Below the pieces are notes generated by a model. That model worked only from the letters and a program-made list of their open reading frames with translations, did not search any database and had not been told where the DNA came from. Positions 1-64,000 of a stretch of DNA of 64,000 bases are shown here, piece by piece (positions within the stretch are counted from its first letter, which is position 1; each line of letters opens with the position of its first letter). The position numbers and the translations under genes are program-made. The DNA comes from Thermus oshimai DSM 12092 (GTDB lineage Bacteria; Deinococcota; Deinococci; Deinococcales; Thermaceae): assembly GCF_000373145.1 (NCBI RefSeq), contig NZ_KB890602.1, positions 152,483 to 216,482 on the forward strand, in the 5' to 3' direction.

Positions 1-192
1 GGGGGCGGCCTGGGGGGGTTCCGCCGCCGCCGGCCCCCCCTGGGCCGGCAGGTAGAGCCCCACGTACCACAGGGCTACCCCTCCCACCAGGAGGAGGGCT
101 ACCAGGAGAATTTTCGTGGATTGGGGCAGGTTGCGCAGGCCCGAGAGGAAGCGGGCCAGGGTCGTTTGGGTGCCCCGCTCTGGTTCCTTCAC
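1..192 (-). CDS. pilW: PilW-like type IV pilus protein, N-terminal part (runs off window)
   Basis: Only the first 64 codons are present; the gene continues beyond the left edge. The start is a GTG at 192 that overlaps the pilO stop as GTGA. The fragment has a short basic, polar cytoplasmic head, one membrane helix at about residues 25-47 (ending LWYVGLYL) and the start of an Ala/Pro-rich linker. In Thermus the gene after pilO is pilW, needed for pilus assembly, natural transformation and PilQ secretin function. The assignment rests mainly on gene order (pilM-N-O-W) and the single-anchor topology; the fragment itself has no diagnostic motif. Confidence 0.7.
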   Translation of the reverse strand, partial: MKEPERGTQTTLARFLSGLRNLPQSTKILLVALLLVGGVALWYVGLYLPAQGGPAAAEPPQAAP

Positions 193-806
193 TGTCCACC
201 TCCCCCGCCCGGGGTTCCGGACGCCTGCTCCAGTTCTTCCACGTCCTTGGCCAACATGTAGAGGGTTAGGGTCAGGCTGGTGTTCAGGGTGGGGTTCAGG
301 CTAGGTTCCCCGGCCACCGCCAGGGAAAGCCCAGAGATGGAACTGAAGCGGGAAAGCCCCTCCAGGCGCCCGAGGTAGGCGTAGGTTTCCGGGAAGGGGC
401 CCTCCAGGGATAGGGCCAGGTTCACCGCCCGCACCTCCGGGACAGGGGCGGAGGTGGGGGAGCGGTTTAGGGCCCGCACGGTCACCCCGCTCCGGGCCGC
501 CTCCGAGAGGAGGGCGTTCAGCACCTCCCCAAGCCGCTCCTCCCGGGGAAGGGCCCTTAGGAAGGCTTGGCGCTCCGCCTGAAGCTCGGCAATGGCCGCC
601 CGGAGTTCCGGCAGGGCCCTTTGGGCCTGGCGCCCCCGGTCCCGCTCGGGGATGAGGGTGGCGATCTCGTTCCGCACCGCCTCCGTTTCCTGGCGGATGG
701 GGGCGATGAGGAGGAAGTACCAGAGGAGGGCCAGGATCACGGTGAGGGCCATGACGAGAAGGGCCCACTCCCGCTGGCCCAGCCGGCTTAGGCTAAGGTT
801 GAGCAC
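189..806 (-). CDS. pilO: Type IV pilus inner-membrane assembly protein PilO
   Basis: PilO forms the periplasmic PilN/PilO platform that links the PilM ring to the secretin PilQ. The protein has about 205 residues: a short cytoplasmic tail, one membrane helix (WALLVMALTVILALLWYFLL), a coiled-coil stretch rich in Glu, Arg and Ala, then a compact alpha/beta C-terminal domain, the usual PilO plan. I prefer the GTG at 806, which has GGAGGTGAG 4-5 nt upstream, over the GTG at 815 that lies inside that Shine-Dalgarno. It overlaps the end of pilN by 14 bp and the pilW start by 3 bp, so the cluster is one operon. Confidence 0.88.
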   Translation of the reverse strand: MLNLSLSRLGQREWALLVMALTVILALLWYFLLIAPIRQETEAVRNEIATLIPERDRGRQAQRALPELRAAIAELQAERQAFLRALPREERLGEVLNALLSEAARSGVTVRALNRSPTSAPVPEVRAVNLALSLEGPFPETYAYLGRLEGLSRFSSISGLSLAVAGEPSLNPTLNTSLTLTLYMLAKDVEELEQASGTPGGGGGQ

Positions 807-1419
807 TGCGCTCACCTCCCATGGCCCCTATGCGGGCGGAAAAGGTCCAAAGCCCCCGGTCCCGATCCAGCGTGGCCCCTTGGAACTCGATCCCGAACCG
901 GGGGGAGGACTCGAAGGCCCGGACGAAGCCCACCAGGGCTTCCCGGTTCAGGGCCTCCCCCTGGACGGTGAACTCCACCCGCACCGTCTTGCCGTCGTAG
1001 GCCCCGTTCTGGGCGGCCTGCTTGGCTTCCTCTTCCGAGAGGGCGCGGGTGTTCACCGAGCGGAGGGCCACGGGGAACCGGCCTCCTGTGCGCGGGATCT
1101 GCCCGATGAAGGCCGCCAGGTACTCCGACCAGGGCACGAACCCCTTCCTCAGGCCCTCCCGGATGGCGAGGAGGGCCTCGAGGGTCTTCCTTTCCCGCTG
1201 GAGCCGGTTCTGCTCGGCGATGAAGGGCCTTAGGGCCTCCACCTCGGCCTTCAGGGCATCCCGCTCCGAGCGGGCCAGATTGAGCTCCGTAAGGGCGGTG
1301 TAGTGGAGGAAACCCATGGTGAGGAGGACGAAAAGGGCGAGGAGGGAGGCCGCAAGCCGCCACCAGCCGGGCTCCACCCGGCGCCTAAGGTCCTTGGGGA
1401 GGAGGTTCAGCCTAATCAA
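793..1419 (-). CDS. pilN: Type IV pilus assembly protein PilN
   Basis: PilN is the bitopic partner of PilO; its cytoplasmic N-terminal peptide docks on PilM. The sequence begins MIRLNLLPKDLRRR, the conserved PilN N-terminus (consensus INLLP) that binds PilM. A membrane helix follows (about residues 22-42), then a coiled coil rich in Glu/Arg and a ferredoxin-like periplasmic domain. The length of 208 residues is normal for the family. The start overlaps the end of pilM by 8 bp. The gene order and the intact INLLP motif make the call secure. Confidence 0.93.
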   Translation of the reverse strand: MIRLNLLPKDLRRRVEPGWWRLAASLLALFVLLTMGFLHYTALTELNLARSERDALKAEVEALRPFIAEQNRLQRERKTLEALLAIREGLRKGFVPWSEYLAAFIGQIPRTGGRFPVALRSVNTRALSEEEAKQAAQNGAYDGKTVRVEFTVQGEALNREALVGFVRAFESSPRFGIEFQGATLDRDRGLWTFSARIGAMGGERSAQP

Positions 1420-2557
1420 GCGGACTCACCCCCCTTAAGGCCAGGCCCACGGGCACCATAAACTCCGGGGCCAGGCCCTTGAGCTCTTCCAGGTCAAAGC
1501 GCTTGGGGTCCACGGCGATGCCCTCCCAGGGGTTGGGCACCTCAAAGCTCACCCCCAGGGTGTCCGTGAGGAGGGTGGGGAGGCCCCGGAGCTTGCTCCC
1601 GCCCCCCGTGAGGTAGCCCACCTCGGGCTGGAGGTCCCCCATCTGCACCCGGAAGAACTCCAGGCTCCGCCGGATCTCCTGGGTGAGCTCCACCAGCACG
1701 GGGCGGATGGCGTCATAGATGCGGGCCGGGCTGTACCGTTCCCTCTCCGCGTCAAAGTCCAGGAGGAGTTCCTCGTCCTCCGTGGGGATGGTGGCCAGGC
1801 CATAGGTGCGCTTGACCTCCTCCGCGCTGAGGAGGTCCAGGCCGAAGGCCTTGCCGATGGCCTCGGTGAAGTCCTTGCCGGAGAGGGTGAGGATGCGCAC
1901 GTAAAGGGGCCGGTCCCCCTGGGTGAGGACCAGGCTGGTGCTCTCCGCTCCGATGTCCACGGAAAGGGTCACCGGACCTTCCGTGAGCTTTTCTTCCAGG
2001 GGGTAGAGCCCCGCGAAGGGCTTCACGTCCACCACCACCGGGATGAGCCCTGCCCCCCTCAGGGCCTCGATGAGCCCCGCCACGCTCTCCTTCCGGGCGG
2101 CCCCCACCATGACCTCCACCTGCTCCCCCTCCTCGGCCTCCTCCAGGGGGGTGAGGGGGGCGTAGTCCAGGACCACCTCGTCTATGGGGAAGGGGATGTA
2201 GCGCTCCGCCTCCCAGCGCACCGCCTCCTCCATCTCCTTGGCGGGCATCTTGGGCACCTGGACCGTGCGCAGGATGACCGAGAGGTTGGGGGCCGCGGTG
2301 ACCACGTAGCGCTTCTTGGTCCTGGCCTCGGCGAGGAGCTCCCGGAGTTCTTGAGCTAAGGCGCTGGGCTCGGCGATGAGCCCGTCCACGAGGGTGCCCG
2401 GGGGGGTGGGCCGCATGGCCCAAGCCTTGAGGGCCGGGGGGTTGCCGGAAAGCTCCACCAGCTTGAGGTGCGCCGCCCCGATCTCCAGGCCCAGGGCCTC
2501 AACCCGGGGTTTGAATAGACGGCTCAGTGCGCCCTGACGAAAGAGCCTTTGAACCAC
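1412..2557 (-). CDS. pilM: Type IV pilus assembly ATPase-like protein PilM
   Basis: PilM is the cytoplasmic actin-like (FtsA/SHS2 fold) ring protein of the type IV pilus and DNA-uptake machine. Visible signatures are an N-terminal phosphate-binding turn (GLEIGAAHLKLVELSG), a second one near the middle (DIGAESTSLVL) and the late GGGSKLRGL adenosine motif. The 381 residues closely match Thermus PilM in my recollection. The start is a GTG at 2557 preceded by AGGAGG. The gene heads pilM-N-O-W with overlapping junctions. In Thermus these genes serve twitching, adhesion and natural competence. The upstream gap to 2742 holds only a hicdh terminator and weak AT-rich promoter-like elements. Confidence 0.95.
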   Translation of the reverse strand: MVQRLFRQGALSRLFKPRVEALGLEIGAAHLKLVELSGNPPALKAWAMRPTPPGTLVDGLIAEPSALAQELRELLAEARTKKRYVVTAAPNLSVILRTVQVPKMPAKEMEEAVRWEAERYIPFPIDEVVLDYAPLTPLEEAEEGEQVEVMVGAARKESVAGLIEALRGAGLIPVVVDVKPFAGLYPLEEKLTEGPVTLSVDIGAESTSLVLTQGDRPLYVRILTLSGKDFTEAIGKAFGLDLLSAEEVKRTYGLATIPTEDEELLLDFDAERERYSPARIYDAIRPVLVELTQEIRRSLEFFRVQMGDLQPEVGYLTGGGSKLRGLPTLLTDTLGVSFEVPNPWEGIAVDPKRFDLEELKGLAPEFMVPVGLALRGVSPLD

Positions 2558-2698
2558 GTGCCCTCCTTCCTGAACCTTAATCCTCTATTAGAAAATAGCA
2601 TAGCGCAAACTCCTTAACGAAGCCCTTCCACCCCCCTGTGGGCTGCTGCCCTTGGCCCTGCCCTCCAGGTTGGCCCCTACATAGGGCTACTATACCAC

Positions 2699-2726
2699 GA
2701 AACCCCCGGGGCGCCCCGGGGGTTTC
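2699..2726 (-). terminator. Rho-independent terminator after hicdh
   Basis: A perfect 28-base inverted repeat (GAAACCCCCGGGGC and its complement) starts 15 bases after the hicdh stop codon on the minus strand. The arm is G+C rich and ends in TTTC. It separates hicdh from pilM. Confidence 0.75.
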
Positions 2727-2741
2727 CGGAACCCCTACGCC

Positions 2742-3746
2742 CTACACCCGCCCCAGGGCCCGGATCACCGCTTCCGTGAAGGCCTTGGTGGTGGCGTTTC
2801 CCCCGAGGTCGGGGGTAAGGGGGCCCTCTTCCAGGGCCAGGTCCACCGCCCGTTCCACCTTCCGGGCCATCTCCTTTTCCCCCAGGTAGTCCAGCATCAT
2901 GGCCGCGGAGAGGATGGCCGCCGTGGGGTTGGCGATCCCCTGGCCGGCGATATCCGGAGCCGACCCGTGCACGGGCTCAAAGACCGCGGTGGTGTCCCCG
3001 ATGTTGGCCGAAGGGGCGAGGCCCAAGCCCCCCACGAGCCCCGCGGTGAGGTCGGAGAGGATGTCCCCCAGGAGGTTGGTGGTGACGATCACGTCAAAGC
3101 GTTCGGGGCGCATGACGAGCTGCATGGCGCAGTTGTCCACGATGATGTCCTGGACGTTCACCAGGGGGAAGTCCTTGGCCGCCTCGCGCACGGTGTCCAG
3201 GAAGAGCCCCTGGGTGAGGGGGAGGACGTTGGCCTTGTGGGCGATGTGGAGGGTCTTACGGGTCCGGCCCTCGGCGATCCTTAGGGCCACGCGCCCGATG
3301 CGTTCGCTGGCCTTTTTGGAGATGACGGCGTCCGCGATGGCCACGTCCAGGTAGCGGCGTTCCTGCTCCACGTAAAGCCCTTCCGTGTTCTCCCGCACGA
3401 TGATGAGGTCCACCCCCGGGCGGCTATTCGGGATGGGGCGGCTCTTGGCCGGGCGCACGTTGGCGTAGAGGTCCAGCCGCCGCCTTAAGTAGCGGATGGC
3501 CCCGAAGAACCCCGGCACCTTGCGGGTGGGGCTGGTGGCGGCCCCGAAGAGGGTGGCGTGGCAGGAGAGGATCTTCTCTACGGTTTCCTCGGGGACGGAG
3601 GTCCCTCTTCGCTCAAAGGTTTCCCAACCCGCCTCGGCCTCCACGAACTCCAGGGGAAGCCCGGTGGCCTCCAGCACGGCCCGGGCCGCCGGAACCACCT
3701 CGTGGCCGATGCCGTCGCCCTCAATCAAGCAGATGCGGTACCCCAT
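2742..3746 (-). CDS. hicdh: Homoisocitrate dehydrogenase (lysine biosynthesis, AAA pathway)
   Basis: This NAD-dependent beta-decarboxylating dehydrogenase converts homoisocitrate to 2-oxoadipate in the alpha-aminoadipate lysine route used by Thermus. It has 334 residues, the known length of the T. thermophilus enzyme, and the sequence agrees with that enzyme nearly throughout as I recall it. Diagnostic is Arg85 in [10 protein letters not shown], the residue reported to set specificity for homoisocitrate and isocitrate instead of isopropylmalate. The catalytic Tyr (ENTEGLYVE), Lys (AHKAN) and metal-binding Asp residues (VDNCAM, DILSDL) are all present, as is the GSAPDIAG cofactor loop. AAGGAGG lies 7 nt before the ATG. 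It appears to be monocistronic. Confidence 0.95.
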
Positions 3747-3791
3747 GAACTGGCCTCCTTACGGGGTTCATACCCCTTAGCGAACTATACA

Positions 3792-4418
3792 CTACACCAG
3801 GCCCAAGGCCCAGAGGGTGGCGAAGAGGAGGAGGCCCAGGGCGAACCCCAGGCGGAAGGGGCTGGGCTTGAGGCTCCGGGGCCTGAGGGCCCCCTCCACC
3901 ACCACCCCCATAAGGCCCAGGAGGATGAAGAGGTCCCCCAGGCTCACCGCCTTACGCAGGGGAGGCAGGGCGATGGTGTCCCCCAGGAAGGGGAGGCGGG
4001 TGGAGCTGTCCAGGAGGGTGTGCACCGCGTCCTTGCGCTCCTTTAGGATCTCCTCCCACCCCTCCACCCCGGCCCGTTCCAGGGCCCCTAAGCTCACCGG
4101 CATGTGCCCCCCGTTGGCGAAGATGACCAGGGCGTTCAGAAAAAGCCCGAGGAGGACCAGGTAAAGGCTCTTCAGGTGCCGGTTTTGGTAAAGGCCGTAG
4201 CCCACGAGGAGGAGGACCAGGGCCTTGGCCAAAGGTCCTGCCCACTCTGGGGCGAAGAGGCCCCGGTAGGTGCCGTAGGCCAGCCCCCCCTCGACCAAGG
4301 CGGCCAGGAGGAAGGCCCAGGGCGCCCGGAGGTCTAGCTCTCCGAGGTCCTTGAGCCGGGCTCCGAGGACGAGGGCAAGGACGATTCCGAAGAGGGCTGC
4401 GGCAAGGTAGAGGGTGAT
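3792..4418 (-). CDS. DUF5317-type membrane protein with no canonical start codon
   Basis: A small integral membrane protein with several hydrophobic helices; it resembles the DUF5317 family, whose role is unknown. The first normal start codon in frame is TTG at 4298, giving 168 residues, but that removes a well-formed first helix (LYLAAALFGIVLALVLGARL) which is coded in the same open frame just upstream. Extending the frame gives a natural N-terminus at an ATC codon (4416-4418) that follows a GGGGGG stretch at Shine-Dalgarno distance. Either a rare ATC start is used, or the protein begins at 4298. The 5' part overlaps the HD-GYP gene (4334-5740) in another frame, suggesting coupling. Confidence 0.7.
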   Translation of the reverse strand: MTLYLAAALFGIVLALVLGARLKDLGELDLRAPWAFLLAALVEGGLAYGTYRGLFAPEWAGPLAKALVLLLVGYGLYQNRHLKSLYLVLLGLFLNALVIFANGGHMPVSLGALERAGVEGWEEILKERKDAVHTLLDSSTRLPFLGDTIALPPLRKAVSLGDLFILLGLMGVVVEGALRPRSLKPSPFRLGFALGLLLFATLWALGLV

Positions 4419-5740
4419 ACCGATCCCCCCTTTGCGGCCAGGTAGGCCTCGCGGTCGCGCCAGATGGGGTTCTGGTTCCAGAGAACCGTAAAGAGCCGGA
4501 CCAGCTTGGGGTCAAACTGGACGCCCGAAAAGTCCTGCACCTCCTTTAGGGCTTCCTCGGGGGACTTGGCCTCCCGGTAAGGTCGGCCTGCGGTCATGGC
4601 CTCGTAGGCGTCCGCCAGGCCCACGATGCGGGCCTCCTCGGGGATGTCCTGCCCCGCAAGGCCCTCGGGGTAGCCCCGGCCGTCCCAGCGCTCGTGGTGG
4701 TAGAGGATGACGTTGTAGACCAGCTGATCAAAGGCCACCTTCCTGGCGGGGGAGAGGAGTTCGGCCCCCAGTTTGGTGTGGCTTTTGATGAGGTCAAACT
4801 CCGCTTCCGTGAGCTTTCCCGGCTTGAGGAGGACCGCTTCCGGGATGGCGATCTTGCCGATGTCGTGAAGCCTGGCCGCCCGGTAGATTTCCTGAGCTTT
4901 GGCCTCGTCGTTATAGAAGGCCTTGGCGAGGTCGCGGGCGATGTCCGCCACGCGTTCGGAGTGCATGCGGGTTTGCCTCTCCTTGGCCTCCAGGGCGTTC
5001 ATGAGGACTTCCAGGGTGGTGTCAAAGGCCTGCTCCAGGCGCACCTTCTCGTCCCAGTAGTAGCGGCTGTAGTAGAGGGGCACCAGGAAGAGGAGGACCG
5101 TCCACCCCCCCCAGTTGCCGATGAGGGGGGTTTCGTAGGCGCGGGCCAGGAGGAGGGCTATTGGCGAAAGAAAAAAATAGCTTATGGCAAGCCACTTGAA
5201 ATTTTTGCGCCAAATCTCGCCCCAAGGTGTATTTGAGGATAAATAAATTGCTGTGGTAACTAAAGATGTGTTGGTTGCGAAAAAAGCAAGAGCGGCTGTA
5301 GATATCCCCACACCTGTGCTTAAATTCCAGGATCCAAGATAGAGAGAGTTGTTTGTAAAAAAGTTCCATACTAAGCCGGCTATTGCTGTAGATAAAGCGT
5401 CCTGAGAACGATTGAAGACTTGTTTATACCAACTACTCCCACTGCCTTGAAGAAAAACTAGAAGAGGAACGATCCATGGAGGAAACAAGACTAGCATAGC
5501 TAAAGCGAAGAGGAACAGCTGACTCATACTGGCTTGAAAGGGAAGGCGTATTCTGACTCGAACACTCCAGTGAAGCAATAAACCCCAAAAGAAAACCCCC
5601 CAAAGGTCGTATTTAAGAGGTTCGCTCCTAAAAGCTAAGATGAGGTAGCCTTCAGCAAGCAGAAAGAACAAAAAAGTCCCTACGATGAACACAAGCACCC
5701 TAAGAGGGGGCACTTCCTGTTTTCTCAAAAAGGGTGACAT
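4334..5740 (-). CDS. Membrane-anchored HD-GYP domain phosphodiesterase, mosaic gene
   Basis: A predicted cyclic-di-GMP phosphodiesterase. An N-terminal membrane region of about seven helices (to about residue 225) is followed by an HD-GYP domain with its metal ligands: HSERVADIA, the HD pair in LHDIGK (about 292-293) and HHERWDGRGYP. The input-domain family was not recognised. ATG at 5740 is preferred over TTG at 5761. The first ~200 codons (5165-5740) are strikingly AT-rich and use Phe, Trp, Asn and Thr freely, while the rest has normal Thermus codon use, so the N-terminal half was probably acquired by recombination. The gene lies just after a peptide ORF and its terminator. Confidence 0.88.
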   Translation of the reverse strand: MSPFLRKQEVPPLRVLVFIVGTFLFFLLAEGYLILAFRSEPLKYDLWGVFFWGLLLHWSVRVRIRLPFQASMSQLFLFALAMLVLFPPWIVPLLVFLQGSGSSWYKQVFNRSQDALSTAIAGLVWNFFTNNSLYLGSWNLSTGVGISTAALAFFATNTSLVTTAIYLSSNTPWGEIWRKNFKWLAISYFFLSPIALLLARAYETPLIGNWGGWTVLLFLVPLYYSRYYWDEKVRLEQAFDTTLEVLMNALEAKERQTRMHSERVADIARDLAKAFYNDEAKAQEIYRAARLHDIGKIAIPEAVLLKPGKLTEAEFDLIKSHTKLGAELLSPARKVAFDQLVYNVILYHHERWDGRGYPEGLAGQDIPEEARIVGLADAYEAMTAGRPYREAKSPEEALKEVQDFSGVQFDPKLVRLFTVLWNQNPIWRDREAYLAAKGGSVSPSTLPQPSSESSLPSSSEPGSRTSES

Positions 5741-5790
5741 TCTGCTAAAAGCATAACACAAAAGAAGGAAGAGTGCTTATGTGCGTAAAA

Positions 5791-5820
5791 GAAAAAAGGC
5801 CAGAAACCTGGCCTTTTTTC
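5791..5820 (-). terminator. Terminator or attenuator between peptide gene and HD-GYP gene
   Basis: A 30-base perfect hairpin: arms of 13 bases (GAAAAAAGGCCAG and its complement) around an AAAC loop. On the minus strand the stem GGCCAG/CTGGCC is followed by six T. The stem begins within about 10 nt of the peptide ORF stop codon, close enough for a terminating ribosome to affect folding. It also works as a terminator in the other direction. Confidence 0.85.
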
Positions 5821-5821
5821 T

Positions 5822-5911
5822 TTATTCCCAGCGAGCAGAAGCCCCAGCCGCGAGCCCGAGAGCGATCAAGCTACCGAGAAGAACCAACACACGCGCGATC
5901 AGCTTCTTCAT
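5822..5911 (-). CDS. Tiny hydrophobic peptide (29 aa), possible signal or leader peptide
   Basis: A short ORF with a clear AAGGAGG Shine-Dalgarno 7 nt before the ATG at 5911 (an ATG at 5917 lies too close to it). The product has a basic start (MKKLIAR), one hydrophobic helix (VLVLLGSLIALGLAAG) and a short tail ASARWE. A consensus-like promoter stands upstream (5966-5994) and a strong terminator follows at once. The layout of basic head, helix and small tail recalls AgrD-type precursor peptides of Firmicutes, but the expected Cys and acidic tail are absent. It could equally be a leader peptide for attenuation, or a small membrane protein. The ORF is convincing; the function is not known. Confidence 0.65.
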   Translation of the reverse strand: MKKLIARVLVLLGSLIALGLAAGASARWE

Positions 5912-5965
5912 CTTCATCCCTCCTTTTCCTGCGCCCGGGGGGTCGTCCCCGTTTGCTTGTCTTTC

Positions 5966-5994
5966 ACTGTAGAGGGGTCTGTCAATACTGTCAA
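5966..5994 (-). promoter_or_regulatory. Strong promoter of the tiny peptide gene
   Basis: On the minus strand TTGACA (5994-5989), a 17-base spacer and TACAGT (5971-5966). A second TTGACA lies inside the spacer nine bases on (5985-5980). ACTGTCA words recur at 5987-5993 and 6026-6032. Confidence 0.75.
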
Positions 5995-6351
5995 GAGGGG
6001 AAGAATAAGTATCAGCACGGTGAAAACTGTCACTCCCTACGCAATTGTTTGGACTGAAGAGAATATATGCTCCCAGCCTAGCACACCCTGCGCCAGCTGG
6101 GAAGGGGGGTAAGCCGTGCTTGGTTGTGGGCGGGAATCTTAAACGGGAATAAGAAAACCCGGGGGGAAAAGGGCTTCCCCTCGAGGTCCCCAATACGCCT
6201 GGTTGAACATCCCTTGCGAATACACGGGTCCAATCTGCGCTGAAAATCTACCGCCCAAATGCGCCTTTAAATGCACCCCCAGAAGCTTCGCGCTTCCTTC
6301 CTGGCTTTCACCCCCCAAGGGGAAGTTTAGCAGAAAATCCCGGAGAAAGCC
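5995..6351. other. Intergenic stretch without recognisable gene
   Basis: Between the peptide promoter and the tRNA terminator I find no ORF with a ribosome binding site or protein-like composition. Base composition is more AT-rich than in surrounding genes, especially 5995-6070. An ACTGTCA word at 6026-6032 repeats one in the peptide promoter. Confidence 0.5.
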
Positions 6352-6376
6352 AAAGCCCCCCGAAAAGGGGGGCTTT
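6352..6376 (-). terminator. Terminator of the tRNA-Asp/tRNA-Phe transcript
   Basis: Arms AAAGCCCCCC and GGGGGGCTTT around a GAAAA loop, starting one base after the encoded CCA of tRNA-Phe. On the minus strand it ends in a short T-run. Confidence 0.8.
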
Positions 6377-6452
6377 TGGTGCCGAGGGGCGGAATCGAAC
6401 CGCCGACACTGCGATTTTCAGTCGCATGCTCTACCAACTGAGCTACCTCGGC
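6377..6452 (-). tRNA. tRNA-Phe (anticodon GAA)
   Basis: A 76-base cloverleaf on the minus strand. The acceptor arms are GCCGAGG and CCTCGGC, with discriminator A and an encoded CCA. The D arm holds AGTTGGTAGA, the anticodon loop is CTGAAAA with GAA, and the T loop is TTCGATT closed by GGCGG/CCGCC. It lies one base after tRNA-Asp in the same transcript. Confidence 0.97.
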
Positions 6453-6453
6453 G

Positions 6454-6530
6454 TGGCGGCCCCGACGGGACTCGAACCCGCGATCTCCCACGTGACAGGC
6501 GGGTGTGTTAACCAACTACACCACGGGGCC
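6454..6530 (-). tRNA. tRNA-Asp (anticodon GTC)
   Basis: A 77-base cloverleaf on the minus strand. The acceptor arms are GGCCCCG and CGGGGCC, with discriminator G and an encoded CCA. The anticodon loop CTGTCAC carries GTC; the T loop is TTCGAGT. First gene of a two-tRNA transcript with a consensus promoter. Confidence 0.97.
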
Positions 6531-6574
6531 TTAGGGTTTGTGCCGGGTCGGGGGCGTCCGACCGGGCATTTAGG

Positions 6575-6603
6575 ATAATAGCCGGGGCTTTAGGCTGTGT
6601 CAA
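6575..6603 (-). promoter_or_regulatory. Consensus promoter of the tRNA-Asp/tRNA-Phe operon
   Basis: Minus strand: TTGACA (6603-6598), a 17-base spacer, TATTAT (6580-6575). This near-perfect sigma-A promoter ends 45 bases before the mature tRNA-Asp. The -35 box overlaps the first codons of the plus-strand gene at 6597. Confidence 0.9.
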
Positions 6604-6968
6604 GCTTGACCTGGACCGAGGTCTTCGCCTACCACCGGACGCGGAAGGGCATCGGGGAGAAAAGCCTCCTGGTGGACCGGGGGGAATCAGGCTACCGGAA
6701 CGTTTTTTTGCCGGATGGGCGCATCCTCTACATGGGGGAGGGCAGGCGGGGCCACCAGGCCCCCATGGGGGGCAACCTCCGCCTCCTCCTGGCCCACCGG
6801 GAGGGGCGCCCCCTTAGGGTTTTCCTCCGGGAAAGGCCCGGGGTTTGGCGGGACCTGGGGTGCTACCGGGTGGAGGGGTGGCGGTACGCCCTTCTGGAGG
6901 AGGAAGGGCGGTACGTGTACTGGTTCACCCTTGCGCCTGGTGGATGCGAAGGAGGCCTTTCAAGGTGA
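6597..6968 (+). CDS. Small protein resembling an SRA/YDG domain
   Basis: A 123-residue protein without signal or membrane segment. The middle part (GYRNVFLPDGRILYMGEGRRGHQAPMGGNLRLL split over residues 32-64, then RVFLRE and WRDLGCYRV) recalls the SRA/YDG fold used to read modified DNA bases, where a tyrosine, a GEG/GQG turn and a GN-L segment recur. This is pattern recognition, not a search result. No nuclease domain is fused or nearby. The start may be GTG at 6597 or TTG at 6606; no Shine-Dalgarno is evident. Its end overlaps the convergent coaX gene by 44 bp. Confidence 0.65.
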   Translation: MSSLTWTEVFAYHRTRKGIGEKSLLVDRGESGYRNVFLPDGRILYMGEGRRGHQAPMGGNLRLLLAHREGRPLRVFLRERPGVWRDLGCYRVEGWRYALLEEEGRYVYWFTLAPGGCEGGLSR

Positions 6969-7686
6969 GGTCCTCGTCCACCAGATCAAAGGAGGGGCAG
7001 ATGGGCTTTAGGACCTCCGCGAAGCCCCCGGTGGCGATGACCAGGGCCTCCCCCACCTCCTCCTTAAACCGGCGCACCATCCCCTCCACCAAGGCGGCGT
7101 AGCCCAGGACCAGGCCCGAGCGGAGGGCCTCGAGGGTGTTCTTCCCCACCGCCCTTTCGGGGGGGACCAGGTCGATGCGGGGGAGCTTGGCCGTGCGCTG
7201 GGCCAGGGCGTCGGCCGCGGTCTGGGGGCCGATGGTGATGGCCCCCCCCAGGTAGCGGTTCGGGGCCTCCACCAGGTCAAAGGTGGTGGCGGTGCCGAAG
7301 TCCACCACGATGTAGCGGCCCGTGGGGCTTTCGTAGGCCAGCGCCCCCACCGCGTTCACCAACCGGTCGGCCCCCGCCTCCTTGGGGTTGTCTATGAGGA
7401 CCTGAAGGCCCGTGGCCTCCGCGTCCACCACCCTGGCCTCCACCCCAAAGAGGTTCCCGATGGCCCGGGCCATCTCCCGCTCCACCGGGGGCACCACGCT
7501 GGAGAGGAGGGCGGCCTTGGGGGGTGGGAGGCCTTCTAGGGCGAAGAGGTTTTTGAGAAGGACCCGGTACTCGCTTTCCATCCGCATCCGGTCGGTGTGG
7601 ATGCGGAAATGGGCCACGAGCCTTTCCCCCTCAAAAAGCCCTAGGGCGGTGGAGGTGTTCCCGATGTCCACCGCGAGGAGCATCAT
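6925..7686 (-). CDS. coaX: Type III pantothenate kinase
   Basis: Catalyses ATP-dependent phosphorylation of pantothenate, the first step of coenzyme A synthesis, in the cytoplasm. The ASKHA-fold signatures are clear: DIGNTSTALGLF near the N-terminus, GADRLVNA with the substrate Asp around residue 105, VDFGTATTFD around 129 and the late ATGGFAEVL adenosine loop. The 253 residues fit the family. The start ATG at 7686 overlaps the stop of the osmC-like gene by 4 bp, so the two are cotranscribed. No coaA-type kinase was seen in this window. Confidence 0.95.
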   Translation of the reverse strand: MMLLAVDIGNTSTALGLFEGERLVAHFRIHTDRMRMESEYRVLLKNLFALEGLPPPKAALLSSVVPPVEREMARAIGNLFGVEARVVDAEATGLQVLIDNPKEAGADRLVNAVGALAYESPTGRYIVVDFGTATTFDLVEAPNRYLGGAITIGPQTAADALAQRTAKLPRIDLVPPERAVGKNTLEALRSGLVLGYAALVEGMVRRFKEEVGEALVIATGGFAEVLKPICPSFDLVDEDLTLKGLLRIHQAQG

Positions 7687-8096
7687 TCCCCTTCCCAGGG
7701 CTCCAGGACCACCCGGGTGGTGATCTCGGCGTTGAGGTTGGCGGACACGGAGCAGTACTTGGTGTGGGAGAGCTCCACCGCGCGCTCTAGGGCCTCGAGG
7801 GTCACCCCCGGCCCCGAGGCGATGTGGGTCACGGTGATGTGGGTGTAGCGCTTGGGGTGGGTTTCCGCCCGCACCCCCTCCACCTCCACCCGGTAGCGGG
7901 CCAGGGGTTGCTTCTTCTTCCGCATGATGTCCACCACGTCGTAGGCGGTGCAGGCCCCTAAGGCCATGAGGAGGAGCTCCATGGGGCGGGGGCCGGTGGC
8001 GGGCTGATCCCCGTCGATCATCACCTTATCCCCCTGCTCGTTCACGCCCAGGAAGCGGTGGCCCACCAGTTGGTAGACGGTGACCTTCTTCGTCAT
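7683..8096 (-). CDS. OsmC/Ohr-family protein
   Basis: A 137-residue member of the OsmC family of thiol peroxidases and stress proteins. The two cysteines expected for the peroxidatic and resolving residues are present, one in LGACTAYDV and one in KYCSVSANL. Substrates are usually organic hydroperoxides, but the subfamily is not certain. Start chosen at ATG 8096, which has TAAAAT exactly 7 nt upstream and no Shine-Dalgarno, so the mRNA is probably leaderless; the upstream ATG at 8105 lies within that hexamer. It overlaps coaX by 4 bp. The divergent gene is a cell-wall amidase. Confidence 0.88.
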   Translation of the reverse strand: MTKKVTVYQLVGHRFLGVNEQGDKVMIDGDQPATGPRPMELLLMALGACTAYDVVDIMRKKKQPLARYRVEVEGVRAETHPKRYTHITVTHIASGPGVTLEALERAVELSHTKYCSVSANLNAEITTRVVLEPWEGE

Positions 8097-8103
8097 GAGC
8101 CGC

Positions 8104-8136
8104 ATTTTACCAAGCCTTCATCTTGTGGGGTAGAAT
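8104..8136. promoter_or_regulatory. Divergent leaderless promoters, osmC-like gene and amidase gene
   Basis: Minus: TAAAAT at 8109-8104, 7 nt before the ATG at 8096. Plus: TTACCA (8107-8112), 18 bases, TAGAAT (8131-8136), 8 nt before the GTG at 8145. The -10 of one gene overlaps the -35 of the other. Confidence 0.65.
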
Positions 8137-8144
8137 GGCCCTCG

Positions 8145-9245
8145 GTGCGGTTTTTCCCTCTTCTCCTTTGGGTGCTCCTGGCTCTGGCCCAGGCCAACCT
8201 CCGGGTGGGGATCCACGAGGGCTTCACCCGGGTGGTGGTGGACCTCCCTGCCCCTGGGGTAGGGTACGCCCTGGAGAGAGAAGGGGCCCTCCTCGTCCTA
8301 AGGCTTTCCGGCCTCGCCCTTCCCCCATCTGGGGGGGTGGTGGACTCCAAGGAGCTCGCCTCCTACCAGGTGGTGCCTGAGGGGAACGGGACCCGCCTCC
8401 TCCTCAGGACCAAGAGCCCGCAAACGGAGGCCAAGCTGGCCCGCTATTCCGACCCGGAACGGCTGGTGGTGGACCTGTACCTCCCCTCCGGTCCTACCAG
8501 CCCCTCTGGGGCTAAGACCTCCCCCTCGGGGCTCACCAAGCCTCCCCGGCCCCCCAAGCCCCTGGTTCTTCTGGACCCAGGCCACGGGGGGGTGGACCCG
8601 GGGATGGTGGGGTACGTGGTGGAGAAGGAGCTGGTGCTGGACGTGGCCCTCAGGCTCAAGCGCCTCCTGGAGCGGGAGGGGATAGAGGTCCTCCTCACCC
8701 GGGACCGGGACATGCACCTTTCCCCCGACAAACGGGAAGACCTCTCCAGGCGGGCTGGCCTGGCGGACAGCTCCCGGGTGAACCTCTTCATCTCCATCCA
8801 CGCCAACGCCTCCCCCACCCACACGGCCCAGGGCATAGAGGTCTACTACTTCGGCCGGGCCCAGAGCCAGGCGGTGCTGGACCAGGTCATCCGGGAAAAC
8901 GGCGGAGGGGACTTGGGCCGCCGCCTTACCCAGGAGGCCCGCACCGTGGCGGAGAAGATCCTTCAGGACATCGTGGCCCAGGCCAACCAGCGCTACTCTG
9001 AGCGCTTGGCGGAAACCCTGGGCCGGAAGCTTTCCCAGGCCACGGGGAGCCCGTACCGGGGAAGTTTTCCCGGCGACTTCTTCGTGCTGCGCTACGCCAA
9101 GGTGCCCGCGGTGCTGGTGGAGGTGGGCTTTGGGGACCACCCCGTGGAGGGGCGGAAGCTGCAGGACCCCGCCTATCGGGAGAAGGTGGCCCAGGGCCTC
9201 CTTTCGGGCATCCTCACCTTCCTCGCCCAGGGGGCCTTCCGCTAA
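8145..9245 (+). CDS. N-acetylmuramoyl-L-alanine amidase (Amidase_3) with AMIN-like domain
   Basis: Cuts the bond between muramic acid and the stem peptide of peptidoglycan. Start GTG 8145 gives a signal peptide (FFPLLLWVLLALAQA). An AMIN-like beta domain follows (about residues 20-130), then a Pro/Ser/Thr linker, then the zinc amidase domain to residue 366. Zinc ligands and catalytic residues are visible in DPGHGGVDPG, VEKELVLDVA, SIHANAS and the final VEVGFGDH. A TAGAAT hexamer 8 nt before the start suggests a leaderless mRNA. Related to AmiC; the exact role in cell separation is an inference. Confidence 0.93.
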   Translation: MRFFPLLLWVLLALAQANLRVGIHEGFTRVVVDLPAPGVGYALEREGALLVLRLSGLALPPSGGVVDSKELASYQVVPEGNGTRLLLRTKSPQTEAKLARYSDPERLVVDLYLPSGPTSPSGAKTSPSGLTKPPRPPKPLVLLDPGHGGVDPGMVGYVVEKELVLDVALRLKRLLEREGIEVLLTRDRDMHLSPDKREDLSRRAGLADSSRVNLFISIHANASPTHTAQGIEVYYFGRAQSQAVLDQVIRENGGGDLGRRLTQEARTVAEKILQDIVAQANQRYSERLAETLGRKLSQATGSPYRGSFPGDFFVLRYAKVPAVLVEVGFGDHPVEGRKLQDPAYREKVAQGLLSGILTFLAQGAFR

Positions 9246-9254
9246 GGAGGGCTT

Positions 9255-10019
9255 TTAGAAGGGGAAGGCCTCCAGGGCCGCCCCCGCGTGGGGGAAGCGG
9301 GCCTTGGGGTCCTTGGCCAGGAGGCGCCTAAGGTAGCTCTCCTCCTCTGGCCGCAGGCCGGGGATGGGCGGGGCCTCCTCCTGCAGGTGGCCGAGGAGCA
9401 CCTCCTCCGGCTCCCCCACGAAGGGGAGCTCCCCCGAGAGGATCCAGTAGAGGATGACCCCCGCCGCGTACACGTCCGCCTCCTGCCCCGGGCTTTGCCC
9501 CAGGACCTGCTCCGGGGCCAGGTAGGGCAGGGTGCCCACCCTGAGGGGTTTCTTGAAGGCTTCCCGGGCCGGGCCCGAGAGGTCAAAGTCCAACAGCCTG
9601 GCCTCGTCCGTGAGGGCCACGATGACGTTTTCCGGCTTCACGTCCCGGTGGACCAGGCCCTTTTCGTGCATGTGGGCCAGGGCCTTTAGGAGCTGGCGGA
9701 AAACCCCCAGGGCCCTGGCCTGCCCCGGGCGGCGGAGCATCCAGCGGCCCATCTCCTCCCCCGGGGCGTAGGCCAGAAGGAGGGCGGGGCCTTCCTCCAG
9801 GTCCAGCTTTTCCAGGACGGGGTTCAGGTTGGGGTGGGAAAGCCGCTGGCCCACCCAGTGCTCCCGGTCCCGCCGGGCCTCGGCCCCCTTGGGGAAGAGC
9901 TTCAGGGCGTAGGGGGTGCCGTAGAGGTCAAAGGCCAGGTAGACCGTGGCCAGAGCGCCCCGGGCCAGGGGGCGCACCACCCGGTAGCGCCCCAGGAGGT
10001 TCTGCCCCACCAGGCTCAC
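9255..10019 (-). CDS. Small soluble Ser/Thr protein kinase (Hanks type), DFG replaced by DFD
   Basis: A 254-residue protein that is almost only a kinase domain. Visible are the glycine loop LARGALATVYLAFD, the lysine in YALKLFPK, the catalytic loop HRDVKPEN, an APEQ segment after the activation loop and GVILYWILSG. The metal-binding DFG reads DFD (LLDFDLSG), and the glycine loop is unusual (GALATV). No membrane helix or PASTA domain is present. Start chosen at GTG 10019: TATAGT lies 7 nt upstream and the longer frame is antisense to the patatin gene. Substrates cannot be told from the sequence. Confidence 0.87.
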   Translation of the reverse strand: MSLVGQNLLGRYRVVRPLARGALATVYLAFDLYGTPYALKLFPKGAEARRDREHWVGQRLSHPNLNPVLEKLDLEEGPALLLAYAPGEEMGRWMLRRPGQARALGVFRQLLKALAHMHEKGLVHRDVKPENVIVALTDEARLLDFDLSGPAREAFKKPLRVGTLPYLAPEQVLGQSPGQEADVYAAGVILYWILSGELPFVGEPEEVLLGHLQEEAPPIPGLRPEEESYLRRLLAKDPKARFPHAGAALEAFPF

Positions 10020-10026
10020 CTTCCCC

Positions 10027-10070
10027 ACTATACCCGTCCTCACCTCTTTCACCTGGCCTCTCGCTAAGAT
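10027..10070. promoter_or_regulatory. Divergent -10 boxes for kinase and patatin genes
   Basis: Minus: TATAGT at 10032-10027, 7 nt before GTG 10019. Plus: TAAGAT at 10065-10070, 6 nt before GTG 10077. Neither start has a Shine-Dalgarno. The -35 boxes are not clear. Confidence 0.55.
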
Positions 10071-10076
10071 TTTCCC

Positions 10077-10832
10077 GTGCGCGGCTTGGCGCTTTCCGGC
10101 GGTGGAGCCAGGGGCCTCGCCCACATCGGGGCGTTGGAGGTGCTCCTGGAGGCCGGCCTGGACTTCCAGCTGGTGGCGGGCACCAGCATGGGGGCCATCG
10201 TGGGGGCGCTCTTTGCCGCGGGGATGAGCCCCAAGGAGATGCTGGCCCTGGCCCGCAAGACCCCTTGGCTGGGCCTCTTGGGCCTTTCCCCCAGGGAGGG
10301 GATCTTCTCCCGCCGGAAGCTCAAGGACTTTCTGGCCGAGCACCTTCCCCCCACGTTTGAGGGGTTGAAGCGTCCCTTGGCGGTCACCGCGGTGGACGTG
10401 CGCTCGGGGAGGCTCCTTTACCTCACCCAGGGGGACCTTCCCAGCGCCGTTTTGGCCTCCGCCGCCTACCCCGGCCTCCTGGCCCCGGTGGAGCGGGAGG
10501 GGGTGCTCCTCTTTGACGGGGGGGTTTTGGACAACCTGCCCGTGGACGCGGTGCGCTTTTTGGGGGCCCAGGAGGTCTTTGCCGTGGACGTCACCCCGGA
10601 ACGGGAGGCGGAGGAGGCCCCAAGGGGCCTCATCGCCCTGGCCCGGCGGGCGGTGGACCTGATGCAGCGCCAGCTCACCGCCCTCCGCCTCACCCTTTAC
10701 CCCCCGGAGGTCTACCTTAGGCCGGAGCTCAAGGGGGTGGGGATAGAGGACTTCCGCCGCCTCGAGGAGATCGTAGCCGCGGGGCGCGAGGCGGCCCGGG
10801 CCTATCTGGAGGGTAGAGTGGGAGGGGTATGA
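10077..10832 (+). CDS. Patatin-like phospholipase (RssA type)
   Basis: A lipid acyl hydrolase with a Ser-Asp dyad. The oxyanion motif GGGARG lies at residues 8-13, the nucleophile elbow GTSMG has Ser37, and the catalytic Asp is in LLFDGGVLDN. The 251 residues fit the bacterial RssA/YchK group. There is no signal peptide, so it should act inside the cell. The GTG start has TAAGAT 6 nt upstream. The stop overlaps the lepB start as ATGA, so the two are cotranscribed. Physiological substrate unknown. Confidence 0.92.
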   Translation: MRGLALSGGGARGLAHIGALEVLLEAGLDFQLVAGTSMGAIVGALFAAGMSPKEMLALARKTPWLGLLGLSPREGIFSRRKLKDFLAEHLPPTFEGLKRPLAVTAVDVRSGRLLYLTQGDLPSAVLASAAYPGLLAPVEREGVLLFDGGVLDNLPVDAVRFLGAQEVFAVDVTPEREAEEAPRGLIALARRAVDLMQRQLTALRLTLYPPEVYLRPELKGVGIEDFRRLEEIVAAGREAARAYLEGRVGGV

Positions 10833-11629
10833 AGGCGTTTTGGGACTACCTGTTTAAGGAGTGGTTTCGCCAGGTGGGGGAGGCCCTCCTGGTGGCCTTT
10901 CTGGTCACCACCTTTCTTTTCACCACCGTGGGGGTGGTGGGCCAGAGCATGTACCCCACCTTGCGGAACGGGGAGCGGGTCCTGGTGCCCAAGTGGGAGA
11001 CCTGGCTGGTGCGGCTGGGGTTTGCCGAGTGGCGGCGGGGAGAGATCGCCATCCTCAAGCCCCCGGAGGGCACCCCCTACGCCACCGCCCGCTTTCCCGT
11101 CCTGGGCTTCTCCTTCCGGGCCTTCTTCATCAAGCGCATCGTGGCCGTGCCCGGGGACGAGGTCTACGTGGAGCGGGGCGTGGTGCATGTGAACGGAATG
11201 CCCCTGGCGGAGACCCACATCACCGACCAGATCGCCCCCTGGCCCGACTCCTTCCCCGGGGTGTGCTACAAGGACGGGCGCATGACCCGGATCGTCACCC
11301 AGCAGGGGGACTTCCCCGTGGAGGTCCTCCCCGCCTACCTGAAGCCCCTTAAGGAGATGCTCCTTCCCCCCTCGGAAGGGGTGCTGGAGCGGAGCCGGCT
11401 GGGGGAGGCCTGCGAGGTGGGCCGCATCAAGCTGAAGCCCGGCTACTACTTCGTCATGGGGGATAACCGCACCCTGGGGGGGAGCGAGGACTCCCGCACC
11501 TTTGGCCCCGTGCCCGTGGAGGCCATCGCCGGGCGGGCGAACTACGTCTGGTGGCCCCCCTTCGTGCGGGAGGAGGAGGGGCTTAGGCTCAACCTCCGCC
11601 CCCTCACCCCTCCTCCGGCCTACCGCTGA
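10829..11629 (+). CDS. lepB: Signal peptidase I
   Basis: Membrane-bound serine protease that removes signal peptides from exported proteins. A single N-terminal helix (residues 17-38) is followed by the catalytic Ser40 in GQSMYPTL and the general-base Lys102 in FFIKRIVAVPGDEV. The conserved late box GYYFVMGDNR..SEDSRTFGPV is intact. A roughly 90-residue insertion between the Lys box and MGDNR makes the protein 266 residues long, longer than the minimal Gram-positive form. Translationally coupled to the patatin gene by a 4-bp overlap, and its end overlaps the convergent lutC-like gene by 26 bp. Confidence 0.95.
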   Translation: MKAFWDYLFKEWFRQVGEALLVAFLVTTFLFTTVGVVGQSMYPTLRNGERVLVPKWETWLVRLGFAEWRRGEIAILKPPEGTPYATARFPVLGFSFRAFFIKRIVAVPGDEVYVERGVVHVNGMPLAETHITDQIAPWPDSFPGVCYKDGRMTRIVTQQGDFPVEVLPAYLKPLKEMLLPPSEGVLERSRLGEACEVGRIKLKPGYYFVMGDNRTLGGSEDSRTFGPVPVEAIAGRANYVWWPPFVREEEGLRLNLRPLTPPPAYR

Positions 11630-12185
11630 GCACGGCCACGAAGAGCCGGCCCGGACCGTGCACCCCCTTCACCATGACCTGGCCGATGTCCGCGCTCTTG
11701 GAGGGGCCCGAGTGGAGGCCGAGGGCCTTGGGGAGGCGCTCCGGGCGGGAGAGGGCTTCCAGGAGCGTCCCGTAGACCCTTTCCTCCGGCACCAGGACCA
11801 GGTGGGTGGGGGGGAGGAGCTGGGCGCGCCTTCCGTCCTCCGAGGAGAGGGCCACGGTGCCCGTCTCCGCCACCGCGAAGAGGGCCAAGGAGACCCCTAG
11901 GGGGGCCTCCTCGGGGGGAAGCTCGGGGAGAGAGGGGCGGAGGGCCTCTGGCACCCCCTCCCCGAAGGCCACCCCGCTGAACCCTTCCGCGAAGCGGGCG
12001 ATAAAACCCTGGGCCTCCTCCCAGGGCACCCTGGCCCCTTCCGCCCCGTTCTCCGCTAGGCGCTCGAGGAGGAGGGCCACGGGGTCGGGGAGGGCTTGGG
12101 GGTGGAGGGGGCTTGGGAGTTCGGCCTTGGGCCTTTCCTCGAGGGCCTTCCGCACCCGGTTCAGGATCCGTTCCCTGGCGTCCAT
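11604..12185 (-). CDS. lutC: LUD-domain protein LutC
   Basis: Third gene of a lutA-lutB-lutC set for L-lactate oxidation to pyruvate through an iron-sulfur complex. The 193-residue protein shows the LUD core (VSLALFAVAETGTVALSSED) and the ending GPSKSADIGQ typical of LutC/YkgG. The start is ATG 12185 with GGAGGGAG just upstream; a longer in-frame start at 12206 lies inside lutB coding without a ribosome site. Overlaps lutB by 25 bp. The function as lactate utilisation protein is by family and operon. Confidence 0.9.
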   Translation of the reverse strand: MDARERILNRVRKALEERPKAELPSPLHPQALPDPVALLLERLAENGAEGARVPWEEAQGFIARFAEGFSGVAFGEGVPEALRPSLPELPPEEAPLGVSLALFAVAETGTVALSSEDGRRAQLLPPTHLVLVPEERVYGTLLEALSRPERLPKALGLHSGPSKSADIGQVMVKGVHGPGRLFVAVLSGRPEEG

Positions 12186-13561
12186 TCTCCCTCCAGTTCC
12201 TGCCAAAGTTGATGGAAGGGCTTGGGGCTGGGCTTAAGGGGCCCCCGGCCCCCCGTCCAGGCCTTGAGAAGGGGCAAGATCTCCTGAGCCCCAAGGGGCA
12301 CCCCCCGGAGGGCCCGGGAGAAGAGGCGGTAGAGGGCCGGGCTTTCCATGACCTTGCGGAAGGCCTTGAGGGCCGCCCCTTCCAGGCGGGGGCTAAGCCC
12401 CGCCTCCACCGCCCGGCGGCGCCAGGCCAGGAGGAGCTTGGGGATGGGGATCTTCACCGGGCAGGCCTCGTAGCAGGCCCCGCAGAGGGTGGAGGCGTAG
12501 GGCAGGGGGTAGGCCTCCTCGAGGCCCAGAAGCCCCGGGTCCAGCACCGCCCCGATGGGCCCCGAGTACACGTAGCCGTAGGGGTGCCCCCCCGTCTGCC
12601 GGTAGACGGGGCAGGCGTTGAGGCAGGCCCCGCACCGGAGGCACCTTAAGGTCTCCCAGGCCTCCGGGTCGTGGAGGAGGGCGGTGCGGCCGTGATCTAC
12701 GAAGACCACGTGCACCTCCTCCGGGCCCCCCTCCCCCGGCCCCTGGATGAGGGAGACGAAGGTGGCAAGCCGCTGCCCCGTGGCCGCCCGGGCGGTGAGG
12801 GGGAGGAAGAGGGCCAGGTCCTGGAAGCGGGGAAGGAGCTTCTCTATGCCCACGAAGGCCACGTGGACCTTGGGGAGGCTCGTGGAAAGGCGGATGTTCC
12901 CCTCGTTCTCCATGAGGGCTAAGGTGCCCGTCTCCGCCACCAGGAAGTTGGCCCCGCTTATCCCGAGCTCGGCGGTGAGGAAGGCCTCCCGTAGGGTTCT
13001 CCGGGCCACGGCGGCCAGGGCCTCGGGGCTGGCGTCCAGGGGGGTGCCGAAGCGGTCGTGGAAGAGCCTCCGGATCTCCTCCAGGGAGAGGTGGATGGCC
13101 GGGCCCACGATGTGGCTCGGGGGCTCCCCCAGGAGCTGGATGAGGTACTCCCCGAGGTCCGTTTCGTAGACCTCCACCCCCAAGGACTCCAGGAGGGGGT
13201 TTACCCCGAGCTCCTCCGTTAGCATGCTTTTGGCCTTCACCGCCCGCCTGACCCCGTGGCGGGCCACCACGTCCCTCAAGACCCGGTGGGCCTCCTCGGG
13301 GGTTTCCGCCCAGTGGACCGTGGCCCCGTTTTCCCTAAGCTTCCTCTCCGCAAGCTCCAGGTAGCGGTCCAGATGGCTTAGGACGTGGTCCTTCACCGCC
13401 TTGGCCCGCGCCCGCCAGGCCTCGATGTCCACCTCGCCGTAGGCCCGGAGGCGGTTCCGTTCAAAGTGGAGCGTGGCCCCGGTGACCGCCCGCCGGACCC
13501 CCGGCCTCTCCTTCAGGAGCCTGGCCGCCTCCTTGGGGTAGAGCCTCGCCTTAGCCCGCAT
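12161..13561 (-). CDS. lutB: Iron-sulfur LUD-domain protein LutB
   Basis: Central subunit of the LutABC lactate oxidation complex. The N-terminal LUD domain (to about residue 300) contains the conserved AETGTLALMENEGN and the metal/FAD-region GISGANFLV. Two ferredoxin-type clusters follow: CLRCGACLNACP around residue 318 and CGACYEACPVKIPIP around 366, each with the fourth Cys in place. The C-terminal extension (WQELEGEW) is typical. The 466 residues match the family. It overlaps lutA by 11 bp and lutC by 25 bp, so the order A-B-C is a tight operon. Confidence 0.93.
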   Translation of the reverse strand: MRAKARLYPKEAARLLKERPGVRRAVTGATLHFERNRLRAYGEVDIEAWRARAKAVKDHVLSHLDRYLELAERKLRENGATVHWAETPEEAHRVLRDVVARHGVRRAVKAKSMLTEELGVNPLLESLGVEVYETDLGEYLIQLLGEPPSHIVGPAIHLSLEEIRRLFHDRFGTPLDASPEALAAVARRTLREAFLTAELGISGANFLVAETGTLALMENEGNIRLSTSLPKVHVAFVGIEKLLPRFQDLALFLPLTARAATGQRLATFVSLIQGPGEGGPEEVHVVFVDHGRTALLHDPEAWETLRCLRCGACLNACPVYRQTGGHPYGYVYSGPIGAVLDPGLLGLEEAYPLPYASTLCGACYEACPVKIPIPKLLLAWRRRAVEAGLSPRLEGAALKAFRKVMESPALYRLFSRALRGVPLGAQEILPLLKAWTGGRGPLKPSPKPFHQLWQELEGEWTPGNGS

Positions 13562-14261
13562 AGGCCTCCCAAAGCAGGGTGGCCAGGGGGGCCACCCGCA
13601 AGCCCTTCCCTTTCCGGGCCAACACCCCCGAGAGGTGGAGGAGGCAGCCCGCGTCGGTGGAGGTGAGGACCTCGGCCTCAGGGAGGGTTTCCCCTTTGCG
13701 CTCGGCCATGGCCAGGGAGACCTCGGGGAGCTTCACGGAGAAAAGCCCCCCGAAGCCGCAGCACTCCTCCGCCGCCTCCCAGGGGAGGAGTTCCGCCCCG
13801 GCGTTCTTGAGGAGGAGAAGGGGCTCCTCCTTTACCCCAAGCTCCCTCAGGGCGTGGCAGCCGTGGTGGTAGGCCACCTTCCGCCCCCTTAGGCCTTCCC
13901 CCAGCTTCTCCACCCCCAGGACCCGCACCAGGAACTGGGAGAGCTCGTAGGTCTTCTCCGCGAGTTCCAGGGCCTCCCGGCTTCCGGGAAGGAGCTCGGG
14001 GTAGTGGTTCCTCACCATGCTGGCGCAGCTTCCCGAGGGGAGGACCACGTACTCCGCCTCCCGGAAAACCTCCAGGGTCCTTCTCGCCAGGGGCCTGGCC
14101 TCGTCCCAGTACCCCGCGTTGAAGGCGGGCTGGCCGCAGCAGGTCTGGCCTTCGGGGAAGTCCACCTCCACCCCCAGGGCTCTTAGAAGCCTAACCGCCG
14201 CCACCCCGGCCTCGGCGTAGAACTGGTCGGCCAGGCAGGTGATGAAGAGGGCCACCCGCAT
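13551..14261 (-). CDS. lutA: (Fe-S)-binding protein LutA with two CCG domains
   Basis: Heterodisulfide-reductase-like subunit (two CCG domains) of the lactate oxidation complex. The first CCG motif is in QTCCGQPAFN and the second in EECCGFGGLFS; accessory cysteines sit in ITCLADQ, SGSCASM, HHGCHAL and DAGCLLH. The 236 residues are normal for LutA/YkgE. TAGACT lies 8 nt before the ATG and no Shine-Dalgarno is present, so the operon message is probably leaderless. First gene of lutABC. Confidence 0.93.
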   Translation of the reverse strand: MRVALFITCLADQFYAEAGVAAVRLLRALGVEVDFPEGQTCCGQPAFNAGYWDEARPLARRTLEVFREAEYVVLPSGSCASMVRNHYPELLPGSREALELAEKTYELSQFLVRVLGVEKLGEGLRGRKVAYHHGCHALRELGVKEEPLLLLKNAGAELLPWEAAEECCGFGGLFSVKLPEVSLAMAERKGETLPEAEVLTSTDAGCLLHLSGVLARKGKGLRVAPLATLLWEAYAG

Positions 14262-14365
14262 TTGGCCCCAGTCTACCGCTTGAGAAGGCCTCGAGTCAGC
14301 TTCTCCTTGGCCTTTCTCTGGCGCATGGGACTTTGCCCTCGGCTCTTCAGCGGCTGAAAGTCCTC

Positions 14366-15733
14366 CTATTGTTTCATCAGAATCTCCGCCTCCTTGAGGA
14401 GGGCCCTCACCACCTCCTCCGAGGGGCCTTCCGCGTAGATCCGCACCACGGGCTCCGTTCCCGAGGGGCGGAAGAGGACCCAGGCGTTTTCATAGATCCA
14501 CTTCACCCCGTCCAGGTCCTCCACCCCCTGAGGGGTGAGGCCTGCCAGGGGCCGGGGCTCCCTGAGCCGCTCCAGGAGGCCTTCCGTGGGCACCTTGAGG
14601 TCCAGGCGGTCGTAGGCGTGGGTGAGGCCGGTGAGGGCCTCCAGCTCGGAAAACTGCGCCCCGAGGTCCTTCCCCGTCTGGGCCACGCTCTCTAGGAGAA
14701 GGAGGGCGTTTAGGAGCCCATCCCGCTCGGGGAGGTGCCCCTTCACCCCGATCCCGCCCGACTCTTCTCCCCCGATGAGGGTGTCTTCCTTCAAGAAAGC
14801 CTCGGTGATCCACTTGAAGCCCACGGGGGTGGTGCGCACGGGAAGGCCCAGCTTCTCCCCCAGGCGGTCGATGAGCCAGGACACGGCGAAGTTCTTCACC
14901 ACCAGGCCCCTTAGGCCCTTCCGGTGGAGGTGGCTGAGGAGGACGGCGAAGACCTGGTGGGGGTTGAAGAAGCGCCCTCCGGGGAGGACCGCGGCGATGC
15001 GGTCCGCGTCCCCATCGGTGGCCACGGCGAAGGTGGGGGGCTCCTCCGGGCCCATGACCGCGAGGAGGGTCCTGAGGTTTTTGGGCAGGGGCTCGGGGTT
15101 CACCCCGTAGAAGAGGGGGTGGGGGACGTTGTGGAGTTCCCGCACCTCCACCCCAAGCCCCACGTGGCGGAAGAAGGCGGAGAGGAGGCTATCCCCTGCG
15201 CCCCCCATGGCGTCGTGGTAGAGGACGCCGGGGAAGCGGGCCAGGGCCTCGAGGTCCAGGAGGGCCTTTAGGTGGTCAAAATAGGCCGCGCGGACCTCCA
15301 GGGGCTCGGGGGTGCCCCGGGCTTCCGCTGGGCTTTCTGGCACCAGGGCCTCCACCCGCTTCACCTCCTCCTCCAGGGCGCTTCCCCCGTAGGGGCCTTT
15401 GAGCTTCACCCCCAGGTACTCCGGGGGGTTGTGGCTTGCGGTGAGCATCAGGCCCCCGTCTGCCCCCACGTGGCGCACCGCGAAGGAGAGCATAGGGGTG
15501 GGGTGGGGCCCTTTCAGGAGGTAGGCCTTAAGGCCCATCCCCGCGAGGAGGCCCGCCGCCTCTTCCGCAAAGGCCCCCGCCTGAAAACGGGTGTCGTACC
15601 CCACCACCACGCTCTTTCCCCCCTTCTCCAGGAGGTAGCGCCCGTAGGCGGTGGCCACCCGGGCGAGGTTATGGAAGGTGAAGTCCCGGGCGATGACCCC
15701 CCGCCAGCCGTCGGTGCCGAAGCGGATCTTCAT
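14366..15733 (-). CDS. Phosphoglucomutase/phosphomannomutase
   Basis: Alpha-D-phosphohexomutase that interconverts hexose 1- and 6-phosphates. All four family loops are present: phosphoserine loop TASHNPPE with Ser100, metal loop DGDADR, sugar loop GGEESGG and phosphate loop RPSGTEP. The 455 residues are normal. Glucose versus mannose preference cannot be set from sequence alone; GEESGG favours a broad glucomutase/mannomutase. The ATG has TAAACT 8 nt upstream and no Shine-Dalgarno. The 105-bp gap to lutA shows no gene beyond the lutA promoter. Confidence 0.93.
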   Translation of the reverse strand: MKIRFGTDGWRGVIARDFTFHNLARVATAYGRYLLEKGGKSVVVGYDTRFQAGAFAEEAAGLLAGMGLKAYLLKGPHPTPMLSFAVRHVGADGGLMLTASHNPPEYLGVKLKGPYGGSALEEEVKRVEALVPESPAEARGTPEPLEVRAAYFDHLKALLDLEALARFPGVLYHDAMGGAGDSLLSAFFRHVGLGVEVRELHNVPHPLFYGVNPEPLPKNLRTLLAVMGPEEPPTFAVATDGDADRIAAVLPGGRFFNPHQVFAVLLSHLHRKGLRGLVVKNFAVSWLIDRLGEKLGLPVRTTPVGFKWITEAFLKEDTLIGGEESGGIGVKGHLPERDGLLNALLLLESVAQTGKDLGAQFSELEALTGLTHAYDRLDLKVPTEGLLERLREPRPLAGLTPQGVEDLDGVKWIYENAWVLFRPSGTEPVVRIYAEGPSEEVVRALLKEAEILMKQ

Positions 15734-15744
15734 ACCCTAAGAGT

Positions 15745-16544
15745 TTACCGAAGGGTGGCGCTTACAGAGAGGCTTGGGCCCGTGGCCTCGTGGTACTGCC
15801 CCCTTAGGACGTTCTGGAAGCGGAGCTCGTAGGCCAGGCAGCCGTCGTAGTAGGGGAGGGTGAGGCCGTAGCGGCTCAGGGCCCCTTCCCCGAAGCCCAT
15901 CTCCGGGGCAACCCACAGGGCCTGGCAGCAGGCCCTATCGGGCAGGGGCATGGCGTAGCCCAGGCGCACCTCGGCGTAGCTTCCCCGGAGGTAGGCCAAC
16001 CGGAGGGTGCCCAATGGAGGTTCTCCTGGGCCTTCTCCGGACTATTCCTCCGGTCCTACGGTTTCCACCCTGAGGGGTAGGCTCGGTGAGGCGGGAAGGT
16101 CTTGGGTTTCAGGTCGACCCGAAAAAGCCCGTTTAGGGTCATCCGACCTCCAGTTTTCTCGAGCTCCCCCAAGGCTCGTTCCAGGAGGAGTGCCATCTCC
16201 AGAAGAAAGCGGTCCGCCCTTTCCTGGGGCACAGGCAGGGTTCCCGGGGTGAGGCACCCTAGGTGAACCTCTGGACAGCCCCGGTCCAGAAGCAAGGCCC
16301 CGCCTCGGAAGTAAAGCCGCCAACGCCCGAGGTCCACCCGGTATCCCCCCTTTAGGTGTTCTCGGTATTGGGTCAAAAGGGCCTGCCAGAGGGCTCGAGC
16401 CTCTTCTGTCCGTGGGCTTAGAGTGTACTGCCAGGTTCCCCTCTCCCTTAAGCTTTCCGACTGGCTTTTGGAGAGGCGCCAATCCCCGTCGGCGAGGGCT
16501 ATAGGGGCAAGGGAGAGCAAAAGAAGGGGAAGGTACCAGCGCAT
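15745..16544 (-). pseudogene. Broken gene for a secreted protein: frameshift plus in-frame stop
   Basis: Two neighbouring ORFs appear to be pieces of one gene. The first starts at ATG 16544 with a signal peptide (RWYLPLLLLSLAPIALA) and stays protein-like to VDLKP near 16105. From there its frame turns to an unlikely tail, while the neighbouring frame continues plausibly (DLPASPSLPLRVETVGPEE), meets a TAG at 16042-16044, and then runs on in the same frame through TLRLAYLRGSYAEVRLGY to the stop at 15745. So one frameshift and one nonsense codon separate the parts. I do not recognise the family. The second piece alone has a weak start (TTG 16014) and no ribosome site. Confidence 0.6.
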
Positions 16545-16683
16545 GAGAACATTTTTTCGGGCTTGAGAGATTTACCCCGGCAAATTTGACCGAGATCCCT
16601 TTCAGCCTGGGTTGGAACAGGATGGAAAGCGTTGCCCTCAGGCCCTAGCTGGGGGTCTCAGGGCTATTGAAAGCTGTTCTGGC

Positions 16684-17931
16684 CTAACCCTCCTCCAGAA
16701 GGGGAAGCCGCACCCGGAAGACCGTCCTTCCGGGTGCGCTTTCCACGGTGATCTCCCCCCCATGGGCCCGGGCGATGGCCTGGGCCACGGCGAGGCCTAG
16801 GCCGGTGCCGCCCCCAGGCCCCCGGGCGAAGCGCTGGAAGAGGTGGGGGAGGAGGTCCTCGGGGATCCCTGGGCCCCGGTCCTCCACCTCCACCAGGGCC
16901 CAGCCTTCTTCCCGCCCCACCCTTACCCGCACCCCCTCCCTTCCCGCCGCCCGCACCCCATTGGCGATGAGGTTGCGGAGGGCCTGGAGGAGCCGGTCCG
17001 GATCCCCCAGGACCTCGAGGGCCTCCCCCTCCACCCGGACCCCCTGCTCCCTGGAGGCCTCCCGGGCCAGCTCCAAGAGGTCCACGATGTGCAGGTCCAG
17101 CCGCCAGCCCGCCTCCCCTCTCGCCAGGTCCAGGAGGTCTTCCACCAGGCGGCGCATCCTCTCGGAGGTCCTTTGGGCCGCCTCCAGGGCCTCCCCGTCC
17201 AAAGGGTTGCGCTTAAGCCGGTCCAGATGCCCCAGGAGGACCGTGAGGGGGGTGCGGAGCTCGTGGCTCACCTCCGCCAGGAAGGCCCGCTCCCGCTCCT
17301 GGGCCTCCTTCAGGGCCTGGAGAAGGCCGTTTACCGCGGCCACCATCCGCCCGAACTCGTCCCTGGGGAGGGTCAAGGGGATGGGGTCCAGGCGGCTTGG
17401 GCTCCGGCTCGCCACCTCCCTGGCCGCCCGCTCCAGGGGCCCCGCCGCCAGACGGGCGGTGAGGTAGACGAGGAGAAGCCCCAAGGGGAAAAGGAGGAAG
17501 AAGGCCTCCAAAAGCCCCCTCCTCAAGGCGGAAAGGGCCCCTTCTATGGGGGCGGTGTCCGCGGTGAGGGCGAGGAGGCCCAGGGGGGTCCTGACCAGGG
17601 CGGCGGCGAAGCCCTCCTGGAAGAAGGCCTTCGGGGTTTCCCCTGCCCCCTCGAGGGCCCCCTTGGGCAAAAGGTGGCGGGGCTCGGTGAGGACCAGGGG
17701 CTCGCCCTCCTCCGTGTAAAGGTGGAGGAAGACCCCTCCTGTGGTGAGGAGGGCCCCGCTCTGCCCCTTCTGGTAGGCCTCCGCCGCCCGGAGGGCGTCC
17801 TGGAGGAGGGTGTTTAGGAGGTGGGTCTTGAGGCTTTCCTCCACCCCCCGCCCCGCCAGGTAGCCGGTGAGGAGCAGGAGGAAGAGCCAAAGGGCGCTGA
17901 AGGCCAGAAAGAGCCGGGCCCGGAAGGTCAA
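16684..17931 (-). CDS. Sensor histidine kinase (HAMP, HisKA, HATPase)
   Basis: Membrane sensor of a two-component system. Two helices (about residues 9-28 and 143-163) frame a small periplasmic domain of about 110 residues. A HAMP linker follows, then the phosphoacceptor box VSHELRTPL (H-box) near residue 225, and the ATP-binding N, G1 and G2 boxes: NLIANGVRAA, VEDRGPGIP, GGTGLGLAVAQAIARAHGG. The 415 residues are normal. The start overlaps the response regulator stop as ATGA. The signal sensed is unknown. Confidence 0.93.
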   Translation of the reverse strand: MTFRARLFLAFSALWLFLLLLTGYLAGRGVEESLKTHLLNTLLQDALRAAEAYQKGQSGALLTTGGVFLHLYTEEGEPLVLTEPRHLLPKGALEGAGETPKAFFQEGFAAALVRTPLGLLALTADTAPIEGALSALRRGLLEAFFLLFPLGLLLVYLTARLAAGPLERAAREVASRSPSRLDPIPLTLPRDEFGRMVAAVNGLLQALKEAQERERAFLAEVSHELRTPLTVLLGHLDRLKRNPLDGEALEAAQRTSERMRRLVEDLLDLARGEAGWRLDLHIVDLLELAREASREQGVRVEGEALEVLGDPDRLLQALRNLIANGVRAAGREGVRVRVGREEGWALVEVEDRGPGIPEDLLPHLFQRFARGPGGGTGLGLAVAQAIARAHGGEITVESAPGRTVFRVRLPLLEEG

Positions 17932-18611
17932 GCCTCGTCTCCCTCGCGGCCTGGGCGGAGGGCGTAGCCCAGGCCCCGGACCGTGCGCAGGTAGCCGTAG
18001 GCCCCGGCTTCCCTAAGCTTCGCCCGCAGGTTGGCCACATGCACGTCCAGGACGTTGGACTCCCGCCCCAGGGGCTTGCCCCAAAGCTTCTCCTCGATCT
18101 CCTCCCGGGGGAAGACCCTTCCCGGGCGGGACATGAGGAGGTGGAGGAGGTCAAACTCCTTGGGGGAAAGCCTCACCTCCCGCCCAGCGAAGAAGACCTG
18201 CCGCCGCCTGGGGTAGAGCTCCAGCTGGCCCACGCTTAAGACCTCGCTTCCCTCCCGGTGGCGGAGCTGCACCTGGACGCGGGCCAGGAGCTCCGCGGGG
18301 TGGAAGGGCTTTACCAGGTAGTCGTCCGCCCCGTCGGAGAGGAGGCCCACCTTGCGCTCCACCCCGTCTTGGGCGGTGAGGACCAGGATGGGGGTCTCGT
18401 CCGTGGCCCGGATCCTGCGGGCCACCTCCGCCCCGTCCAGGTCCGGCAGGCCCAGGTCCAGGATGACGAGGTCCGGGCGGTTCTGGCGGAAGAGGGTGAG
18501 GCCCTCCATGCCCCCCTTGGCCCAGAGCACCCCAAAACCCGCCTCCGAGAGCTCCAGCTCCACCAGCCGGGCCACCTCGGGGTCGTCTTCGATGAGGAGG
18601 ATCCGCTTCAT
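17928..18611 (-). CDS. OmpR/PhoB-family response regulator
   Basis: DNA-binding regulator paired with the kinase that follows. The receiver has the acidic pair EDD at residues 8-10, the phosphoacceptor Asp in LVILDLGLPDLDG, Thr in LVLTAQD and Lys in YLVKPF. The winged-helix output domain (LSPKEFDLLHLLMSRPGRVFPREE ... YLRTVRGLGYAL) is complete. ATG 18611 overlaps the upstream gene stop as ATGA, which favours it over the GTG/ATG six bases earlier. Target genes are unknown. Confidence 0.93.
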   Translation of the reverse strand: MKRILLIEDDPEVARLVELELSEAGFGVLWAKGGMEGLTLFRQNRPDLVILDLGLPDLDGAEVARRIRATDETPILVLTAQDGVERKVGLLSDGADDYLVKPFHPAELLARVQVQLRHREGSEVLSVGQLELYPRRRQVFFAGREVRLSPKEFDLLHLLMSRPGRVFPREEIEEKLWGKPLGRESNVLDVHVANLRAKLREAGAYGYLRTVRGLGYALRPGREGDEA

Positions 18612-18964
18612 GGCCAAAGCCTTTCTGGAAGGGTCAGGCCGTAGACCTCCTTGAGGAGCTTTAAAAGGCTCACCCGCTCCTTTTCCAGAAGGACATCCCC
18701 CCGGTCCACCACCCCGCTAAAGGTCTTGGGCTTTTCTCCAGGCACGGCCAGGAGGAGGCGCACCTCGCTGCCCGGCCTGGGGGGCAGGGGAGGGGAGAGG
18801 GGGAGGAGGGCCCTCCCCTCCACCCGCCAGGCCCCGTGGAGGGTCTTGAGGTCGGGGGAGAGGAGGCGGAGCTCCGTTCCCGGGGGCAGGGCGGGGCCCA
18901 GGAGGGGGAAGAGGGCGGCCAGGGCTAGGCCCAGAAGGAGGGCAAGGGCGAGAAGAGGCCGCAT
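18608..18964 (-). CDS. Hypothetical exported or membrane-anchored protein
   Basis: A 118-residue protein that starts with a long hydrophobic segment (LLALALLLGLALAALFPLLG), a signal peptide or anchor, followed by a small beta-rich domain ending in KLLKEVYGLTLPERLWP. I do not recognise a family. It is the first gene of an operon with the two-component pair (4-bp overlap with the regulator), so it may be an accessory or target of that system. ATG 18964 has TAGAAT exactly 7 nt upstream, which fixes the start over the ATG at 18973 that lies inside the hexamer. Confidence 0.75.
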   Translation of the reverse strand: MRPLLALALLLGLALAALFPLLGPALPPGTELRLLSPDLKTLHGAWRVEGRALLPLSPPLPPRPGSEVRLLLAVPGEKPKTFSGVVDRGDVLLEKERVSLLKLLKEVYGLTLPERLWP

Positions 18965-18971
18965 CCTTCCC

Positions 18972-18977
18972 ATTCTA
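18972..18977 (-). promoter_or_regulatory. Leaderless -10 box of the two-component operon
   Basis: TAGAAT on the minus strand, 7 nt before ATG 18964. Confidence 0.55.
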
Positions 18978-19622
18978 CGAGGCCCCTTTCCCCGAGGGTG
19001 GGAGGGAGGTTAAGGCTTCTAAAGGTTTTTCCGGCAGGAGGAAGCCGGCGGAGACCACGTACTTGAGGGCATCCTCCACGCTGATCTCCAGGGGGATGAC
19101 CTCCTCCGAGGGGACCAGGACCACCATGCCGCTGGCGGGCACGGGGCTGGTGGGGACCAAGACGGCGGTGTACCCCTCCGGAAGGGGGGGAAGCCTCCGC
19201 CCCACGGGCTGGACCACAAAGCAGAGGGTGTAGACCCCGCGCCTCGGGTACTCGATCACCGCGGCCCGGCTGAACTTCACCTCCTTGTGCCCGAAGAGGG
19301 TGTGGGCGATCTGCTGGACCGCCTTGTAGATGTCGCGGACGATGGGGATGAGGGTGAGGGAACGCTCCAGGGAAAGGAGGAGCCTTCGCCCCAGGTAGTT
19401 CTCCGTGAGGGTCCCTACCAGGTAGATGAAGACCACCGCCAGGAAGAGGCCCACGAAGGGGAGGAGGGGGCCGTAGGCCGGGGGCACCTCCACCCCGAAG
19501 GCCAGGAGGAGGCCGGCGATGAACCCCCCCGAGTAGGTGTAGACCCAAAGGAGGAAGTAGAGGGTGACGAGGAGGGGTAAAAGGGCGAGGAGGCCGGCGA
19601 GGAGGCGCTGGCGAAGCCGCAT
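18975..19622 (-). CDS. DUF502 membrane protein
   Basis: A 215-residue protein of the DUF502 family, whose biochemical role is not established. Two N-terminal helices (residues 7-27 and 51-72) are followed by the conserved segments GTLTENYLGRRLL, IPIVRDIYKAVQQI and VIEYPRRGVYTLCFV, then the family motif VLVPTSPVPASGMVVLVP. TAAACT lies 7 nt before the ATG and overlaps the sdrP stop codon, suggesting its own leaderless promoter. Confidence 0.9.
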   Translation of the reverse strand: MRLRQRLLAGLLALLPLLVTLYFLLWVYTYSGGFIAGLLLAFGVEVPPAYGPLLPFVGLFLAVVFIYLVGTLTENYLGRRLLLSLERSLTLIPIVRDIYKAVQQIAHTLFGHKEVKFSRAAVIEYPRRGVYTLCFVVQPVGRRLPPLPEGYTAVLVPTSPVPASGMVVLVPSEEVIPLEISVEDALKYVVSAGFLLPEKPLEALTSLPPSGKGAS

Positions 19623-19629
19623 CCCCTCT

Positions 19630-19635
19630 AGTTTA
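19630..19635 (-). promoter_or_regulatory. -10 box of the DUF502 gene
   Basis: TAAACT on the minus strand, 7 nt before ATG 19622. It includes the last bases of the sdrP gene. Confidence 0.5.
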
Positions 19636-20241
19636 CCTGCCCTCGCCCTTGTGTTGGGAAAGCTCCTTTAGCCCCTTCAGGTCCAGAAGGGCGATCTTGC
19701 CGTAGCCCGAGCGGATGTACCCCTCCCGGGCGAGCTCCCCGATGACCTTGGTGACCGTCTCCCGCACGCTTCCCACCGCGGCGGCCAGCTCGTCGTGGGT
19801 GGCCCGGAGGACGATCTTCCCGTCCTCCTCCTTGGCCAACGGGGTGTCCATGAGCTCCAAGAGGGCCGCGGCCATGCGGTTCTTGAGCCTTTGGGTGGCC
19901 AGGCGCTCTATCCGGCGGTAGCCCTCCGCCAGGGCCTGGGCCAGGTGGGCGGTGAGGGCCTTTAGGGTTTCGGGGTCCGGCTCCTTGGGCAGGGGGAGGA
20001 GCTCCACCTCCGTCACCGCCTCGGCGAAGTAGCCCCGCTCCAGGCCCGAAAGCGCCTCCTCCCCGAAGAACCCCCCGGGGCGGACCAAGCGGAGGGTGAG
20101 GGCGTTGCCCTCCAGGTCCACGGCCTCGAGGCGGACCAGGCCTTTCAGGACCTGGTAGACCCGATCCCGGGGCCCCGGCACCCCGGGGTAGAGGATGACC
20201 TCGCCGGGCCGGAAGCTAAGGGTTTCGCGCACCTGGGTCAT
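19633..20241 (-). CDS. sdrP: SdrP, Crp/Fnr-family transcription activator
   Basis: A Crp/Fnr-family regulator that in T. thermophilus activates stationary-phase and oxidative-stress genes without a small-molecule effector. The 202 residues agree with that protein in length and in long stretches as I recall them (for example LYPGVPGPRDR, LRLVRPGGFFGEEAL). The beta-barrel lacks the cAMP-binding Arg/Ser set. The helix-turn-helix is ATHDELAAAVGSVRETVTKV. GGAGGG precedes the ATG by 6 nt. Upstream, TTTACA, 18 bases and TAGCCT could be its promoter. Confidence 0.93.
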   Translation of the reverse strand: MTQVRETLSFRPGEVILYPGVPGPRDRVYQVLKGLVRLEAVDLEGNALTLRLVRPGGFFGEEALSGLERGYFAEAVTEVELLPLPKEPDPETLKALTAHLAQALAEGYRRIERLATQRLKNRMAAALLELMDTPLAKEEDGKIVLRATHDELAAAVGSVRETVTKVIGELAREGYIRSGYGKIALLDLKGLKELSQHKGEGR

Positions 20242-20301
20242 GGCTTCCCTCCTTCCCCTTCAGGCTAGCACGGGGGGAGGGATTTTGTAAACCCTAAGGT
20301 T

Positions 20302-20535
20302 TCAAAAATCTTCCCCGCCCAGGGGGCGTTTGCGGGCCACGGGGAGGAGCCGGAGGGCGATCTCGGGGGTTTCCCCCCGGGCCCTGGCCTCCCTAAGCTC
20401 CCGTTCCGCCCAGAAGACGGCCATCTCCCACATTGCCCTTAGGCGTTCTTCCAGGGGCAGGGCCTGCCACTCCGCCCGGTCGTCTACGCGCTCGTCCAAG
20501 GCGAACCTTCGGGCCACGGGTTGGATCTTCCTCAT
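20302..20535 (-). CDS. Small hydrophilic protein, possibly antitoxin-like
   Basis: A 77-residue protein rich in Arg, Glu and Ala with no membrane segment. The pattern RAEWQALPLEERLRAMWEMAVF recalls small proteins coded next to nucleotidyltransferase-type toxins, where a YW..K.PEERL segment is common; here no such partner follows. That similarity is weak. The ATG at 20535 overlaps a stop codon (ATGA) of an upstream frame that has been broken, hinting that it was the last gene of the gyrA-cutA operon. Function unknown. Confidence 0.6.
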   Translation of the reverse strand: MRKIQPVARRFALDERVDDRAEWQALPLEERLRAMWEMAVFWAERELREARARGETPEIALRLLPVARKRPLGGEDF

Positions 20536-20646
20536 CCCAGCTCCTCCAGGTCCCTAAGACGGCCAAAGGCCCGCTTCAAGGCCTTCCAGGAGGCGGGCCT
20601 GGGCCTGGTGAGGGGCCCGGAGGAAGTCCAGCATGTCCTCTGTCAT
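20535..20646 (-). pseudogene. Short ORF after cutA, probably frameshifted
   Basis: An ATG at 20646 overlaps the cutA stop (ATGA) and opens a 30-codon ORF (MTEDMLDFLRAP...) that ends at TAG 20554. In the next frame the last part reads KALKRAFGRLRDLEELG and stops with a TGA that overlaps the ATG of the next gene at 20535. Both ends thus look like normal coupled junctions, but no single frame joins them. Best explained by one frameshift near 20590. Family not recognised. Confidence 0.4.
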
Positions 20647-20954
20647 CCCGTGTTCTCCCTAAGCCAGGCCAAATAGGCCCCGTGCCCTTCGGCGATGGGG
20701 AGGGCGATGATCTCGGGCACGGTGTAGGGGTGGAGGGCGAGGACCCGTTCTTTAAGCCTGGGGAAGGCGAAGGTGGTGGTCTTGACGATGAGGAGCACCT
20801 CCTTGTCCTCCACCACCTCCCCCTGCCAACGGTAGACGGAGGTGAGGCCCGGGACCAGGTTCACGCAGGCCGCCAGGCGCTCCTCCACCAGGGCGCGGGC
20901 GATCTTTAGGGCCACCTCCTCGCTGGGTGCGGTGATGAGGACCACCTCTTCCAT
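20643..20954 (-). CDS. cutA: Divalent-cation tolerance protein CutA1
   Basis: A 103-residue trimeric ferredoxin-like protein of the CutA1 family. The family marks are present: LITAPSEEVALKIARALVEERLAACVN, SVYRWQGEVVEDKEVLLIVKT and HPYTVPEIIALPI. Its role in metal tolerance is debated. The start ATG 20954 overlaps the gyrA stop as ATGA; the preceding ATG at 20957 is inside gyrA without advantage. Cotranscribed with gyrA. Confidence 0.94.
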   Translation of the reverse strand: MEEVVLITAPSEEVALKIARALVEERLAACVNLVPGLTSVYRWQGEVVEDKEVLLIVKTTTFAFPRLKERVLALHPYTVPEIIALPIAEGHGAYLAWLRENTG

Positions 20955-23368
20955 CACTCCTCCTCCACCACGAAGGCGCTGGCGATCTCGTCGTCCTCGG
21001 GCAGGTTCATGATGCGCACCCCCGCGGTGGCCCGGGAGTAGGTGCGGATCTCCGCCACCGGGGTGCGGAGGGCCAGGCCCCGCTTGGAGAGCACCAGGAG
21101 GTCCTCCGTGCCCTTCACCTTGAGGAGGGCGGCCAGGGTCCCCACCTTAGGGGAGACGGCGTAGGTGATGACCCCCACCCCGCCCCGGCCCTGGAGGGGG
21201 TACTCGGCAAGGGGGGTGCGCTTCCCGTAGCCCCGGGTGCTCACCGCCAGGAGTTCCGCCATCTCCCCGGGCTTCACCGCCACCAGGGAGACCACCCCGT
21301 CCCCCGGGCGCTTGAAGCGGATGCCCGTGACCCCTTGGGTGTCCCGGCCCGTGGCCCGCACCTCCTCCAGGGGGAAGCGGATGGCCATCCCCTCCCGGGT
21401 GGCCAGGATGACCTCGTCCTCGGGGTCGGCCAGGGCCACGCCGATGAGCCGGTCCTCCGGGTGGAGCCTGATGGCGATGAGCCCCGCGGAGCCCAGGTTC
21501 CGGTACTCCTTGAGAGGGGTGCGCTTCACCATCCCCCCTTCCGTGGCGAAGAGGAGGTCCCCCTCCCCTTCCAGCCCCCGCACGGAGAGGAGGGCGGCCA
21601 CCTCCTCCTCTTCGGAGAGGGGGAGGAGGCTTTTCACGTGCACCCCCCGGGCCTGGCGGCCCATCTCGGGGAGCTCGTAGACCTTGAGGCGGTAGACCCG
21701 GCCCCGGCCGGTGAAGAAGAGGAGGTCGTCGTGGGTGGCGGCCACCAGCACGTGGGTGGCCTCGTCCTCCTCCTTGGTCTTGCCCGCCTGGGCCCCCCGC
21801 CCGCCCCGGCCCTGGGCCCGGTAGGCCTCCAGGGGGATGCGCTTTAGGAAGCCCTGGGCGGTGAGGGTGATGACCACGGGCTCGTCCTCGATGAGGTCCT
21901 CGGGGTTGAAGTTCTCCTCGAAGTCGGCGAGGAGGGTGCGGCGGGGGTCGGCGTAGCGCTCCTTGACCCGGAGGAGGTCCCGCTTCACCTCGCCCCATAG
22001 GCGCCCTTCGTCCTCCAGGATGGCCCTCAGGCGGGCGATTTCCTCCATGAGCTCCCGGTACTCCTCCAAAAGCTTCTCCCGCTCCAGGGCCACCAGGCGC
22101 TGGAGGCGCATGTCCAGGATGGCCTGGGCCTGGGCCTCGGTGAGGCCGAAGCGGGCCATGAGGCCGCTTCTGGCTTGGGCGGCGTCTTCCGAGGCCCGGA
22201 TGAGGGCGATGACCTCGTCGATGTGGTCCAGGGCGATGAGGAGGCCCTCGAGGATGTGGGCCCTTTCCTCCGCCTTCTTGAGCTCAAAGAGGCTCTTCCG
22301 CCTCAGGACCTCCTTGCGGTGGTCCAAGTAGTGGCGCATGAGGTCCAGGAGGCTTAGGGTCTTGGGCTCCCCGTCCACGATGGCGAGGAGGTTCACCGTG
22401 AAGGTGGTCTGGAGGGCGGTGTGCTTGTAGAGCTGGTTCAGGACCACCTCGGGGTTCGCCCCCCGCTTGAGCTCGATGGCGATCCTAAGGCCCTGCCGGT
22501 CGGACTCGTCCCGTAGGGCCACGATGTCCTCCAGCTTCTTGGCCTTGACCAGGGCGGCGATCTGGGCGATGAGGGAGGCCTTGTTCACCTGGTAGGGGAT
22601 CTCCGTGACCACCAGCATGGGGCGCTGGCCCTTCTCCTCCACCCGCACCTTGGCCCTGAGCCTTAGGCTTCCCCGCCCCGTGGCGTAGGCCTCCTGGATG
22701 CCCCTTCGGGAAAGCTTCCCCCCGGTGGGGAAGTCGGGACCCGGGAGGTGGCGCATGACCTCCTCCAGGGTGATGGCGGGGTTGTCGATCATGGCCACCA
22801 GGGCGTCCACCACCTCCCCCAGGTTGTGGGGGGGGAGGCTGGTGGCCATGCCCACGGCGATGCCGCTGGCCCCGTTCACCAACAGGTTCGGGATGGCCGC
22901 GGGCAGGACCTCGGGCTCCTTTAGGGAGCCGTCGTAGTTGGGGCGGAAGCCCACCGTTTCCTTGTCAATGTCCAGGAGCATCTCCGCCCCGATGGGGGAA
23001 AGCTTGGCCTCCGTGTAGCGCTGGGCCGCGGGGGGGTCCCCGTCCACGGAGCCGAAGTTCCCCTGGCCGTCCATGAGGGGGTAGCGCAGGTTCCAGGGCT
23101 GGGCCATGCGGGCCAGGGCCTCGTAGATGGCCGCGTCCCCGTGGGGGTGGTACTTGCCCATGACCTCCCCCACGATCTTGGCGCTCTTCACGTGCTTGCG
23201 CCCAGGAAGGACCCCTTCCTGGTAGGCCCCGAAGAGGATGCGCCGCTGGACCGGTTTAAGCCCGTCCCGCACGTCGGGCAGGGCCCGGTCCACGATGACG
23301 GACATGGCGTAGTTGATGAAGCCTTGCTTGAGTTCCTCGGTGATTTCTACAGGCAGTACCTGGGCCAT
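20954..23368 (-). CDS. gyrA: DNA gyrase subunit A
   Basis: DNA cleavage and religation subunit of gyrase, which introduces negative supercoils. The catalytic Tyr118 is in [13 protein letters not shown], with the winged-helix Arg just before it. The C-terminal beta-pinwheel contains the GyrA box QGRGGRGA, which marks it as gyrase and not topoisomerase IV. The 804 residues are normal. In the quinolone region the motif reads [10 protein letters not shown]: the usual Ser is Ala79 and the usual Asp is Glu83. A TATAAT hexamer lies about 33 nt before the ATG; cutA follows with a 4-bp overlap. Confidence 0.97.
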
Positions 23369-23401
23369 AGCGCTCCTAGGGCGTGTGCGACGCCACCTTT
23401 C

Positions 23402-23407
23402 ATTATA
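23402..23407 (-). promoter_or_regulatory. -10 box upstream of gyrA
   Basis: TATAAT on the minus strand, about 33 nt before the gyrA ATG. No good -35 hexamer is found at 16-18 bases. The leader contains CTAGGAGCGCT as a possible ribosome site. Confidence 0.5.
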
Positions 23408-23430
23408 CGGCCCGCGCCGGGGCTATACGG

Positions 23431-23589
23431 GTGGGGAAGGGCAGGGTGTACCAGCGGGAGGGGCGGACGGACCTCCTCCGTCAGGAGGTCCAGGCGGAGG
23501 TGGGCGCCGCCCTCGACAAGGCCATGCGCCACTTCACCGCCGTGGCCGTCCTTTCGGCCCTGATGGCCCTCCTCGTGGTAGGGGCCTAG
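23431..23589 (+). CDS. Possible small membrane protein (52 aa)
   Basis: A short frame between divergent gyrA and convergent aroQ. It codes for a charged N-terminal half (REGRTDLLRQEVQAEVGAALDKAMRHF) and one C-terminal membrane helix (TAVAVLSALMALLVVGA), a sensible tail-anchored layout. The start could be GTG 23431 or GTG 23446; neither has a clear ribosome site, and a TATACG hexamer overlaps the first. Its end overlaps the aroQ stop by 4 bases. The sensible amphipathic composition is the main evidence. Confidence 0.42.
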   Translation: MGKGRVYQREGRTDLLRQEVQAEVGAALDKAMRHFTAVAVLSALMALLVVGA

Positions 23590-24023
23590 CCCACCTCGAG
23601 GCTCTCCGCCAGGTAGTGGAGGGCGAGCTTGTAGGAGAGGACCCCGAACCCCGAGATGATCCCCCGGCAGGCGGCGGCGGTGACGGAGTGGCGGCGGAAC
23701 TCCTCCCGGGCGTGGAGGTTGGTGAGGTGCACCTCCACCACGGGGAGGGGCTGGGCGCGGAGGGCGTCCAGGAGGGCGTAGGAGTAGTGGGTGAGGGCCC
23801 CGGGGTTCAGGACGATGGCCAGAAAGCCCTCCTGGTGGGCCTGCTGGACCCACTCGATGAGCTGGCCCTCGTAGTTGGTCTGGCGGAAGACCACCCCAAG
23901 CCCCAGCTCCGCCCCCCAGGCCTCGCAGAGGGCTTCCAGCTCCTCCAGGGTGGTCCTTCCGTAGAGCTCGGGCTCCCGCCTGCCCAGGAGGTTTAGGTTG
24001 GGTCCGTTTAGGATAAGGACCAT
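23586..24023 (-). CDS. aroQ: Type II 3-dehydroquinate dehydratase
   Basis: Catalyses dehydration of 3-dehydroquinate in the shikimate pathway. The type II marks are intact: NGPNLNLLGRREPELYG with the catalytic Tyr, FRQTNYEGQLIEW, LNPGALTHYSYAL, the substrate loop HLTNLHAREEFRRHS with catalytic His, and GVLSYKLAL. The 145 residues match the dodecameric family. The start ATG 24023-24021 overlaps the ATG of the divergent LysM/M23 gene; CATAAT is 6 nt upstream, so the mRNA is likely leaderless. Confidence 0.95.
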   Translation of the reverse strand: MVLILNGPNLNLLGRREPELYGRTTLEELEALCEAWGAELGLGVVFRQTNYEGQLIEWVQQAHQEGFLAIVLNPGALTHYSYALLDALRAQPLPVVEVHLTNLHAREEFRRHSVTAAACRGIISGFGVLSYKLALHYLAESLEVG

Positions 24024-24035
24024 GGTCCTATTATG
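24009..24035. promoter_or_regulatory. Interlocked divergent starts and -10 boxes, aroQ and LysM/M23 gene
   Basis: The two ATG codons overlap inside CCATGG (24020-24025). Plus: TAGGAT at 24009-24014, 7 nt before ATG 24022. Minus: CATAAT at 24035-24030, 6 nt before ATG 24023. Each -10 lies within the first codons of the other gene. Confidence 0.6.
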
Positions 24036-24999
24036 GCGGACCCTGGCCCTTTGGCTCCTCCTTCCCGCCCTGGCCCAGCTCCACACCGTGGCCCCGGGGG
24101 AAACCCTCTTCTCCATCGCCCGGCGCTACGGGACCACTGTGGAGGAGCTGGCGCGCCTCAATGGCCTTAAGGACCCAAACCGTATCCAGGCCGGGCAGGT
24201 CCTCCGGGTTCGCCCCTTTGAGGAGATCCCCTTGCTCAAGGGGCGGCTTTTCCTCGGGCCCGCCTTCCCGGGAAGGGCCTTGGCCCTGGCCGTGGAGGGG
24301 TACGCCGGGGGGGAGGCCCACTTCCAAGGGGTGCGCTACCCCCTTTGGCCCTTAGGGGAGAGGCTTTTGGGCCTGCTCGCCGTGGGGGCCCTGGCGGAGC
24401 CCGGGGCCCACCCCTTGCGCCTCCACCTGGAAGAGGAGGTGGTGGAGGTGATGGTCCGGGTCCAGCCCCTTTCCTACCCCAAGGAGACCCTGGCCCTTTC
24501 CCCAAGCCTCAAGGCCCTCCTCCAGGACCCCACCCTGAAGGCGGAGCGGGCCAAGGTGGTGGCCGCCTGCCCCAAGGAGGGGCCTCTCCTCCTGGAACGG
24601 CCCTTCCTCCCCCCGGTGGAAGGGGCCAGGGTGACGAGCCCCTTCGGGGTGCGCCGCCGGTACGGGGACCTCTTCACCTCCTACCACGAGGGGCTGGACT
24701 TCGCCGCGCCCCTTTCCACCCCTGTGCGGGCGGTGGCCGAGGGGGTGGTGGTCCTTTCGGAGCGGCTTAGGGTGCGGGGGGAGGCGGTGCTCCTGGCCCA
24801 CGGTGGGGGGCTTTGCACGGGGTACTGGCACCTTTCGGAAAGGAAGGTGCGGGTGGGGGAGCGGGTGAGGGCCGGCCAGGTCCTGGGGCTTCTCGGGAGC
24901 ACGGGGCTTTCCACCGGGCCCCACCTGCACCTCGAGGCCCGCCTCCAGGGCGTCCCCATAGACCCCGCCCCGTTCTTCCAGGCCCTCCCCTGGCCCTAA
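24022..24999 (+). CDS. LysM domain M23-family peptidase (cell-wall hydrolase)
   Basis: Exported peptidoglycan-binding protein with a C-terminal lysostaphin-type domain. A signal peptide ([17 protein letters not shown]) is followed by one LysM repeat ([19 protein letters not shown]...[11 protein letters not shown], about residues 18-62), a middle region of about 130 residues, and the M23 domain from about residue 205. Zinc ligands are visible in [11 protein letters not shown] and [10 protein letters not shown], with [13 protein letters not shown] between them. All catalytic residues of an active peptidase seem present. The ATG 24022 fits a leaderless start with TAGGAT 7 nt upstream. Confidence 0.93.
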
Positions 25000-26216
25000 A
25001 GGCTTAGGAGGGAGAGGACCTCCACGTGGTGGGTGAAGGGGAAGAAGTCGTAGGGCTGGGCGAAGCGGAGCCGGTAGCCCCCTTTCGCCAAGGCCCCCAC
25101 GTCCCGGGCCCAGGTGGCGGGGTCGCAGGCCACGTAGAGGATCTGCCGGGGCCGGGTTTCCAAGAGGTAGGCCCGCACCTCGGGGGAAAGGCCTGCGCGG
25201 GGCGGGTCCACCACCACCAGGTCAAAGGCCCCAAGCCGGGCCGCCTCCTTGGCGTCCCCCCGGTGGAAGCGCACGTTCTCCACCCCAAGCCGCTTCCGGT
25301 CGGCCTCCCCCCGCCTGACCGCCTCCTTGCTGATCTCCACCGCCGCCACCTCCCGGAAGCGAGGGGCGAGGAGGAGGCTGATGAGGCCGCTGCCCGCGTA
25401 GAGCTCCAGGGCCCTTTCCCCACCCCCCACCAGGGTAAGGGCCTCCTCCAGGAGGGCCCCCATGGCGGGGGGGTTCACCTGGGCGAAGCTCTCCACGCTC
25501 ACCGTGGCCGTGAGGGGGCCGAAGCGCTCCAGGAGGGTCCTTTCCCCGTAAAGGGGCGTGACCCTTCCCCTAAAGCGCCCCTTGGGGGAGGGCTCGGCCC
25601 AGACCACCCCGCGGAAGCCCTCCCGCACCAGGGCCTTGGCCGGGCGCTTCAGCACCTCTGGGCTTCCCCCGATGAGCCCCAGGAGGACCTCCCCCGTGAG
25701 GAGGCTTCCCCTTAGGGCCACCTCCTCCACGGGAAGGGGCCAGGTTTGGAGGAGGGCCAGGGCCTTCTTGAGGGGTTCTGCCACCAGGGGGTCTTCCTCC
25801 AGCCGCACCAGGACCTCGCTTTCCGGCAGGCGGTAGGCCAGGCCCCCTAAGGGGTGGCGGGCGTACTGGGCGGCGGTGCGGTAGCCCAGGGGGGAGGGGG
25901 AGGGGCGGATGGGGCTTAGGGGAAAGGATAGCTTGGCGATGCGCTCCAGGGCCTCCGCCACCAGGGCTTCCTTCAGGGGGAGCTGGGCCTCGTAAAGGAG
26001 GGGGAGGTCGGCGGAAGGGGGGAGGGGATGGGGGTAGCGGTCCGGGCGGGGGGTGAGGACCTCCACCCCCTCCAGGAAAAGCGCCCCCCGCCGGCGCACA
26101 GGTTTTCCCCGCACCACCTCCCCGGGGAGCCCCCCCTTGACCAGGACCGCGCCCTCCTCCGTCCGGGCCAGGCCGTACCCCCCCGGGACCAGTTTCTCCA
26201 CGGTAACCGTAAGCAC
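24996..26216 (-). CDS. TRAM-domain class I SAM-dependent RNA (uracil-5) methyltransferase
   Basis: TrmA/RlmC/RlmD-family enzyme that methylates C5 of uridine in rRNA or tRNA. An N-terminal TRAM domain ([30 protein letters not shown] split across residues 6-35) is followed by a Rossmann methyltransferase: [33 protein letters not shown] and the catalytic Cys in [12 protein letters not shown]. The four-cysteine Fe-S cluster of RlmD is absent. RNA target not determinable here. Start GTG 26216 has TAGGGT 7 nt upstream. Confidence 0.9.
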
Positions 26217-26223
26217 TCTTTCT

Positions 26224-26250
26224 ACCCTACCAGACCCTAAGGGCTACAAT
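26224..26250. promoter_or_regulatory. Divergent -10 boxes: methyltransferase and NarL-type regulator
   Basis: Minus: TAGGGT at 26229-26224, 7 nt before GTG 26216. Plus: TACAAT at 26245-26250, 6 nt before GTG 26257. No Shine-Dalgarno at either gene except GGGG directly before the plus GTG. Confidence 0.5.
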
Positions 26251-26256
26251 GAAGGG

Positions 26257-26904
26257 GTGATTCGCATCGTGTTAGCGGACGACCACGCCCTCTTCCGCCA
26301 GGGGCTGAAAAGCCTCCTCGAGGCGGAGGGGGACTTCCGGGTGGTGGGGGAGGCCAAGGACGGCTGGGAGGCCCTTAGGCACGCCCTGGAGGCCAAGCCC
26401 GACGTGATCCTCATGGACATCCAGATGCCGGGCCTGGACGGGGTGCAGGCCACCCAGGCCATCCTCAAGGAGTGGCCCGAGGCCAAGGTCATCATCCTCA
26501 CCATGTACCGCCAGGACGCCTACGTCTTTGAGGCGGTGAAGGCGGGGGCCAGGGGCTACCTCCTGAAGGACACGGACGCCAAGGAGCTCATCGGGGCCAT
26601 CCGCCGGGTGCACGCGGGGGAGGTCCTTTTGGACGCGGAGCTTGCGGGGCGCATCATCCAGGACTTCCGGGCCAAAAAGGAGGGGAGCGCTCCCCTGCAC
26701 GCGGAGCTTTCCGAGCGGGAGATCCAGATCCTGAAGCTGGTGGCCCAGGGCTACACCAACCTGGAGATCGCCGCGGAGCTCCAGCTTTCCGAGAAGACGG
26801 TGCGCAACCGCCTCTCGGAGATCTTCCAGAAGCTTCACCTCAATAACCGCACCCAGGCCGCCCTCTACGCCATCCGCGAGGGCCTGGCCCAGCCGGAAGA
26901 GTAG
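26257..26904 (+). CDS. NarL/FixJ-family response regulator
   Basis: A 215-residue two-component regulator. The receiver has Asp residues in [12 protein letters not shown], the phosphoacceptor in [14 protein letters not shown] and Lys in GYLLKDTD. The LuxR-type helix-turn-helix is complete ([40 protein letters not shown], spread over residues 143-182). No histidine kinase is adjacent, so it is an orphan here. The start GTG 26257 was preferred because the longer frame is antisense to the methyltransferase gene and because TACAAT sits 6 nt upstream. Confidence 0.92.
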
Positions 26905-27888
26905 GTGGACCCCAGGGCCTTCCTCCTGGAGCTCGCCCCCCTTTCCGAGGAGGCCCGGGCGGCTTACCTCCTCTCCCGCCTTCCGGGGGCAAAGCGGGAC
27001 GGGGTGGGCAACGTCTTCGCAGGCGAGGGGGGGGTCCTCCTCCTGGCCCATATGGACACCGCTCTCCCCCCGGGGCCCGTCCGCCTCCAGGGGGGGAGGC
27101 TCTACGGGGCGGGGGTGGGGGACAACACCGCGGGGGTGGCCATCCTCCTCTCCCTGCCCCCCCTCCCTGGGGTGGTCCGGGGCTTCACCGTGGGGGAGGA
27201 GGGTTTGGGGAACCTGAAGGGGGCGAGGGCCCTGGTGGCCGCTCTAAACCCGGAGGTGGTGGTGGCGGTGGACGGCTACCTGCCGGTGGTGGTGGACCGC
27301 GCCCTGGGGGCCATCCGCTTCCGGGTGCGCTTCCAAGGCCCCGGGGGGCACGCCTGGGGGGATCGGGGGGTTCCCCACCCCGCCTTTGCCCTGGCGGAGG
27401 GGCTTAAGGCGGCCCGGGCCCTCCTGGAGGGGGAGGAGGCCAGCCTGAACGCCACGGGCCTTAGGGCGGAGGCCCCGGTGAACGCCATCCCCAAGGAGGC
27501 GGAGGCCCTTTTGGAGCTCAGGGCCCTGGAAAGGGAGGTGCTGGAGGGCCTTTTCCGGAGGGTGGAGGCCCTTTTCCGGGAGGTGGCCCGGGCCCAGGGG
27601 CTTGGGCTTAGCCTCGAGGTCCTGGGCACCCGGCCCGTGGGGGCCACCGCCACCCCCCTCCTCAAGGAGGCGGCGAGGCAGGCCTTGGCCGAGATCGGGG
27701 AAAGGCCCCTCTTCCTCCCGGGCTCCACCGACGCCAGCGCCGGGGTGGAGCGGGGCATCCCCGCCCTGGCCCTGGGGGCCTACCGGGGGGGCGGGGCCCA
27801 CACCCCGGAGGAGTGGGTCCTCCCCGAAAGCCTCCTGGAGGGGAGGAGGGCCCTCCTCGCCTTTCTCCGGGCCCTTGGCGTAGGATAG
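26905..27888 (+). CDS. M20-family metallopeptidase (LysK/ArgE-like)
   Basis: A zinc-dependent amidohydrolase of the M20 family. Metal-binding and catalytic residues are visible in LLAHMDTALPPG, AGVGDNTAGVAILL, TVGEEGLGNLKGA and the late GAYRGGGAHTPEEWV; the dimerisation domain (GPGGHAWGDRG) lies between. The 327 residues are on the short side. It starts with GTG directly after the stop of the response regulator, so the two are cotranscribed. Family members include lysine and arginine pathway deacylases; the substrate here is not clear. Confidence 0.88.
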   Translation: MDPRAFLLELAPLSEEARAAYLLSRLPGAKRDGVGNVFAGEGGVLLLAHMDTALPPGPVRLQGGRLYGAGVGDNTAGVAILLSLPPLPGVVRGFTVGEEGLGNLKGARALVAALNPEVVVAVDGYLPVVVDRALGAIRFRVRFQGPGGHAWGDRGVPHPAFALAEGLKAARALLEGEEASLNATGLRAEAPVNAIPKEAEALLELRALEREVLEGLFRRVEALFREVARAQGLGLSLEVLGTRPVGATATPLLKEAARQALAEIGERPLFLPGSTDASAGVERGIPALALGAYRGGGAHTPEEWVLPESLLEGRRALLAFLRALGVG

Positions 27889-27893
27889 GGCGT

Positions 27894-28733
27894 ATGCGCG
27901 TGGGCCTTTTGGAGGGCTTTCTTTCCCGCCGGTACCTGGGCTTCTGGGAGGCGTACCTGAGGGCCTTGGGGGTGGAGGTGGTGCGGGCACCCAAGACCCG
28001 CCCCGCCCTCCCCTTCTGCCGCCCGGTGCAGGAGCTTTTGGGCCAGCTGGAGGCCCTGAAGGCCCAAGGGGTGGACTACCTCCTCCTCCCCGACCTCCAG
28101 GGGGGGGTGGAGTCCGAGCGGGGCGGGGGCGGGTGCCCTTGGCTTCTGGACCTCGAGGCCACCCTCCTCCGCTACTTCCCGGGGCTTCCCCCCGTGCTCA
28201 AGGTGCCCGCGGAGGCCTCGGAAAGGGTCCTGGGCCGGGCGGGGGAGGTGGGGCAGATCCTCACCCAAAACCCCATGCTGGTGGGCCGGGCCCTGGATCG
28301 CGCCCGGAGCCTCCTGAAACCCCCTTCCCCTTTGGGAAACCCCCAGGGGAGCGTGGGGGTGGCCGCCCAGCCCTACCTTTTGGAAGATGAGGCCTTCCGG
28401 GAGGAGGTGATGGAGGCCCTAAGGCCCCTAGGCCTCCTCCCCTACTTCCCCGACCTGCCCCCTGAGCGCCTGCGGGAGGAGGGGGACCGGCTCCTTCCCA
28501 TGGACCTCCCCACGGACCGGGAGCTATTGGGGATGGTCCACTACCTGGCGCGGCTTGGCCGGGTGAAGGGCCTCCTCCTGGTGGTTTCCTACGAGTGCCC
28601 CCCCATTCCCGGCCTTCTGCGCAAGGCGGCCCGAAGGCTTTCCAAGCCCCACCGCCTCCTCACCCTGGGGGAGGACTGGAAGGAGGCTTTGGAGGGCCTC
28701 AAGCGGGAGATGGAAAGGCCCGGGGGGGCCTGA
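27894..28733 (+). CDS. 2-hydroxyacyl-CoA dehydratase/activase-related protein (DUF2229-like)
   Basis: A 279-residue soluble protein resembling the HgdB/DUF2229 group found in activators and subunits of 2-hydroxyglutaryl-CoA dehydratase. The opening MRVGLLEGFLSRRYLGFWEAYLRALGVEVV is split over residues 1-30 and recalls the family start. Three cysteines in LPFCRPVQ, GGGCPW and YECPPIPG may bind an iron-sulfur cluster. No ASKHA activase partner is adjacent, so the role is unclear. ATG 27894 follows the M20 stop by 5 bases. The stop codon lies in the loop of a terminator hairpin. Confidence 0.7.
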   Translation: MRVGLLEGFLSRRYLGFWEAYLRALGVEVVRAPKTRPALPFCRPVQELLGQLEALKAQGVDYLLLPDLQGGVESERGGGGCPWLLDLEATLLRYFPGLPPVLKVPAEASERVLGRAGEVGQILTQNPMLVGRALDRARSLLKPPSPLGNPQGSVGVAAQPYLLEDEAFREEVMEALRPLGLLPYFPDLPPERLREEGDRLLPMDLPTDRELLGMVHYLARLGRVKGLLLVVSYECPPIPGLLRKAARRLSKPHRLLTLGEDWKEALEGLKREMERPGGA

Positions 28734-28745
28734 GGCCCCCCCGGG
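28719..28745. terminator. Convergent terminator between DUF2229-like gene and HU gene
   Basis: Twelve-base arms CCCGGGGGGGCC and GGCCCCCCCGGG around TGA, which is the stop codon of the plus-strand gene. No T-run follows. Confidence 0.65.
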
Positions 28746-28757
28746 GGAAGGGACGGC

Positions 28758-29051
28758 TTACTTCTTAACCTTTTCCTTAAGGGCCTTGCCCGGCTTGAAG
28801 GCGGGATACTGGGTGGCGGGGATCTTGATCTTCTCCTTGGTGCCGGGCTTCACGCCGGTGCGGGCCTTGCGCTTGCGCACCTCAAAGGTGCCGAAGCCGG
28901 TGAGCTGGACCTTGTTCCCCGCGCTCAAGGCCTCTTCCACCTTGTCCAGAAGGGCGTCCACCGCGGCCTTCACGTCCTTCTTCTTCAGGCCCGTGGCCGC
29001 CGCCACCTGATCCACCAGATCCGCTTTGGTCACCGTCTTCTTTGCTGCCAT
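28758..29051 (-). CDS. hup: HU-family DNA-binding protein
   Basis: Nucleoid-associated histone-like protein that bends DNA as a dimer. The family core is intact: TKADLVDQVAAATGLKKKDVKAAVDALL, the GFGTFEVRKRKARTG signature and the DNA-binding arm with ATQYPAFKPGKALK. The 97 residues include a Lys/Ala-rich N-terminal extension (MAAKKTVT). GGAGGTGA stands 3-5 nt before the ATG. A TTGTAA/TATAGT promoter with 18-base spacing lies 35 bases upstream. Confidence 0.96.
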   Translation of the reverse strand: MAAKKTVTKADLVDQVAAATGLKKKDVKAAVDALLDKVEEALSAGNKVQLTGFGTFEVRKRKARTGVKPGTKEKIKIPATQYPAFKPGKALKEKVKK

Positions 29052-29085
29052 TCTTCACCTCCCGTATCTTTTCCCTTCCGGGCGG

Positions 29086-29115
29086 ACTATATCACGCTTG
29101 AAGGCGGTTTTACAA
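29086..29115 (-). promoter_or_regulatory. Promoter of the HU gene
   Basis: Minus: TTGTAA (29115-29110), 18 bases, TATAGT (29091-29086). Its -35 box overlaps the -35 box of a plus-strand promoter-like element. Confidence 0.7.
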
Positions 29116-29137
29116 TACCCTGAGGCTTTCCTATACA
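29109..29137 (+). promoter_or_regulatory. Promoter-like element facing into plsC with no downstream gene
   Basis: TTTACA (29109-29114), 17 bases, TATACA (29132-29137). It points at the 3' end of plsC on the opposite strand. Only a 17-codon ORF starting at 29153 lies downstream. Confidence 0.5.
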
Positions 29138-29173
29138 AGTGGTAAGTAAGGTATGATAGCGGAAGCATTGGCT

Positions 29174-29803
29174 CTAGCGGTACCGGGGGGGGAGAAGTTC
29201 CCGTAGGCGGGCCTCGATCAGGCGGGTGAGGTTTTCCAGCTCCTGGTGCTCCACCCGCCCCTTCTTTGGAACGGGGATGGGCTCCCCGTAGACCACCCGG
29301 ATGGGCCTCCGCAGGCGGAAGAGCTTCCGGCCCACGGGCCAGGCCTCCTCCGTCCCGATCACCGCCACCGGCACGATGGGGGCCCCGGTGCGGAAGGCGA
29401 TGGCCGCCACCCCGGTCTTGAAGGGCTGCAGGCGGCCGGTGCGGCTCCTCGTCCCCTCGGGGAAGATGCCGAAGGCCAGGCCCGCTTCCAGCCTGCGGAT
29501 GGCCCCCTTGATGGCGGAGAGGTCCCCTTTGCCCCGCTCCACGGGGATGGCGTAGAGGCGGGGGAGGAGCCAGGAGAGGATGGGGAGCTGGAAGACGTCC
29601 GCGCGGGCGAAGAAGCTCACCGGCCGCTTAAGGCCCGCCCCAATGGCGATGGGGTCCAGGATGGAGAGGTGGTTGGCGGCCAGGATGACCGGCCCCTCCT
29701 CCGGCACCCGCTCGGCCCCTTCCGTCTTGTAGCCGAAAAGGAGGTGGAGGAGGAAGCGGGCCAGGTGCCAGGCGGCGCGGTAGACGGGGTTCGCCTCCTT
29801 CAT
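29174..29803 (-). CDS. plsC: 1-acyl-sn-glycerol-3-phosphate acyltransferase
   Basis: Acylates lysophosphatidic acid at the membrane in phospholipid synthesis. The HX4D motif (NHLSILD) and the substrate motif FPEGTRS are present, with IVPVAVIGTE and a GEPIPVP ending typical of PlsC. One N-terminal hydrophobic segment (WHLARFLLHLLFG) anchors it. The 209-residue form from ATG 29803 is preferred: TAGACT lies 7 nt upstream, overlapping the stop of the nuclease gene. The longer frame to 29917 is a shadow of that gene. Confidence 0.92.
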   Translation of the reverse strand: MKEANPVYRAAWHLARFLLHLLFGYKTEGAERVPEEGPVILAANHLSILDPIAIGAGLKRPVSFFARADVFQLPILSWLLPRLYAIPVERGKGDLSAIKGAIRRLEAGLAFGIFPEGTRSRTGRLQPFKTGVAAIAFRTGAPIVPVAVIGTEEAWPVGRKLFRLRRPIRVVYGEPIPVPKKGRVEHQELENLTRLIEARLRELLPPRYR

Positions 29804-29808
29804 GCCCC

Positions 29809-30489
29809 CTAGTCTAGGGCTTTTAGGGCCTTTCCCGCCTCCAGGTGGGCGAGCCTTAGGGGCTCGGGGAGGCGGTAGCGGGTGGGGAGGGCCCGGACGA
29901 AGGCCAGGGCCTCCCAAGGGCCCACCCGGTGCCCGGGGGAGACCACCAGGGGCTTCACCCCCCTTCGGCTCCGGTAGAGGAAGCCGAGAAGCTCCCCTTT
30001 AGGGGAAAGGAGGGGGACGTGGCTTCCCGCCTCCTCGGGGAGGGGCCCTTGGGGTCTTCCGTAAAGGAGGCGCTTGGCCACCCCCACCGCGGGGAGGTCC
30101 AGGTGGAGGCCCAGGTGGGCGGCGATGCCGAGCCTCCTGGGGTGGGCGATGCCCTGCCCGTCCACCAGGAGGGCCTCGGGGGGCTCGGGGAGGGCCCTTA
30201 GGGCCTCGAGGTAGGCGGGGGCCTCCCGGAAGGAGAGGAGGCCTGGGATGTAGGGGAAAAGCCCCGTCTCCTCCACCACCCCCCGGCCCACGAAGAGGGG
30301 GCCTTTTTCCAGGTGGTACAGGACGGCCACGGCCACCAGGGGCTTCCCCTTTTTGTGGGCCGCATCCAGGGCGGTCACCCGCCGCACGCCCTCCAGGGAG
30401 CCCTCCAGGATAAGCCTTTCCGAGAGGACCCTTTGCAGGGCTACGGCCTCCTCGGGGGAGCGGGGGGTGGGGAAGGGGGGGAGGTCCAT
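29809..30489 (-). CDS. nfi: Endonuclease V
   Basis: DNA repair nuclease acting next to deoxyinosine. The active-site Asp is in ALDAAHKKG, the second acidic region in GLFPYIPGLLSFREAP, and the hallmark DGQGIAHPRRLGIAAHLGL with VGVAKRLL follows. The 226 residues match the family. ATG 30489 overlaps the stop of the upstream isomerase gene as ATGA, so translation is coupled; the very long frame to 31188 is a shadow. High temperature raises adenine deamination, which makes this enzyme expected in a thermophile. Confidence 0.94.
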   Translation of the reverse strand: MDLPPFPTPRSPEEAVALQRVLSERLILEGSLEGVRRVTALDAAHKKGKPLVAVAVLYHLEKGPLFVGRGVVEETGLFPYIPGLLSFREAPAYLEALRALPEPPEALLVDGQGIAHPRRLGIAAHLGLHLDLPAVGVAKRLLYGRPQGPLPEEAGSHVPLLSPKGELLGFLYRSRRGVKPLVVSPGHRVGPWEALAFVRALPTRYRLPEPLRLAHLEAGKALKALD

Positions 30490-31361
30490 CAGGTGAGGTC
30501 CCTGAGGCGCTCCAGGACCTCCTGGTCGCTGGGGTCTACCCCGTAGAGGAGGGCCAGGTAGTAGGCCGTCCAGGCCAGGCGGTACCAGAGGGCCATGGTC
30601 TGGGCCAGGCGGCTCCCCTCGGGCGGGGGCACCTCCACCACCGTGTCCACCCGGCTTTCCAGGATCTCCTTGGCCAAGGAGGCCGCCTCCCCCCCGCCCA
30701 GGAGGACCGCGGCCAGGGGGTCCCCCTGCTCGTGGCGGGCCTCGAGGCCGGTGAGGAAGAACTCCAGGGCGGCGTGGGGGGGCGTGAGGGAGAGGCTTTT
30801 CCCGATGCGGGCGAGGAGGGTCTGGGCCCCTCCCTCCAGGGGGCGGAAGGAGGGGGCGTAGAAGAGGGGAAGCCGTTCTAAGAGGGTGTAGGCCAGGAAC
30901 TTGGCGGGGTTTTCCTCCAAGGGGATCTCCGGGGTGAGCCGCCTCCTTTCGTCCAGGAGCTTGGCGTCCACCTCCCTCAAGGCCTCCTCCTGCCCCAGGG
31001 CCAGGAGGAGGAAGCGGAGGTAGCGGTAGGGGCTCAGGGGGCTTGGGGGGATGTAGGCCGCCACCCCCTCCCGGAAGCCCACCCGCACCACCTTTGCCCT
31101 TCCGGACTCGGCCAAAAGGCCCATGGCCGCGGCCTCCCCCAGGTCGTACCCCCCTTCCAGGAGGAAGAGGGTGCCCTCCTCCACCCATTCGGGAAGCCCG
31201 AGGAGGCTTGCCGCCAGGTGCCCCTCCCCGTAGGCCAGGACCCCGTGGGGGCCGGGGTAGGTCTCCTTTGGCACGGGCCCCGTCCCCACCAGGTCGCGGA
31301 GCTCCAGGGCCAGGCCCCTACGGTCCACCAGGTAGGTCTCCTCCCGGTCCAGGTCGCGCAT
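30489..31361 (-). CDS. SIS-domain phosphoglucose/phosphomannose isomerase
   Basis: A 290-residue protein of the bacterial-type bifunctional phosphoglucose/phosphomannose isomerase group. It has SIS-like alpha/beta domains and the C-terminal region with HAALEFFLTGLEARHEQGD, and the end ALWYRLAWTAYYLALLYGVDPSDQ matching the family C-terminus. ATG 31361 has TAGCAT exactly 7 nt upstream, within a hexamer shared with the divergent manA-like gene, itself a mannose-6-phosphate isomerase. This pairing supports a role in hexose-phosphate interconversion. Confidence 0.85.
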   Translation of the reverse strand: MRDLDREETYLVDRRGLALELRDLVGTGPVPKETYPGPHGVLAYGEGHLAASLLGLPEWVEEGTLFLLEGGYDLGEAAAMGLLAESGRAKVVRVGFREGVAAYIPPSPLSPYRYLRFLLLALGQEEALREVDAKLLDERRRLTPEIPLEENPAKFLAYTLLERLPLFYAPSFRPLEGGAQTLLARIGKSLSLTPPHAALEFFLTGLEARHEQGDPLAAVLLGGGEAASLAKEILESRVDTVVEVPPPEGSRLAQTMALWYRLAWTAYYLALLYGVDPSDQEVLERLRDLT

Positions 31362-31367
31362 ACCCCT

Positions 31368-31374
31368 TATGCTA
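31368..31374. promoter_or_regulatory. Shared -10 element for divergent leaderless isomerase genes
   Basis: Seven bases TATGCTA carry TATGCT for the plus gene (7 nt before ATG 31381) and TAGCAT for the minus gene (7 nt before ATG 31361). Confidence 0.65.
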
Positions 31375-31380
31375 CCCCCG

Positions 31381-32136
31381 ATGCGGCGCTTTCGCCCTAA
31401 GCCGGTGGAGCGGGTCTGGGGTGGGGAAGCCTTGGGCTTCGGCCCCGGGGTGGGGGAGGTGTGGCTTGCGGAAGAACCCCTCCTGGTCAAGGTCCTGGAC
31501 CCCGCGGAGTGGCTTTCCGTCCAGGTCCACCCCCCCCACGCCTACGCCTTGGAAAAGGAGGGCGGCCTCGGGAAGTACGAGGCCTGGTACGTCCTCACCC
31601 CCGGGGAGATCGTCTACGGCTTCAAGCGGCCCGTAAGCCGGGAGGAGGTGCGCTCACGGGCCCTTTCGGGCACCCTGGACGAGGTCCTGAACCGGGTGGC
31701 GGTGCGCCCGGGCCAGGTGGTCTACCTCCCCGCGGGGCTGGTCCACGCCCTGGGCCCGGGGGTGCGGGTCTACGAGGTCCAGACCCCCTCGGACCTCACC
31801 TACCGCCTCTTTGACTACGGCCGCCCCCGCCCCCTCCACCTGGACCGGGCCCTGGAGGTGGCCCTGCTCTCGCCCCTTCCCCTGGAGGTTCCGCCCCCTG
31901 AGCCCGTGCCCGGTGGGGAAAGGCTCCTTTCCACCCCCTACTTCCACCTCTACCGCTTTCCCTTAGAAGGGAGGCTCCGGGTGCGGGCGGAAGGCCCCCT
32001 CCTCCTCACCCTGGTGGAGGGGGAGGCCTGGCTTGGGGGGGAAAGGCTTCCCCGATGGGCCACCTTCCTCCTCGAGGCCGGGGAGGAGGCGGGGATGGAG
32101 GGGGAGGGCCTTTTCCTGGGGGCGAGCCCCGGGTAG
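31381..32136 (+). CDS. manA: Class I mannose-6-phosphate isomerase (cupin)
   Basis: Interconverts mannose 6-phosphate and fructose 6-phosphate. The type I marks are visible: RVWGGEALG, the zinc-binding VQVHPPHAYA, KYEAWYVL, LPAGLVHALGPGVRVYEVQTPSDLTYRLFDYGR with the catalytic Arg. The 251 residues match short single-cupin bacterial forms. ATG 31381 has TATGCT 7 nt upstream. The gene is followed 9 bases on by moeB/ttuC. Zinc ligand spacing supports an active enzyme. Confidence 0.9.
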   Translation: MRRFRPKPVERVWGGEALGFGPGVGEVWLAEEPLLVKVLDPAEWLSVQVHPPHAYALEKEGGLGKYEAWYVLTPGEIVYGFKRPVSREEVRSRALSGTLDEVLNRVAVRPGQVVYLPAGLVHALGPGVRVYEVQTPSDLTYRLFDYGRPRPLHLDRALEVALLSPLPLEVPPPEPVPGGERLLSTPYFHLYRFPLEGRLRVRAEGPLLLTLVEGEAWLGGERLPRWATFLLEAGEEAGMEGEGLFLGASPG

Positions 32137-32145
32137 CCTAGGGGC

Positions 32146-32964
32146 ATGGGCTGGAGCAAGGAGGAGCTCCTCCGCTACCACCGGCAGATGATCCTCCCCG
32201 GGGTGGGCCCCGAGGGGCAGGCCCGGCTTAAGGCAAGCTCGGTGGTGGTGGTGGGGGCGGGGGGGCTTGGGGTGCCCGTCCTCCAGTACCTGGTGGCCGC
32301 GGGGGTGGGGCGGGTGGGCATCGTGGAGATGGACCGGGTGGAGCTCTCCAACCTCCACCGCCAGGTCCTCTACGCCACGGAGGACGTGGGGAAGCCCAAG
32401 GCCCTGGCCGCCAAGGAACGGCTTTCCGCCCTGAACCCCCTGGTGGAGATCGTCCCCCACCCCGTGCGCCTCACCTCGGAAAACGCCCTGGAGATCCTCG
32501 CCCCCTACGACCTCATCGTGGACGCCTCGGACAACTTCCCCACCCGCTACCTGGTGAACGACGCCGCGGTCTTCCTGAACAAGCCCCTGGTCTACGGGGC
32601 CATCCACCAGTTCCACGGCCAGGTGGCCGTCTTCCACCACCCCACGGAGGAGGGGATGGGGCCCTGCTACCGCTGCCTCTTCCCCAAGCCCCCGCCCCCC
32701 GGAAGCGTCCCCTCCTGCGCGGAGGCCGGGGTGTTCGGGGTGCTTCCGGGGGTGGTGGGAAGCCTCATGGCCACGGAGGCCCTCAAGGTCCTCCTGGGCC
32801 TGGGGAAGCCCCTGGCGGGGGCCCTCCTCCTCTACGAGGCCCTGGAAGGGGAGGTGCGCAAGCTCAAGGTGAAGCGGAACCCCGCCTGCCCGGTGTGCGG
32901 GGACCACCCCACCCAAAAGGAGCTTATAGACTACGAGGCCTTCTGCGGCCTGAAGGCGGTATGA
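32146..32964 (+). CDS. moeB: E1-like adenylyltransferase MoeB/ThiF (TtuC type)
   Basis: Activates C-terminal GG tails of small sulfur carriers by adenylation. In Thermus a single enzyme (TtuC) serves ThiS, MoaD and TtuB for thiamine, molybdopterin and tRNA 2-thioribothymidine. Visible are [15 protein letters not shown] (nucleotide loop), [25 protein letters not shown], two zinc pairs (CYRC at 174-177 and CPVC near the end) and Cys191 in [11 protein letters not shown]. The 272 residues fit. The last codons contain the TATGAT box of citrate synthase. Confidence 0.93.
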
Positions 32965-32990
32965 TGGAGCGGAAGCACCCCGTGGGGTGC
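32960..32990 (+). promoter_or_regulatory. -10 box and 5' leader hairpin of the citrate synthase gene
   Basis: TATGAT (32960-32965) overlaps the moeB stop. Transcription would start near 32972. The leader then folds GCACCCC(GT)GGGGTGC (32975-32990), directly before AAAGGAGGA and ATG 33005. No clear -35 box. Confidence 0.5.
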
Positions 32991-33004
32991 GAAAGGAGGA
33001 ACCT

Positions 33005-34135
33005 ATGGAAGTGGCGCGGGGTTTGGAAGGCGTGCTGTTCACGGAAAGCCGGATCTGCTTCATTGACGGGGAGGCGGGCCGGCTCTACTACTGGGGCATC
33101 CCCATCCAGGAGCTGGCGGAGAAGAGCACCTTTGAGGAAACCACTTTCCTCCTCCTGAAAGGCCGGCTACCCACCAGATCCGAACTGGAGGCCTTCCGAA
33201 AGGACCTGGCCGCCCGCCGGGCCCTGCCCCAGCATCTTCTGGACTCCTTCCGCCGCTACCCCAGGGAAGCCCACCCCATGAGCTTCCTGCGCACCGCGGT
33301 GTCGGAGCTCGGGATGCTGGACCCCAAAGAGGCGGACATCTCCGAGGAGGCCCTGTACGAAAAGGGCCTGGACCTCATCGCCAAGTTCGCCACCATGGTG
33401 GCCGCCAACAAGCGCCTCAAGGAGGGGAAAGAGCCCCTACCCCCCCGGGAGGACCTCTCCCACGCGGCCAACTTCCTCTACATGGCCACCGGCCAGGAGC
33501 CCTCCCCTGAGCAGGAGAGGCTCATGGACGCGGCCCTGATCCTCCACGCGGAGCACGGTTTCAACGCCAGCACCTTCACCGCCATCGCCGCCTTCTCCAC
33601 CGAGACCGACCTCTACTCCGCCATCACCGCCGCCGTGGCCTCCCTCAAAGGCCCCCGGCACGGCGGGGCCAACGAGGCGGTGATGAAGATGATCCAGGAG
33701 ATCGGGGAGCCCGAGCGGGCCCGGGCCTGGGTGCAGGAGAAGCTCGCCAAGAAGGAGCGCATCATGGGCATGGGCCACCGGGTCTACAAGGCCTTTGACC
33801 CCCGGGCCGGGGTCCTGGAGCGCCTGGCCCGCCTGGTGGCGGAGAAGCACGGCCACTCCAAGGAGTACCAGATCCTGAAGATCGTGGAGGAGGAGGCGGG
33901 GAAGGTCCTGAACCCCCGGGGGATCTACCCCAACGTGGACTTCTACTCCGGGGTGGTCTACTCCGATCTGGGCTTCGGCCTGGAGTTCTTCACCCCCATC
34001 TTCGCCGTGGCCCGCATCTCTGGCTGGGTGGCCCACATCCTGGAGTACAAGGCCCTGGACAACCGCCTCCTGCGGCCGGACGCCAAGTACACCGGGGAGC
34101 TGGACCGGCCCTACGTGCCCCTCGAGGCCCGCTGA
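33005..34135 (+). CDS. gltA: Citrate synthase
   Basis: Condenses acetyl-CoA and oxaloacetate in the TCA cycle. The catalytic residues are visible in [10 protein letters not shown] (first His), [14 protein letters not shown] (second His) and [12 protein letters not shown] (Asp), with the CoA-site Arg in GHRVYK. The 376 residues fit the short hexamer/dimer type common in Gram-positive and thermophilic bacteria. The ATG at 33005 has AAGGAGG 5 nt upstream; a 5' hairpin precedes it. A strong terminator lies 18 bases after the stop. Confidence 0.96.
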
Positions 34136-34153
34136 ACGCTGGGGCCAGCCCGG

Positions 34154-34177
34154 AACCCCCGGCCACGGCCGGGGGTT
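34154..34177 (+). terminator. Terminator after citrate synthase
   Basis: Arms AACCCCCGGC and GCCGGGGGTT around CACG, followed by TCTTT. Confidence 0.85.
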
Positions 34178-34218
34178 TCTTTGGTGGCCCTACCCCCACA
34201 CCCCCATGGGCCTTGACG

Positions 34219-34224
34219 TAAACT
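34219..34224 (+). promoter_or_regulatory. -10 box of the tmrB-tmrA operon
   Basis: TAAACT, 7 nt before ATG 34232, no Shine-Dalgarno, implying a leaderless transcript. Confidence 0.5.
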
Positions 34225-34231
34225 GGAAGCC

Positions 34232-35974
34232 ATGACCGACCGGTCAGCCTCTCAGCTTCTGGCCCGGCTCTACCCCTACGTGGCCCGCTACCGGGGCCGC
34301 TACCTTCTGGGGGTTTTGGCGGGGCTGCTCTCCATCTTTTTCTTCGTCCTCTTCCCCTACTTCCTCAGGCTTACCGTGGATGCGGTGCGCGAGGGCCGGC
34401 CCTACACCCTGTATGTCCTCTACCTTCTCCTCTCCGCTTCCTTCACAGCCCTCCTCAGCTGGGCCATGCGCCGCCTGGCGGTGGTGGCGAGCCGCCAGGT
34501 GGAGTACGACCTTAGGAAGGACCTCCTCCACCACCTCCTCCGCCTGGACCGAAGCTTTTACCAGGCCACCCGCGTGGGGGACCTGATGAACCGCTTGAAC
34601 ACCGACCTCTCCGCGGTGCGGGAGATGGTGGGGCCGGGGATCATGATGGGCAGCCGCCTCACCTTCATGGTCCTCCTGGCCTTCCTCTCCATGTACGCGG
34701 TGAACCTGCGCCTGGCCCTTTACCTCACCCTGATCCTCCCCCTCATCTTCCTGGCCATGGCCTACCTCCTCCGCCTGGTGGACCGCCGCTACCGGGAGGC
34801 CCAGGAGGCCTTTGACGCCATCAGCACCCTGGCCCAGGAGGCCTTCAGCGGCATCCGCGTGGTGAAGGGCTACGCCCTGGAGGGGCGGATGCTGGCCCGC
34901 TTCCAGGACCTGAACCGGGTCTATATGGGGAAGAGCCTGGCCCTGGCCCGGGTGGAGGGCCCCATGCACGCCCTGCTGGGCTTTCTCATGGGCTTCGCCT
35001 TCCTCACCGTCCTTTGGGCCGGGGGGGGCATGGTGGTCCGGGGGGAGCTTTCCGTGGGCCAGCTGGTCCAGTTCAACGCCTACCTGGCCCAGCTCACCTG
35101 GCCCATCCTGGGCTTGGGATGGGTTCTTTCCATGTACCAAAGGGGCCTCACCAGCCTGAGGCGGCTTTGGGAGCTTTTTGATGTGGAGCCCAAGATCCGT
35201 GACCAAGACCCCCTGCCCCTCGCCCCTGAGGACCTCTCCGGGGAGGTGCGCTTTGAGGGGGTGGGCCTTACCCTGGAGGGGCGGCGGGTGCTTCGGGACA
35301 TCACCCTCACCGTGCCCGAGGGCATGACCCTAGGGATCACCGGGCGCACGGGAAGCGGGAAGAGCCTCCTTCTCGCCCTCATCCCCAGGCTTCTGGACCC
35401 CGCGGAGGGGCGGGTTCTGGTGGGGGGGGTGGACGTGCGGAGGATCCCCCTCCTCACCCTCCGCCGCCTGGTGGGGGTGGCCCCCCAGGAGCCCTTCCTC
35501 TTCAGCGAAACCCTCTTTGAGAACATCGCCTTTGGCCTGGACGAGCCCGATCCCGAGCGGGTGGAGTGGGCGGCTAAGCTTGCGGGCATCCACGAGGAGA
35601 TCCTCGCCTTCCCCAAGGGCTACGAGACCCTTCTCGGGGAGCGGGGGGTCACCCTCTCCGGGGGGCAGAGACAGCGGGTGGCCCTGGCCCGCGCCCTGGC
35701 CAGGAGGCCCAAGATCCTCATCCTGGACGATGCCCTAAGCGCGGTGGACACGGAGACGGAGGCCCGCATCCTGAAAGGGCTTAAGGAGGTTCTGGGCCGC
35801 CAGACCACCTTCCTGGTCTCCCACCGCACGGCCACCCTGCGCCACGCGGACTGGATCGTGGTCCTGGACGAGGGGCGCATCGTGGAGGAGGGGACCCACG
35901 AGAGCCTCCTCGAGGCGGGGGGGCTTTACGCGGAGCTGGACCGGATGCAGCGCCTCATGGAGGTGGAGGGATGA
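34232..35974 (+). CDS. tmrB: ABC exporter half, TmrB type (degenerate Walker B)
   Basis: One half of a heterodimeric type IV ABC exporter related to T. thermophilus TmrAB, a multidrug and peptide exporter with TAP-like behaviour. Six membrane helices (to about residue 300) precede the nucleotide-binding domain: Walker A GRTGSGKS, canonical signature LSGGQRQR, and Walker B ILILDDALS, where the catalytic Glu is Asp. The degenerate Glu and canonical signature identify this half as TmrB. The 580 residues agree. Ends with a 4-bp overlap with tmrA. Confidence 0.93.
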   Translation: MTDRSASQLLARLYPYVARYRGRYLLGVLAGLLSIFFFVLFPYFLRLTVDAVREGRPYTLYVLYLLLSASFTALLSWAMRRLAVVASRQVEYDLRKDLLHHLLRLDRSFYQATRVGDLMNRLNTDLSAVREMVGPGIMMGSRLTFMVLLAFLSMYAVNLRLALYLTLILPLIFLAMAYLLRLVDRRYREAQEAFDAISTLAQEAFSGIRVVKGYALEGRMLARFQDLNRVYMGKSLALARVEGPMHALLGFLMGFAFLTVLWAGGGMVVRGELSVGQLVQFNAYLAQLTWPILGLGWVLSMYQRGLTSLRRLWELFDVEPKIRDQDPLPLAPEDLSGEVRFEGVGLTLEGRRVLRDITLTVPEGMTLGITGRTGSGKSLLLALIPRLLDPAEGRVLVGGVDVRRIPLLTLRRLVGVAPQEPFLFSETLFENIAFGLDEPDPERVEWAAKLAGIHEEILAFPKGYETLLGERGVTLSGGQRQRVALARALARRPKILILDDALSAVDTETEARILKGLKEVLGRQTTFLVSHRTATLRHADWIVVLDEGRIVEEGTHESLLEAGGLYAELDRMQRLMEVEG

Positions 35975-37773
35975 CGGAGGACGCCTACAGCAAGACCTTT
36001 GACCGGGTGCTCTTCGCCCGCATCCTGGCCTACGTCCGCCCTTACCGCCTGCAGGTGGGGTTGGCCCTCCTCTTCCTCCTCCTCGGCACCCTCACCGCCG
36101 CGGCCACGCCCCTCTTCTTCAAGTGGGCCATTGACGGGGCCCTGGTGCCCCGGTCGCCCACGCCCCTGGACGAGCGCTTTGCCTTCCTCCTTTGGGTCAG
36201 CCTGGGCTTTCTCCTGGTGCGGGCCCTCAACTTCGCCGCCACCTACGGGCAGACCTACCTCATCCAGTGGGTGGGGCAAAGGGTGCTCTTTGACTTGCGC
36301 ACCGCCCTCTTCGCCAAGCTCATGCGCCTCCACCCGGGGTTTTACGACCGGAACCCCGTGGGCCGCCTCATGACCCGGGTGACCTCCGACGTGGACGCCA
36401 TCAACCAGTTCATCACCGGGGGGCTGGTGGGGGTCATCGCGGACTTCTTCACCCTCTTCGGCCTCCTGGCCTTCATGCTGGTCCTAAGCCCCAAGCTCAC
36501 CCTGGTGGTCCTCCTGGTGGCCCCCATCCTCCTCTGGGCCACGGCCTGGGTGCGGAAGGGGATGCGGGAGGCCTACCGCACCATGCGCCTCAGGCTGGCC
36601 CGGCTCAACGCCGCCCTGCAGGAAAACCTCTCCGGGGTGGAAACCATCCAGCTTTTTGCCCGGGAGGGGGCGCGGGAGGCCAAGTTTGACCGCCTGGCCC
36701 AGGACCTCCTCCGGGCCTGGGTGGAGATCGTGCGCTGGTTCGCCCTCTTCTTCCCCCTGGTGGGCTTTTTGGGGGACCTGGCGGTGGCGAGCCTCCTCTA
36801 CTACGGCGGCGGGGAGGTGGTGCGGGGGGCGGTTTCCCTGGGCCTCCTCGTGGCCTTCGTGGACTACACCCGCCAGCTTTTCCAGCCCCTCCAGGACCTC
36901 TCGGACAAGTTCAACCTCTTCCAGGGGGCCATGGCCAGCGCGGAGCGCATCTTCGGGGTCTTGGACGCGGAGGAGGAGCTTAAGGATCCGGAAAACCCCA
37001 AGCCCATCGCCCGCTTCCGGGGGGAGGTGGCCTTCCGGGACGTGTGGCTGGCCTACACCCCCAAGGGGGTGGAGCCCACGGAGAAGGACTGGGTGCTCAA
37101 AGGGGTTTCCTTCCACATCCGCCCCGGGGAGAAGGTGGCCCTGGTGGGGGCCACGGGGGCGGGGAAGACCAGCGTGGTGAGCCTTATCGCCCGCTTCTAC
37201 GACCCCCAGCGGGGCCAGGTGCTCATTGACGGGGAGGACGTGCGGAACTACCGCCAGGAGGAGCTCCGCCGCCACATCGGCATCGTCCTCCAGGACCCCT
37301 TCTTGTTCTCGGGCACCATCCTGGAGAACCTCCGCCTCTTCAACCCGGAGATCCCCGAGGAGAAGGTGGTGGAGGTGGCCCGGTTCCTGGGGGTGCACGA
37401 GGCCATCCTGCGCCTGCCCCAGGGGTACCAGACCCGCGTGGGGGAGAGGGGGGCGGGGCTTTCCACCGGGGAGAAGCAGCTTCTCGCCCTGGTGCGGGCC
37501 CTCCTGGCCAGCCCCGACATCCTTCTCATCCTGGACGAGGCCACGGCCAACGTGGACACGGAGACGGAGAGGAGGCTCCAGGAGGCCCTCTACAAGGCCA
37601 TGGAGGGCCGGACCTCCATCATCATCGCCCACCGCCTCTCCACCATCCGCAAGGTGGACCGCATCCTGGTCTTCCGCAAGGGGCGGCTCCTGGAGGAGGG
37701 GCGGCACGAGGAGCTTCTGGCCAAAGGGGGGTACTACGCCACCCTCTACCGGCTCCAGTACGCGGAGCATTAG
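35971..37773 (+). CDS. tmrA: ABC exporter half, TmrA type
   Basis: Partner of the previous gene; together they form one exporter with one active and one inactive ATP site. Six helices are followed by Walker A GATGAGKT, a non-canonical signature LSTGEKQL and a canonical Walker B LILDEATANVD with the catalytic Glu. The two halves therefore complement each other: active site from this Walker B plus the other half's LSGGQ. The 600 residues match TmrA. Three bases separate its stop codon from folC. Confidence 0.94.
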   Translation: MTEDAYSKTFDRVLFARILAYVRPYRLQVGLALLFLLLGTLTAAATPLFFKWAIDGALVPRSPTPLDERFAFLLWVSLGFLLVRALNFAATYGQTYLIQWVGQRVLFDLRTALFAKLMRLHPGFYDRNPVGRLMTRVTSDVDAINQFITGGLVGVIADFFTLFGLLAFMLVLSPKLTLVVLLVAPILLWATAWVRKGMREAYRTMRLRLARLNAALQENLSGVETIQLFAREGAREAKFDRLAQDLLRAWVEIVRWFALFFPLVGFLGDLAVASLLYYGGGEVVRGAVSLGLLVAFVDYTRQLFQPLQDLSDKFNLFQGAMASAERIFGVLDAEEELKDPENPKPIARFRGEVAFRDVWLAYTPKGVEPTEKDWVLKGVSFHIRPGEKVALVGATGAGKTSVVSLIARFYDPQRGQVLIDGEDVRNYRQEELRRHIGIVLQDPFLFSGTILENLRLFNPEIPEEKVVEVARFLGVHEAILRLPQGYQTRVGERGAGLSTGEKQLLALVRALLASPDILLILDEATANVDTETERRLQEALYKAMEGRTSIIIAHRLSTIRKVDRILVFRKGRLLEEGRHEELLAKGGYYATLYRLQYAEH

Positions 37774-37776
37774 GCC

Positions 37777-38940
37777 ATGGAGTACCGGGAAGCCCTGGCC
37801 TGGCTCTACAGCCGGCGGCGAGAAGGCCCGAGGGGGGTGGGGCGGGTTCTGGGGCTCCTCGAGGCCCTAGGCCACCCCGAGGAGGCCTTCGTGGCGGTCC
37901 ACGTCCTCGGCACCAACGGGAAGGGGAGCGTGGTGGCCTACCTGGAGGCCGCCTTCCGGGCCGCGGGCCTCCCCTACGGGGCCTACACCAGCCCGCACCT
38001 TTTGGACTTCCGGGAAAGGATCCGCACCCACCTGGGGGAGATCCCCGAGGAAAAGGTGGTGGCCTTCGTGGAGTGGGCCAGGGGGCAGGCCTTCCCTGAG
38101 CCCCCGGGGTTTTTTGACCTGGCCACCGCCTTAGCCTTCCTCCACTTCCGGGAGGTGGGGGCGGCCTACGCCGCGGTGGAGGCGGGGGTGGGGGGGGAGA
38201 AGGACGCCACCAACGCCCTAAAGCGGGTGGCCCTCACCGTCCTCACCAACGTGGGGGAGGACCACCTGGAGGCCTTAGGGGGCTCCTTGGAGGCCGTGGC
38301 CCGGGACAAGGCGGGGGCCATCCGGAAGGGGGTGCCGGTGGTCACGGGGGTGAGGGGGGTGGGGCTTGGGGTGGTGCGGGAGGTGGCCGCTTTCCGCCAG
38401 GCGCCCCTTTACCTCCTGGACCCGGAAGACCCCCTCTTCGCCCTCCCCGCGCCCCCCGCCCTAAGGGGGGCCTTCCAGGAGGAAAACGCCCGCCTGGCGG
38501 TGGCCGCCCTCCGCCTCTTGGGCTTCGCGGAGGAGGCCATCGCCCGGGGGCTACGGGAGGCCCGAAACCCTGGGCGCTTGGAGCGCTTCCTGGTGAGGGG
38601 GGTGGAGGTGTATCTGGACGGGGCCCACAACCCCCCGGCGGCGGAGGCCCTGGCCCGGGAGTTTTCCGCCTACCACCTCCTCTTCGGGGCCTTTCCCCGG
38701 AAGGACATCGGGGGGGTTCTGGCCCACCTCCTTCCCAAGGCCAAGACGGTGCGCTACGCCCGGGCGGGGGAGGGGGCCTCGAGGGTGGGGGAGCCCTTCT
38801 TTGAGGACCCCAAGGCGGCCCTGGAAGACGCCCTGAAGGCCGCCCAACGGGACGGCCTTCCCATCCTGGCCACGGGCTCCTTGTACCTGGTGGGGGCCTT
38901 GAGGGGCCTTCTAGCGGGCCTCCGCCAGGACCCGCCCTGA
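37777..38940 (+). CDS. folC: Bifunctional folylpolyglutamate synthase/dihydrofolate synthase
   Basis: Adds glutamate to dihydropteroate and folates. The Mur-ligase-type ATP loop HVLGTNGKGSVVAYL lies near residue 43, followed by SPHLLDFRERI, VEAGVGGEKDATN, LTNVGEDHLEALG and DGAHNPPAAEAL, all FolC marks. The 387 residues are normal. It starts 3 bases after tmrA, so it is the third gene of that transcript although unrelated in function. The last 30 bases overlap the convergent lipoprotein gene. Confidence 0.94.
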   Translation: MEYREALAWLYSRRREGPRGVGRVLGLLEALGHPEEAFVAVHVLGTNGKGSVVAYLEAAFRAAGLPYGAYTSPHLLDFRERIRTHLGEIPEEKVVAFVEWARGQAFPEPPGFFDLATALAFLHFREVGAAYAAVEAGVGGEKDATNALKRVALTVLTNVGEDHLEALGGSLEAVARDKAGAIRKGVPVVTGVRGVGLGVVREVAAFRQAPLYLLDPEDPLFALPAPPALRGAFQEENARLAVAALRLLGFAEEAIARGLREARNPGRLERFLVRGVEVYLDGAHNPPAAEALAREFSAYHLLFGAFPRKDIGGVLAHLLPKAKTVRYARAGEGASRVGEPFFEDPKAALEDALKAAQRDGLPILATGSLYLVGALRGLLAGLRQDPP

Positions 38941-39960
38941 GGGGTCGGCGAAGACCACCCGGTCCACCCGGGGAAGCTCTAGGAGGACGTAGGGGCTGGT
39001 GAGGGCCTGGGTGACGATGGCCCCCCTGGGGGGGCTCTTGAGCTCCAGGACCACCCGGGCGGTGGTGCCGCTAAAGGTCACCCCCACCACCTCGAGGCCG
39101 TACCCCCCCGTGGGCTTCAGCCCCCAGAAGAAGGCGGCCACGGTGCGGGTGCGGAAGTCCACGCTGGGGGCGGGAGGGCGGGGGATGCGGTTGCCCACCA
39201 CCAGGTTCCAGACCTCCGCGAAGCGGGTGGGGTCCTTGGCCAGGAAAGCCCGGGGCTCTTCCTCCATGTAGGCGGCGTTGGTGCCCCGGTCCAGGAGGCG
39301 GTAGCTGGGGGCAGGAGGGCTCACCAGCTCCACTCTAAGCCCGTACTGGACCAAAAGGGCCTCCACCCCGTAGGCCATGGGGGTGGGTTCCAGGGAAAGG
39401 GGCTTCAGGACGGGCTCCGAGAGGTGGAACAGCACCACCTGCCGCCCGCCCCGCCGGGCCAGGACCTCCCGGAGGAGGACGGCGGTTTCCGAGGGGAGGA
39501 AGGCGGGGAGGTCGGGGGTGCGATAGTCCATGGGCTGGACCAGGCTCCGCCGTTCCCCGGCCCTTAGGGGCCCGGTGAGCTGGACCCAGCCCGTGCCGTC
39601 GTAGAGCCAGGTGGCCCGTAAGGGAACCTCCGCGCGCACCTCCAGGGCGTTTCCCGCCAGGCCCCGTACGGCCTCCGCCTGGGGCTTTAAGGCGGGCCCC
39701 ACCTCCCTAAGGACCGGGCTTCCCTCCACCCACAGGGCCCGGGGCATGGCCCAAAGGCTTTCCCCCTTGGCCGCCTCCAGCCTTAGGACCTTCCCCCCTA
39801 CCTTCACCTCCCGGGGTTCCCCGTAGAAGTAGGTCCAGCGCTCCGTGCTCTCGGGGAAGAGGAGCTGGGCCTCCTTCACCCAGTAGCCCGAGCTTTCCAG
39901 CACCAGCTCGCACCCCGCCAGGGCCGTGGCCCCGAGGAGAACCATAAGGGTCTTGCGCAT
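38911..39960 (-). CDS. Lipoprotein with C-terminal PrcB-like domain
   Basis: A 349-residue exported protein. The signal peptide ends in a lipobox (LAGC, Cys16), predicting lipid anchoring. The body is beta-rich and not recognised. The last ~110 residues (TRTVAAFFWGLKPTGGYGLEVVGV...) match the pattern of the PrcB C-terminal domain, which has the GxKPTGGY motif and was described with a Treponema protease complex. TATGAT lies 6 nt before the ATG, suggesting a leaderless mRNA. Function unknown. Confidence 0.82.
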   Translation of the reverse strand: MRKTLMVLLGATALAGCELVLESSGYWVKEAQLLFPESTERWTYFYGEPREVKVGGKVLRLEAAKGESLWAMPRALWVEGSPVLREVGPALKPQAEAVRGLAGNALEVRAEVPLRATWLYDGTGWVQLTGPLRAGERRSLVQPMDYRTPDLPAFLPSETAVLLREVLARRGGRQVVLFHLSEPVLKPLSLEPTPMAYGVEALLVQYGLRVELVSPPAPSYRLLDRGTNAAYMEEEPRAFLAKDPTRFAEVWNLVVGNRIPRPPAPSVDFRTRTVAAFFWGLKPTGGYGLEVVGVTFSGTTARVVLELKSPPRGAIVTQALTSPYVLLELPRVDRVVFADPSGRVLAEAR

Positions 39961-40039
39961 GGTTCCATCATAGGGCCAAGGGAGCCCTTTGGGGGTTTAG
40001 CTTCTCTTAAGCCCTTGGAAGCGCCTTCATTTGGGGCAC

Positions 40040-40891
40040 TTAGTGCCGGCTTCTCGGGTCCAGGGCGTCCCTTAGGCCGTCCCCCAGGAGGTTGAAGGCC
40101 AAAACGGTGAGCATGATGAAAAACCCGGGGAAGATCATGGTCCAGGGGGCGTTCATGGCGTAGCCCCCTTTGAAGCTGTCGGCGATCATGGCCCCCCACT
40201 CGGGGGCGGGGGGCTGGGCCCCCAGGCCTAGGAAGCCCAAGGCGGCGGCCTCGAGGGTGGCGGTGCCGATGGAAAGGGTGGCCTGGACGGTAAGGGGCGG
40301 AAGGGTTCCGGGCAGAAGATGCTTCAGGAGGATCCGCCCCGAGCCCGCCCCCAGGGCGTGGGCCGCCTGCACGTAGTCCTGCTCCCTTAAGGAGAGGACC
40401 ATGGAGCGGGCCAGGCGGATGTACACCGGCACCTGGACGATGCCGATGGCCAGCATGGCGTTTTGCAGGCTGGGGCCCGAAACCGCCACGATGGCGATGG
40501 CCAGAAGGGTGCCGGGAAAGGCCAAGAGGAGGTCGGAAAGCCAGAGGATCCCCAGCTCCACCCGGCCCCGGAAAAACCCTGCCAGAAGGCCGAGCAGGGT
40601 GCCCAGGACCAGCCCGATGCTTACGGAGATGACCCCCACCTGCAAAGAGATGCGGCTTCCGTGGAGCACCCGGGTGAAGATGTCCCGCCCCAGGTGGTCG
40701 GTTCCGAAGGGGTGTTCCAGGGAAGGGGGCTTAAGCCGGTTCAGGTAGTCCCGGTCCGTGGCGGGGTCGTAGGGCTTAAGCACGGGCACGAGAAGCGCCA
40801 GGAGGACCAGGGCCAGGGTGAGGGCGAGGCCCACCCGGCCGGAGGGGGAACGTAGGAAGCGCTTTAAGGCTTTTCGGGTTGGGGTTTCCAT
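40040..40891 (-). CDS. dppC: Dipeptide/oligopeptide ABC permease, DppC type
   Basis: Second permease of a peptide (or nickel, by homology) importer. Six hydrophobic helices are present. The N-terminal FGTDHLGRDIFTRVLHGSRISLQVG is the OppC/DppC signature, and the ATPase-binding EAA loop reads QAAHALGAGSGRILLKHLLP. The 283 residues are normal. Last gene of dppA-dppB-dppC; no ATPase gene follows, so the DppD/F subunits must be coded elsewhere. Confidence 0.93.
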   Translation of the reverse strand: METPTRKALKRFLRSPSGRVGLALTLALVLLALLVPVLKPYDPATDRDYLNRLKPPSLEHPFGTDHLGRDIFTRVLHGSRISLQVGVISVSIGLVLGTLLGLLAGFFRGRVELGILWLSDLLLAFPGTLLAIAIVAVSGPSLQNAMLAIGIVQVPVYIRLARSMVLSLREQDYVQAAHALGAGSGRILLKHLLPGTLPPLTVQATLSIGTATLEAAALGFLGLGAQPPAPEWGAMIADSFKGGYAMNAPWTMIFPGFFIMLTVLAFNLLGDGLRDALDPRSRH

Positions 40892-40895
40892 GGGG

Positions 40896-41906
40896 TCACC
40901 TGTACTGAATCCGGGGGTCTAGGAGGGCGTAGGAGAGGTCCACCAGCAGGTTGACCAGCACGAAGGCCAGGGCCACCACCAAGACCCCCGCCTGGACCAC
41001 GGGGTAGTCCCGGTTGAGGATGCCCTCGTAGATGTAGGAGCCGATGCCCGGCCAGGAGAAGATGGTCTCCGTGAGGATGGCCCCACCTAAAAGGGTGCCG
41101 AACTGCAGGCCCACAATGGTCACCACGGGGAGGAGGGCGTTTTTCAGGGCGTGCTTCAGGATGACCTGGCGTTCGGCCAGGCCCTTGGCCCTGGCGGTGC
41201 GCACGTAGTCCTGGGAGAGGACTTCCAGCATGGCGCTGCGGGTGATGCGGGTCAGGATGGCTAAGGGGATGGTCCCCAGGGTGAGGGCGGGGAGAAGGAG
41301 ATGGCGCAAGGCGTCCCAAAGCACATCCCCCCGGAGGGCGAGGAGGCTGTCCAGAAGGAGAAAGCCGGTTAGGGGGCGGAAGTCTATGGCCAGGTCGGTG
41401 GAAAGCCTGCCCCCTGTGGGGAGCCAGTGGAGGTTTACCGCGAAGAGGTAGACGAGGAGGAGGCCCAGCCAGAAGACGGGCATGGAAACCCCCACCAGGG
41501 AAAGGCTCATGGAAAGGGTGTCCAGGAGGCTGTTCTTGCGCACCGCGGCCAGGATGCCCACGGGAATGCCCAGGGCCACGGCCACCAGGGTGGCCGCCAG
41601 GGCCAGCTCAAAGGTGGCGGGCCAGCGCCGTTTGAGCTCGTCGGCCACGGGGATGGTGGAGACCGCGCTGGTGCCCAGGTCCCCCGTGAGGACGCTCTTC
41701 AAAAAGGTGAGGTACTGCACGTACAGGGGCCGGTTTAGCCCCAGCTTCTCCCGCAGGGCCTCCAGCTGCTCCGGGGTGCCCCGCTCCCCCAGGATGGCCT
41801 GGGCGGGGTCCCCGGGGATGAGCTGGAGGAAGAGGAAGACCAGGAGGGTTATGCCGATGAGCACCGGGAAAAGGCCCAAAAGGCGTCTGAAAATGTAGCT
41901 CCACAT
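40896..41906 (-). CDS. dppB: Dipeptide/oligopeptide ABC permease, DppB type
   Basis: First permease of the peptide importer. It starts with the family opening YIFRRLLGLFPVLIGITLLVFLFLQLIPGDPA split over residues 4-35, has six helices and the EAA loop RTARAKGLAERQVILKHALKNALLPVVT. The C-terminal DPRIQYR is the usual DppB ending. The 336 residues fit. It lies 51 bases after dppA, with a strong hairpin in that gap, and 4 bases before dppC. Confidence 0.94.
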   Translation of the reverse strand: MWSYIFRRLLGLFPVLIGITLLVFLFLQLIPGDPAQAILGERGTPEQLEALREKLGLNRPLYVQYLTFLKSVLTGDLGTSAVSTIPVADELKRRWPATFELALAATLVAVALGIPVGILAAVRKNSLLDTLSMSLSLVGVSMPVFWLGLLLVYLFAVNLHWLPTGGRLSTDLAIDFRPLTGFLLLDSLLALRGDVLWDALRHLLLPALTLGTIPLAILTRITRSAMLEVLSQDYVRTARAKGLAERQVILKHALKNALLPVVTIVGLQFGTLLGGAILTETIFSWPGIGSYIYEGILNRDYPVVQAGVLVVALAFVLVNLLVDLSYALLDPRIQYR

Positions 41907-41918
41907 TTGGGTGTACGA

Positions 41919-41948
41919 AGCCCGGACCCCCCTTGGGGGGTCCGGGCT
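41919..41948 (-). terminator. Hairpin between dppA and dppB
   Basis: Perfect 14-base arms AGCCCGGACCCCCC and GGGGGGTCCGGGCT with a two-base loop. No long T-run, so it may act as a partial terminator or an RNA end-stabiliser that raises binding protein over permease. Confidence 0.7.
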
Positions 41949-41956
41949 AAAACGCG

Positions 41957-43537
41957 TTACCGCTTCTCAATGGTCTCAAAGGACTCGGAGCCCAAGGGGC
42001 TTGGCGTCCAGCCGGTAATGTTCTTCCGCTTGGCCAGGAGGGGTTGGGAGTGGACGATGGGGATGCGGAGGGCGAGGCTATGGGTGAGCTCGTCCGCCTG
42101 CTGGTAGAGCCGCTTCCTCTCCTCGGCGTTGGCGCTAGTGGCGGCCTTGGTGAGGAGGTCCCCCAGCTCCTTCACGCAAAGGGTCTTGCCGGAGGCGTCA
42201 AAGAGGTCGGTGATGGGGCAGGCGAAGTGGGGGTCGTAGAAGTTCTGCGGGTCGCCGTAGTCCCCCGTCCAGCCCAGCATGTAGGCCTGGAAGCCAGGGG
42301 CCTGCTTGCGGTCGTTCAGGTAGCTGGCCCAGTCCTTGGTCTGGAGCTTCACCCGGATGCCGATGGCCGAGAGGTCCGCGGCCATGGCCTCGGCGATCTC
42401 CTTGGGGGTGGGGAAGTAGGGCCGGGAGACGGGCATGTACCAGAGGTCCATCTCAAACCCATTGGGGTAGCCCGCCTCCGCCAGGAGGGCCTTGGCCTTT
42501 TGGGGGTTGAACTCGTAGTCCGTCACCTTAGGGGACTGGAAGGCCTTCATGGAGGGCGGGGTGAAGTGGCCGTCCGTCACGCCCAGCTTGCCCCAGAAAG
42601 CCTGGACGATGGCCTTCTTGTTGATGGCCATGGCGATGGCCTGGCGCACCCGGGGGTCGGAGAAGGGCTTGTGGGAGGGGTTCAGGGCCAGGTAGCCCAC
42701 GTTGAAGGAGGGGCGGTAGACGGGGTCCAGGTTGCGGTCGGCCTCGAGGTCCCTCAGGTTGGCCGGGGGGATGTCGGTGGTGAAGTCAATGGTCCCGGCC
42801 TTGAGGGCCGCCAGCCGGGCTGCGGGGTCCCGGATCACCCGGAAGACCACCCGGTCCACCTTGGGGAAGCCCTTCTTCCAGTAGTTCGGGTTCTTCTCCA
42901 GGACCACCTGCTCCCCGGGCCGCCACTCCACCAGCCGGAAGGGCCCGGTGCCCACCGCGCTTCCCGTGGGGGAGCCGTACCTGGCCCCATCCTTCTGGAT
43001 GGCCGCGGGGCTGGCGATGCCGAAGTAGCCGGCGGCGATGGCCGCGGGGAAAGCGGGGAAGGGCTGGGAGAGGACGAAGCGCACGGTGTACCTGTCCACC
43101 ACCTGGACTTCCTTCAGGATGGACCCGGGGTCGCCCTTGAAGCCGCCGAAGAGTTCGGGCCAGATCTCGTAGCGGGCGGCGGCGTCAATCCGGGTGGGGT
43201 TCTTGGGGTCCCACCAGCGCTCCACGTTGAACTTCACCGCCTCGGCGGTGAGCTCCGTGCCGTCGTGGAACCGCACCCCTTGGCGCAGGCGGAAGGTCCA
43301 GCTCTTGCCGTCGGGGGAGCTGAACCAGCTGGTGGCGAGCCCCGCCGTAAGCTCCGTGGAGCCGGGCTTGAAGTCCACCAGGGTGTCGTAGATCTGGCGC
43401 TGGACGTAGATGGAGATCCCGTCCGTGATGTTCCCGGACTCGAGGCTCACGGGCTCCCCGTTGGCCCCGAAGACCAGGGTCTTCTGGGCCAGACCGAGCC
43501 CCAGCGCCACCAAAAGGCCTAAGACCGCTCGTTTCAT
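41957..43537 (-). CDS. dppA: Peptide ABC transporter substrate-binding protein (DppA/OppA family)
   Basis: Exported solute-binding protein of family 5. The signal peptide (KRAVLGLLVALGLGLAQ) ends at an AQ cleavage site; no lipobox Cys is present. Family marks include YDTLVDFKPGSTELTAGLATSW, VKFNVERWWDP, GTGPFRLVEWRPGEQVVLEKNPNYW and FNVGYLALNPSHKPFSDPRVRQAIAMAI. The 526 residues are normal. ATG 43537 has AAGGAG 5 nt upstream. Substrate (di- or oligopeptide) not set by sequence. Confidence 0.93.
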   Translation of the reverse strand: MKRAVLGLLVALGLGLAQKTLVFGANGEPVSLESGNITDGISIYVQRQIYDTLVDFKPGSTELTAGLATSWFSSPDGKSWTFRLRQGVRFHDGTELTAEAVKFNVERWWDPKNPTRIDAAARYEIWPELFGGFKGDPGSILKEVQVVDRYTVRFVLSQPFPAFPAAIAAGYFGIASPAAIQKDGARYGSPTGSAVGTGPFRLVEWRPGEQVVLEKNPNYWKKGFPKVDRVVFRVIRDPAARLAALKAGTIDFTTDIPPANLRDLEADRNLDPVYRPSFNVGYLALNPSHKPFSDPRVRQAIAMAINKKAIVQAFWGKLGVTDGHFTPPSMKAFQSPKVTDYEFNPQKAKALLAEAGYPNGFEMDLWYMPVSRPYFPTPKEIAEAMAADLSAIGIRVKLQTKDWASYLNDRKQAPGFQAYMLGWTGDYGDPQNFYDPHFACPITDLFDASGKTLCVKELGDLLTKAATSANAEERKRLYQQADELTHSLALRIPIVHSQPLLAKRKNITGWTPSPLGSESFETIEKR

Positions 43538-43579
43538 ACCCACTCCTTTCCAGGGGTTCCCCCCTTTTGGCACGGACCA

Positions 43580-43609
43580 AGTATAAAGCGCCCCTTTCGG
43601 GGCGCGCAA
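43580..43609 (-). promoter_or_regulatory. Promoter of dppA containing a hairpin in the spacer
   Basis: Minus: TTGCGC (43609-43604), 18 bases, TATACT (43585-43580). The spacer is almost wholly the inverted repeat GCGCCCC..GGGGCGC. Confidence 0.6.
43588..43605 (-). terminator. Terminator of the liv operon inside the dppA promoter
   Basis: GCGCCCC(GAAA)GGGGCGC on the minus strand, 19 bases after the livF stop, followed by TTTATACTT. Confidence 0.65.
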
Positions 43610-43624
43610 GCCTGAGGAAACGCT

Positions 43625-44334
43625 TCAGCCCTCCCCCAGGTAGGCCTTCTGCACCTCGGGGTTCTGGGCGAGCTCCCTTGCGGGGCCTTCCAGGCTGATC
43701 TCCCCCGTGGCCAGGACGTAGCCCCGGTGGGCGATCTGCAGGGCCAGGCGGGCGTTTTGCTCCACGAGAAGGATGGTCTTCCCCTCCCGGTTGAGCTTAA
43801 GGATGGTTTCAAAGATGAAGTCCACCAAGACCGGGGCCAGGCCCATGGAGGGCTCGTCCATGAGGAGGATCCGGGGGTTTTGCATCAGGGCCCGGCCAAT
43901 GGCCAGCATCTGCTGCTCCCCCCCGGAAAGCGTCCCCCCCTTCTGGCCCCGGCGCTCGTAGAGCCGGGGGAAGAGGGCGAAGACCATCTCCTTCCGCTCC
44001 TGGACAACTTTTCGGTCCTTCTCCAGGTAGGCCCCGATCTCCAGGTTCTCCTCCACCGTAAGCCGGGGGAAGATGCGCCGGCCCTCGGGCACGTGCCCCA
44101 CCCCTAGGGCCACGATCTCGTGGGCGGGCAGGCGGTGGATGGGCCTCCCCTGGAAGCGCACCTCCCCCTCCCTGGGCTTCACCAGGCCGCTGATGGTCCT
44201 CAAGGTGGTGCTCTTCCCGGCCCCGTTGGAGCCGATGAGGGTCACGATCTCTCCCTCCTCCACCCTTAGGGAAACCCCTTTCAGGGCGTGGATGTGCCCG
44301 TAGTAGGTGTGGACGCCCTTGAGCTCCAAGAGGC

Positions 44335-44338
<4 letters not shown>
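43625..44338 (-). CDS. livF: Branched-chain amino acid ABC transporter ATPase LivF
   Basis: One of two ATPases of the Liv importer. Walker A is GSNGAGKST, signature LSGGEQQ, Walker B ILLMDEPSMGLAP, and the H-loop region ILLVEQNARLALQIAHRGYVLATG is typical of LivF. The 237 residues are normal. Last gene of livK-H-M-G-F; its start overlaps livG by 4 bp. A hairpin follows. Confidence 0.96.
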
Positions 44339-45110
<772 letters not shown>

Positions 45111-45114
<4 letters not shown>

Positions 45115-46430
45115 GCTTCCTCCATCTCCGCCCGGTGGCGCTTTTCCGGGATTAACCCCTCGGGCCGGAAGATCATCATGAGGACCAGGATAACCCCGAA
45201 GACCAGCCTTTCGTACTTGGCGGGGTCCACTTGGCTCGGGATCTGGGGCAGGCTGGTGCGGACGAACTCGCTAAAGGTCTTGAGCACGTCCAGGTTCAGG
45301 ATGGTGAGGGCCGCCGCCCCCAGGATGGCCCCGGGGATGGAGCCCATCCCCCCCAGGATCACCATGGCCAGGATGGTGATGGAGGCGAGAAGGGTGAAGG
45401 ACTCCGGGGAAACGAAGGTCCGTTGCGCGGCGAAGATGACCCCCATGACCCCGGAGAAGGCCGCCCCGGTCATGAAGGCCAGGAGCTTGGTGGGCAGGAG
45501 GGGGATGCCCATGGAGCGGGCGGCGATCTCGTCCTCCCGGATGGCCACCCAGGCCCGGCCGAAGCGGGAGTTGGCCAGGTTCAGGTTCACCAGCACCACC
45601 AGCCCGATCATGAGGAGGACCAGGAGGTAGAAGAAGAGCTGGTAGTCCGTGCGGGCATCCAGCTGGAGGCCTAGGGAGGCCGCGAGGCTGTGGAACCAGT
45701 CTATGGGGGGGCGCTGTACGGGGGTGATGCCCTGGGGCCCGTTGGTGAAGTTGATGGGGTGGTCCAGGTTGTTGGCCAGGATGCGCACCACCTCCCCCAG
45801 GCCCAGGGTGACGATGGCCAAGTAGTCCCCCCGGAGCCTTAGGGCGGGGAGGCCGATGAGGAGGCCGGTGATGGCGGTGGTGACGATGGCGATGGCCATG
45901 AAGAGGTACATGTACTCCCCGGGCAGGGGGAAGTTCCCTTGCAGGAAGTTTTTGGCCTGCTCGCTCCCGAAGATGGCCCAGGTGTAGGCCCCCACGGCGA
46001 AGAAGGCCGCGTAGCCCAGGTCCAAAAGCCCCGCCATCCCCACCACCACGTTGAGGCCCAGGGCCATGGCCGCGTAGATGCCGATCTGGATGCCGAGCTC
46101 AAAGATGAAGGTGTTGGCGAACCCCGCGATGGGCACGGAAAGGAGGAGGATGGCGAGGCCCAAAAGGATCTGGAGAAGGCGGGGCACCTTCAAGGTGGTG
46201 AGGGCCACCAGGATGCCCACGAGCCCGATGAGGCCCAGGGTGTTCCCCGAGGCCCTGAGCCCCAGGGTGAACCCCAGGGTGAGGAGGGCCAGGCTAAGCC
46301 CCCTTTGGCTCGGGGAGAGGCGGCCAAAGGCGGTGACCCCTAGGGCCAGAAGGCCGAAGAGGGCGCTTAGGGCCCCCGGGGCCAGCCAGGTGAAGAGGAG
46401 GAAGCCAAGGGTGAGGGCGAGGGCGGTCAT
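45111..46430 (-). CDS. livM: Branched-chain amino acid ABC permease LivM
   Basis: Permease subunit with 9 or more helices. The core has the family features GYAAFFAVGAYTWAIFG, LRLRGDYLAIVTLGLGEVVRI, TNGPQGI and AIREDEIAARSMGIPLLPTKLLAF (the ATPase-contact loop). At 439 residues it is longer than usual because of an N-terminal hydrophobic extension of about 100 residues. Start overlaps the livH stop by 4 bp. Confidence 0.95.
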
Positions 46431-47395
46431 ACCTTCTCCTTAACCACCTGCCCCAGGAGGCCCTGGGGCCGCACCAGGAGGATGAAGATGAGGATGAGGA
46501 AGGCCACCACGTCCTTGTACTCCGTGCCGAAGTTGCCGTTCGTGAGGATGGGCAGGTAGGTGCCGAAGAAGTTCTCCAGCTGCCCCAAAACCAGCCCCCC
46601 CAGCATGGCCCCCGGGATGTTGCCGATGCCCCCGAGCACCGCCGCGGTGAAGGCCTTGATGCCGGGGAGGAAGCCCACGTAGGGGTTCACCGTGGTGTAC
46701 ATGAGGGCGAAGAGGACCCCCGCCACCCCGCCCAGGGACCCCCCGATGAGGAAGGTGCGGGAGATGACCCTATCGGGGTCAATCCCCATGAGGCTGGCGG
46801 TGGAGAGGTCCTGGGCCACCGCGCGGATGGCCACCCCCAGCTTGGTGCGGTTCACCAGGTAGGTGAGGCCCACCAGCATGAGGATGGAGACCACGATGAC
46901 GATAAAGGCCTTGGTCTGGGCGAAGATGGCCCCCCCGAAGAGCTCCACCGAGCCCTCGAGGGCCTCCACGGTGCGCATCCTGAGGAAGAACTCGTTGTGC
47001 CAGAGACCTTCGATGAGCCGCACCAGGTCCTGCAGGATGAAGGACACCCCGATGGCGGTGATGAGGGGCACCAGGCGGTTGGTGGTTCCCCGCTTCCTCA
47101 AGGGTCGGTAGGCGAAGCGCTCCACCAGGATGGCCGTGCCCCCGGCGATGAGCCCGCCCAGGAGGAGGGCCAAGAGGAGCAAAAGGTAACCGTTGGGGAG
47201 GGCGGGGGCCAGGTAGCGGAACACCTCCACCCCCACCACCGCCCCGATCATGAAGATCTCCGAGTGGGCGAAGTTGATGAGCTCCAAAACGCCGTACACC
47301 ATGGTGTACCCCAGGGCCACCATGGCGTAGACGAAGCCCAAAAGGAACCCGTCAAAAATGACCTGGGGAAGAAGAACGAGGATCTGTTCTAGCAA
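46427..47395 (-). CDS. livH: Branched-chain amino acid ABC permease LivH
   Basis: Permease subunit with about eight helices. The family features GFVYAMVALGYTMVYGVLELINFAHSEIFMIGA and AVAQDLSTASLMGIDPDRVI with GGIGNIPGAMLGG are present. TTG 47395 is the likely start because AAGGAGG lies 4 nt upstream; a GTG/ATG-type start at 47419 would overlap that site. The 322 residues are typical. It lies 64 bases after livK with a hairpin between. Confidence 0.94.
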   Translation of the reverse strand: MLEQILVLLPQVIFDGFLLGFVYAMVALGYTMVYGVLELINFAHSEIFMIGAVVGVEVFRYLAPALPNGYLLLLLALLLGGLIAGGTAILVERFAYRPLRKRGTTNRLVPLITAIGVSFILQDLVRLIEGLWHNEFFLRMRTVEALEGSVELFGGAIFAQTKAFIVIVVSILMLVGLTYLVNRTKLGVAIRAVAQDLSTASLMGIDPDRVISRTFLIGGSLGGVAGVLFALMYTTVNPYVGFLPGIKAFTAAVLGGIGNIPGAMLGGLVLGQLENFFGTYLPILTNGNFGTEYKDVVAFLILIFILLVRPQGLLGQVVKEKV

Positions 47396-47416
47396 GATGC
47401 CTCCTTTTTCCCGGCA

Positions 47417-47445
47417 CAAGGGGTGGCCTCGCGGGCCACCCCTTG
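47417..47445 (-). terminator. Hairpin between livK and livH
   Basis: Perfect 12-base arms CAAGGGGTGGCC and GGCCACCCCTTG around a CGCGA loop on the minus strand, 15 bases after the livK stop. As with dppA, it probably limits expression of the permease genes relative to the binding protein. Confidence 0.75.
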
Positions 47446-47459
47446 GCTACGCCAGTTTC

Positions 47460-48629
47460 TTACCTCGCCGCGGGGGGCGCCACTTCCACCACGCGGATCA
47501 GCTTGTTGTCGGCCCAGTTGCCGGTGCCCGCCACCTGCATGATGAAGTACTTGGCCTTCTTGATGTCGCCCTTCTCGTCAAACTCGATGGTGCCGGTGAG
47601 GCCTTCCAGCTTGACCTCCCGCACGGCCTTGGCCACCTGCTCCCGGGTGGGCTTCCGGCCGCCGTTGTCCTTGATGGCCTTCTCCAGGGCGGTGAGGATC
47701 ACGTTGGCTGCGTCGTAGGCGTATATGCCGAAGCCCTCCGCCTCCTTGCCGTACTTCTGCTTGAAGCGCTGGGCGAAGGCCTTGGCCTTGGGGAAGGCGG
47801 AGACGGGGCCGGCCACGGTGGTGTAGTAGGTGCCCTTGGCGGCCTGGGAGCCCGCCAGGCGCTCAAACTCGCTGGAGTCCAGGCCGTCGCCGCCCATGAG
47901 GCGGGTGGTGACCCCCCGCTCGCGGAGCTGCTTCACGAAGGGCCCGATCTGGCTGTAGATCCCCCCGAAGTAGATGAGCTGGGGGATGGGCCTAGCACCC
48001 CGGATCTGGTTGATGATGGGCACGAAGTTGGAGGTCTCCTCCGTGCCCACGAAGGCCACCACCCGGCCGCCCAGGGCCTCAAAGCGCTTCTTGAACTCCT
48101 CCGCCAGGCCCTGGCCGTAGGCGGTCTTGTCGTGGATCACGAAGGCCGTGCGCACCCCCAGGTTGTTGAAGGCGTACTCCGCCCCCGCGGGGCCCTGGAC
48201 GTCGTCGCGGCCGCAGATGCGGTTCACGTTGGGGAGCTTGCGGTCCGTGACCCGCGGGTTGGTGTTGGCCGGGGAGACCATGACCAGGTTCACCCGGGCG
48301 TAGACCTCGCTGGAGGGGATGGCCACCCCGGAGTTCAGGTGCCCCACCACGCCCAGGATGTCGGGGTCGTTGATGATGCGGTTGGCGTTGGCCACGCCCA
48401 CGTCGGGGTTGGCCTGGTCGTCGTAGGGGACGAACTGGAGGTCAAAGCCCAGCTGCCTAAAGCGGGCCTTGGCCTCCTCCACCGCCAGCTCCGCCCCCAG
48501 CTTGATCTGCTCCCCCAAGGCCGCCTGGGGGCCGGAAAGGGGGGACTGGGAGGCGATCTTGATGACGTTCTGCCCCAGGGCCATCCCCAGGGCGGCTACA
48601 CCTGCTACCACTAAGCCCAGCTTCCTCAT
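47460..48629 (-). CDS. livK: Branched-chain amino acid ABC substrate-binding protein LivK
   Basis: Exported binding protein of the LivJ/LivK family. Signal peptide (RKLGLVVAGVAALGMALGQ) without lipobox. Family features are IKIASQSPLSGPQAALGEQIKLGAELAVEEA, VVGHLNSGVAIPSSEVYARVNLVMVSPANTNP and FVIHDKTAYGQGLAEEFKK. The two Cys of E. coli LivJ are not conserved as a pair. AGGAGG lies 6 nt before the ATG and a TTGACA-type promoter stands upstream. Confidence 0.95.
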   Translation of the reverse strand: MRKLGLVVAGVAALGMALGQNVIKIASQSPLSGPQAALGEQIKLGAELAVEEAKARFRQLGFDLQFVPYDDQANPDVGVANANRIINDPDILGVVGHLNSGVAIPSSEVYARVNLVMVSPANTNPRVTDRKLPNVNRICGRDDVQGPAGAEYAFNNLGVRTAFVIHDKTAYGQGLAEEFKKRFEALGGRVVAFVGTEETSNFVPIINQIRGARPIPQLIYFGGIYSQIGPFVKQLRERGVTTRLMGGDGLDSSEFERLAGSQAAKGTYYTTVAGPVSAFPKAKAFAQRFKQKYGKEAEGFGIYAYDAANVILTALEKAIKDNGGRKPTREQVAKAVREVKLEGLTGTIEFDEKGDIKKAKYFIMQVAGTGNWADNKLIRVVEVAPPAAR

Positions 48630-48672
48630 AGCTCACCTCCTGAAGAAGAGCACGCGTTCGCGTTGCGGCCCC

Positions 48673-48703
48673 ATTCTACGAGGGGGGTAGGGCCTTTTGT
48701 CAA
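48673..48703 (-). promoter_or_regulatory. Promoter of the liv operon
   Basis: Minus: TTGACA (48703-48698), 19 bases, TAGAAT (48678-48673). Confidence 0.7.
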
Positions 48704-48725
48704 CGCCCCCTTGAAAGTTTATGCC

Positions 48726-48739
48726 TGACCCATGGGTCA
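48726..48739. promoter_or_regulatory. Perfect 14-base palindrome upstream of the liv promoter, candidate operator
   Basis: TGACCCATGGGTCA, 22 bases upstream of the -35 box and outside the glnA terminator. Size and position suit a dimeric regulator; which one is unknown. Confidence 0.45.
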
Positions 48740-48749
48740 CAAAGGCTTC

Positions 48750-48773
48750 CCCGCCGGGGATGCCCCCGGCGGG
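48750..48773 (-). terminator. Terminator after glnA
   Basis: Arms CCCGCCGGGG and CCCCGGCGGG around GCAT, 14 bases after the glnA stop on the minus strand. Confidence 0.75.
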
Positions 48774-48787
48774 TATGCGTAGGGCCC

Positions 48788-50128
48788 TTAGTAGGTGGCC
48801 AGGTACTGGTCCAGCTCCCACTGGTGGACCGTGACCCGGTAGTCGTCCCACTCCATCTGCTTGGCCTGGAGGAAGTGGGTGTAGACGTGTTCGCCCAGGG
48901 CCTCCTGGATCACCGGGTCCTTCCTAAGGGCCTCGAGGGCCTCCCTTAGGGTGCCCGGAAGCTCGCGGATCTTGTGCTTGCGCCGCTCGCGCACGGTCAT
49001 CTGGTAGATGTTCCGCTGGATGGGGGGCGGAGGGAGGAGCTTGCGCTCAATGCCGTCAATTCCCGCCGCGGCCATGACCGCCAGGGCCAGGTAGGGGTTG
49101 GCGGAGGGGTCGGGCATGCGCAGCTCCGCCCGGGTGCCCACGCCCCGCCGGGCGGGGATGCGGATCATGGCGGAGCGGTTGGAGGCGGACCAGGCGATGT
49201 TGGTGGGGGCCTCGTACCCCGGGGTGAGGCGCTTGTAGGAGTTCACCAGGGGGTTGGTGATGGCCACCATGCCCTCCGCGTGCTCCAGGAGCCCGGCGAT
49301 GAAGTGGAGGGCGGTCTGGGAGAGCTGGTACTCGGCCTTGGGATCAAAGAAGGCGTTCTCCCCGTTCTTGAAGAGGGAGAGGTGGGTGTGCATGCCGCTG
49401 CCGTTGATGCCCCGGATGGGCTTGGGCAGGAAGGTGGCGTGGAGGCCGTGGTTGATGGCGATGCGCTTCACCACCCACTTGAAGGTGGCGATGTTGTCCG
49501 CGGTGGTGAGGGCATCGGCGTACTTGAAGTCGATCTCGTGCTGGCCGGGGGCCACCTCGTGGTGGGAGGCCTCGATCTCAAAGCCCATGGCCACCAGGGC
49601 GTTCACCATGTCCCGCCGGGCCTCCTCCCCCTTGTCAATGGGGGCCAGGTCAAAGTAGCCGGCCTTGTCGTGGGTTTCCACGGTGGGGAGGCCCTCGGGG
49701 GTGCGGAGGAAGAGGAAGAACTCGGGCTCGGGGCCGGCGTACATGTTGTCAAACCCGAGCTTTTTGAGCCGCTCCACCTGTCGCTTCAGGACGTAGCGGG
49801 GGTCCCCCTCGAAGGGGCGGCCGTCAGGGTAGTGGACGTCGCAGATGAGCCGGGCCACCCGCCCCCGGGCCGGGTCCTCCACCAGGTCGGGCAGGATGAC
49901 GAAGGTGTTGTAGTCGGGCCTGAGGAGCATATCGGACTCCTCAATGCGGGTGAAGCCCTCGATGGAGGAGCCGTCAAACATGATCTCCCCGTCTAGGGCC
50001 TTCTCAAACTGGGAGGCGGGCACCTCCACGTTCTTCACCACGCCCAGGATGTCCGTGATCTGCAGGCGCAAAAACTTGACGTCGTTGGCCTTTAGCTCTT
50101 TTAAAATCTCCGCTTTCGTGTAGCCCAT
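48788..50128 (-). CDS. glnA: Glutamine synthetase, type I
   Basis: Makes glutamine from glutamate, ammonia and ATP. Marks of GSI are present: [20 protein letters not shown], the ATP-site [28 protein letters not shown] and [35 protein letters not shown] over residues 340-375. The 446 residues and the sequence NIYQMT where GSI-beta enzymes carry the adenylylated Tyr region point to the GSI-alpha type, regulated by feedback and transcription. GAGGAGG precedes the ATG. A 5' hairpin lies in the leader. Confidence 0.95.
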
Positions 50129-50148
50129 GGCCTCCTCCTCTGCCAAAA

Positions 50149-50185
50149 ATCGGGGGATTTTTGCCGCTTTTCTCCCCCGATTTGC
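50149..50185 (-). promoter_or_regulatory. Leader hairpin of glnA
   Basis: Eleven-base arms AAATCGGGGGA and TCCCCCGATTT around a 15-base loop, ending in a T-run (TTTTT) on the minus strand. The 5' arm begins at about the predicted transcription start. Confidence 0.6.
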
Positions 50186-50191
50186 GCAGAG

Positions 50192-50221
50192 CGTACCACA
50201 AAACTTGACCATCTGTCAATA
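50192..50221 (-). promoter_or_regulatory. Promoter of glnA
   Basis: Minus: TTGACA (50221-50216), 18 bases, TACGCT (50197-50192). Confidence 0.7.
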
Positions 50222-50301
50222 TTTTCTTGAACGCTCCGACCAAAGGGTTCCTTTGAAAGGATATGCGGCCTTGCCCCTGACGCTCCCCTGACAGGGCGGG
50301 G

Positions 50302-50307
50302 TAGACT
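50302..50307 (+). promoter_or_regulatory. -10 box of the 5'-nucleotidase gene
   Basis: TAGACT, 19 bases before ATG 50327; a GGAGGT ribosome site lies between. -35 box uncertain. Confidence 0.4.
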
Positions 50308-50326
50308 AGAGGCCGGAGGTCTAGGT

Positions 50327-51982
50327 ATGCAAAGGCGGGATCTATTGAAAGCCGGTGCGGCCCTGGGGGCCCTGGGGCTAGGCCTTGGCCGGGCCCAGGG
50401 GGCCTTCACCCTCACCCTGATCCACACCAACGACACCCACGCCCACCTGGAGCCCGTGGAGCTCACCCTTTCGGGGAAGAAGACCCCCGTGGGCGGGGTG
50501 GCCCGCAGGGTGGCCCTCTTTGACCGGCTCAGGGTTCAGGCCAAAAACCCCCTGTTCCTGGACGCGGGGGACGTGTTCCAGGGGACCCTCTACTTCAACC
50601 AGTACCGGGGCCTGGCGGACCGTTACTTCATGCACCGGGCCCTCTACCGGGTCATGGCCTTGGGGAACCACGAGTTTGACCTGGGGCCCGGGCCTTTGGC
50701 GGAGTTCCTGCGGGGGGCGCGCTTTAAGGTGGTCTCGGCCAACGTGGATGTTTCCCGGGAGCCCAGGCTCCAGGGGCTTTTCGCCCCTTACGCCGTGGTC
50801 CAGGTGGGGGGGGAGAAGGTGGGCGTCATCGGCCTCACCACCCCGGACACCAAGGAGATCGCCAACCCCGGGCCCACGGTGGACTTCCTGGACCCCTACG
50901 AGAGCGCCCAGAAGGCGGTGTACGAGCTCCTGAAGCGGGGGGTGAGCAAGATCGTGGTCCTCTCCCACCTGGGCTACGGGGAGGACCTGAAGCTGGCCCG
51001 CAGGCTTGTGGGGGCGCAGGTCATCGTGGGGGGCCACTCCCACACCCTCCTCGGGAGCTTCCCCCACAAGGAGCTCACCCCCGCGGGGCCCTACCCCACG
51101 GTGGTCAAGAACCCCGAGGGGAAGGACGTGCTGGTGGTCCAGGCCTGGGAGTGGGGGAAGGTGGTGGGGCTTTTGGAGGTCACCTTCGGCCCCCAAGGGG
51201 AGCTTTTGGCCTACAAGGGGGAGGCCCTCCTCATGACCCCCGAGGCCGCTCCAGAGGACTTCTTCGCCAAGGAGGCCCTCCTGGCCTACGCCCAGCCGGT
51301 CATGGCCCTCATGGCCCAGGTCATCGCCGAGGCCAAGGTGGACCTCATCGGGGAAAGGACGGTGGTCCGCAGGCGGGAGAGCAACCTGGGGAACCTCATC
51401 GCGGACGGGATGCTTTGGAAGACCAAAGGGGCCGGCACCCGCATCGCCCTCCAGAACGGGGGCGGCATCCGGGCCACCATCCCCAAGGGCCCCATCACCG
51501 TGGGCAAGGTCTACGAGGTCCTGCCCTTCGGCAACACCCTGGTGGTCATGGACCTTAAGGGGCGGGAGATCCTCGAGGCCCTGGAGAACGGGGTATCCCA
51601 GTGGGAAGGGGCGGCGGGCCGCTTCCTCCAGGTTTCCGGCCTCCGCTACGCCTTTGACCTTTCCCGGCCCGCGGGGAGCCGGGTGGTGCGGGTGGAGGTG
51701 AAGGAGGGGGAGGGGTACCGGCCCCTGGACCTCGAGGCCACCTACCGGGTGGTGACCAACAACTTCATCGCCGCCGGGGGGGACGGGTTCACCGTCTTGA
51801 AGAACGCCCAGGGCTACCGGGTGGACACGGGCTTCAGCGACGCGGAGAGCTTCATGGACTACCTCAAGGAGCTCAAGGAGGTGGCCCCCGGGGTGGAGGG
51901 CCGCATCGAGGTCCTGAACGAGCCCAAGGGGGAGAGGCCTGCCTATTGGGCCTACGCTACCCCCGAAAGGGTAGGGGTATAA
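50327..51982 (+). CDS. Exported 5'-nucleotidase (UshA/metallophosphatase family)
   Basis: Two-domain periplasmic or surface nucleotidase. The start QRRDLLKAGAALGALGLGLGRAQG has a twin-Arg-like motif followed by a hydrophobic stretch. The metallophosphatase domain has the metal ligands in HTNDTHAHLEP, DAGDVFQGT, ALGNHEFD, LSHLGYGED and GGHSHTLLG. The C-terminal domain carries the substrate-binding NGGGIRATIP, LPFGNTLVVM and NNFIAAGGDGF. The 551 residues are normal. GGAGGT precedes the ATG. T. thermophilus has a homologous 5'-nucleotidase. Confidence 0.94.
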   Translation: MQRRDLLKAGAALGALGLGLGRAQGAFTLTLIHTNDTHAHLEPVELTLSGKKTPVGGVARRVALFDRLRVQAKNPLFLDAGDVFQGTLYFNQYRGLADRYFMHRALYRVMALGNHEFDLGPGPLAEFLRGARFKVVSANVDVSREPRLQGLFAPYAVVQVGGEKVGVIGLTTPDTKEIANPGPTVDFLDPYESAQKAVYELLKRGVSKIVVLSHLGYGEDLKLARRLVGAQVIVGGHSHTLLGSFPHKELTPAGPYPTVVKNPEGKDVLVVQAWEWGKVVGLLEVTFGPQGELLAYKGEALLMTPEAAPEDFFAKEALLAYAQPVMALMAQVIAEAKVDLIGERTVVRRRESNLGNLIADGMLWKTKGAGTRIALQNGGGIRATIPKGPITVGKVYEVLPFGNTLVVMDLKGREILEALENGVSQWEGAAGRFLQVSGLRYAFDLSRPAGSRVVRVEVKEGEGYRPLDLEATYRVVTNNFIAAGGDGFTVLKNAQGYRVDTGFSDAESFMDYLKELKEVAPGVEGRIEVLNEPKGERPAYWAYATPERVGV

Positions 51983-51988
51983 GGGCAA

Positions 51989-52012
51989 AGCCAAGCCCCC
52001 GGGGGCTTGGCT
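51989..52012. terminator. Convergent terminator between 5'-nucleotidase and MOSC genes
   Basis: Perfect palindrome of 24 bases with arms AGCCAAGCCCCC and GGGGGCTTGGCT. Its right end touches the MOSC stop codon. Confidence 0.75.
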
Positions 52013-52466
52013 ACTCCGCGGGCACCAAGACCTGCACCGGGTCCCCCACCTGCACCACCCCACCCCGTAGGATCCGGGCGTAGACCCCCCGGCCCCCGTA
52101 GAGGAGCTTGGGGAGCCTGAGGTCAAACCGGGAGAGGCTGGCGCAGACCGTGCAGACGGAGGAAAGCTCCAGTAGCGCCTCGCCCACCTCCAGGCGGGCT
52201 CCGGGGGGGAGGTCGTGGGGGTCCAGGTCCAGGAGGAGGTTCTCCCCCAAGGCCCCGTAGGGGATGGATATGCCCGCCCCCTCGGCCCTCTGGTAGGCGG
52301 CAAGGCCCGCCACCAGGACCGCCCTATCCGGGTCCCGCCCCGCGTGCCGGTCCCCCAGGGCCCCATGCCCCGCCACCAGGGTGAGGGCCTCCACCCGGGG
52401 TTTGGGGAGGCCCTCCCCGGTGCCCAGGTGGAGGGAGACCACCCGCCCTAGGGCCGGAGCCGCCAT
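52011..52466 (-). CDS. MOSC-domain protein
   Basis: A 151-residue protein that is essentially one MOSC domain, a fold linked to molybdenum-cofactor sulfur transfer and handling. The GHGALGDRHAGRDPDRAV segment and the conserved Cys in VCTVCASLSRFD, with LYGGRGVYARILRGGVVQVGD, match the family. It overlaps the upstream cytochrome gene by 19 bp and follows a molybdoenzyme gene, so it may help load or repair its cofactor; that is an inference from order. Confidence 0.87.
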   Translation of the reverse strand: MAAPALGRVVSLHLGTGEGLPKPRVEALTLVAGHGALGDRHAGRDPDRAVLVAGLAAYQRAEGAGISIPYGALGENLLLDLDPHDLPPGARLEVGEALLELSSVCTVCASLSRFDLRLPKLLYGGRGVYARILRGGVVQVGDPVQVLVPAE

Positions 52467-53122
52467 ACCTCCTCCGGGCTTAGGGGTTTGGCCCGCGCCT
52501 GGGCCACCTCTCCCGGGGTGAAGGGCTTGAAGCCCTGGGGGGCCTTCCAGGCCACCACGTGGTTCAGCACCAGGGCGATCTCCTCGTCGGAGAGCCAGCT
52601 AAAGCCGGGCATCACCCCGTTGTAGCTGGCCTCGCCCACCCGGATCTCCCCCTGCAGGCCGTGGAGGAGGACATGGAGGAGGTAGGTGCGCCCCCCTTCC
52701 GTGGCGGCCCAGGGGCCCACGTGGGTGAGGGGCGGGAAGCTGGGAGGGTTCCCCTGCCCCTCGGGCCCGTGGCACCCCATGCAGTTGGCGTACACCTGGG
52801 CCCCGGTTTTGGCCGCCTGGGTGGGGGCAGGGGAGACGGGCGGCGGGGTGGTCCCCAGGTAGGTGGCCAGGTAGTCCAGGATGCCGGCCCGTTCCTCGGG
52901 GGTGAGCTTCAGGCCCTGGAGGGCCATCTCGTCCAAGACGGCATCCCAGCGCGCCCGGGAAAGCCGCTCCCGCGCCACCAGGCCCAGGTCGTGGCAGGCC
53001 TGGCACTTGGCCAAGACCAGGTCCTTGCCCAGACCCTCGGGTAGGGTGTACTGGCTTAGGGCCCAGTAGCCGAGCAAGCCCAGTAAGGGCACCGTCAGGA
53101 ACAGGAATCGCTTCATTTCCAT
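52448..53122 (-). CDS. Diheme c-type cytochrome
   Basis: Exported electron-transfer protein of 224 residues. A signal anchor (FLFLTVPLLGLLGYWALS) is followed by two heme sites: CQACH near residue 40 and CMGCH near 114. Candidate Met ligands lie in MPGF and others. It follows a sulfite-oxidase-type gene on the same strand, suggesting it takes the electrons from that enzyme, as in SorAB-type systems. Starts at ATG 53122 or 53116 are both possible: TAGGGT is 6 nt before the first and TAGAGT 7 nt before the second. Confidence 0.88.
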   Translation of the reverse strand: MEMKRFLFLTVPLLGLLGYWALSQYTLPEGLGKDLVLAKCQACHDLGLVARERLSRARWDAVLDEMALQGLKLTPEERAGILDYLATYLGTTPPPVSPAPTQAAKTGAQVYANCMGCHGPEGQGNPPSFPPLTHVGPWAATEGGRTYLLHVLLHGLQGEIRVGEASYNGVMPGFSWLSDEEIALVLNHVVAWKAPQGFKPFTPGEVAQARAKPLSPEEVWRLRP

Positions 53123-53197
53123 TACTCTACCCTAGGGGTGTATCCTTCGTCCGCGCCTCGGCTTACCCTTTTCGGAAGGCCAGGGCTTAAGCGCCCG

Positions 53198-53226
53198 GGG
53201 GCCCCCCGCCCCGGGAGGGGCCCCCA
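53198..53226 (-). terminator. Possible terminator after the sulfite dehydrogenase gene
   Basis: Arms GGGGGCCCC and GGGGCCCCC separated by 11 bases, 12 bases after the stop codon on the minus strand. No T-run. Confidence 0.5.
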
Positions 53227-53237
53227 AGGTGTAGGGT

Positions 53238-54458
53238 TTAGGCCACGGTGAAGCGGACCCGCATCACCCCGTTCCACTCGTAGCCCCGCTCGTTCCAGGC
53301 CAGGTTGCCGTCCAAGGGCTGGCTCCGCCCGGCCGCGTCCCAAGCCCGGGCCATGATCTCGTGAGCCCCGGAGCGCAGGTAGAGCGTCCTCCGCCAGCGT
53401 ATCCAGCCGAAGCTCCGCTCCGTCTTCTCCAGTTCCGCCTTGAACCAGGTCCGGCCCCCGTCGGCGGAGAGCTCCACGCTTACGATGGGGACGATGCCGT
53501 CGTTGAAGGCCACCCCTTCCACCCGCACGTAGGGGCCCTCCACCGTCTGGCCTTCCAAGGGGGCGAAGATGAAGCTGTTCACGTTCACCAGCCAGTTGGG
53601 GCGGGAGGTGGCGAAGGTGTAGGTGTAGCGCCCCCCGGGTTCCTGGGGCAGGAAGGGCAGGTGGGTGTTGGGGATGGCGGGCACCCGGTAGCGGGGCATC
53701 TGCTCGGCGGTGGTGTTCTCCGCCTCCGCGAACTCAATCTTCTGCACCCACTTGACGTTGTTCACCCCAAAGAAGCCGGGGAAGACCAGCCGCACCGGCC
53801 CCCCATGGACCGCAGGGAGGGGCTCCCCGTTCATGGAGAGGGCCAGGAGGGCGTTCTCCAGGGCCTGGATGGGCACGCTGCGCACGAACTCCGCCGCCCC
53901 GCCCTGCCGGCTGGCGTGGGCGGTGATGAAGAGGGCCTTCTCCGTGGGCTTGGCCCCCTTGGCCGCCAGAAGGTCTTTGAGCTTGACCCCGCGGAAGGTC
54001 ACGTTCCCCACCCCGCCCCGGCCCCACGGGTTGCCCGAGGTGCGGGGCTGGTAGAAGGAGCGGCCGTTCCCCGAGCACTGGAGGACCATGGTGACCTCGC
54101 TTTGGGGGAGGTTCAGGAGCTCCTTGGCCTCCAGGGTGAAGGGTTTGTCCAAAAGGCCGCCCACCTCAATGGACCAGCCCTCGAGGCTCGCCCCCTCCAC
54201 GGTGTTGTACCCTGCCAGGTCTACGTTGTTGCGGATGTAGAGGATCTCCTTGGGGGTCCTTTCCGGCTGGCTTACCAGGAGATCGTAGGGGGTTTCCAGC
54301 ACCACGGGACGCTGGGAAAGGACGATGAGCTTGGCGTTTTTGCCCTTCACCAGCTGGTCCGCGGTGGGGGCCTGCTGGGCCAGCCCCCGGCCCATGGCCA
54401 GCGCCGCCGCCCCCAAGCCCATAAGCTTCAAGGTGGTTCGCCGGTTAAGCTTCTCCAT
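53238..54458 (-). CDS. Sulfite dehydrogenase-type molybdoenzyme (SorA family), Tat-exported
   Basis: Periplasmic sulfite oxidase-family enzyme with a molybdopterin domain and a Mo-co dimerisation domain. The start has a twin-Arg signal (LNRRTTLKLMGLGAAALAMG). The Mo-ligating Cys128 is in MVLQCSGNGRSFYQP, with arginine pocket residues following; HGGPVRLVFPGFFGVNNVKWV and the C-terminal immunoglobulin-like domain (VSVELSADGGRTW) complete the pattern. The next genes code for a diheme cytochrome and a MOSC protein. Sulfite as substrate is likely but not proven. AGGAGG precedes the ATG. Confidence 0.9.
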   Translation of the reverse strand: MEKLNRRTTLKLMGLGAAALAMGRGLAQQAPTADQLVKGKNAKLIVLSQRPVVLETPYDLLVSQPERTPKEILYIRNNVDLAGYNTVEGASLEGWSIEVGGLLDKPFTLEAKELLNLPQSEVTMVLQCSGNGRSFYQPRTSGNPWGRGGVGNVTFRGVKLKDLLAAKGAKPTEKALFITAHASRQGGAAEFVRSVPIQALENALLALSMNGEPLPAVHGGPVRLVFPGFFGVNNVKWVQKIEFAEAENTTAEQMPRYRVPAIPNTHLPFLPQEPGGRYTYTFATSRPNWLVNVNSFIFAPLEGQTVEGPYVRVEGVAFNDGIVPIVSVELSADGGRTWFKAELEKTERSFGWIRWRRTLYLRSGAHEIMARAWDAAGRSQPLDGNLAWNERGYEWNGVMRVRFTVA

Positions 54459-54512
54459 ACCCTACTCCTCCTGCCCGGTGGGACGTTCGTCCCTTGGTTT
54501 CCGGTTGAGCTT

Positions 54513-54542
54513 AAGCTAGACCCCCGAGTCTACCCCTGTCAA
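54513..54542 (-). promoter_or_regulatory. Promoter of the sulfite dehydrogenase cluster
   Basis: Minus: TTGACA (54542-54537), 18 bases, TAGCTT (54518-54513). Confidence 0.6.
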
Positions 54543-54626
54543 GTAGGGGGTATAAGCCTTTCGGGGGGTGTTTCCCAAGGGAGTTCTTAACTGTTTCCAA
54601 GAGGGTATCCTCCCCCCTTCGGGCGC

Positions 54627-54632
54627 TATCAT
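54627..54632 (+). promoter_or_regulatory. -10 box of mutS
   Basis: TATCAT, 7 nt before ATG 54640, the spacing seen at other leaderless starts in the window. An alternative ATG at 54631 lies inside it. Confidence 0.45.
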
Positions 54633-54639
54633 GGGAAGT

Positions 54640-57054
54640 ATGCTCAAGGGCGAAGGCCCCGGTCCCCTGCCCCCCCTCCTCCAGCAGTACGTGGAGCTCA
54701 GGGACCGCTACCCGGACTACCTCCTCCTCTTCCAGGTGGGGGATTTCTACGAGTGCTTCGGGGAGGACGCAGAAAGGCTGGCCCGCGCCCTGGGCCTGGC
54801 CCTCACCCACAAGACCAGCAAGGACTTCACCACCCCCATGGCCGGGATCCCCATCCGGGCCTTTGACGCCTACGCAGAGCGGCTTCTCAAGCTGGGCTTC
54901 CGCCTGGCCATCGCCGACCAGGTGGAGCCCGCGGAGGAGGCGGAAGGGCTCGTAAGGCGGGAGGTGACCCAGCTCCTCACCCCGGGGACCCTGGTCCAGG
55001 AGGCCCTCCTCCCCCGGGAGGCCAACTACCTGGCGGCCATCGCCACCGGGGACGGGTGGGGCCTGGCCTTTTTGGACGTCTCCACCGGGGAGTTCAAGGG
55101 CACCCTTCTCAAGAGCAAAAGCGCCCTTTACGACGAGCTCTTTCGCCACCGGCCCGCGGAGGTTCTCCTGGCTCCGGAGCTACGGGAAAACCCAGCTTTT
55201 CTGGAAGAATTCCAAAAACGATTCCCCGTGATGCTCTCCGAGGCCCCCTTTGAGCCCATGGGGGAAGGCCTCCTGGCCCTGAGGCGGGCCCAGGGGGCCC
55301 TCCTCGCCTACGCCCGCTACACCCAGGGGGAGGCCTTTAGCCCGAGACCCTTCCGCCCCTACGACCCCGGGGCCTTCATGGGCCTTTCCGAGGCCACGCT
55401 TAGGGCCCTGGAGGTCTTTGAGCCCCTCCGGGGGCAGGACACCCTGTTCGCCGTCCTGGACGAGACCCGCACGGCCCCGGGCCGCCGCCTCCTCCAGGCC
55501 TGGCTCCGCCACCCCCTCCTGGAGGCGGGCCCCATCGAGGCCCGCTTGGACCGGGTGGAGGCCTTCGTGCGGGATTCGACCCTTAGGGAAGGGGTGCGCC
55601 GGCTTCTCCACCGGGTTTCGGACCTGGAGCGCCTGGCCACCCGGCTGGAGCTCGGCCGGGCGAACCCAAAGGACCTCGCCGCCCTGAGGCGCACCCTGGC
55701 CGTCCTTCCCGAGCTTTCCGCCCTTTTGGGGGAGGGCTTCCCCTTGCCCGAGCTTGGGCCCCTCAAGGAGGAGCTGGAGGCCGCCTTGGTGGAGGACCCC
55801 CCCTTGAAGGTTTCCGAGGGGGGGGTGATCCGGGAGGGGTACGACCCCGAGCTTTCCGCCCTGCGCCGGGCCCACGAGGAGGGGGTGGCCTACTTCCTGG
55901 CCCTGGAGGAACAGGAGAGGGCGCGCACGGGCATCCCCACCCTCAAGGTGGGCTACAACGCGGTCTTCGGCTACTACCTCGAGGTCACCCGGCCCTACTA
56001 CGACCGGGTCCCCCCCGAGTACAAGCCCCTCCAGACCCTAAAGGACCGCCAGCGCTACGCCCTCCCTGAGATGAAGGAGAAGGAGCGGGAGCTTTACCGC
56101 CTGGAGGCCCTGGCGAGGAGGCGGGAGGAGGAGGTCTTCCAGGCCCTAAGGGAGCGGGCCAAGCGGGAAGGGGAGGCCCTGAGGGAGGCGGCCAGGCTCC
56201 TTGCGGAGCTGGACGTGTACGCCGCCTTGGCGGAGGTGGCGGTGCGCTACGGGTACGTCCGGCCCCGTTTTGGGGAGCGCCTTTTCATCCGTGGGGGGCG
56301 GCACCCGGTGGTGGAACGGCGCACGGCCTTCGTCCCCAACGACCTGGAGATGGACCACGGGCTCGTCCTGGTCACGGGGCCCAACATGGCGGGGAAGTCC
56401 ACCTTCCTGCGCCAGACCGCCCTCATCGCCCTTCTCGCCCAGATGGGGAGCTTTGTGCCCGCGGAGGAGGCGGTGCTTCCCCTTTTTGACCGCATCTTCA
56501 CCCGCATCGGGGCCGCGGACGACCTGGCGGGCGGGCGGAGCACCTTCATGGTGGAGATGGAGGAGGTGGCCCAGGTGCTGAGGGAGGCCACGGAAAAGAG
56601 CCTCGTCCTCCTGGACGAGGTGGGCCGGGGCACCTCCAGCCTGGACGGGGTGGCCATCGCCACCGCGGTGGCCGAGGCCCTGCACGAGAGGCGGTGCTAC
56701 GCCCTCTTCGCCACCCACTACTTTGAGCTCACCGCCCTAAACCTCCCCCGCCTGAAAAACCTCCACGTGGCCGCCAAGGAGGAGGCGGGGGGGCTGGTCT
56801 TCTACCACCAGGTCCTCCCCGGCCCCGCCTCCAAGAGCTACGGGGTGGAGGTGGCCCAGATGGCGGGCCTCCCGAGGGAGGTGGTGGAGCGGGCCCGCGC
56901 CCTCCTCCAGGGCCTCCTGGCCCGGCGGGAAGGGGCCTTGGAGGGGGTGCTGGAGCGCCTTCTCGCCCTGGACCCGGACCGCCTCACCCCCCTCGAGGCC
57001 CTGAAGGTCCTCCACGAGCTTAGGGCCCTGGCCCTGGGCCTTGTCCGGTCATGA
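54640..57054 (+). CDS. mutS: DNA mismatch repair protein MutS
   Basis: Recognises mismatches and starts repair. The N-terminal mismatch-reading motif GDFYECFGEDA is intact, and the ATPase domain has Walker A GPNMAGKSTFLRQ, Walker B VLLDEVGRGTSSLDG and ATHYFELT. The ~804 residues are very close to T. aquaticus MutS as I recall it. ATG 54640 (MLKGEG) is preferred on promoter spacing; 54631 would add three residues. The stop overlaps the mutL start by 4 bp. A short stretch near 55180-55230 is less G+C-rich than the rest. Confidence 0.96.
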   Translation: MLKGEGPGPLPPLLQQYVELRDRYPDYLLLFQVGDFYECFGEDAERLARALGLALTHKTSKDFTTPMAGIPIRAFDAYAERLLKLGFRLAIADQVEPAEEAEGLVRREVTQLLTPGTLVQEALLPREANYLAAIATGDGWGLAFLDVSTGEFKGTLLKSKSALYDELFRHRPAEVLLAPELRENPAFLEEFQKRFPVMLSEAPFEPMGEGLLALRRAQGALLAYARYTQGEAFSPRPFRPYDPGAFMGLSEATLRALEVFEPLRGQDTLFAVLDETRTAPGRRLLQAWLRHPLLEAGPIEARLDRVEAFVRDSTLREGVRRLLHRVSDLERLATRLELGRANPKDLAALRRTLAVLPELSALLGEGFPLPELGPLKEELEAALVEDPPLKVSEGGVIREGYDPELSALRRAHEEGVAYFLALEEQERARTGIPTLKVGYNAVFGYYLEVTRPYYDRVPPEYKPLQTLKDRQRYALPEMKEKERELYRLEALARRREEEVFQALRERAKREGEALREAARLLAELDVYAALAEVAVRYGYVRPRFGERLFIRGGRHPVVERRTAFVPNDLEMDHGLVLVTGPNMAGKSTFLRQTALIALLAQMGSFVPAEEAVLPLFDRIFTRIGAADDLAGGRSTFMVEMEEVAQVLREATEKSLVLLDEVGRGTSSLDGVAIATAVAEALHERRCYALFATHYFELTALNLPRLKNLHVAAKEEAGGLVFYHQVLPGPASKSYGVEVAQMAGLPREVVERARALLQGLLARREGALEGVLERLLALDPDRLTPLEALKVLHELRALALGLVRS

Positions 57055-58658
57055 TCCGCCCCCTGCCCGAACCCCTTAGGGCCCTCCTCGCCGAGGGGGA
57101 GGTCCTCCTGGGGCTAAAAGACGCGGTGCGGGAGCTTTTGGAAAACGCCCTGGACGCAGGGGCGAAGAGGGTCAAGGTGGAGCTTTGGGAGGGGGGAAAG
57201 GCCCTTGCCGTGGAGGACGACGGGGAGGGGATCCCCTTCGCCGAGCTTCCCCTGGCGGTGGCCCCTTTTTCCACCAGCAAGCTCCTAGACCCCGAACGGA
57301 TCGCCACCCTGGGCTTCCGCGGCCAGGCCCTCTACGCCCTGGCCCAGGCCGAGGCCCTAAGGATCCGCTCCCGCCCCCGGGCGCAGGTGGGGGGCGGGCT
57401 CCTCCTGGTGGAGCGGGGGGAGGTCCGGGCCCACCGGGAGGTCCCCGCCCCCCCGGGCACCCGGGTGGAGGTGCGCTTCCGCGAGGCCCCCGGGAAGGGG
57501 GAGGCGCGGGAGGTCCTCCTCCTCCTCAAGCGCTACCTCCTCCACCACCCCCACCTGCACCTGGTCTTCTTCGCCGAGGGGAAGGCCCTCCTCCTTTTTC
57601 CCGGCGCGGGGCTTAAGGAGGCGGCCCGGCTCCAGTTCGGCCGGGTGCTCTCGGAAAGGCTCTTCCCCGTCCGGAAGGAGGGGGAGGGGATGGTCCTGGA
57701 GGCCCTTCTCTCCCGCCCTGAGGCCTCGAGGACCGGCCCCGAGGGGCTCTTCCTTTCCGTGAACGGCCGCCCCGTGGCCCTGCCCAAGGGGGTGCTCCTC
57801 CTCCTCCGCCGGGCCTACCGGGAGCTCCTCCCCGAGGGGCACTACCCCTACGGGGTCCTGAACCTCACCCTGCCCCCGGCGGCCTTCCGCCTGCGCCTGG
57901 ACGCCAGGAAGGAGGAGGTGCGGCTTTCTTCCGAGGCCGAGGCCTTCCTGGAAGAGGCCCTAAGGGAGGCCTTCGCCGGGGAGGACCTGGCCCGGACCCT
58001 CCCCGAAAGAGCCCTTTCCGCCCTGAGGCCGGTCCAGGCCCTGGCCCGCCCCCGCCTCAAGTACCTGGGCCAGTTCCGGGAAAGCTACCTCCTGGCCGAG
58101 GCGGGGAGCACCCTCTACGTGGTGGACCAGCACGCGGCCCACGAGCGCATCCTCTTTGAGGAGCTAAGGAAGAAGGTGGCGGAAGGGCCTGCTCCCCTTC
58201 CCAAGCCCCTTCTCGTTCTCCTGGAGCCCGAGGAGGCCCTAAGGCTTCCTGAGCGGGAGGAGGCCCTAAGGGCCCTTTTCGCCTTTGAGCCCTTTGGCCC
58301 GGGAAGGGTGCGCCTCCTGGGGGCCCCTTCCTTCCTCCACCCCTACCCCCTCCTCCTCCCCGAGGTCTTCCGGGAGGTCCTTAGGGAAGAGGGAAAGAGC
58401 CTAAGGGGGCTCCTGGCCCGCCTGGCCTGCCTCCCGGCCCTCAAGGCCGGCCACCCCCTGGCCCAGGCGGAGGGGCAGGCCCTCCTGGACGCCCTCCTCG
58501 CCTGCGAAACCCCCTGGGCCTGCCCCCACGGAAGGCCCACCCTCCTCGCTTTGGAGGAGGCGGAGCTCATCCGCCGCTTTGGCCGCCGCTCGGGGGTGCG
58601 GGGAGGAGGAGAAGGCCGTCCTCATCGGCCACCAGAAACTGCCCGGGAAGAACCCTAA
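57051..58658 (+). CDS. mutL: DNA mismatch repair protein MutL
   Basis: Partner of MutS. The GHKL ATPase marks are present: ELLENALDAGAKRV, VEDDGEGIP, ATLGFRGQALYALAQ and GTRVEVRF. The C-terminal domain carries DQHAAHERILFEE, the metal-binding endonuclease motif DQHA(X)2E(X)4E, and a late ACPHGRP, so this is a nicking-type MutL as expected without MutH. The 535 residues fit. The last ~25 residues are low-complexity and overlap the convergent rraA-like gene by 92 bp. Confidence 0.95.
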   Translation: MIRPLPEPLRALLAEGEVLLGLKDAVRELLENALDAGAKRVKVELWEGGKALAVEDDGEGIPFAELPLAVAPFSTSKLLDPERIATLGFRGQALYALAQAEALRIRSRPRAQVGGGLLLVERGEVRAHREVPAPPGTRVEVRFREAPGKGEAREVLLLLKRYLLHHPHLHLVFFAEGKALLLFPGAGLKEAARLQFGRVLSERLFPVRKEGEGMVLEALLSRPEASRTGPEGLFLSVNGRPVALPKGVLLLLRRAYRELLPEGHYPYGVLNLTLPPAAFRLRLDARKEEVRLSSEAEAFLEEALREAFAGEDLARTLPERALSALRPVQALARPRLKYLGQFRESYLLAEAGSTLYVVDQHAAHERILFEELRKKVAEGPAPLPKPLLVLLEPEEALRLPEREEALRALFAFEPFGPGRVRLLGAPSFLHPYPLLLPEVFREVLREEGKSLRGLLARLACLPALKAGHPLAQAEGQALLDALLACETPWACPHGRPTLLALEEAELIRRFGRRSGVRGGGEGRPHRPPETAREEP

Positions 58659-59055
58659 GCCCCAAAAACTCCACCGGCACGTCCACCTCCCCCACCCCCG
58701 CCTTGGCGCTCTTCTTGGGGGTGGTGCCCAGGGCCTTCACCCCCAAGGGGAGGGCCCTAAGCTCCGCTGCGTCCCGCACCGCCCCGTGGACCACCACCCC
58801 CCTAAAGCCCCGTTCCAGGGCCAGCCGGGCTAGGTTGCCCCCGAGGAGGGCGGTGCGCAGGCTTCCTCCGCCGTCGATCACCAGGACCTCGCCCCCCTCC
58901 TCCAGCACCCGGCGCACCAGGAGGTTGTCCTCCAAGACCCTAAGGGTGCGCACCCGCCCAAAGAAGCGCGCCCGGCCGCCAAAGTCCTTGAGGAGGCCGG
59001 GGAGGTAGGGGGCCTCGGGAAAGCGGTCGGAAAGGTCCGCGGTGGTCCAGTCCAT
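58567..59055 (-). CDS. rraA: RraA-family protein (HMG aldolase/oxaloacetate decarboxylase fold)
   Basis: A 162-residue protein of the RraA family, known as an RNase E inhibitor in E. coli and elsewhere as a 4-hydroxy-4-methyl-2-oxoglutarate aldolase. Marks: TADLSDRFPEA, VIDGGGSLRTALLGGNLARLA, GVVVHGAVRDAAELRALPLGVKALGTTPKKS spread over residues 90-120. No RNase E is known to me from Thermus, so the aldolase role is the safer guess. ATG 59055 has TACTAT 7 nt upstream, overlapping the purU -10 box. Confidence 0.9.
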   Translation of the reverse strand: MDWTTADLSDRFPEAPYLPGLLKDFGGRARFFGRVRTLRVLEDNLLVRRVLEEGGEVLVIDGGGSLRTALLGGNLARLALERGFRGVVVHGAVRDAAELRALPLGVKALGTTPKKSAKAGVGEVDVPVEFLGLRVLPGQFLVADEDGLLLLPAPPSGGQSGG

Positions 59056-59061
59056 GGCGGA

Positions 59062-59068
59062 TATAGTA
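59062..59068. promoter_or_regulatory. Shared -10 element for divergent leaderless rraA and purU
   Basis: Seven bases TATAGTA give TATAGT for purU (7 nt before ATG 59075) and TACTAT for rraA (7 nt before ATG 59055). Confidence 0.7.
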
Positions 59069-59074
59069 ACCCCT

Positions 59075-59932
59075 ATGGACGAGGCCCGCCTCCTCATCAC
59101 CTGCCCCGACCGGCCGGGCATCGTGGCCGCGGTCTCGGGCTTCCTCTACGCCCACGGGGCCAACATCACCGACCTCCAGCAGCACTCCACCGACCCCGAG
59201 GGGGGCACCTTCTTCATGCGCCTGGCCTTCACCACCCCCCACCTGGACCTCTCCCGCCCCGCCTTGGAGCGGGCCTTCCAGGAGGTGGTGGCGGAGCGCT
59301 TCGGGATGGAGTGGCGCATCGCCTACGCCTCGGAGAGGAAGAGGACGGCCATCCTGGTCTCCAAGCCGGCCCACGCCCTTCTGGAGCTCCTTTGGCGCTA
59401 CCGGGTGGGGGAGCTTCCCATGGACCTCCGCCTGGTGGTCTCCAACCACCCGGACCACCGGGAGGAGGTGGAGCGCTTCGGGGTGCCCTACCACCACGTC
59501 CCGGTGGAGAAGGGGCGGAAGGAGGAGGCGGAGGAAAGGATCCTGGAGCTCCTCGAGGCCCAGGGGGTGGAGCTCGTGGTCCTCGCCCGCTACATGCAGA
59601 TCCTCTCCCCCCGCTTCGTGGCCCGCTTCCCCATGCGCATCCTCAACATCCACCACTCCTTCCTCCCCGCCTTCGCCGGGGCCGACCCCTACCGCCAGGC
59701 CTACGAGAAGGGGGTGAAGCTCATCGGGGCCACGGCCCACTACGTCACGGAGGAGCTGGACCAGGGGCCCATCATTGAGCAGGACGTGGTGCGGGTCTCC
59801 CACCGCCACTCCGTGGCGGAGATGCGCCGCTTGGGGCGGGAGCTGGAGCGCACCGTCTTGGCCCGGGCGGTGCGCTGGCACCTGGAGGACCGGATCATCG
59901 TCCACGGGAACAAGACCGTGGTCTTCGTCTAA
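59075..59932 (+). CDS. purU: Formyltetrahydrofolate deformylase
   Basis: Hydrolyses 10-formyl-THF to formate and THF, balancing one-carbon pools and purine synthesis. An N-terminal ACT domain (LLITCPDRPGIVAAVSGFLYAHGANITDLQQ across residues 6-36) is followed by a formyltransferase-like domain: the catalytic Asn and His in ILNIHHSFLPAFAGADPY, and Asp in THYVTEELDQGPIIEQ (here AHYVTEELDQ). The 285 residues are normal. ATG 59075 is fixed by TATAGT 7 nt upstream; no Shine-Dalgarno. Confidence 0.95.
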   Translation: MDEARLLITCPDRPGIVAAVSGFLYAHGANITDLQQHSTDPEGGTFFMRLAFTTPHLDLSRPALERAFQEVVAERFGMEWRIAYASERKRTAILVSKPAHALLELLWRYRVGELPMDLRLVVSNHPDHREEVERFGVPYHHVPVEKGRKEEAEERILELLEAQGVELVVLARYMQILSPRFVARFPMRILNIHHSFLPAFAGADPYRQAYEKGVKLIGATAHYVTEELDQGPIIEQDVVRVSHRHSVAEMRRLGRELERTVLARAVRWHLEDRIIVHGNKTVVFV

Positions 59933-59978
59933 TCGGAGGCTAACCCCAGGGGGCTAAGGTGGCCTTAGGAGGTGGCGC

Positions 59979-61196
59979 ATGAGCCTTGGGCGTTCCTTCA
60001 TAGGGTTTTCGGTCCTCGCCCTCATGGCGGGGGCGGTCCTTTGGTGGGGGGTTTCGGGCGGGCAGGCCCCCAAGCCCCAGACCCCAAGCCCCGCCCCGGA
60101 CGGGGGGCTTTTGGAGTACGAGCGGAACACCGTGGAGATCGTGGAGCGGTACGGGGACGGGGTGGTCTACGTGGCGGTGCGCACCGCCCCCAGGGCGCTT
60201 CAGCTCCCCCCGGGGTTTGAGTTCTTCGCCCCCTTCCTCCAGGCCCCCCCGCAGGAGGGCACGGGTTCGGGCTTCGTCATAGACCAGGAGGGGTACGTCC
60301 TCACCAACTACCACGTGGTGGAGGGGGCGGACCAGATCACCGTGAAGTTCCACAACGACCCCAAGGAGTACCGGGCCCGCCTGGTGGGCTCGGCCCCGCC
60401 CCTGGACGTGGCCCTCCTCAAGGTGGAGGCCCCAAAGGCCAAGCTGGTGCCCTTGGTCCTGGGGGACTCGGACAAGATCCGCGTGGGCCAGAAGGCCATC
60501 GCCATGGGGAACCCCTTCGGCTTGGAGTTCACCGTGACCCAGGGCATCGTCTCCGCCATCCGGGAAAACCCTGGGGCCATCGGGGACGATTCGGGCCTGG
60601 TGCCCCAGGTGATCCAGACGGACGCGGCCATCAACCCGGGGAACTCCGGCGGGCCGCTTCTCAACTCCCGGGGCGAGGTCATCGGCATCAACACCGCCAT
60701 CTTCACCCCCACGGGCCAGTTCGGGGCGGCCCAGTTCGCGGGGGTGGGCTTCGCCCTGCCCATCAACCTGGTGAAGGAGCACCTCCCCGAGCTGAGAGCG
60801 GGCAAGACCCTCACCGCGGAGGTCCTCATCCAAAACCGCCCCCGCCTGGGGGTGAGCCTGGTCCCCTTAAGCCTTTACCCCGAGCGCCTGCGCCAGCAGC
60901 ACGGCCTGCCCGAAACCGGCCTCATGGTGCAGGAGGTGGAGCGGAATAGCCCCGCGGAGCGGGCGGGCCTGAAGCCCCCCACCCGCTTCGCCTACCTCCA
61001 GCTCCCCACGGGGGAGGCCCTGCAGGTGGGCCTGGACGGGGACGTGCTCCTGGAGGCGGACGGGGTGCCCCTTACCTCCATCGCCAGCCTCCGGCAGGTG
61101 CTCTACCGCAAGAAGCCGGGGGAGGCGGTGACCCTAAAGGTCTTCCGGGGTGGGCGCACCCTCACCCTCCGGGTGGTACCCCAGGTGATCCGGTAA
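59979..61196 (+). CDS. HtrA/DegP-type serine protease with PDZ domain
   Basis: Membrane-anchored periplasmic quality-control protease. One N-terminal helix (FIGFSVLALMAGAVLWWGV) precedes a trypsin-like domain with the triad His in LTNYHVVEGA, Asp in PPLDVALLK and Ser in INPGNSGGPLLNS. A single PDZ domain follows (about residues 285-400). The 405 residues are normal for DegS/DegP-like single-PDZ forms. TAGGAGGTGG precedes the ATG. A convergent terminator follows its stop. Confidence 0.94.
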   Translation: MSLGRSFIGFSVLALMAGAVLWWGVSGGQAPKPQTPSPAPDGGLLEYERNTVEIVERYGDGVVYVAVRTAPRALQLPPGFEFFAPFLQAPPQEGTGSGFVIDQEGYVLTNYHVVEGADQITVKFHNDPKEYRARLVGSAPPLDVALLKVEAPKAKLVPLVLGDSDKIRVGQKAIAMGNPFGLEFTVTQGIVSAIRENPGAIGDDSGLVPQVIQTDAAINPGNSGGPLLNSRGEVIGINTAIFTPTGQFGAAQFAGVGFALPINLVKEHLPELRAGKTLTAEVLIQNRPRLGVSLVPLSLYPERLRQQHGLPETGLMVQEVERNSPAERAGLKPPTRFAYLQLPTGEALQVGLDGDVLLEADGVPLTSIASLRQVLYRKKPGEAVTLKVFRGGRTLTLRVVPQVIR

Positions 61197-61198
61197 GT

Positions 61199-61229
61199 GC
61201 CCCACCCGGAGCCTGCGCTTCGGTGGGGC
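61199..61229. terminator. Convergent terminator between HtrA and DUF1850 genes
   Basis: Eight-base arms GCCCCACC and GGTGGGGC with a 15-base loop, touching the DUF1850 stop codon. Confidence 0.6.
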
Positions 61230-61621
61230 TAGGGGGGAAAAAGGAGGCGGGCCCGGAGGCACCCCTTTTCCACCCGGAACCACCTCCCCCCAAGCCTTAG
61301 GGCCAGGCCCGCCTCCGAGCAGTAAAGGAGCGCTTTACGCCTTTCCCGGGCCAGGGCCTCGTTCCAGGGGTAGGCCCCTCCGGTGTAGTAGGCCTCCGTT
61401 TCCGGGTCGGTGTAGGCCTGAAAGCCTTGGAAGCGCCAGAGGGGCCTAAACTCCAGGAGGACGGGCTTTCCCGTCACCGAGTTTAAGAACTCCACCCGGG
61501 CCTCCTGGAAGGGGAGGAGGAAGAGGAGGACCCTTTCCCCTTCCCCCTCCACCTCCACCACCCGCAGGAAGGAAAGAAGAAGCCCGGCCCCTAAGAGGAG
61601 GAGGAGCCGGGCCTTGGCCAT
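61229..61621 (-). CDS. DUF1850 family protein
   Basis: A 130-residue exported protein with an N-terminal hydrophobic segment (ARLLLLLGAGLLLSFL). It resembles DUF1850 proteins, which are repeatedly coded with TAXI-type TRAP transporters; the segment FLNSVTGKPVLLEFRPL fits. It lies 5 bases after the TAXI binding protein gene, which supports that link. Its molecular role in the transporter is unknown. Confidence 0.8.
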   Translation of the reverse strand: MAKARLLLLLGAGLLLSFLRVVEVEGEGERVLLFLLPFQEARVEFLNSVTGKPVLLEFRPLWRFQGFQAYTDPETEAYYTGGAYPWNEALARERRKALLYCSEAGLALRLGGRWFRVEKGCLRARLLFPP

Positions 61622-61626
61622 GTCCC

Positions 61627-62604
61627 CTACTTCAAAGCGCCCGCTTCCCGGAAGTAGCGCAGGGCCCCCTCGTGGTAGGGGATGGTGCCCCCCACGAAGC
61701 GCACGGCGTTCTGCAGGGTGGTGTCCCGGGCCGCGGCCACCGCGGCGCGGAGGGCCTCGAGGCCCTCAAAGGTGGCCTTGGTGAGGGCGTAGGCCGCTTC
61801 CTCCGGGAGGCTTGCTGGGCAGACGAAGAGGTTCCAGAAGGTGAGGGTGGGGGTGTCGGCCCGGGCCCCGTAGACCGCCTTGGGGATGACCCCGGGGCCC
61901 GCGAGGCCGGGGAAGCGCTTCTGGAAGGTCTGGACCACGGTGCTCTTGGGGTCTAGGGGCACCAGGTAGATCCGCTGCCCCTTGCGGGCCAAGGCGGCGG
62001 AGAGCTCGGTGATGGCCCCCGTGGGCAGGCCCCCAGACCAGAAGAAGGCGTCTATGGTGCCCTCGGAGAGGGCGTTGGCGCTTTCCTGGGCCCCCAGGCG
62101 CTCCTGCTTGGCGAAGTCCTTGGGGGAAAGCCCCGCGGCCTGGAGGACGAGGAGGGCCTCCACCTCCGTGCCCGAGCCCGGGGCCCCGGTGGAGACCCGC
62201 TTGCCCTTAAGGTCCTGCACCACCCGGATCCCCGCCCCCTCCCGGGTGACGATGTGGAGGTAGTTGGGGTACATGGCGAAGAGGATGCGCACGTTCTTGG
62301 CGGGCTTGTCCTTGAAGCGCTCGTGCCCTCCGGTGTAGGCCAGGTAGGCGGAGTCGGGGAGCACCGTGCCGCAGTAGTAGGTGCCCCCGCCCGTGCGGTT
62401 TTCCAGGAGGAGGAGGTTGTCTATGGAGGCCGCGGTCTGGGTGGCCTGGGCCTCCGCCACCCCCGCCTTGTTCCAGATCTCCGCCAGGGCGGTGCCGTAG
62501 TAGAAGTAGACCCCGCCCACCCCCCCGGTGGCGATGACCACCCGGGGCTTCTGGGCCAGGGCCAGGCCAAAGAGGGCCAGCAGGGCGAGCAACCAGGGTC
62601 TCAT
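61627..62604 (-). CDS. TAXI-family TRAP transporter solute-binding protein
   Basis: Exported binding protein of a tripartite ATP-independent transporter. The signal peptide (WLLALLALFGLALAQ) is followed by VVIATGGVGGVYFYYGTALAEIWNK, the TAXI opening, and by GKRVSTGAPGSGTEVEALLVLQAAGL and DAFFWSGGLPTGAI, typical of the family. T. thermophilus has a glutamate/glutamine-binding TAXI protein of this kind; the ligand here is an inference. The 325 residues are normal. Followed by DUF1850 and preceded by the fused permease. Confidence 0.93.
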   Translation of the reverse strand: MRPWLLALLALFGLALAQKPRVVIATGGVGGVYFYYGTALAEIWNKAGVAEAQATQTAASIDNLLLLENRTGGGTYYCGTVLPDSAYLAYTGGHERFKDKPAKNVRILFAMYPNYLHIVTREGAGIRVVQDLKGKRVSTGAPGSGTEVEALLVLQAAGLSPKDFAKQERLGAQESANALSEGTIDAFFWSGGLPTGAITELSAALARKGQRIYLVPLDPKSTVVQTFQKRFPGLAGPGVIPKAVYGARADTPTLTFWNLFVCPASLPEEAAYALTKATFEGLEALRAAVAAARDTTLQNAVRFVGGTIPYHEGALRYFREAGALK

Positions 62605-62632
62605 AGGAGCCTCCTTTCCTTTCAGGCCTACC

Positions 62633-64000
62633 CTAAGCCCCTTGCCCCTTTCCCGTCAAGCCCTTCTTGAGGAAGAAGGGGAGGCCCAGGAGGAAGGCCA
62701 CCAGGTTGAGGGTGCTTTGGGGGACGAAGAGGAGGAGGGCGAGGAGGCCCAGGAGCCAGGACTCGAGGCGGGCCAGGGGCCTTCTGGTGTAGCCCGCGGT
62801 GGCGGCGGAGAGGTAGACGATGCCTGCGGCCACGGCCAGGAAGCGCTCCAGGATGATGGGCCAGGCCTCCCCTGGGGGGGCGGTTTCCAGCAAGGGGAGG
62901 ATGAGGAGGCCGGTGCCGGTGTAGGAGAGGAGGAAGAAGAAGCCGATGAGGTATTTGGAGAGGGCCACCCGGGCGGCGTAGACCCCCGTGGGCAGGGGGT
63001 GGGTGCCGAAGACGCTGGCCGCGGCGTAGGCGGAAAGGGCCACGGGGGGCGTCACGTCCGCCAGGACGGCGTAGTAGAAGAGGAACATGTGGGTGGCGTA
63101 GACCGCGGCCTGGTCGGGGATGCCGTTTTCCCTGGCCAGGGCGATGATGGCCGGGGCGGTGAGGGCGGAGGTGAGCACGTAGGTGGCCGTGGGGGGCACC
63201 CCCATGCCCAGGACCAGGCTGAAGATAGCGGTGATGAGGGTGGCCAGGAGGAGGCTTTCCCCCGAAACCTGCTGCAGGAGCTGGCTGAACTTGGAGGGCA
63301 GGCCGGAGATGACCATCATGGCGAAGATGAGGTTGGCCGAGGTCACCGCGGTGCCGATGGGAAGGAGGCTACGGAAGCCTTCCTCCAGGCCCTGGAAGAG
63401 GGGGCCCACCCCTTTGGGCCTCAAGGTGGGGTCCAGGTAAGCGAGGAGGATGAAGCCCACGAGGGCCAGGCTGGCCGCGGTGCGCACCTCGTAGCCCAGG
63501 TAGAGGAGGACCACGATGAGGAGGATGGGGAGGAAGATGGGGCTATACCGTAGGGCGTAGGCCCGCCGCCCCATCCCCAGCTCCACCGCCACCGCCTTCA
63601 GGCCCGCCTTGCGGGCGTAGAACTCGTTGAAGGCCAGGATGGCGAGAAGGTAGAGGAGGGCCGGCCCCAGGGCCATGATCATCACCTTCAGGTAGGGGAT
63701 CTCCAGGATCTCCACCATGATGAAGGCGATGCTGCCCATGATGGGGGGCATGATGAGGGCGATGGTCCCCGCGGTGGCGGCGATCCCTGCGGCCACCAGG
63801 CGGTCGTAGCCGGACTTCTCGTAAAGGGGCTTGGTGAGGGCGGAGACGAACTGGGTGTCCGCGGCCCCCGAGCCGGAGAACATGCCCATGAAGACCCCGG
63901 CCAGGCCCGTGACCCGGCCCGGGGTGGCGGGGCTTTTGCCCACCAGGGCCAGGGCCAGGTTGGCCACCACCCGGCCGAGGCCTAAGGCGGTGATCATCCC
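62633..64000 (-). CDS. TRAP transporter fused permease (4TM+12TM), C-terminal part
   Basis: Fused small-plus-large membrane component of a TAXI-type TRAP transporter; at least 455 residues are present and the gene surely continues beyond the right edge because the 4TM N-terminal part is missing. Visible DctM-like features are VTGLAGVFMGMFSGSGAADTQFVSALTKPLYEKSGY with the GSGAADTQF turn, AGTIALIMPPIMGSIAFIMVE, and FSLVLGMGVPPTATYVLTSALTAPAI. An in-frame ATG at 63997 is an internal Met. First gene of permease, binding protein, DUF1850. Confidence 0.92.
   Translation of the reverse strand, partial: GMITALGLGRVVANLALALVGKSPATPGRVTGLAGVFMGMFSGSGAADTQFVSALTKPLYEKSGYDRLVAAGIAATAGTIALIMPPIMGSIAFIMVEILEIPYLKVMIMALGPALLYLLAILAFNEFYARKAGLKAVAVELGMGRRAYALRYSPIFLPILLIVVLLYLGYEVRTAASLALVGFILLAYLDPTLRPKGVGPLFQGLEEGFRSLLPIGTAVTSANLIFAMMVISGLPSKFSQLLQQVSGESLLLATLITAIFSLVLGMGVPPTATYVLTSALTAPAIIALARENGIPDQAAVYATHMFLFYYAVLADVTPPVALSAYAAASVFGTHPLPTGVYAARVALSKYLIGFFFLLSYTGTGLLILPLLETAPPGEAWPIILERFLAVAAGIVYLSAATAGYTRRPLARLESWLLGLLALLLFVPQSTLNLVAFLLGLPFFLKKGLTGKGQGA

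Follow-up and report, generated by a model that had tools for sequence, protein, structure and literature searches.

The RRNPP/SHP-ComS propeptides of Bacillota are encoded by tiny ORFs beside the receptor gene, and they carry a KK doublet, a hydrophobic stretch and a C-terminal mature peptide that follows the site of signal-peptidase cleavage (PMC9765709). In the AgrD/AgrB/AgrC systems a small basic-hydrophobic precursor adjoins a polytopic membrane sensor. Pheromones of the XIP type contain tryptophan, and in Thermotoga maritima TM0504 reportedly ties peptide quorum sensing to c-di-GMP and exopolysaccharide. A survey of thermophiles cites the T. maritima peptide quorum system and found no complete one outside that species (PMC6022435). 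For c-di-GMP networks, a 2022 review of sensors names two quorum signals that have direct receptors, BDSF and AI-2, lists no peptide ligand, and describes MASE1 as a sensor without known purpose (PMC8846402). In DbfQ-DbfRS of Vibrio cholerae, a small periplasmic protein is encoded beside the two-component sensor that it regulates (PMC12714742).

The locus analysed here lies in a 64,000-nt window of the Thermus oshimai DSM 12092 genome (the whole stretch of DNA that was analysed), where an earlier note had described a promoter, an AAGGAGG site, a 29-codon ORF, a hairpin and an HD-GYP gene. All of these elements are present, on the minus strand (Table 1), and genes that we take to be pilM-, pilN- and pilO-like follow closely downstream of the block on that strand (window 189-2557). 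The micropeptide shares with the RRNPP/SHP-ComS propeptides a tiny ORF by its partner gene, a KK doublet, a hydrophobic stretch and a predicted cleavage site, and its sequence has the layout of an RRNPP-type propeptide (KK start, hydrophobic core, C-terminal segment after a signal-peptidase site). However, no RRNPP receptor gene was found beside it: the conserved neighbour encodes a predicted membrane MASE9-HD-GYP phosphodiesterase, whereas the RRNPP partner is a cytosolic regulator. The micropeptide differs further in that its core is conserved above its tail and in that it also occurs in a two-membrane phylum (Thermales).

Likeness to the Agr system stops at the small basic-hydrophobic precursor and the adjoining polytopic membrane sensor, as the locus contains no histidine kinase and AgrB (PF04647) is absent from the genome of the window. 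The doubts voiced in the earlier note about AgrD were right, and identity with AgrD is excluded: the peptide has no conserved Cys, a tail of 5-6 residues that is not acidic, and no AgrD match in NCBIfam or Pfam. With T. maritima, likewise a thermophile, the locus would have in common a peptide signal and an output through c-di-GMP. MASE9 is present in T. maritima too (it served as a control in the MASE9 searches), and we know of no tie between TM0504 and the T. maritima MASE9 gene. As in other MASE proteins, a polytopic membrane sensor is fused to a c-di-GMP enzyme. DbfQ-DbfRS is a two-component system, in contrast to the c-di-GMP enzyme found here.

Table 1. Features of the micropeptide locus in Thermus oshimai DSM 12092 (NZ_KB890602.1; window positions)
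Feature	Position	Strand	Remarks
Peptide promoter	-35 TTGACA 5994-5989, 17 nt, -10 TACAGT 5971-5966	(-)	10/12 consensus
5' UTR hairpin CGGGG..CCCCG	5936..5951	(-)	near-invariant in Thermus; energy unremarkable in window, z -0.7
Shine-Dalgarno AAGGAGG	5919..5925 (5925-5919)	(-)	kept in nearly all Thermus loci
Micropeptide gene, 29 codons + stop, MKKLIARVLVLLGSLIALGLAAGASARWE	5822..5911	(-)	Thermales-wide conservation, dN/dS 0.28
Intrinsic terminator, GGCCAG-GUUU-CUGGCC inside A/U-extended stem	5788..5820	(-)	-23 kcal/mol, z -6.3
Putative extended -10 TGTTATGCT, leaderless HD-GYP promoter	5750..5758	(-)	9 nt before ATG; sequence only
MASE9-HD-GYP c-di-GMP phosphodiesterase gene (predicted), 468 aa	4334..5740	(-)	Pfam domains, AlphaFold2 model
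MASE9 membrane sensor domain, residues 16-228	5057..5695	(-)	PF20972, 1e-19
HD-GYP catalytic domain, residues 244-413	4502..5011	(-)	HD_5 PF13487, 5e-41
DUF5317 membrane protein gene	3792..4415	(-)	PF17248, 1e-36; overlaps HD-GYP 3' end; start codon uncertain

The micropeptide and its transcript

An in-frame ATG at 5917, upstream of the ORF start, is ATA in two Thermus genomes (G024 and G005) and absent in another (G016); because it is not conserved, 5911 was taken as the true start. The resulting peptide has a basic MKK start, a hydrophobic core, A-G-A, three variable residues, W and one final polar residue, and in the window its tail consists of the five residues SARWE (W28). In the alignment G-A is invariant, the preceding A and the W are nearly so, and most invariant residues sit in the core (L, A, L and A-A-G-A) and not in the tail. 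The core SLVALGLAAGA is thus better conserved than the tail, with dN/dS values of 0.22 and 0.34, respectively, and a pooled value of about 0.28 over 231 Thermus pairs. This is the purifying selection that the earlier note had proposed to look for, and by its sequence evolution the micropeptide is a selected protein product. The small-x-A site is compatible with signal peptidase I, and cleavage is predicted there. No Pfam, NCBIfam or PHROG model matched the peptide; sub-threshold matches to the pheromone inhibitor Ipd (E 0.017) and to PapR (E 3.5) were taken as noise.

The peptide promoter is nearly invariant in the 26 Thermus loci (TTGACA and TAaAGT). Directly behind the peptide stop (4-5 nt) stands a terminator hairpin with a T-run, and none of 200 shuffled sequences folded as stably. 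Across the same 26 loci its position and pairing are kept while the stem sequence changes, and the position is also retained in most other Thermales. Further on, TGNTANNNT stands about 9 nt before the HD-GYP start in the 26 Thermus loci, and this start has no Shine-Dalgarno sequence. In other Thermales TANNNT occurs 6-10 nt before the HD-GYP start in 26 of 28 loci, against a background of 9%, and none of the 28 has a Shine-Dalgarno sequence before that start. Because the terminator is kept, a promoter motif is present and a Shine-Dalgarno sequence is lacking, the HD-GYP gene of Thermales is most likely transcribed separately, as its own leaderless mRNA. The peptide mRNA matched no Rfam family.

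One of the two readings offered in the earlier note was that the peptide is a leader whose translation governs read-through of the terminator into the HD-GYP gene. The terminator 4-5 nt behind the stop would suit such a leader, as would a long covarying stem in the Bacillota counterparts, the 3' arm of which falls between the end of the peptide ORF and the start of the HD-GYP gene and often precedes a U-run. However, the observation that the same note had named as speaking against a leader, an independent promoter of the HD-GYP gene, is what we find as far as sequence alone can tell, since in Thermales the gene has a leaderless promoter motif of its own behind the conserved terminator. Conservation at the protein level across phyla, together with the dN/dS of the peptide, is needless for a leader; the ORF contains no run of regulatory codons; and the peptide is retained in G005 and G026 despite an interrupted MASE9. 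A leader function is very unlikely.

Linkage to MASE9-HD-GYP genes in two phyla

Comparison of the locus across Thermus, which the earlier note had suggested as a check, placed the peptide together with the HD-GYP gene in 26 of 27 genomes, always adjoining it. In the remaining genome (G017, L106) both the peptide and the first half of MASE9 are missing and the remainder of the HD-GYP gene is kept; a single deletion could explain this joint loss. In G026 (L184) a transposase-like gene interrupts MASE9 near residue 83, and in G005 (L183) an insertion containing an N gap does so near the same residue; in both the peptide gene is intact.

A profile search with the peptide gave matches throughout Thermales. 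MASE9 is present in 60 of 111 genomes of the order, and the peptide was found in every MASE9-carrying genome whose contig permitted a check, including G039 and G044, which at first appeared to lack it. Where enough contig was available, about 160-330 nt separate the peptide from the HD-GYP match downstream of it, DUF5317 mostly lies behind the HD-GYP gene, and an isocitrate-dehydrogenase-like (ICDH) gene often comes next. The PanK and OsmC genes found upstream in Thermus are not common to Thermales outside the genus, and in G035 the peptide and HD-GYP gene persist where DUF5317 was not found. In G065 the peptide-HD-GYP-DUF5317 block occurs twice, on separate contigs (L176, L177). A plasmid search with the locus returned chance matches only.

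A first scan of contigs with the locus returned only distant HD-GYP genes, which supplied a lead in Halanaerobium and a control set. Three of these distant loci had short signal-peptide-like ORFs upstream, and MASE9 was therefore searched for in 399 Bacillota genomes and found in 123. Among the 30 best MASE9-HD-GYP loci, 27 had a precursor-like ORF upstream (e.g. MKTIAKVVLAIVTLVLAGGARLWW), whereas none was found at 65 HD-GYP genes that lack MASE9 or in 30 antisense windows. The criteria for such ORFs were fixed after these data had been seen. The Bacillota peptide has 24-28 aa and the form ..LVLAGGAxxxW, with the motif LAGGA plus xxxW. A profile built from 24 of these peptides and searched in the same 399 genomes gave 90 matches, 76 of them on the same strand and 65-414 nt upstream of a MASE9 match; as at most 24 of the 90 places are profile seeds, at least 52 of 66 are independent. 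Of the other 14, six stand before HD-GYP genes that have DUF5317 behind them; contig ends account for four, and the last four are weak matches inside long ORFs. None of the 14 contradicts the pairing. A DUF5317 gene usually lies 3' of the HD-GYP gene in Bacillota as well.

A second MASE9 architecture in Bacillota, with ORFs over 540 aa (about 560-615 aa), has the peptide in none of 38 cases, and the pairing is hence specific to the HD-GYP-sized type. Members of the Halanaerobium type differ in the core and end in VLA-DTSKW and ALA-DTVHWR, textbook signal peptidase sites. By gene order in both phyla, the peptide is specifically paired with MASE9-HD-GYP. As it is selected and tied to the HD-GYP gene far beyond the genus, the "peptide-controlled c-di-GMP unit" put forward in the earlier note is the best reading of the locus.

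A long-range stem closes the RNA that contains the Bacillota peptide ORF (L206-L235, e.g. L230:1130-1345 and L223:1152-1361); this stem has an 11 bp core with compensatory double changes at eight pairs. The RNA carries conserved GAGCGGAGCGG and UAGCGG motifs, often has a U-run after the 3' arm and matched no Rfam family, making it a candidate new structured RNA.

The MASE9-HD-GYP enzyme and DUF5317

Both domains of the neighbouring protein scored above curated cut-offs, its LHDIGK and HHERWDGRGYP motifs are intact, and the HD and HHExxDGxGYP motif residues are invariant among 76 relatives; the protein is a predicted c-di-GMP phosphodiesterase. The part that the earlier note described as seven-helix is MASE9; in this half the AlphaFold2 model (pLDDT 90.7) shows eight stretches of helix, of which two are short and next to each other. 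In Foldseek searches the HD half had the HD-GYP protein PA4781 as its best PDB match, and the MASE9 half matched RibU/FolT-type chains with probability 0.92-1.00 and TM (target) 0.53-0.63, at weak E-values of 0.1-0.95. The predicted MASE9 fold may thus resemble that of the six-helix ECF S-components (RibU, FolT), from which MASE9 differs as a signalling domain fused to HD-GYP. ECF S-components bind ligands on their outer face. N110, Q113 and N157 are invariant in MASE9.

The first half of MASE9 is AT-rich in the window (43% GC, 5170-5740). Its GC content varies from 0.40 to 0.65 among Thermus species whereas that of the HD half is steady at 0.62-0.72 across the genus, which suggests that the sensor genes are mosaic. 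In DUF5317 the polar motifs NGGxMPV, H and SxGD are invariant or nearly so; its structure model (pLDDT 88) matched no PDB fold, and the protein is possibly an unknown membrane enzyme or transporter. A search of open-access papers found nothing on MASE9 as a domain and nothing on DUF5317.

Possible action of the peptide on its sensor

The other reading in the earlier note, in which the peptide is secreted and the HD-GYP protein senses it through its membrane domain, is plausible. Most likely, the peptide is a dedicated ligand or regulator of MASE9 that acts from the outer face. In the mechanism that we propose, and consider reasonably likely, a strong, terminated transcript of its own would yield the micropeptide in excess, and Sec would insert the product with the N terminus on the inner side. 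The five-residue tryptophan tail would then face the outside, whether released by signal peptidase I cutting after A-G-A or still tethered to the membrane helix, and would serve as the dedicated ligand of the MASE9 domain of the adjoining HD-GYP protein. Binding would set the c-di-GMP phosphodiesterase activity, in either direction, with DUF5317 as a possible accessory membrane protein. The S-component likeness of MASE9 may be cited for a ligand, at a match E-value of about 0.1.

Further evidence on the link came from sequence distances within Thermus, where the distances between tails correlate with those between MASE9 domains (partial r 0.35, p 0.001, controlled for HD, ICDH and DUF5317) and show no link to HD, ICDH or DUF5317 distances. 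The core also co-varies with MASE9, and joint transfer of physically linked genes is a possible source of the co-variation between tail and MASE9.

One objection to the ligand reading is that the core is more conserved than the tail, beyond what a mere signal peptide needs. This strong core conservation is also the chief point in favour of a membrane-resident role: like CydX, KdpF or MgrB, the peptide could be a single-span subunit that stays in the membrane and whose helix packs on MASE9 (or DUF5317) and thereby stabilises or gates it, and the W would only anchor the helix at the outer interface. Consistent with this, the invariant residues lie mostly in the core, the small-residue motif LAGGA is common to the Bacillota peptides, and the distance of about 17-20 residues from the basic start to W fits a minimal transmembrane helix. 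However, a subunit is normally co-transcribed with its partner, so the terminator and separate promoter between the two genes speak against it, as do the Halanaerobium-type members, which keep the small-x-A site and the W tail on a different core, and the co-variation of the tail with MASE9. On balance a subunit is unlikely.

The micropeptide also resembles TisB-like toxins in size and shape, and it has its own transcription unit, as would a membrane-active microprotein (a type I toxin or stress peptide) that merely shares the locus. Such an unrelated neighbour is highly improbable, given that the peptide is linked specifically to MASE9-HD-GYP in both phyla and is absent beside other HD-GYP genes, that it mostly occurs once per genome, that its tail co-varies with MASE9, and that a simple scan of the plus strand over 3500-7500 showed no promoter-like site from which an antisense RNA against a toxin mRNA could start.

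Returning to the exported ligand, a broader and more tentative proposal, which we rate as possible but somewhat doubtful, is that Thermales and Bacillota have a widespread and undescribed peptide pheromone system: a tryptophan pentapeptide exported by Sec would be sensed directly by an S-component-like membrane domain that is joined to a c-di-GMP phosphodiesterase, and the species-specific tails would co-evolve with the mosaic halves of the sensors.

In two phyla, one type of sensor is accompanied by a peptide family that no Pfam, NCBIfam or PHROG model covers, and the data suggest an undescribed peptide signal wired directly into the c-di-GMP network. Most c-di-GMP enzymes have no known input and MASE domains no known ligand, and the peptide-MASE9 pair bears on both. 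If the proposal is true, MASE9 would be a direct peptide receptor in a c-di-GMP network, a kind missing from the 2022 review (PMC8846402). In Thermus thermophilus the pilus motor PilF binds c-di-GMP, and abolishing this binding reduces twitching and adhesion (PMC11731258). The probable output of the unit in Thermus is type IV pilus function, and its downstream effect would probably fall on type IV pili and adhesion. The question can be addressed in T. thermophilus, which is genetically tractable and has this c-di-GMP-binding PilF (PMC11731258).
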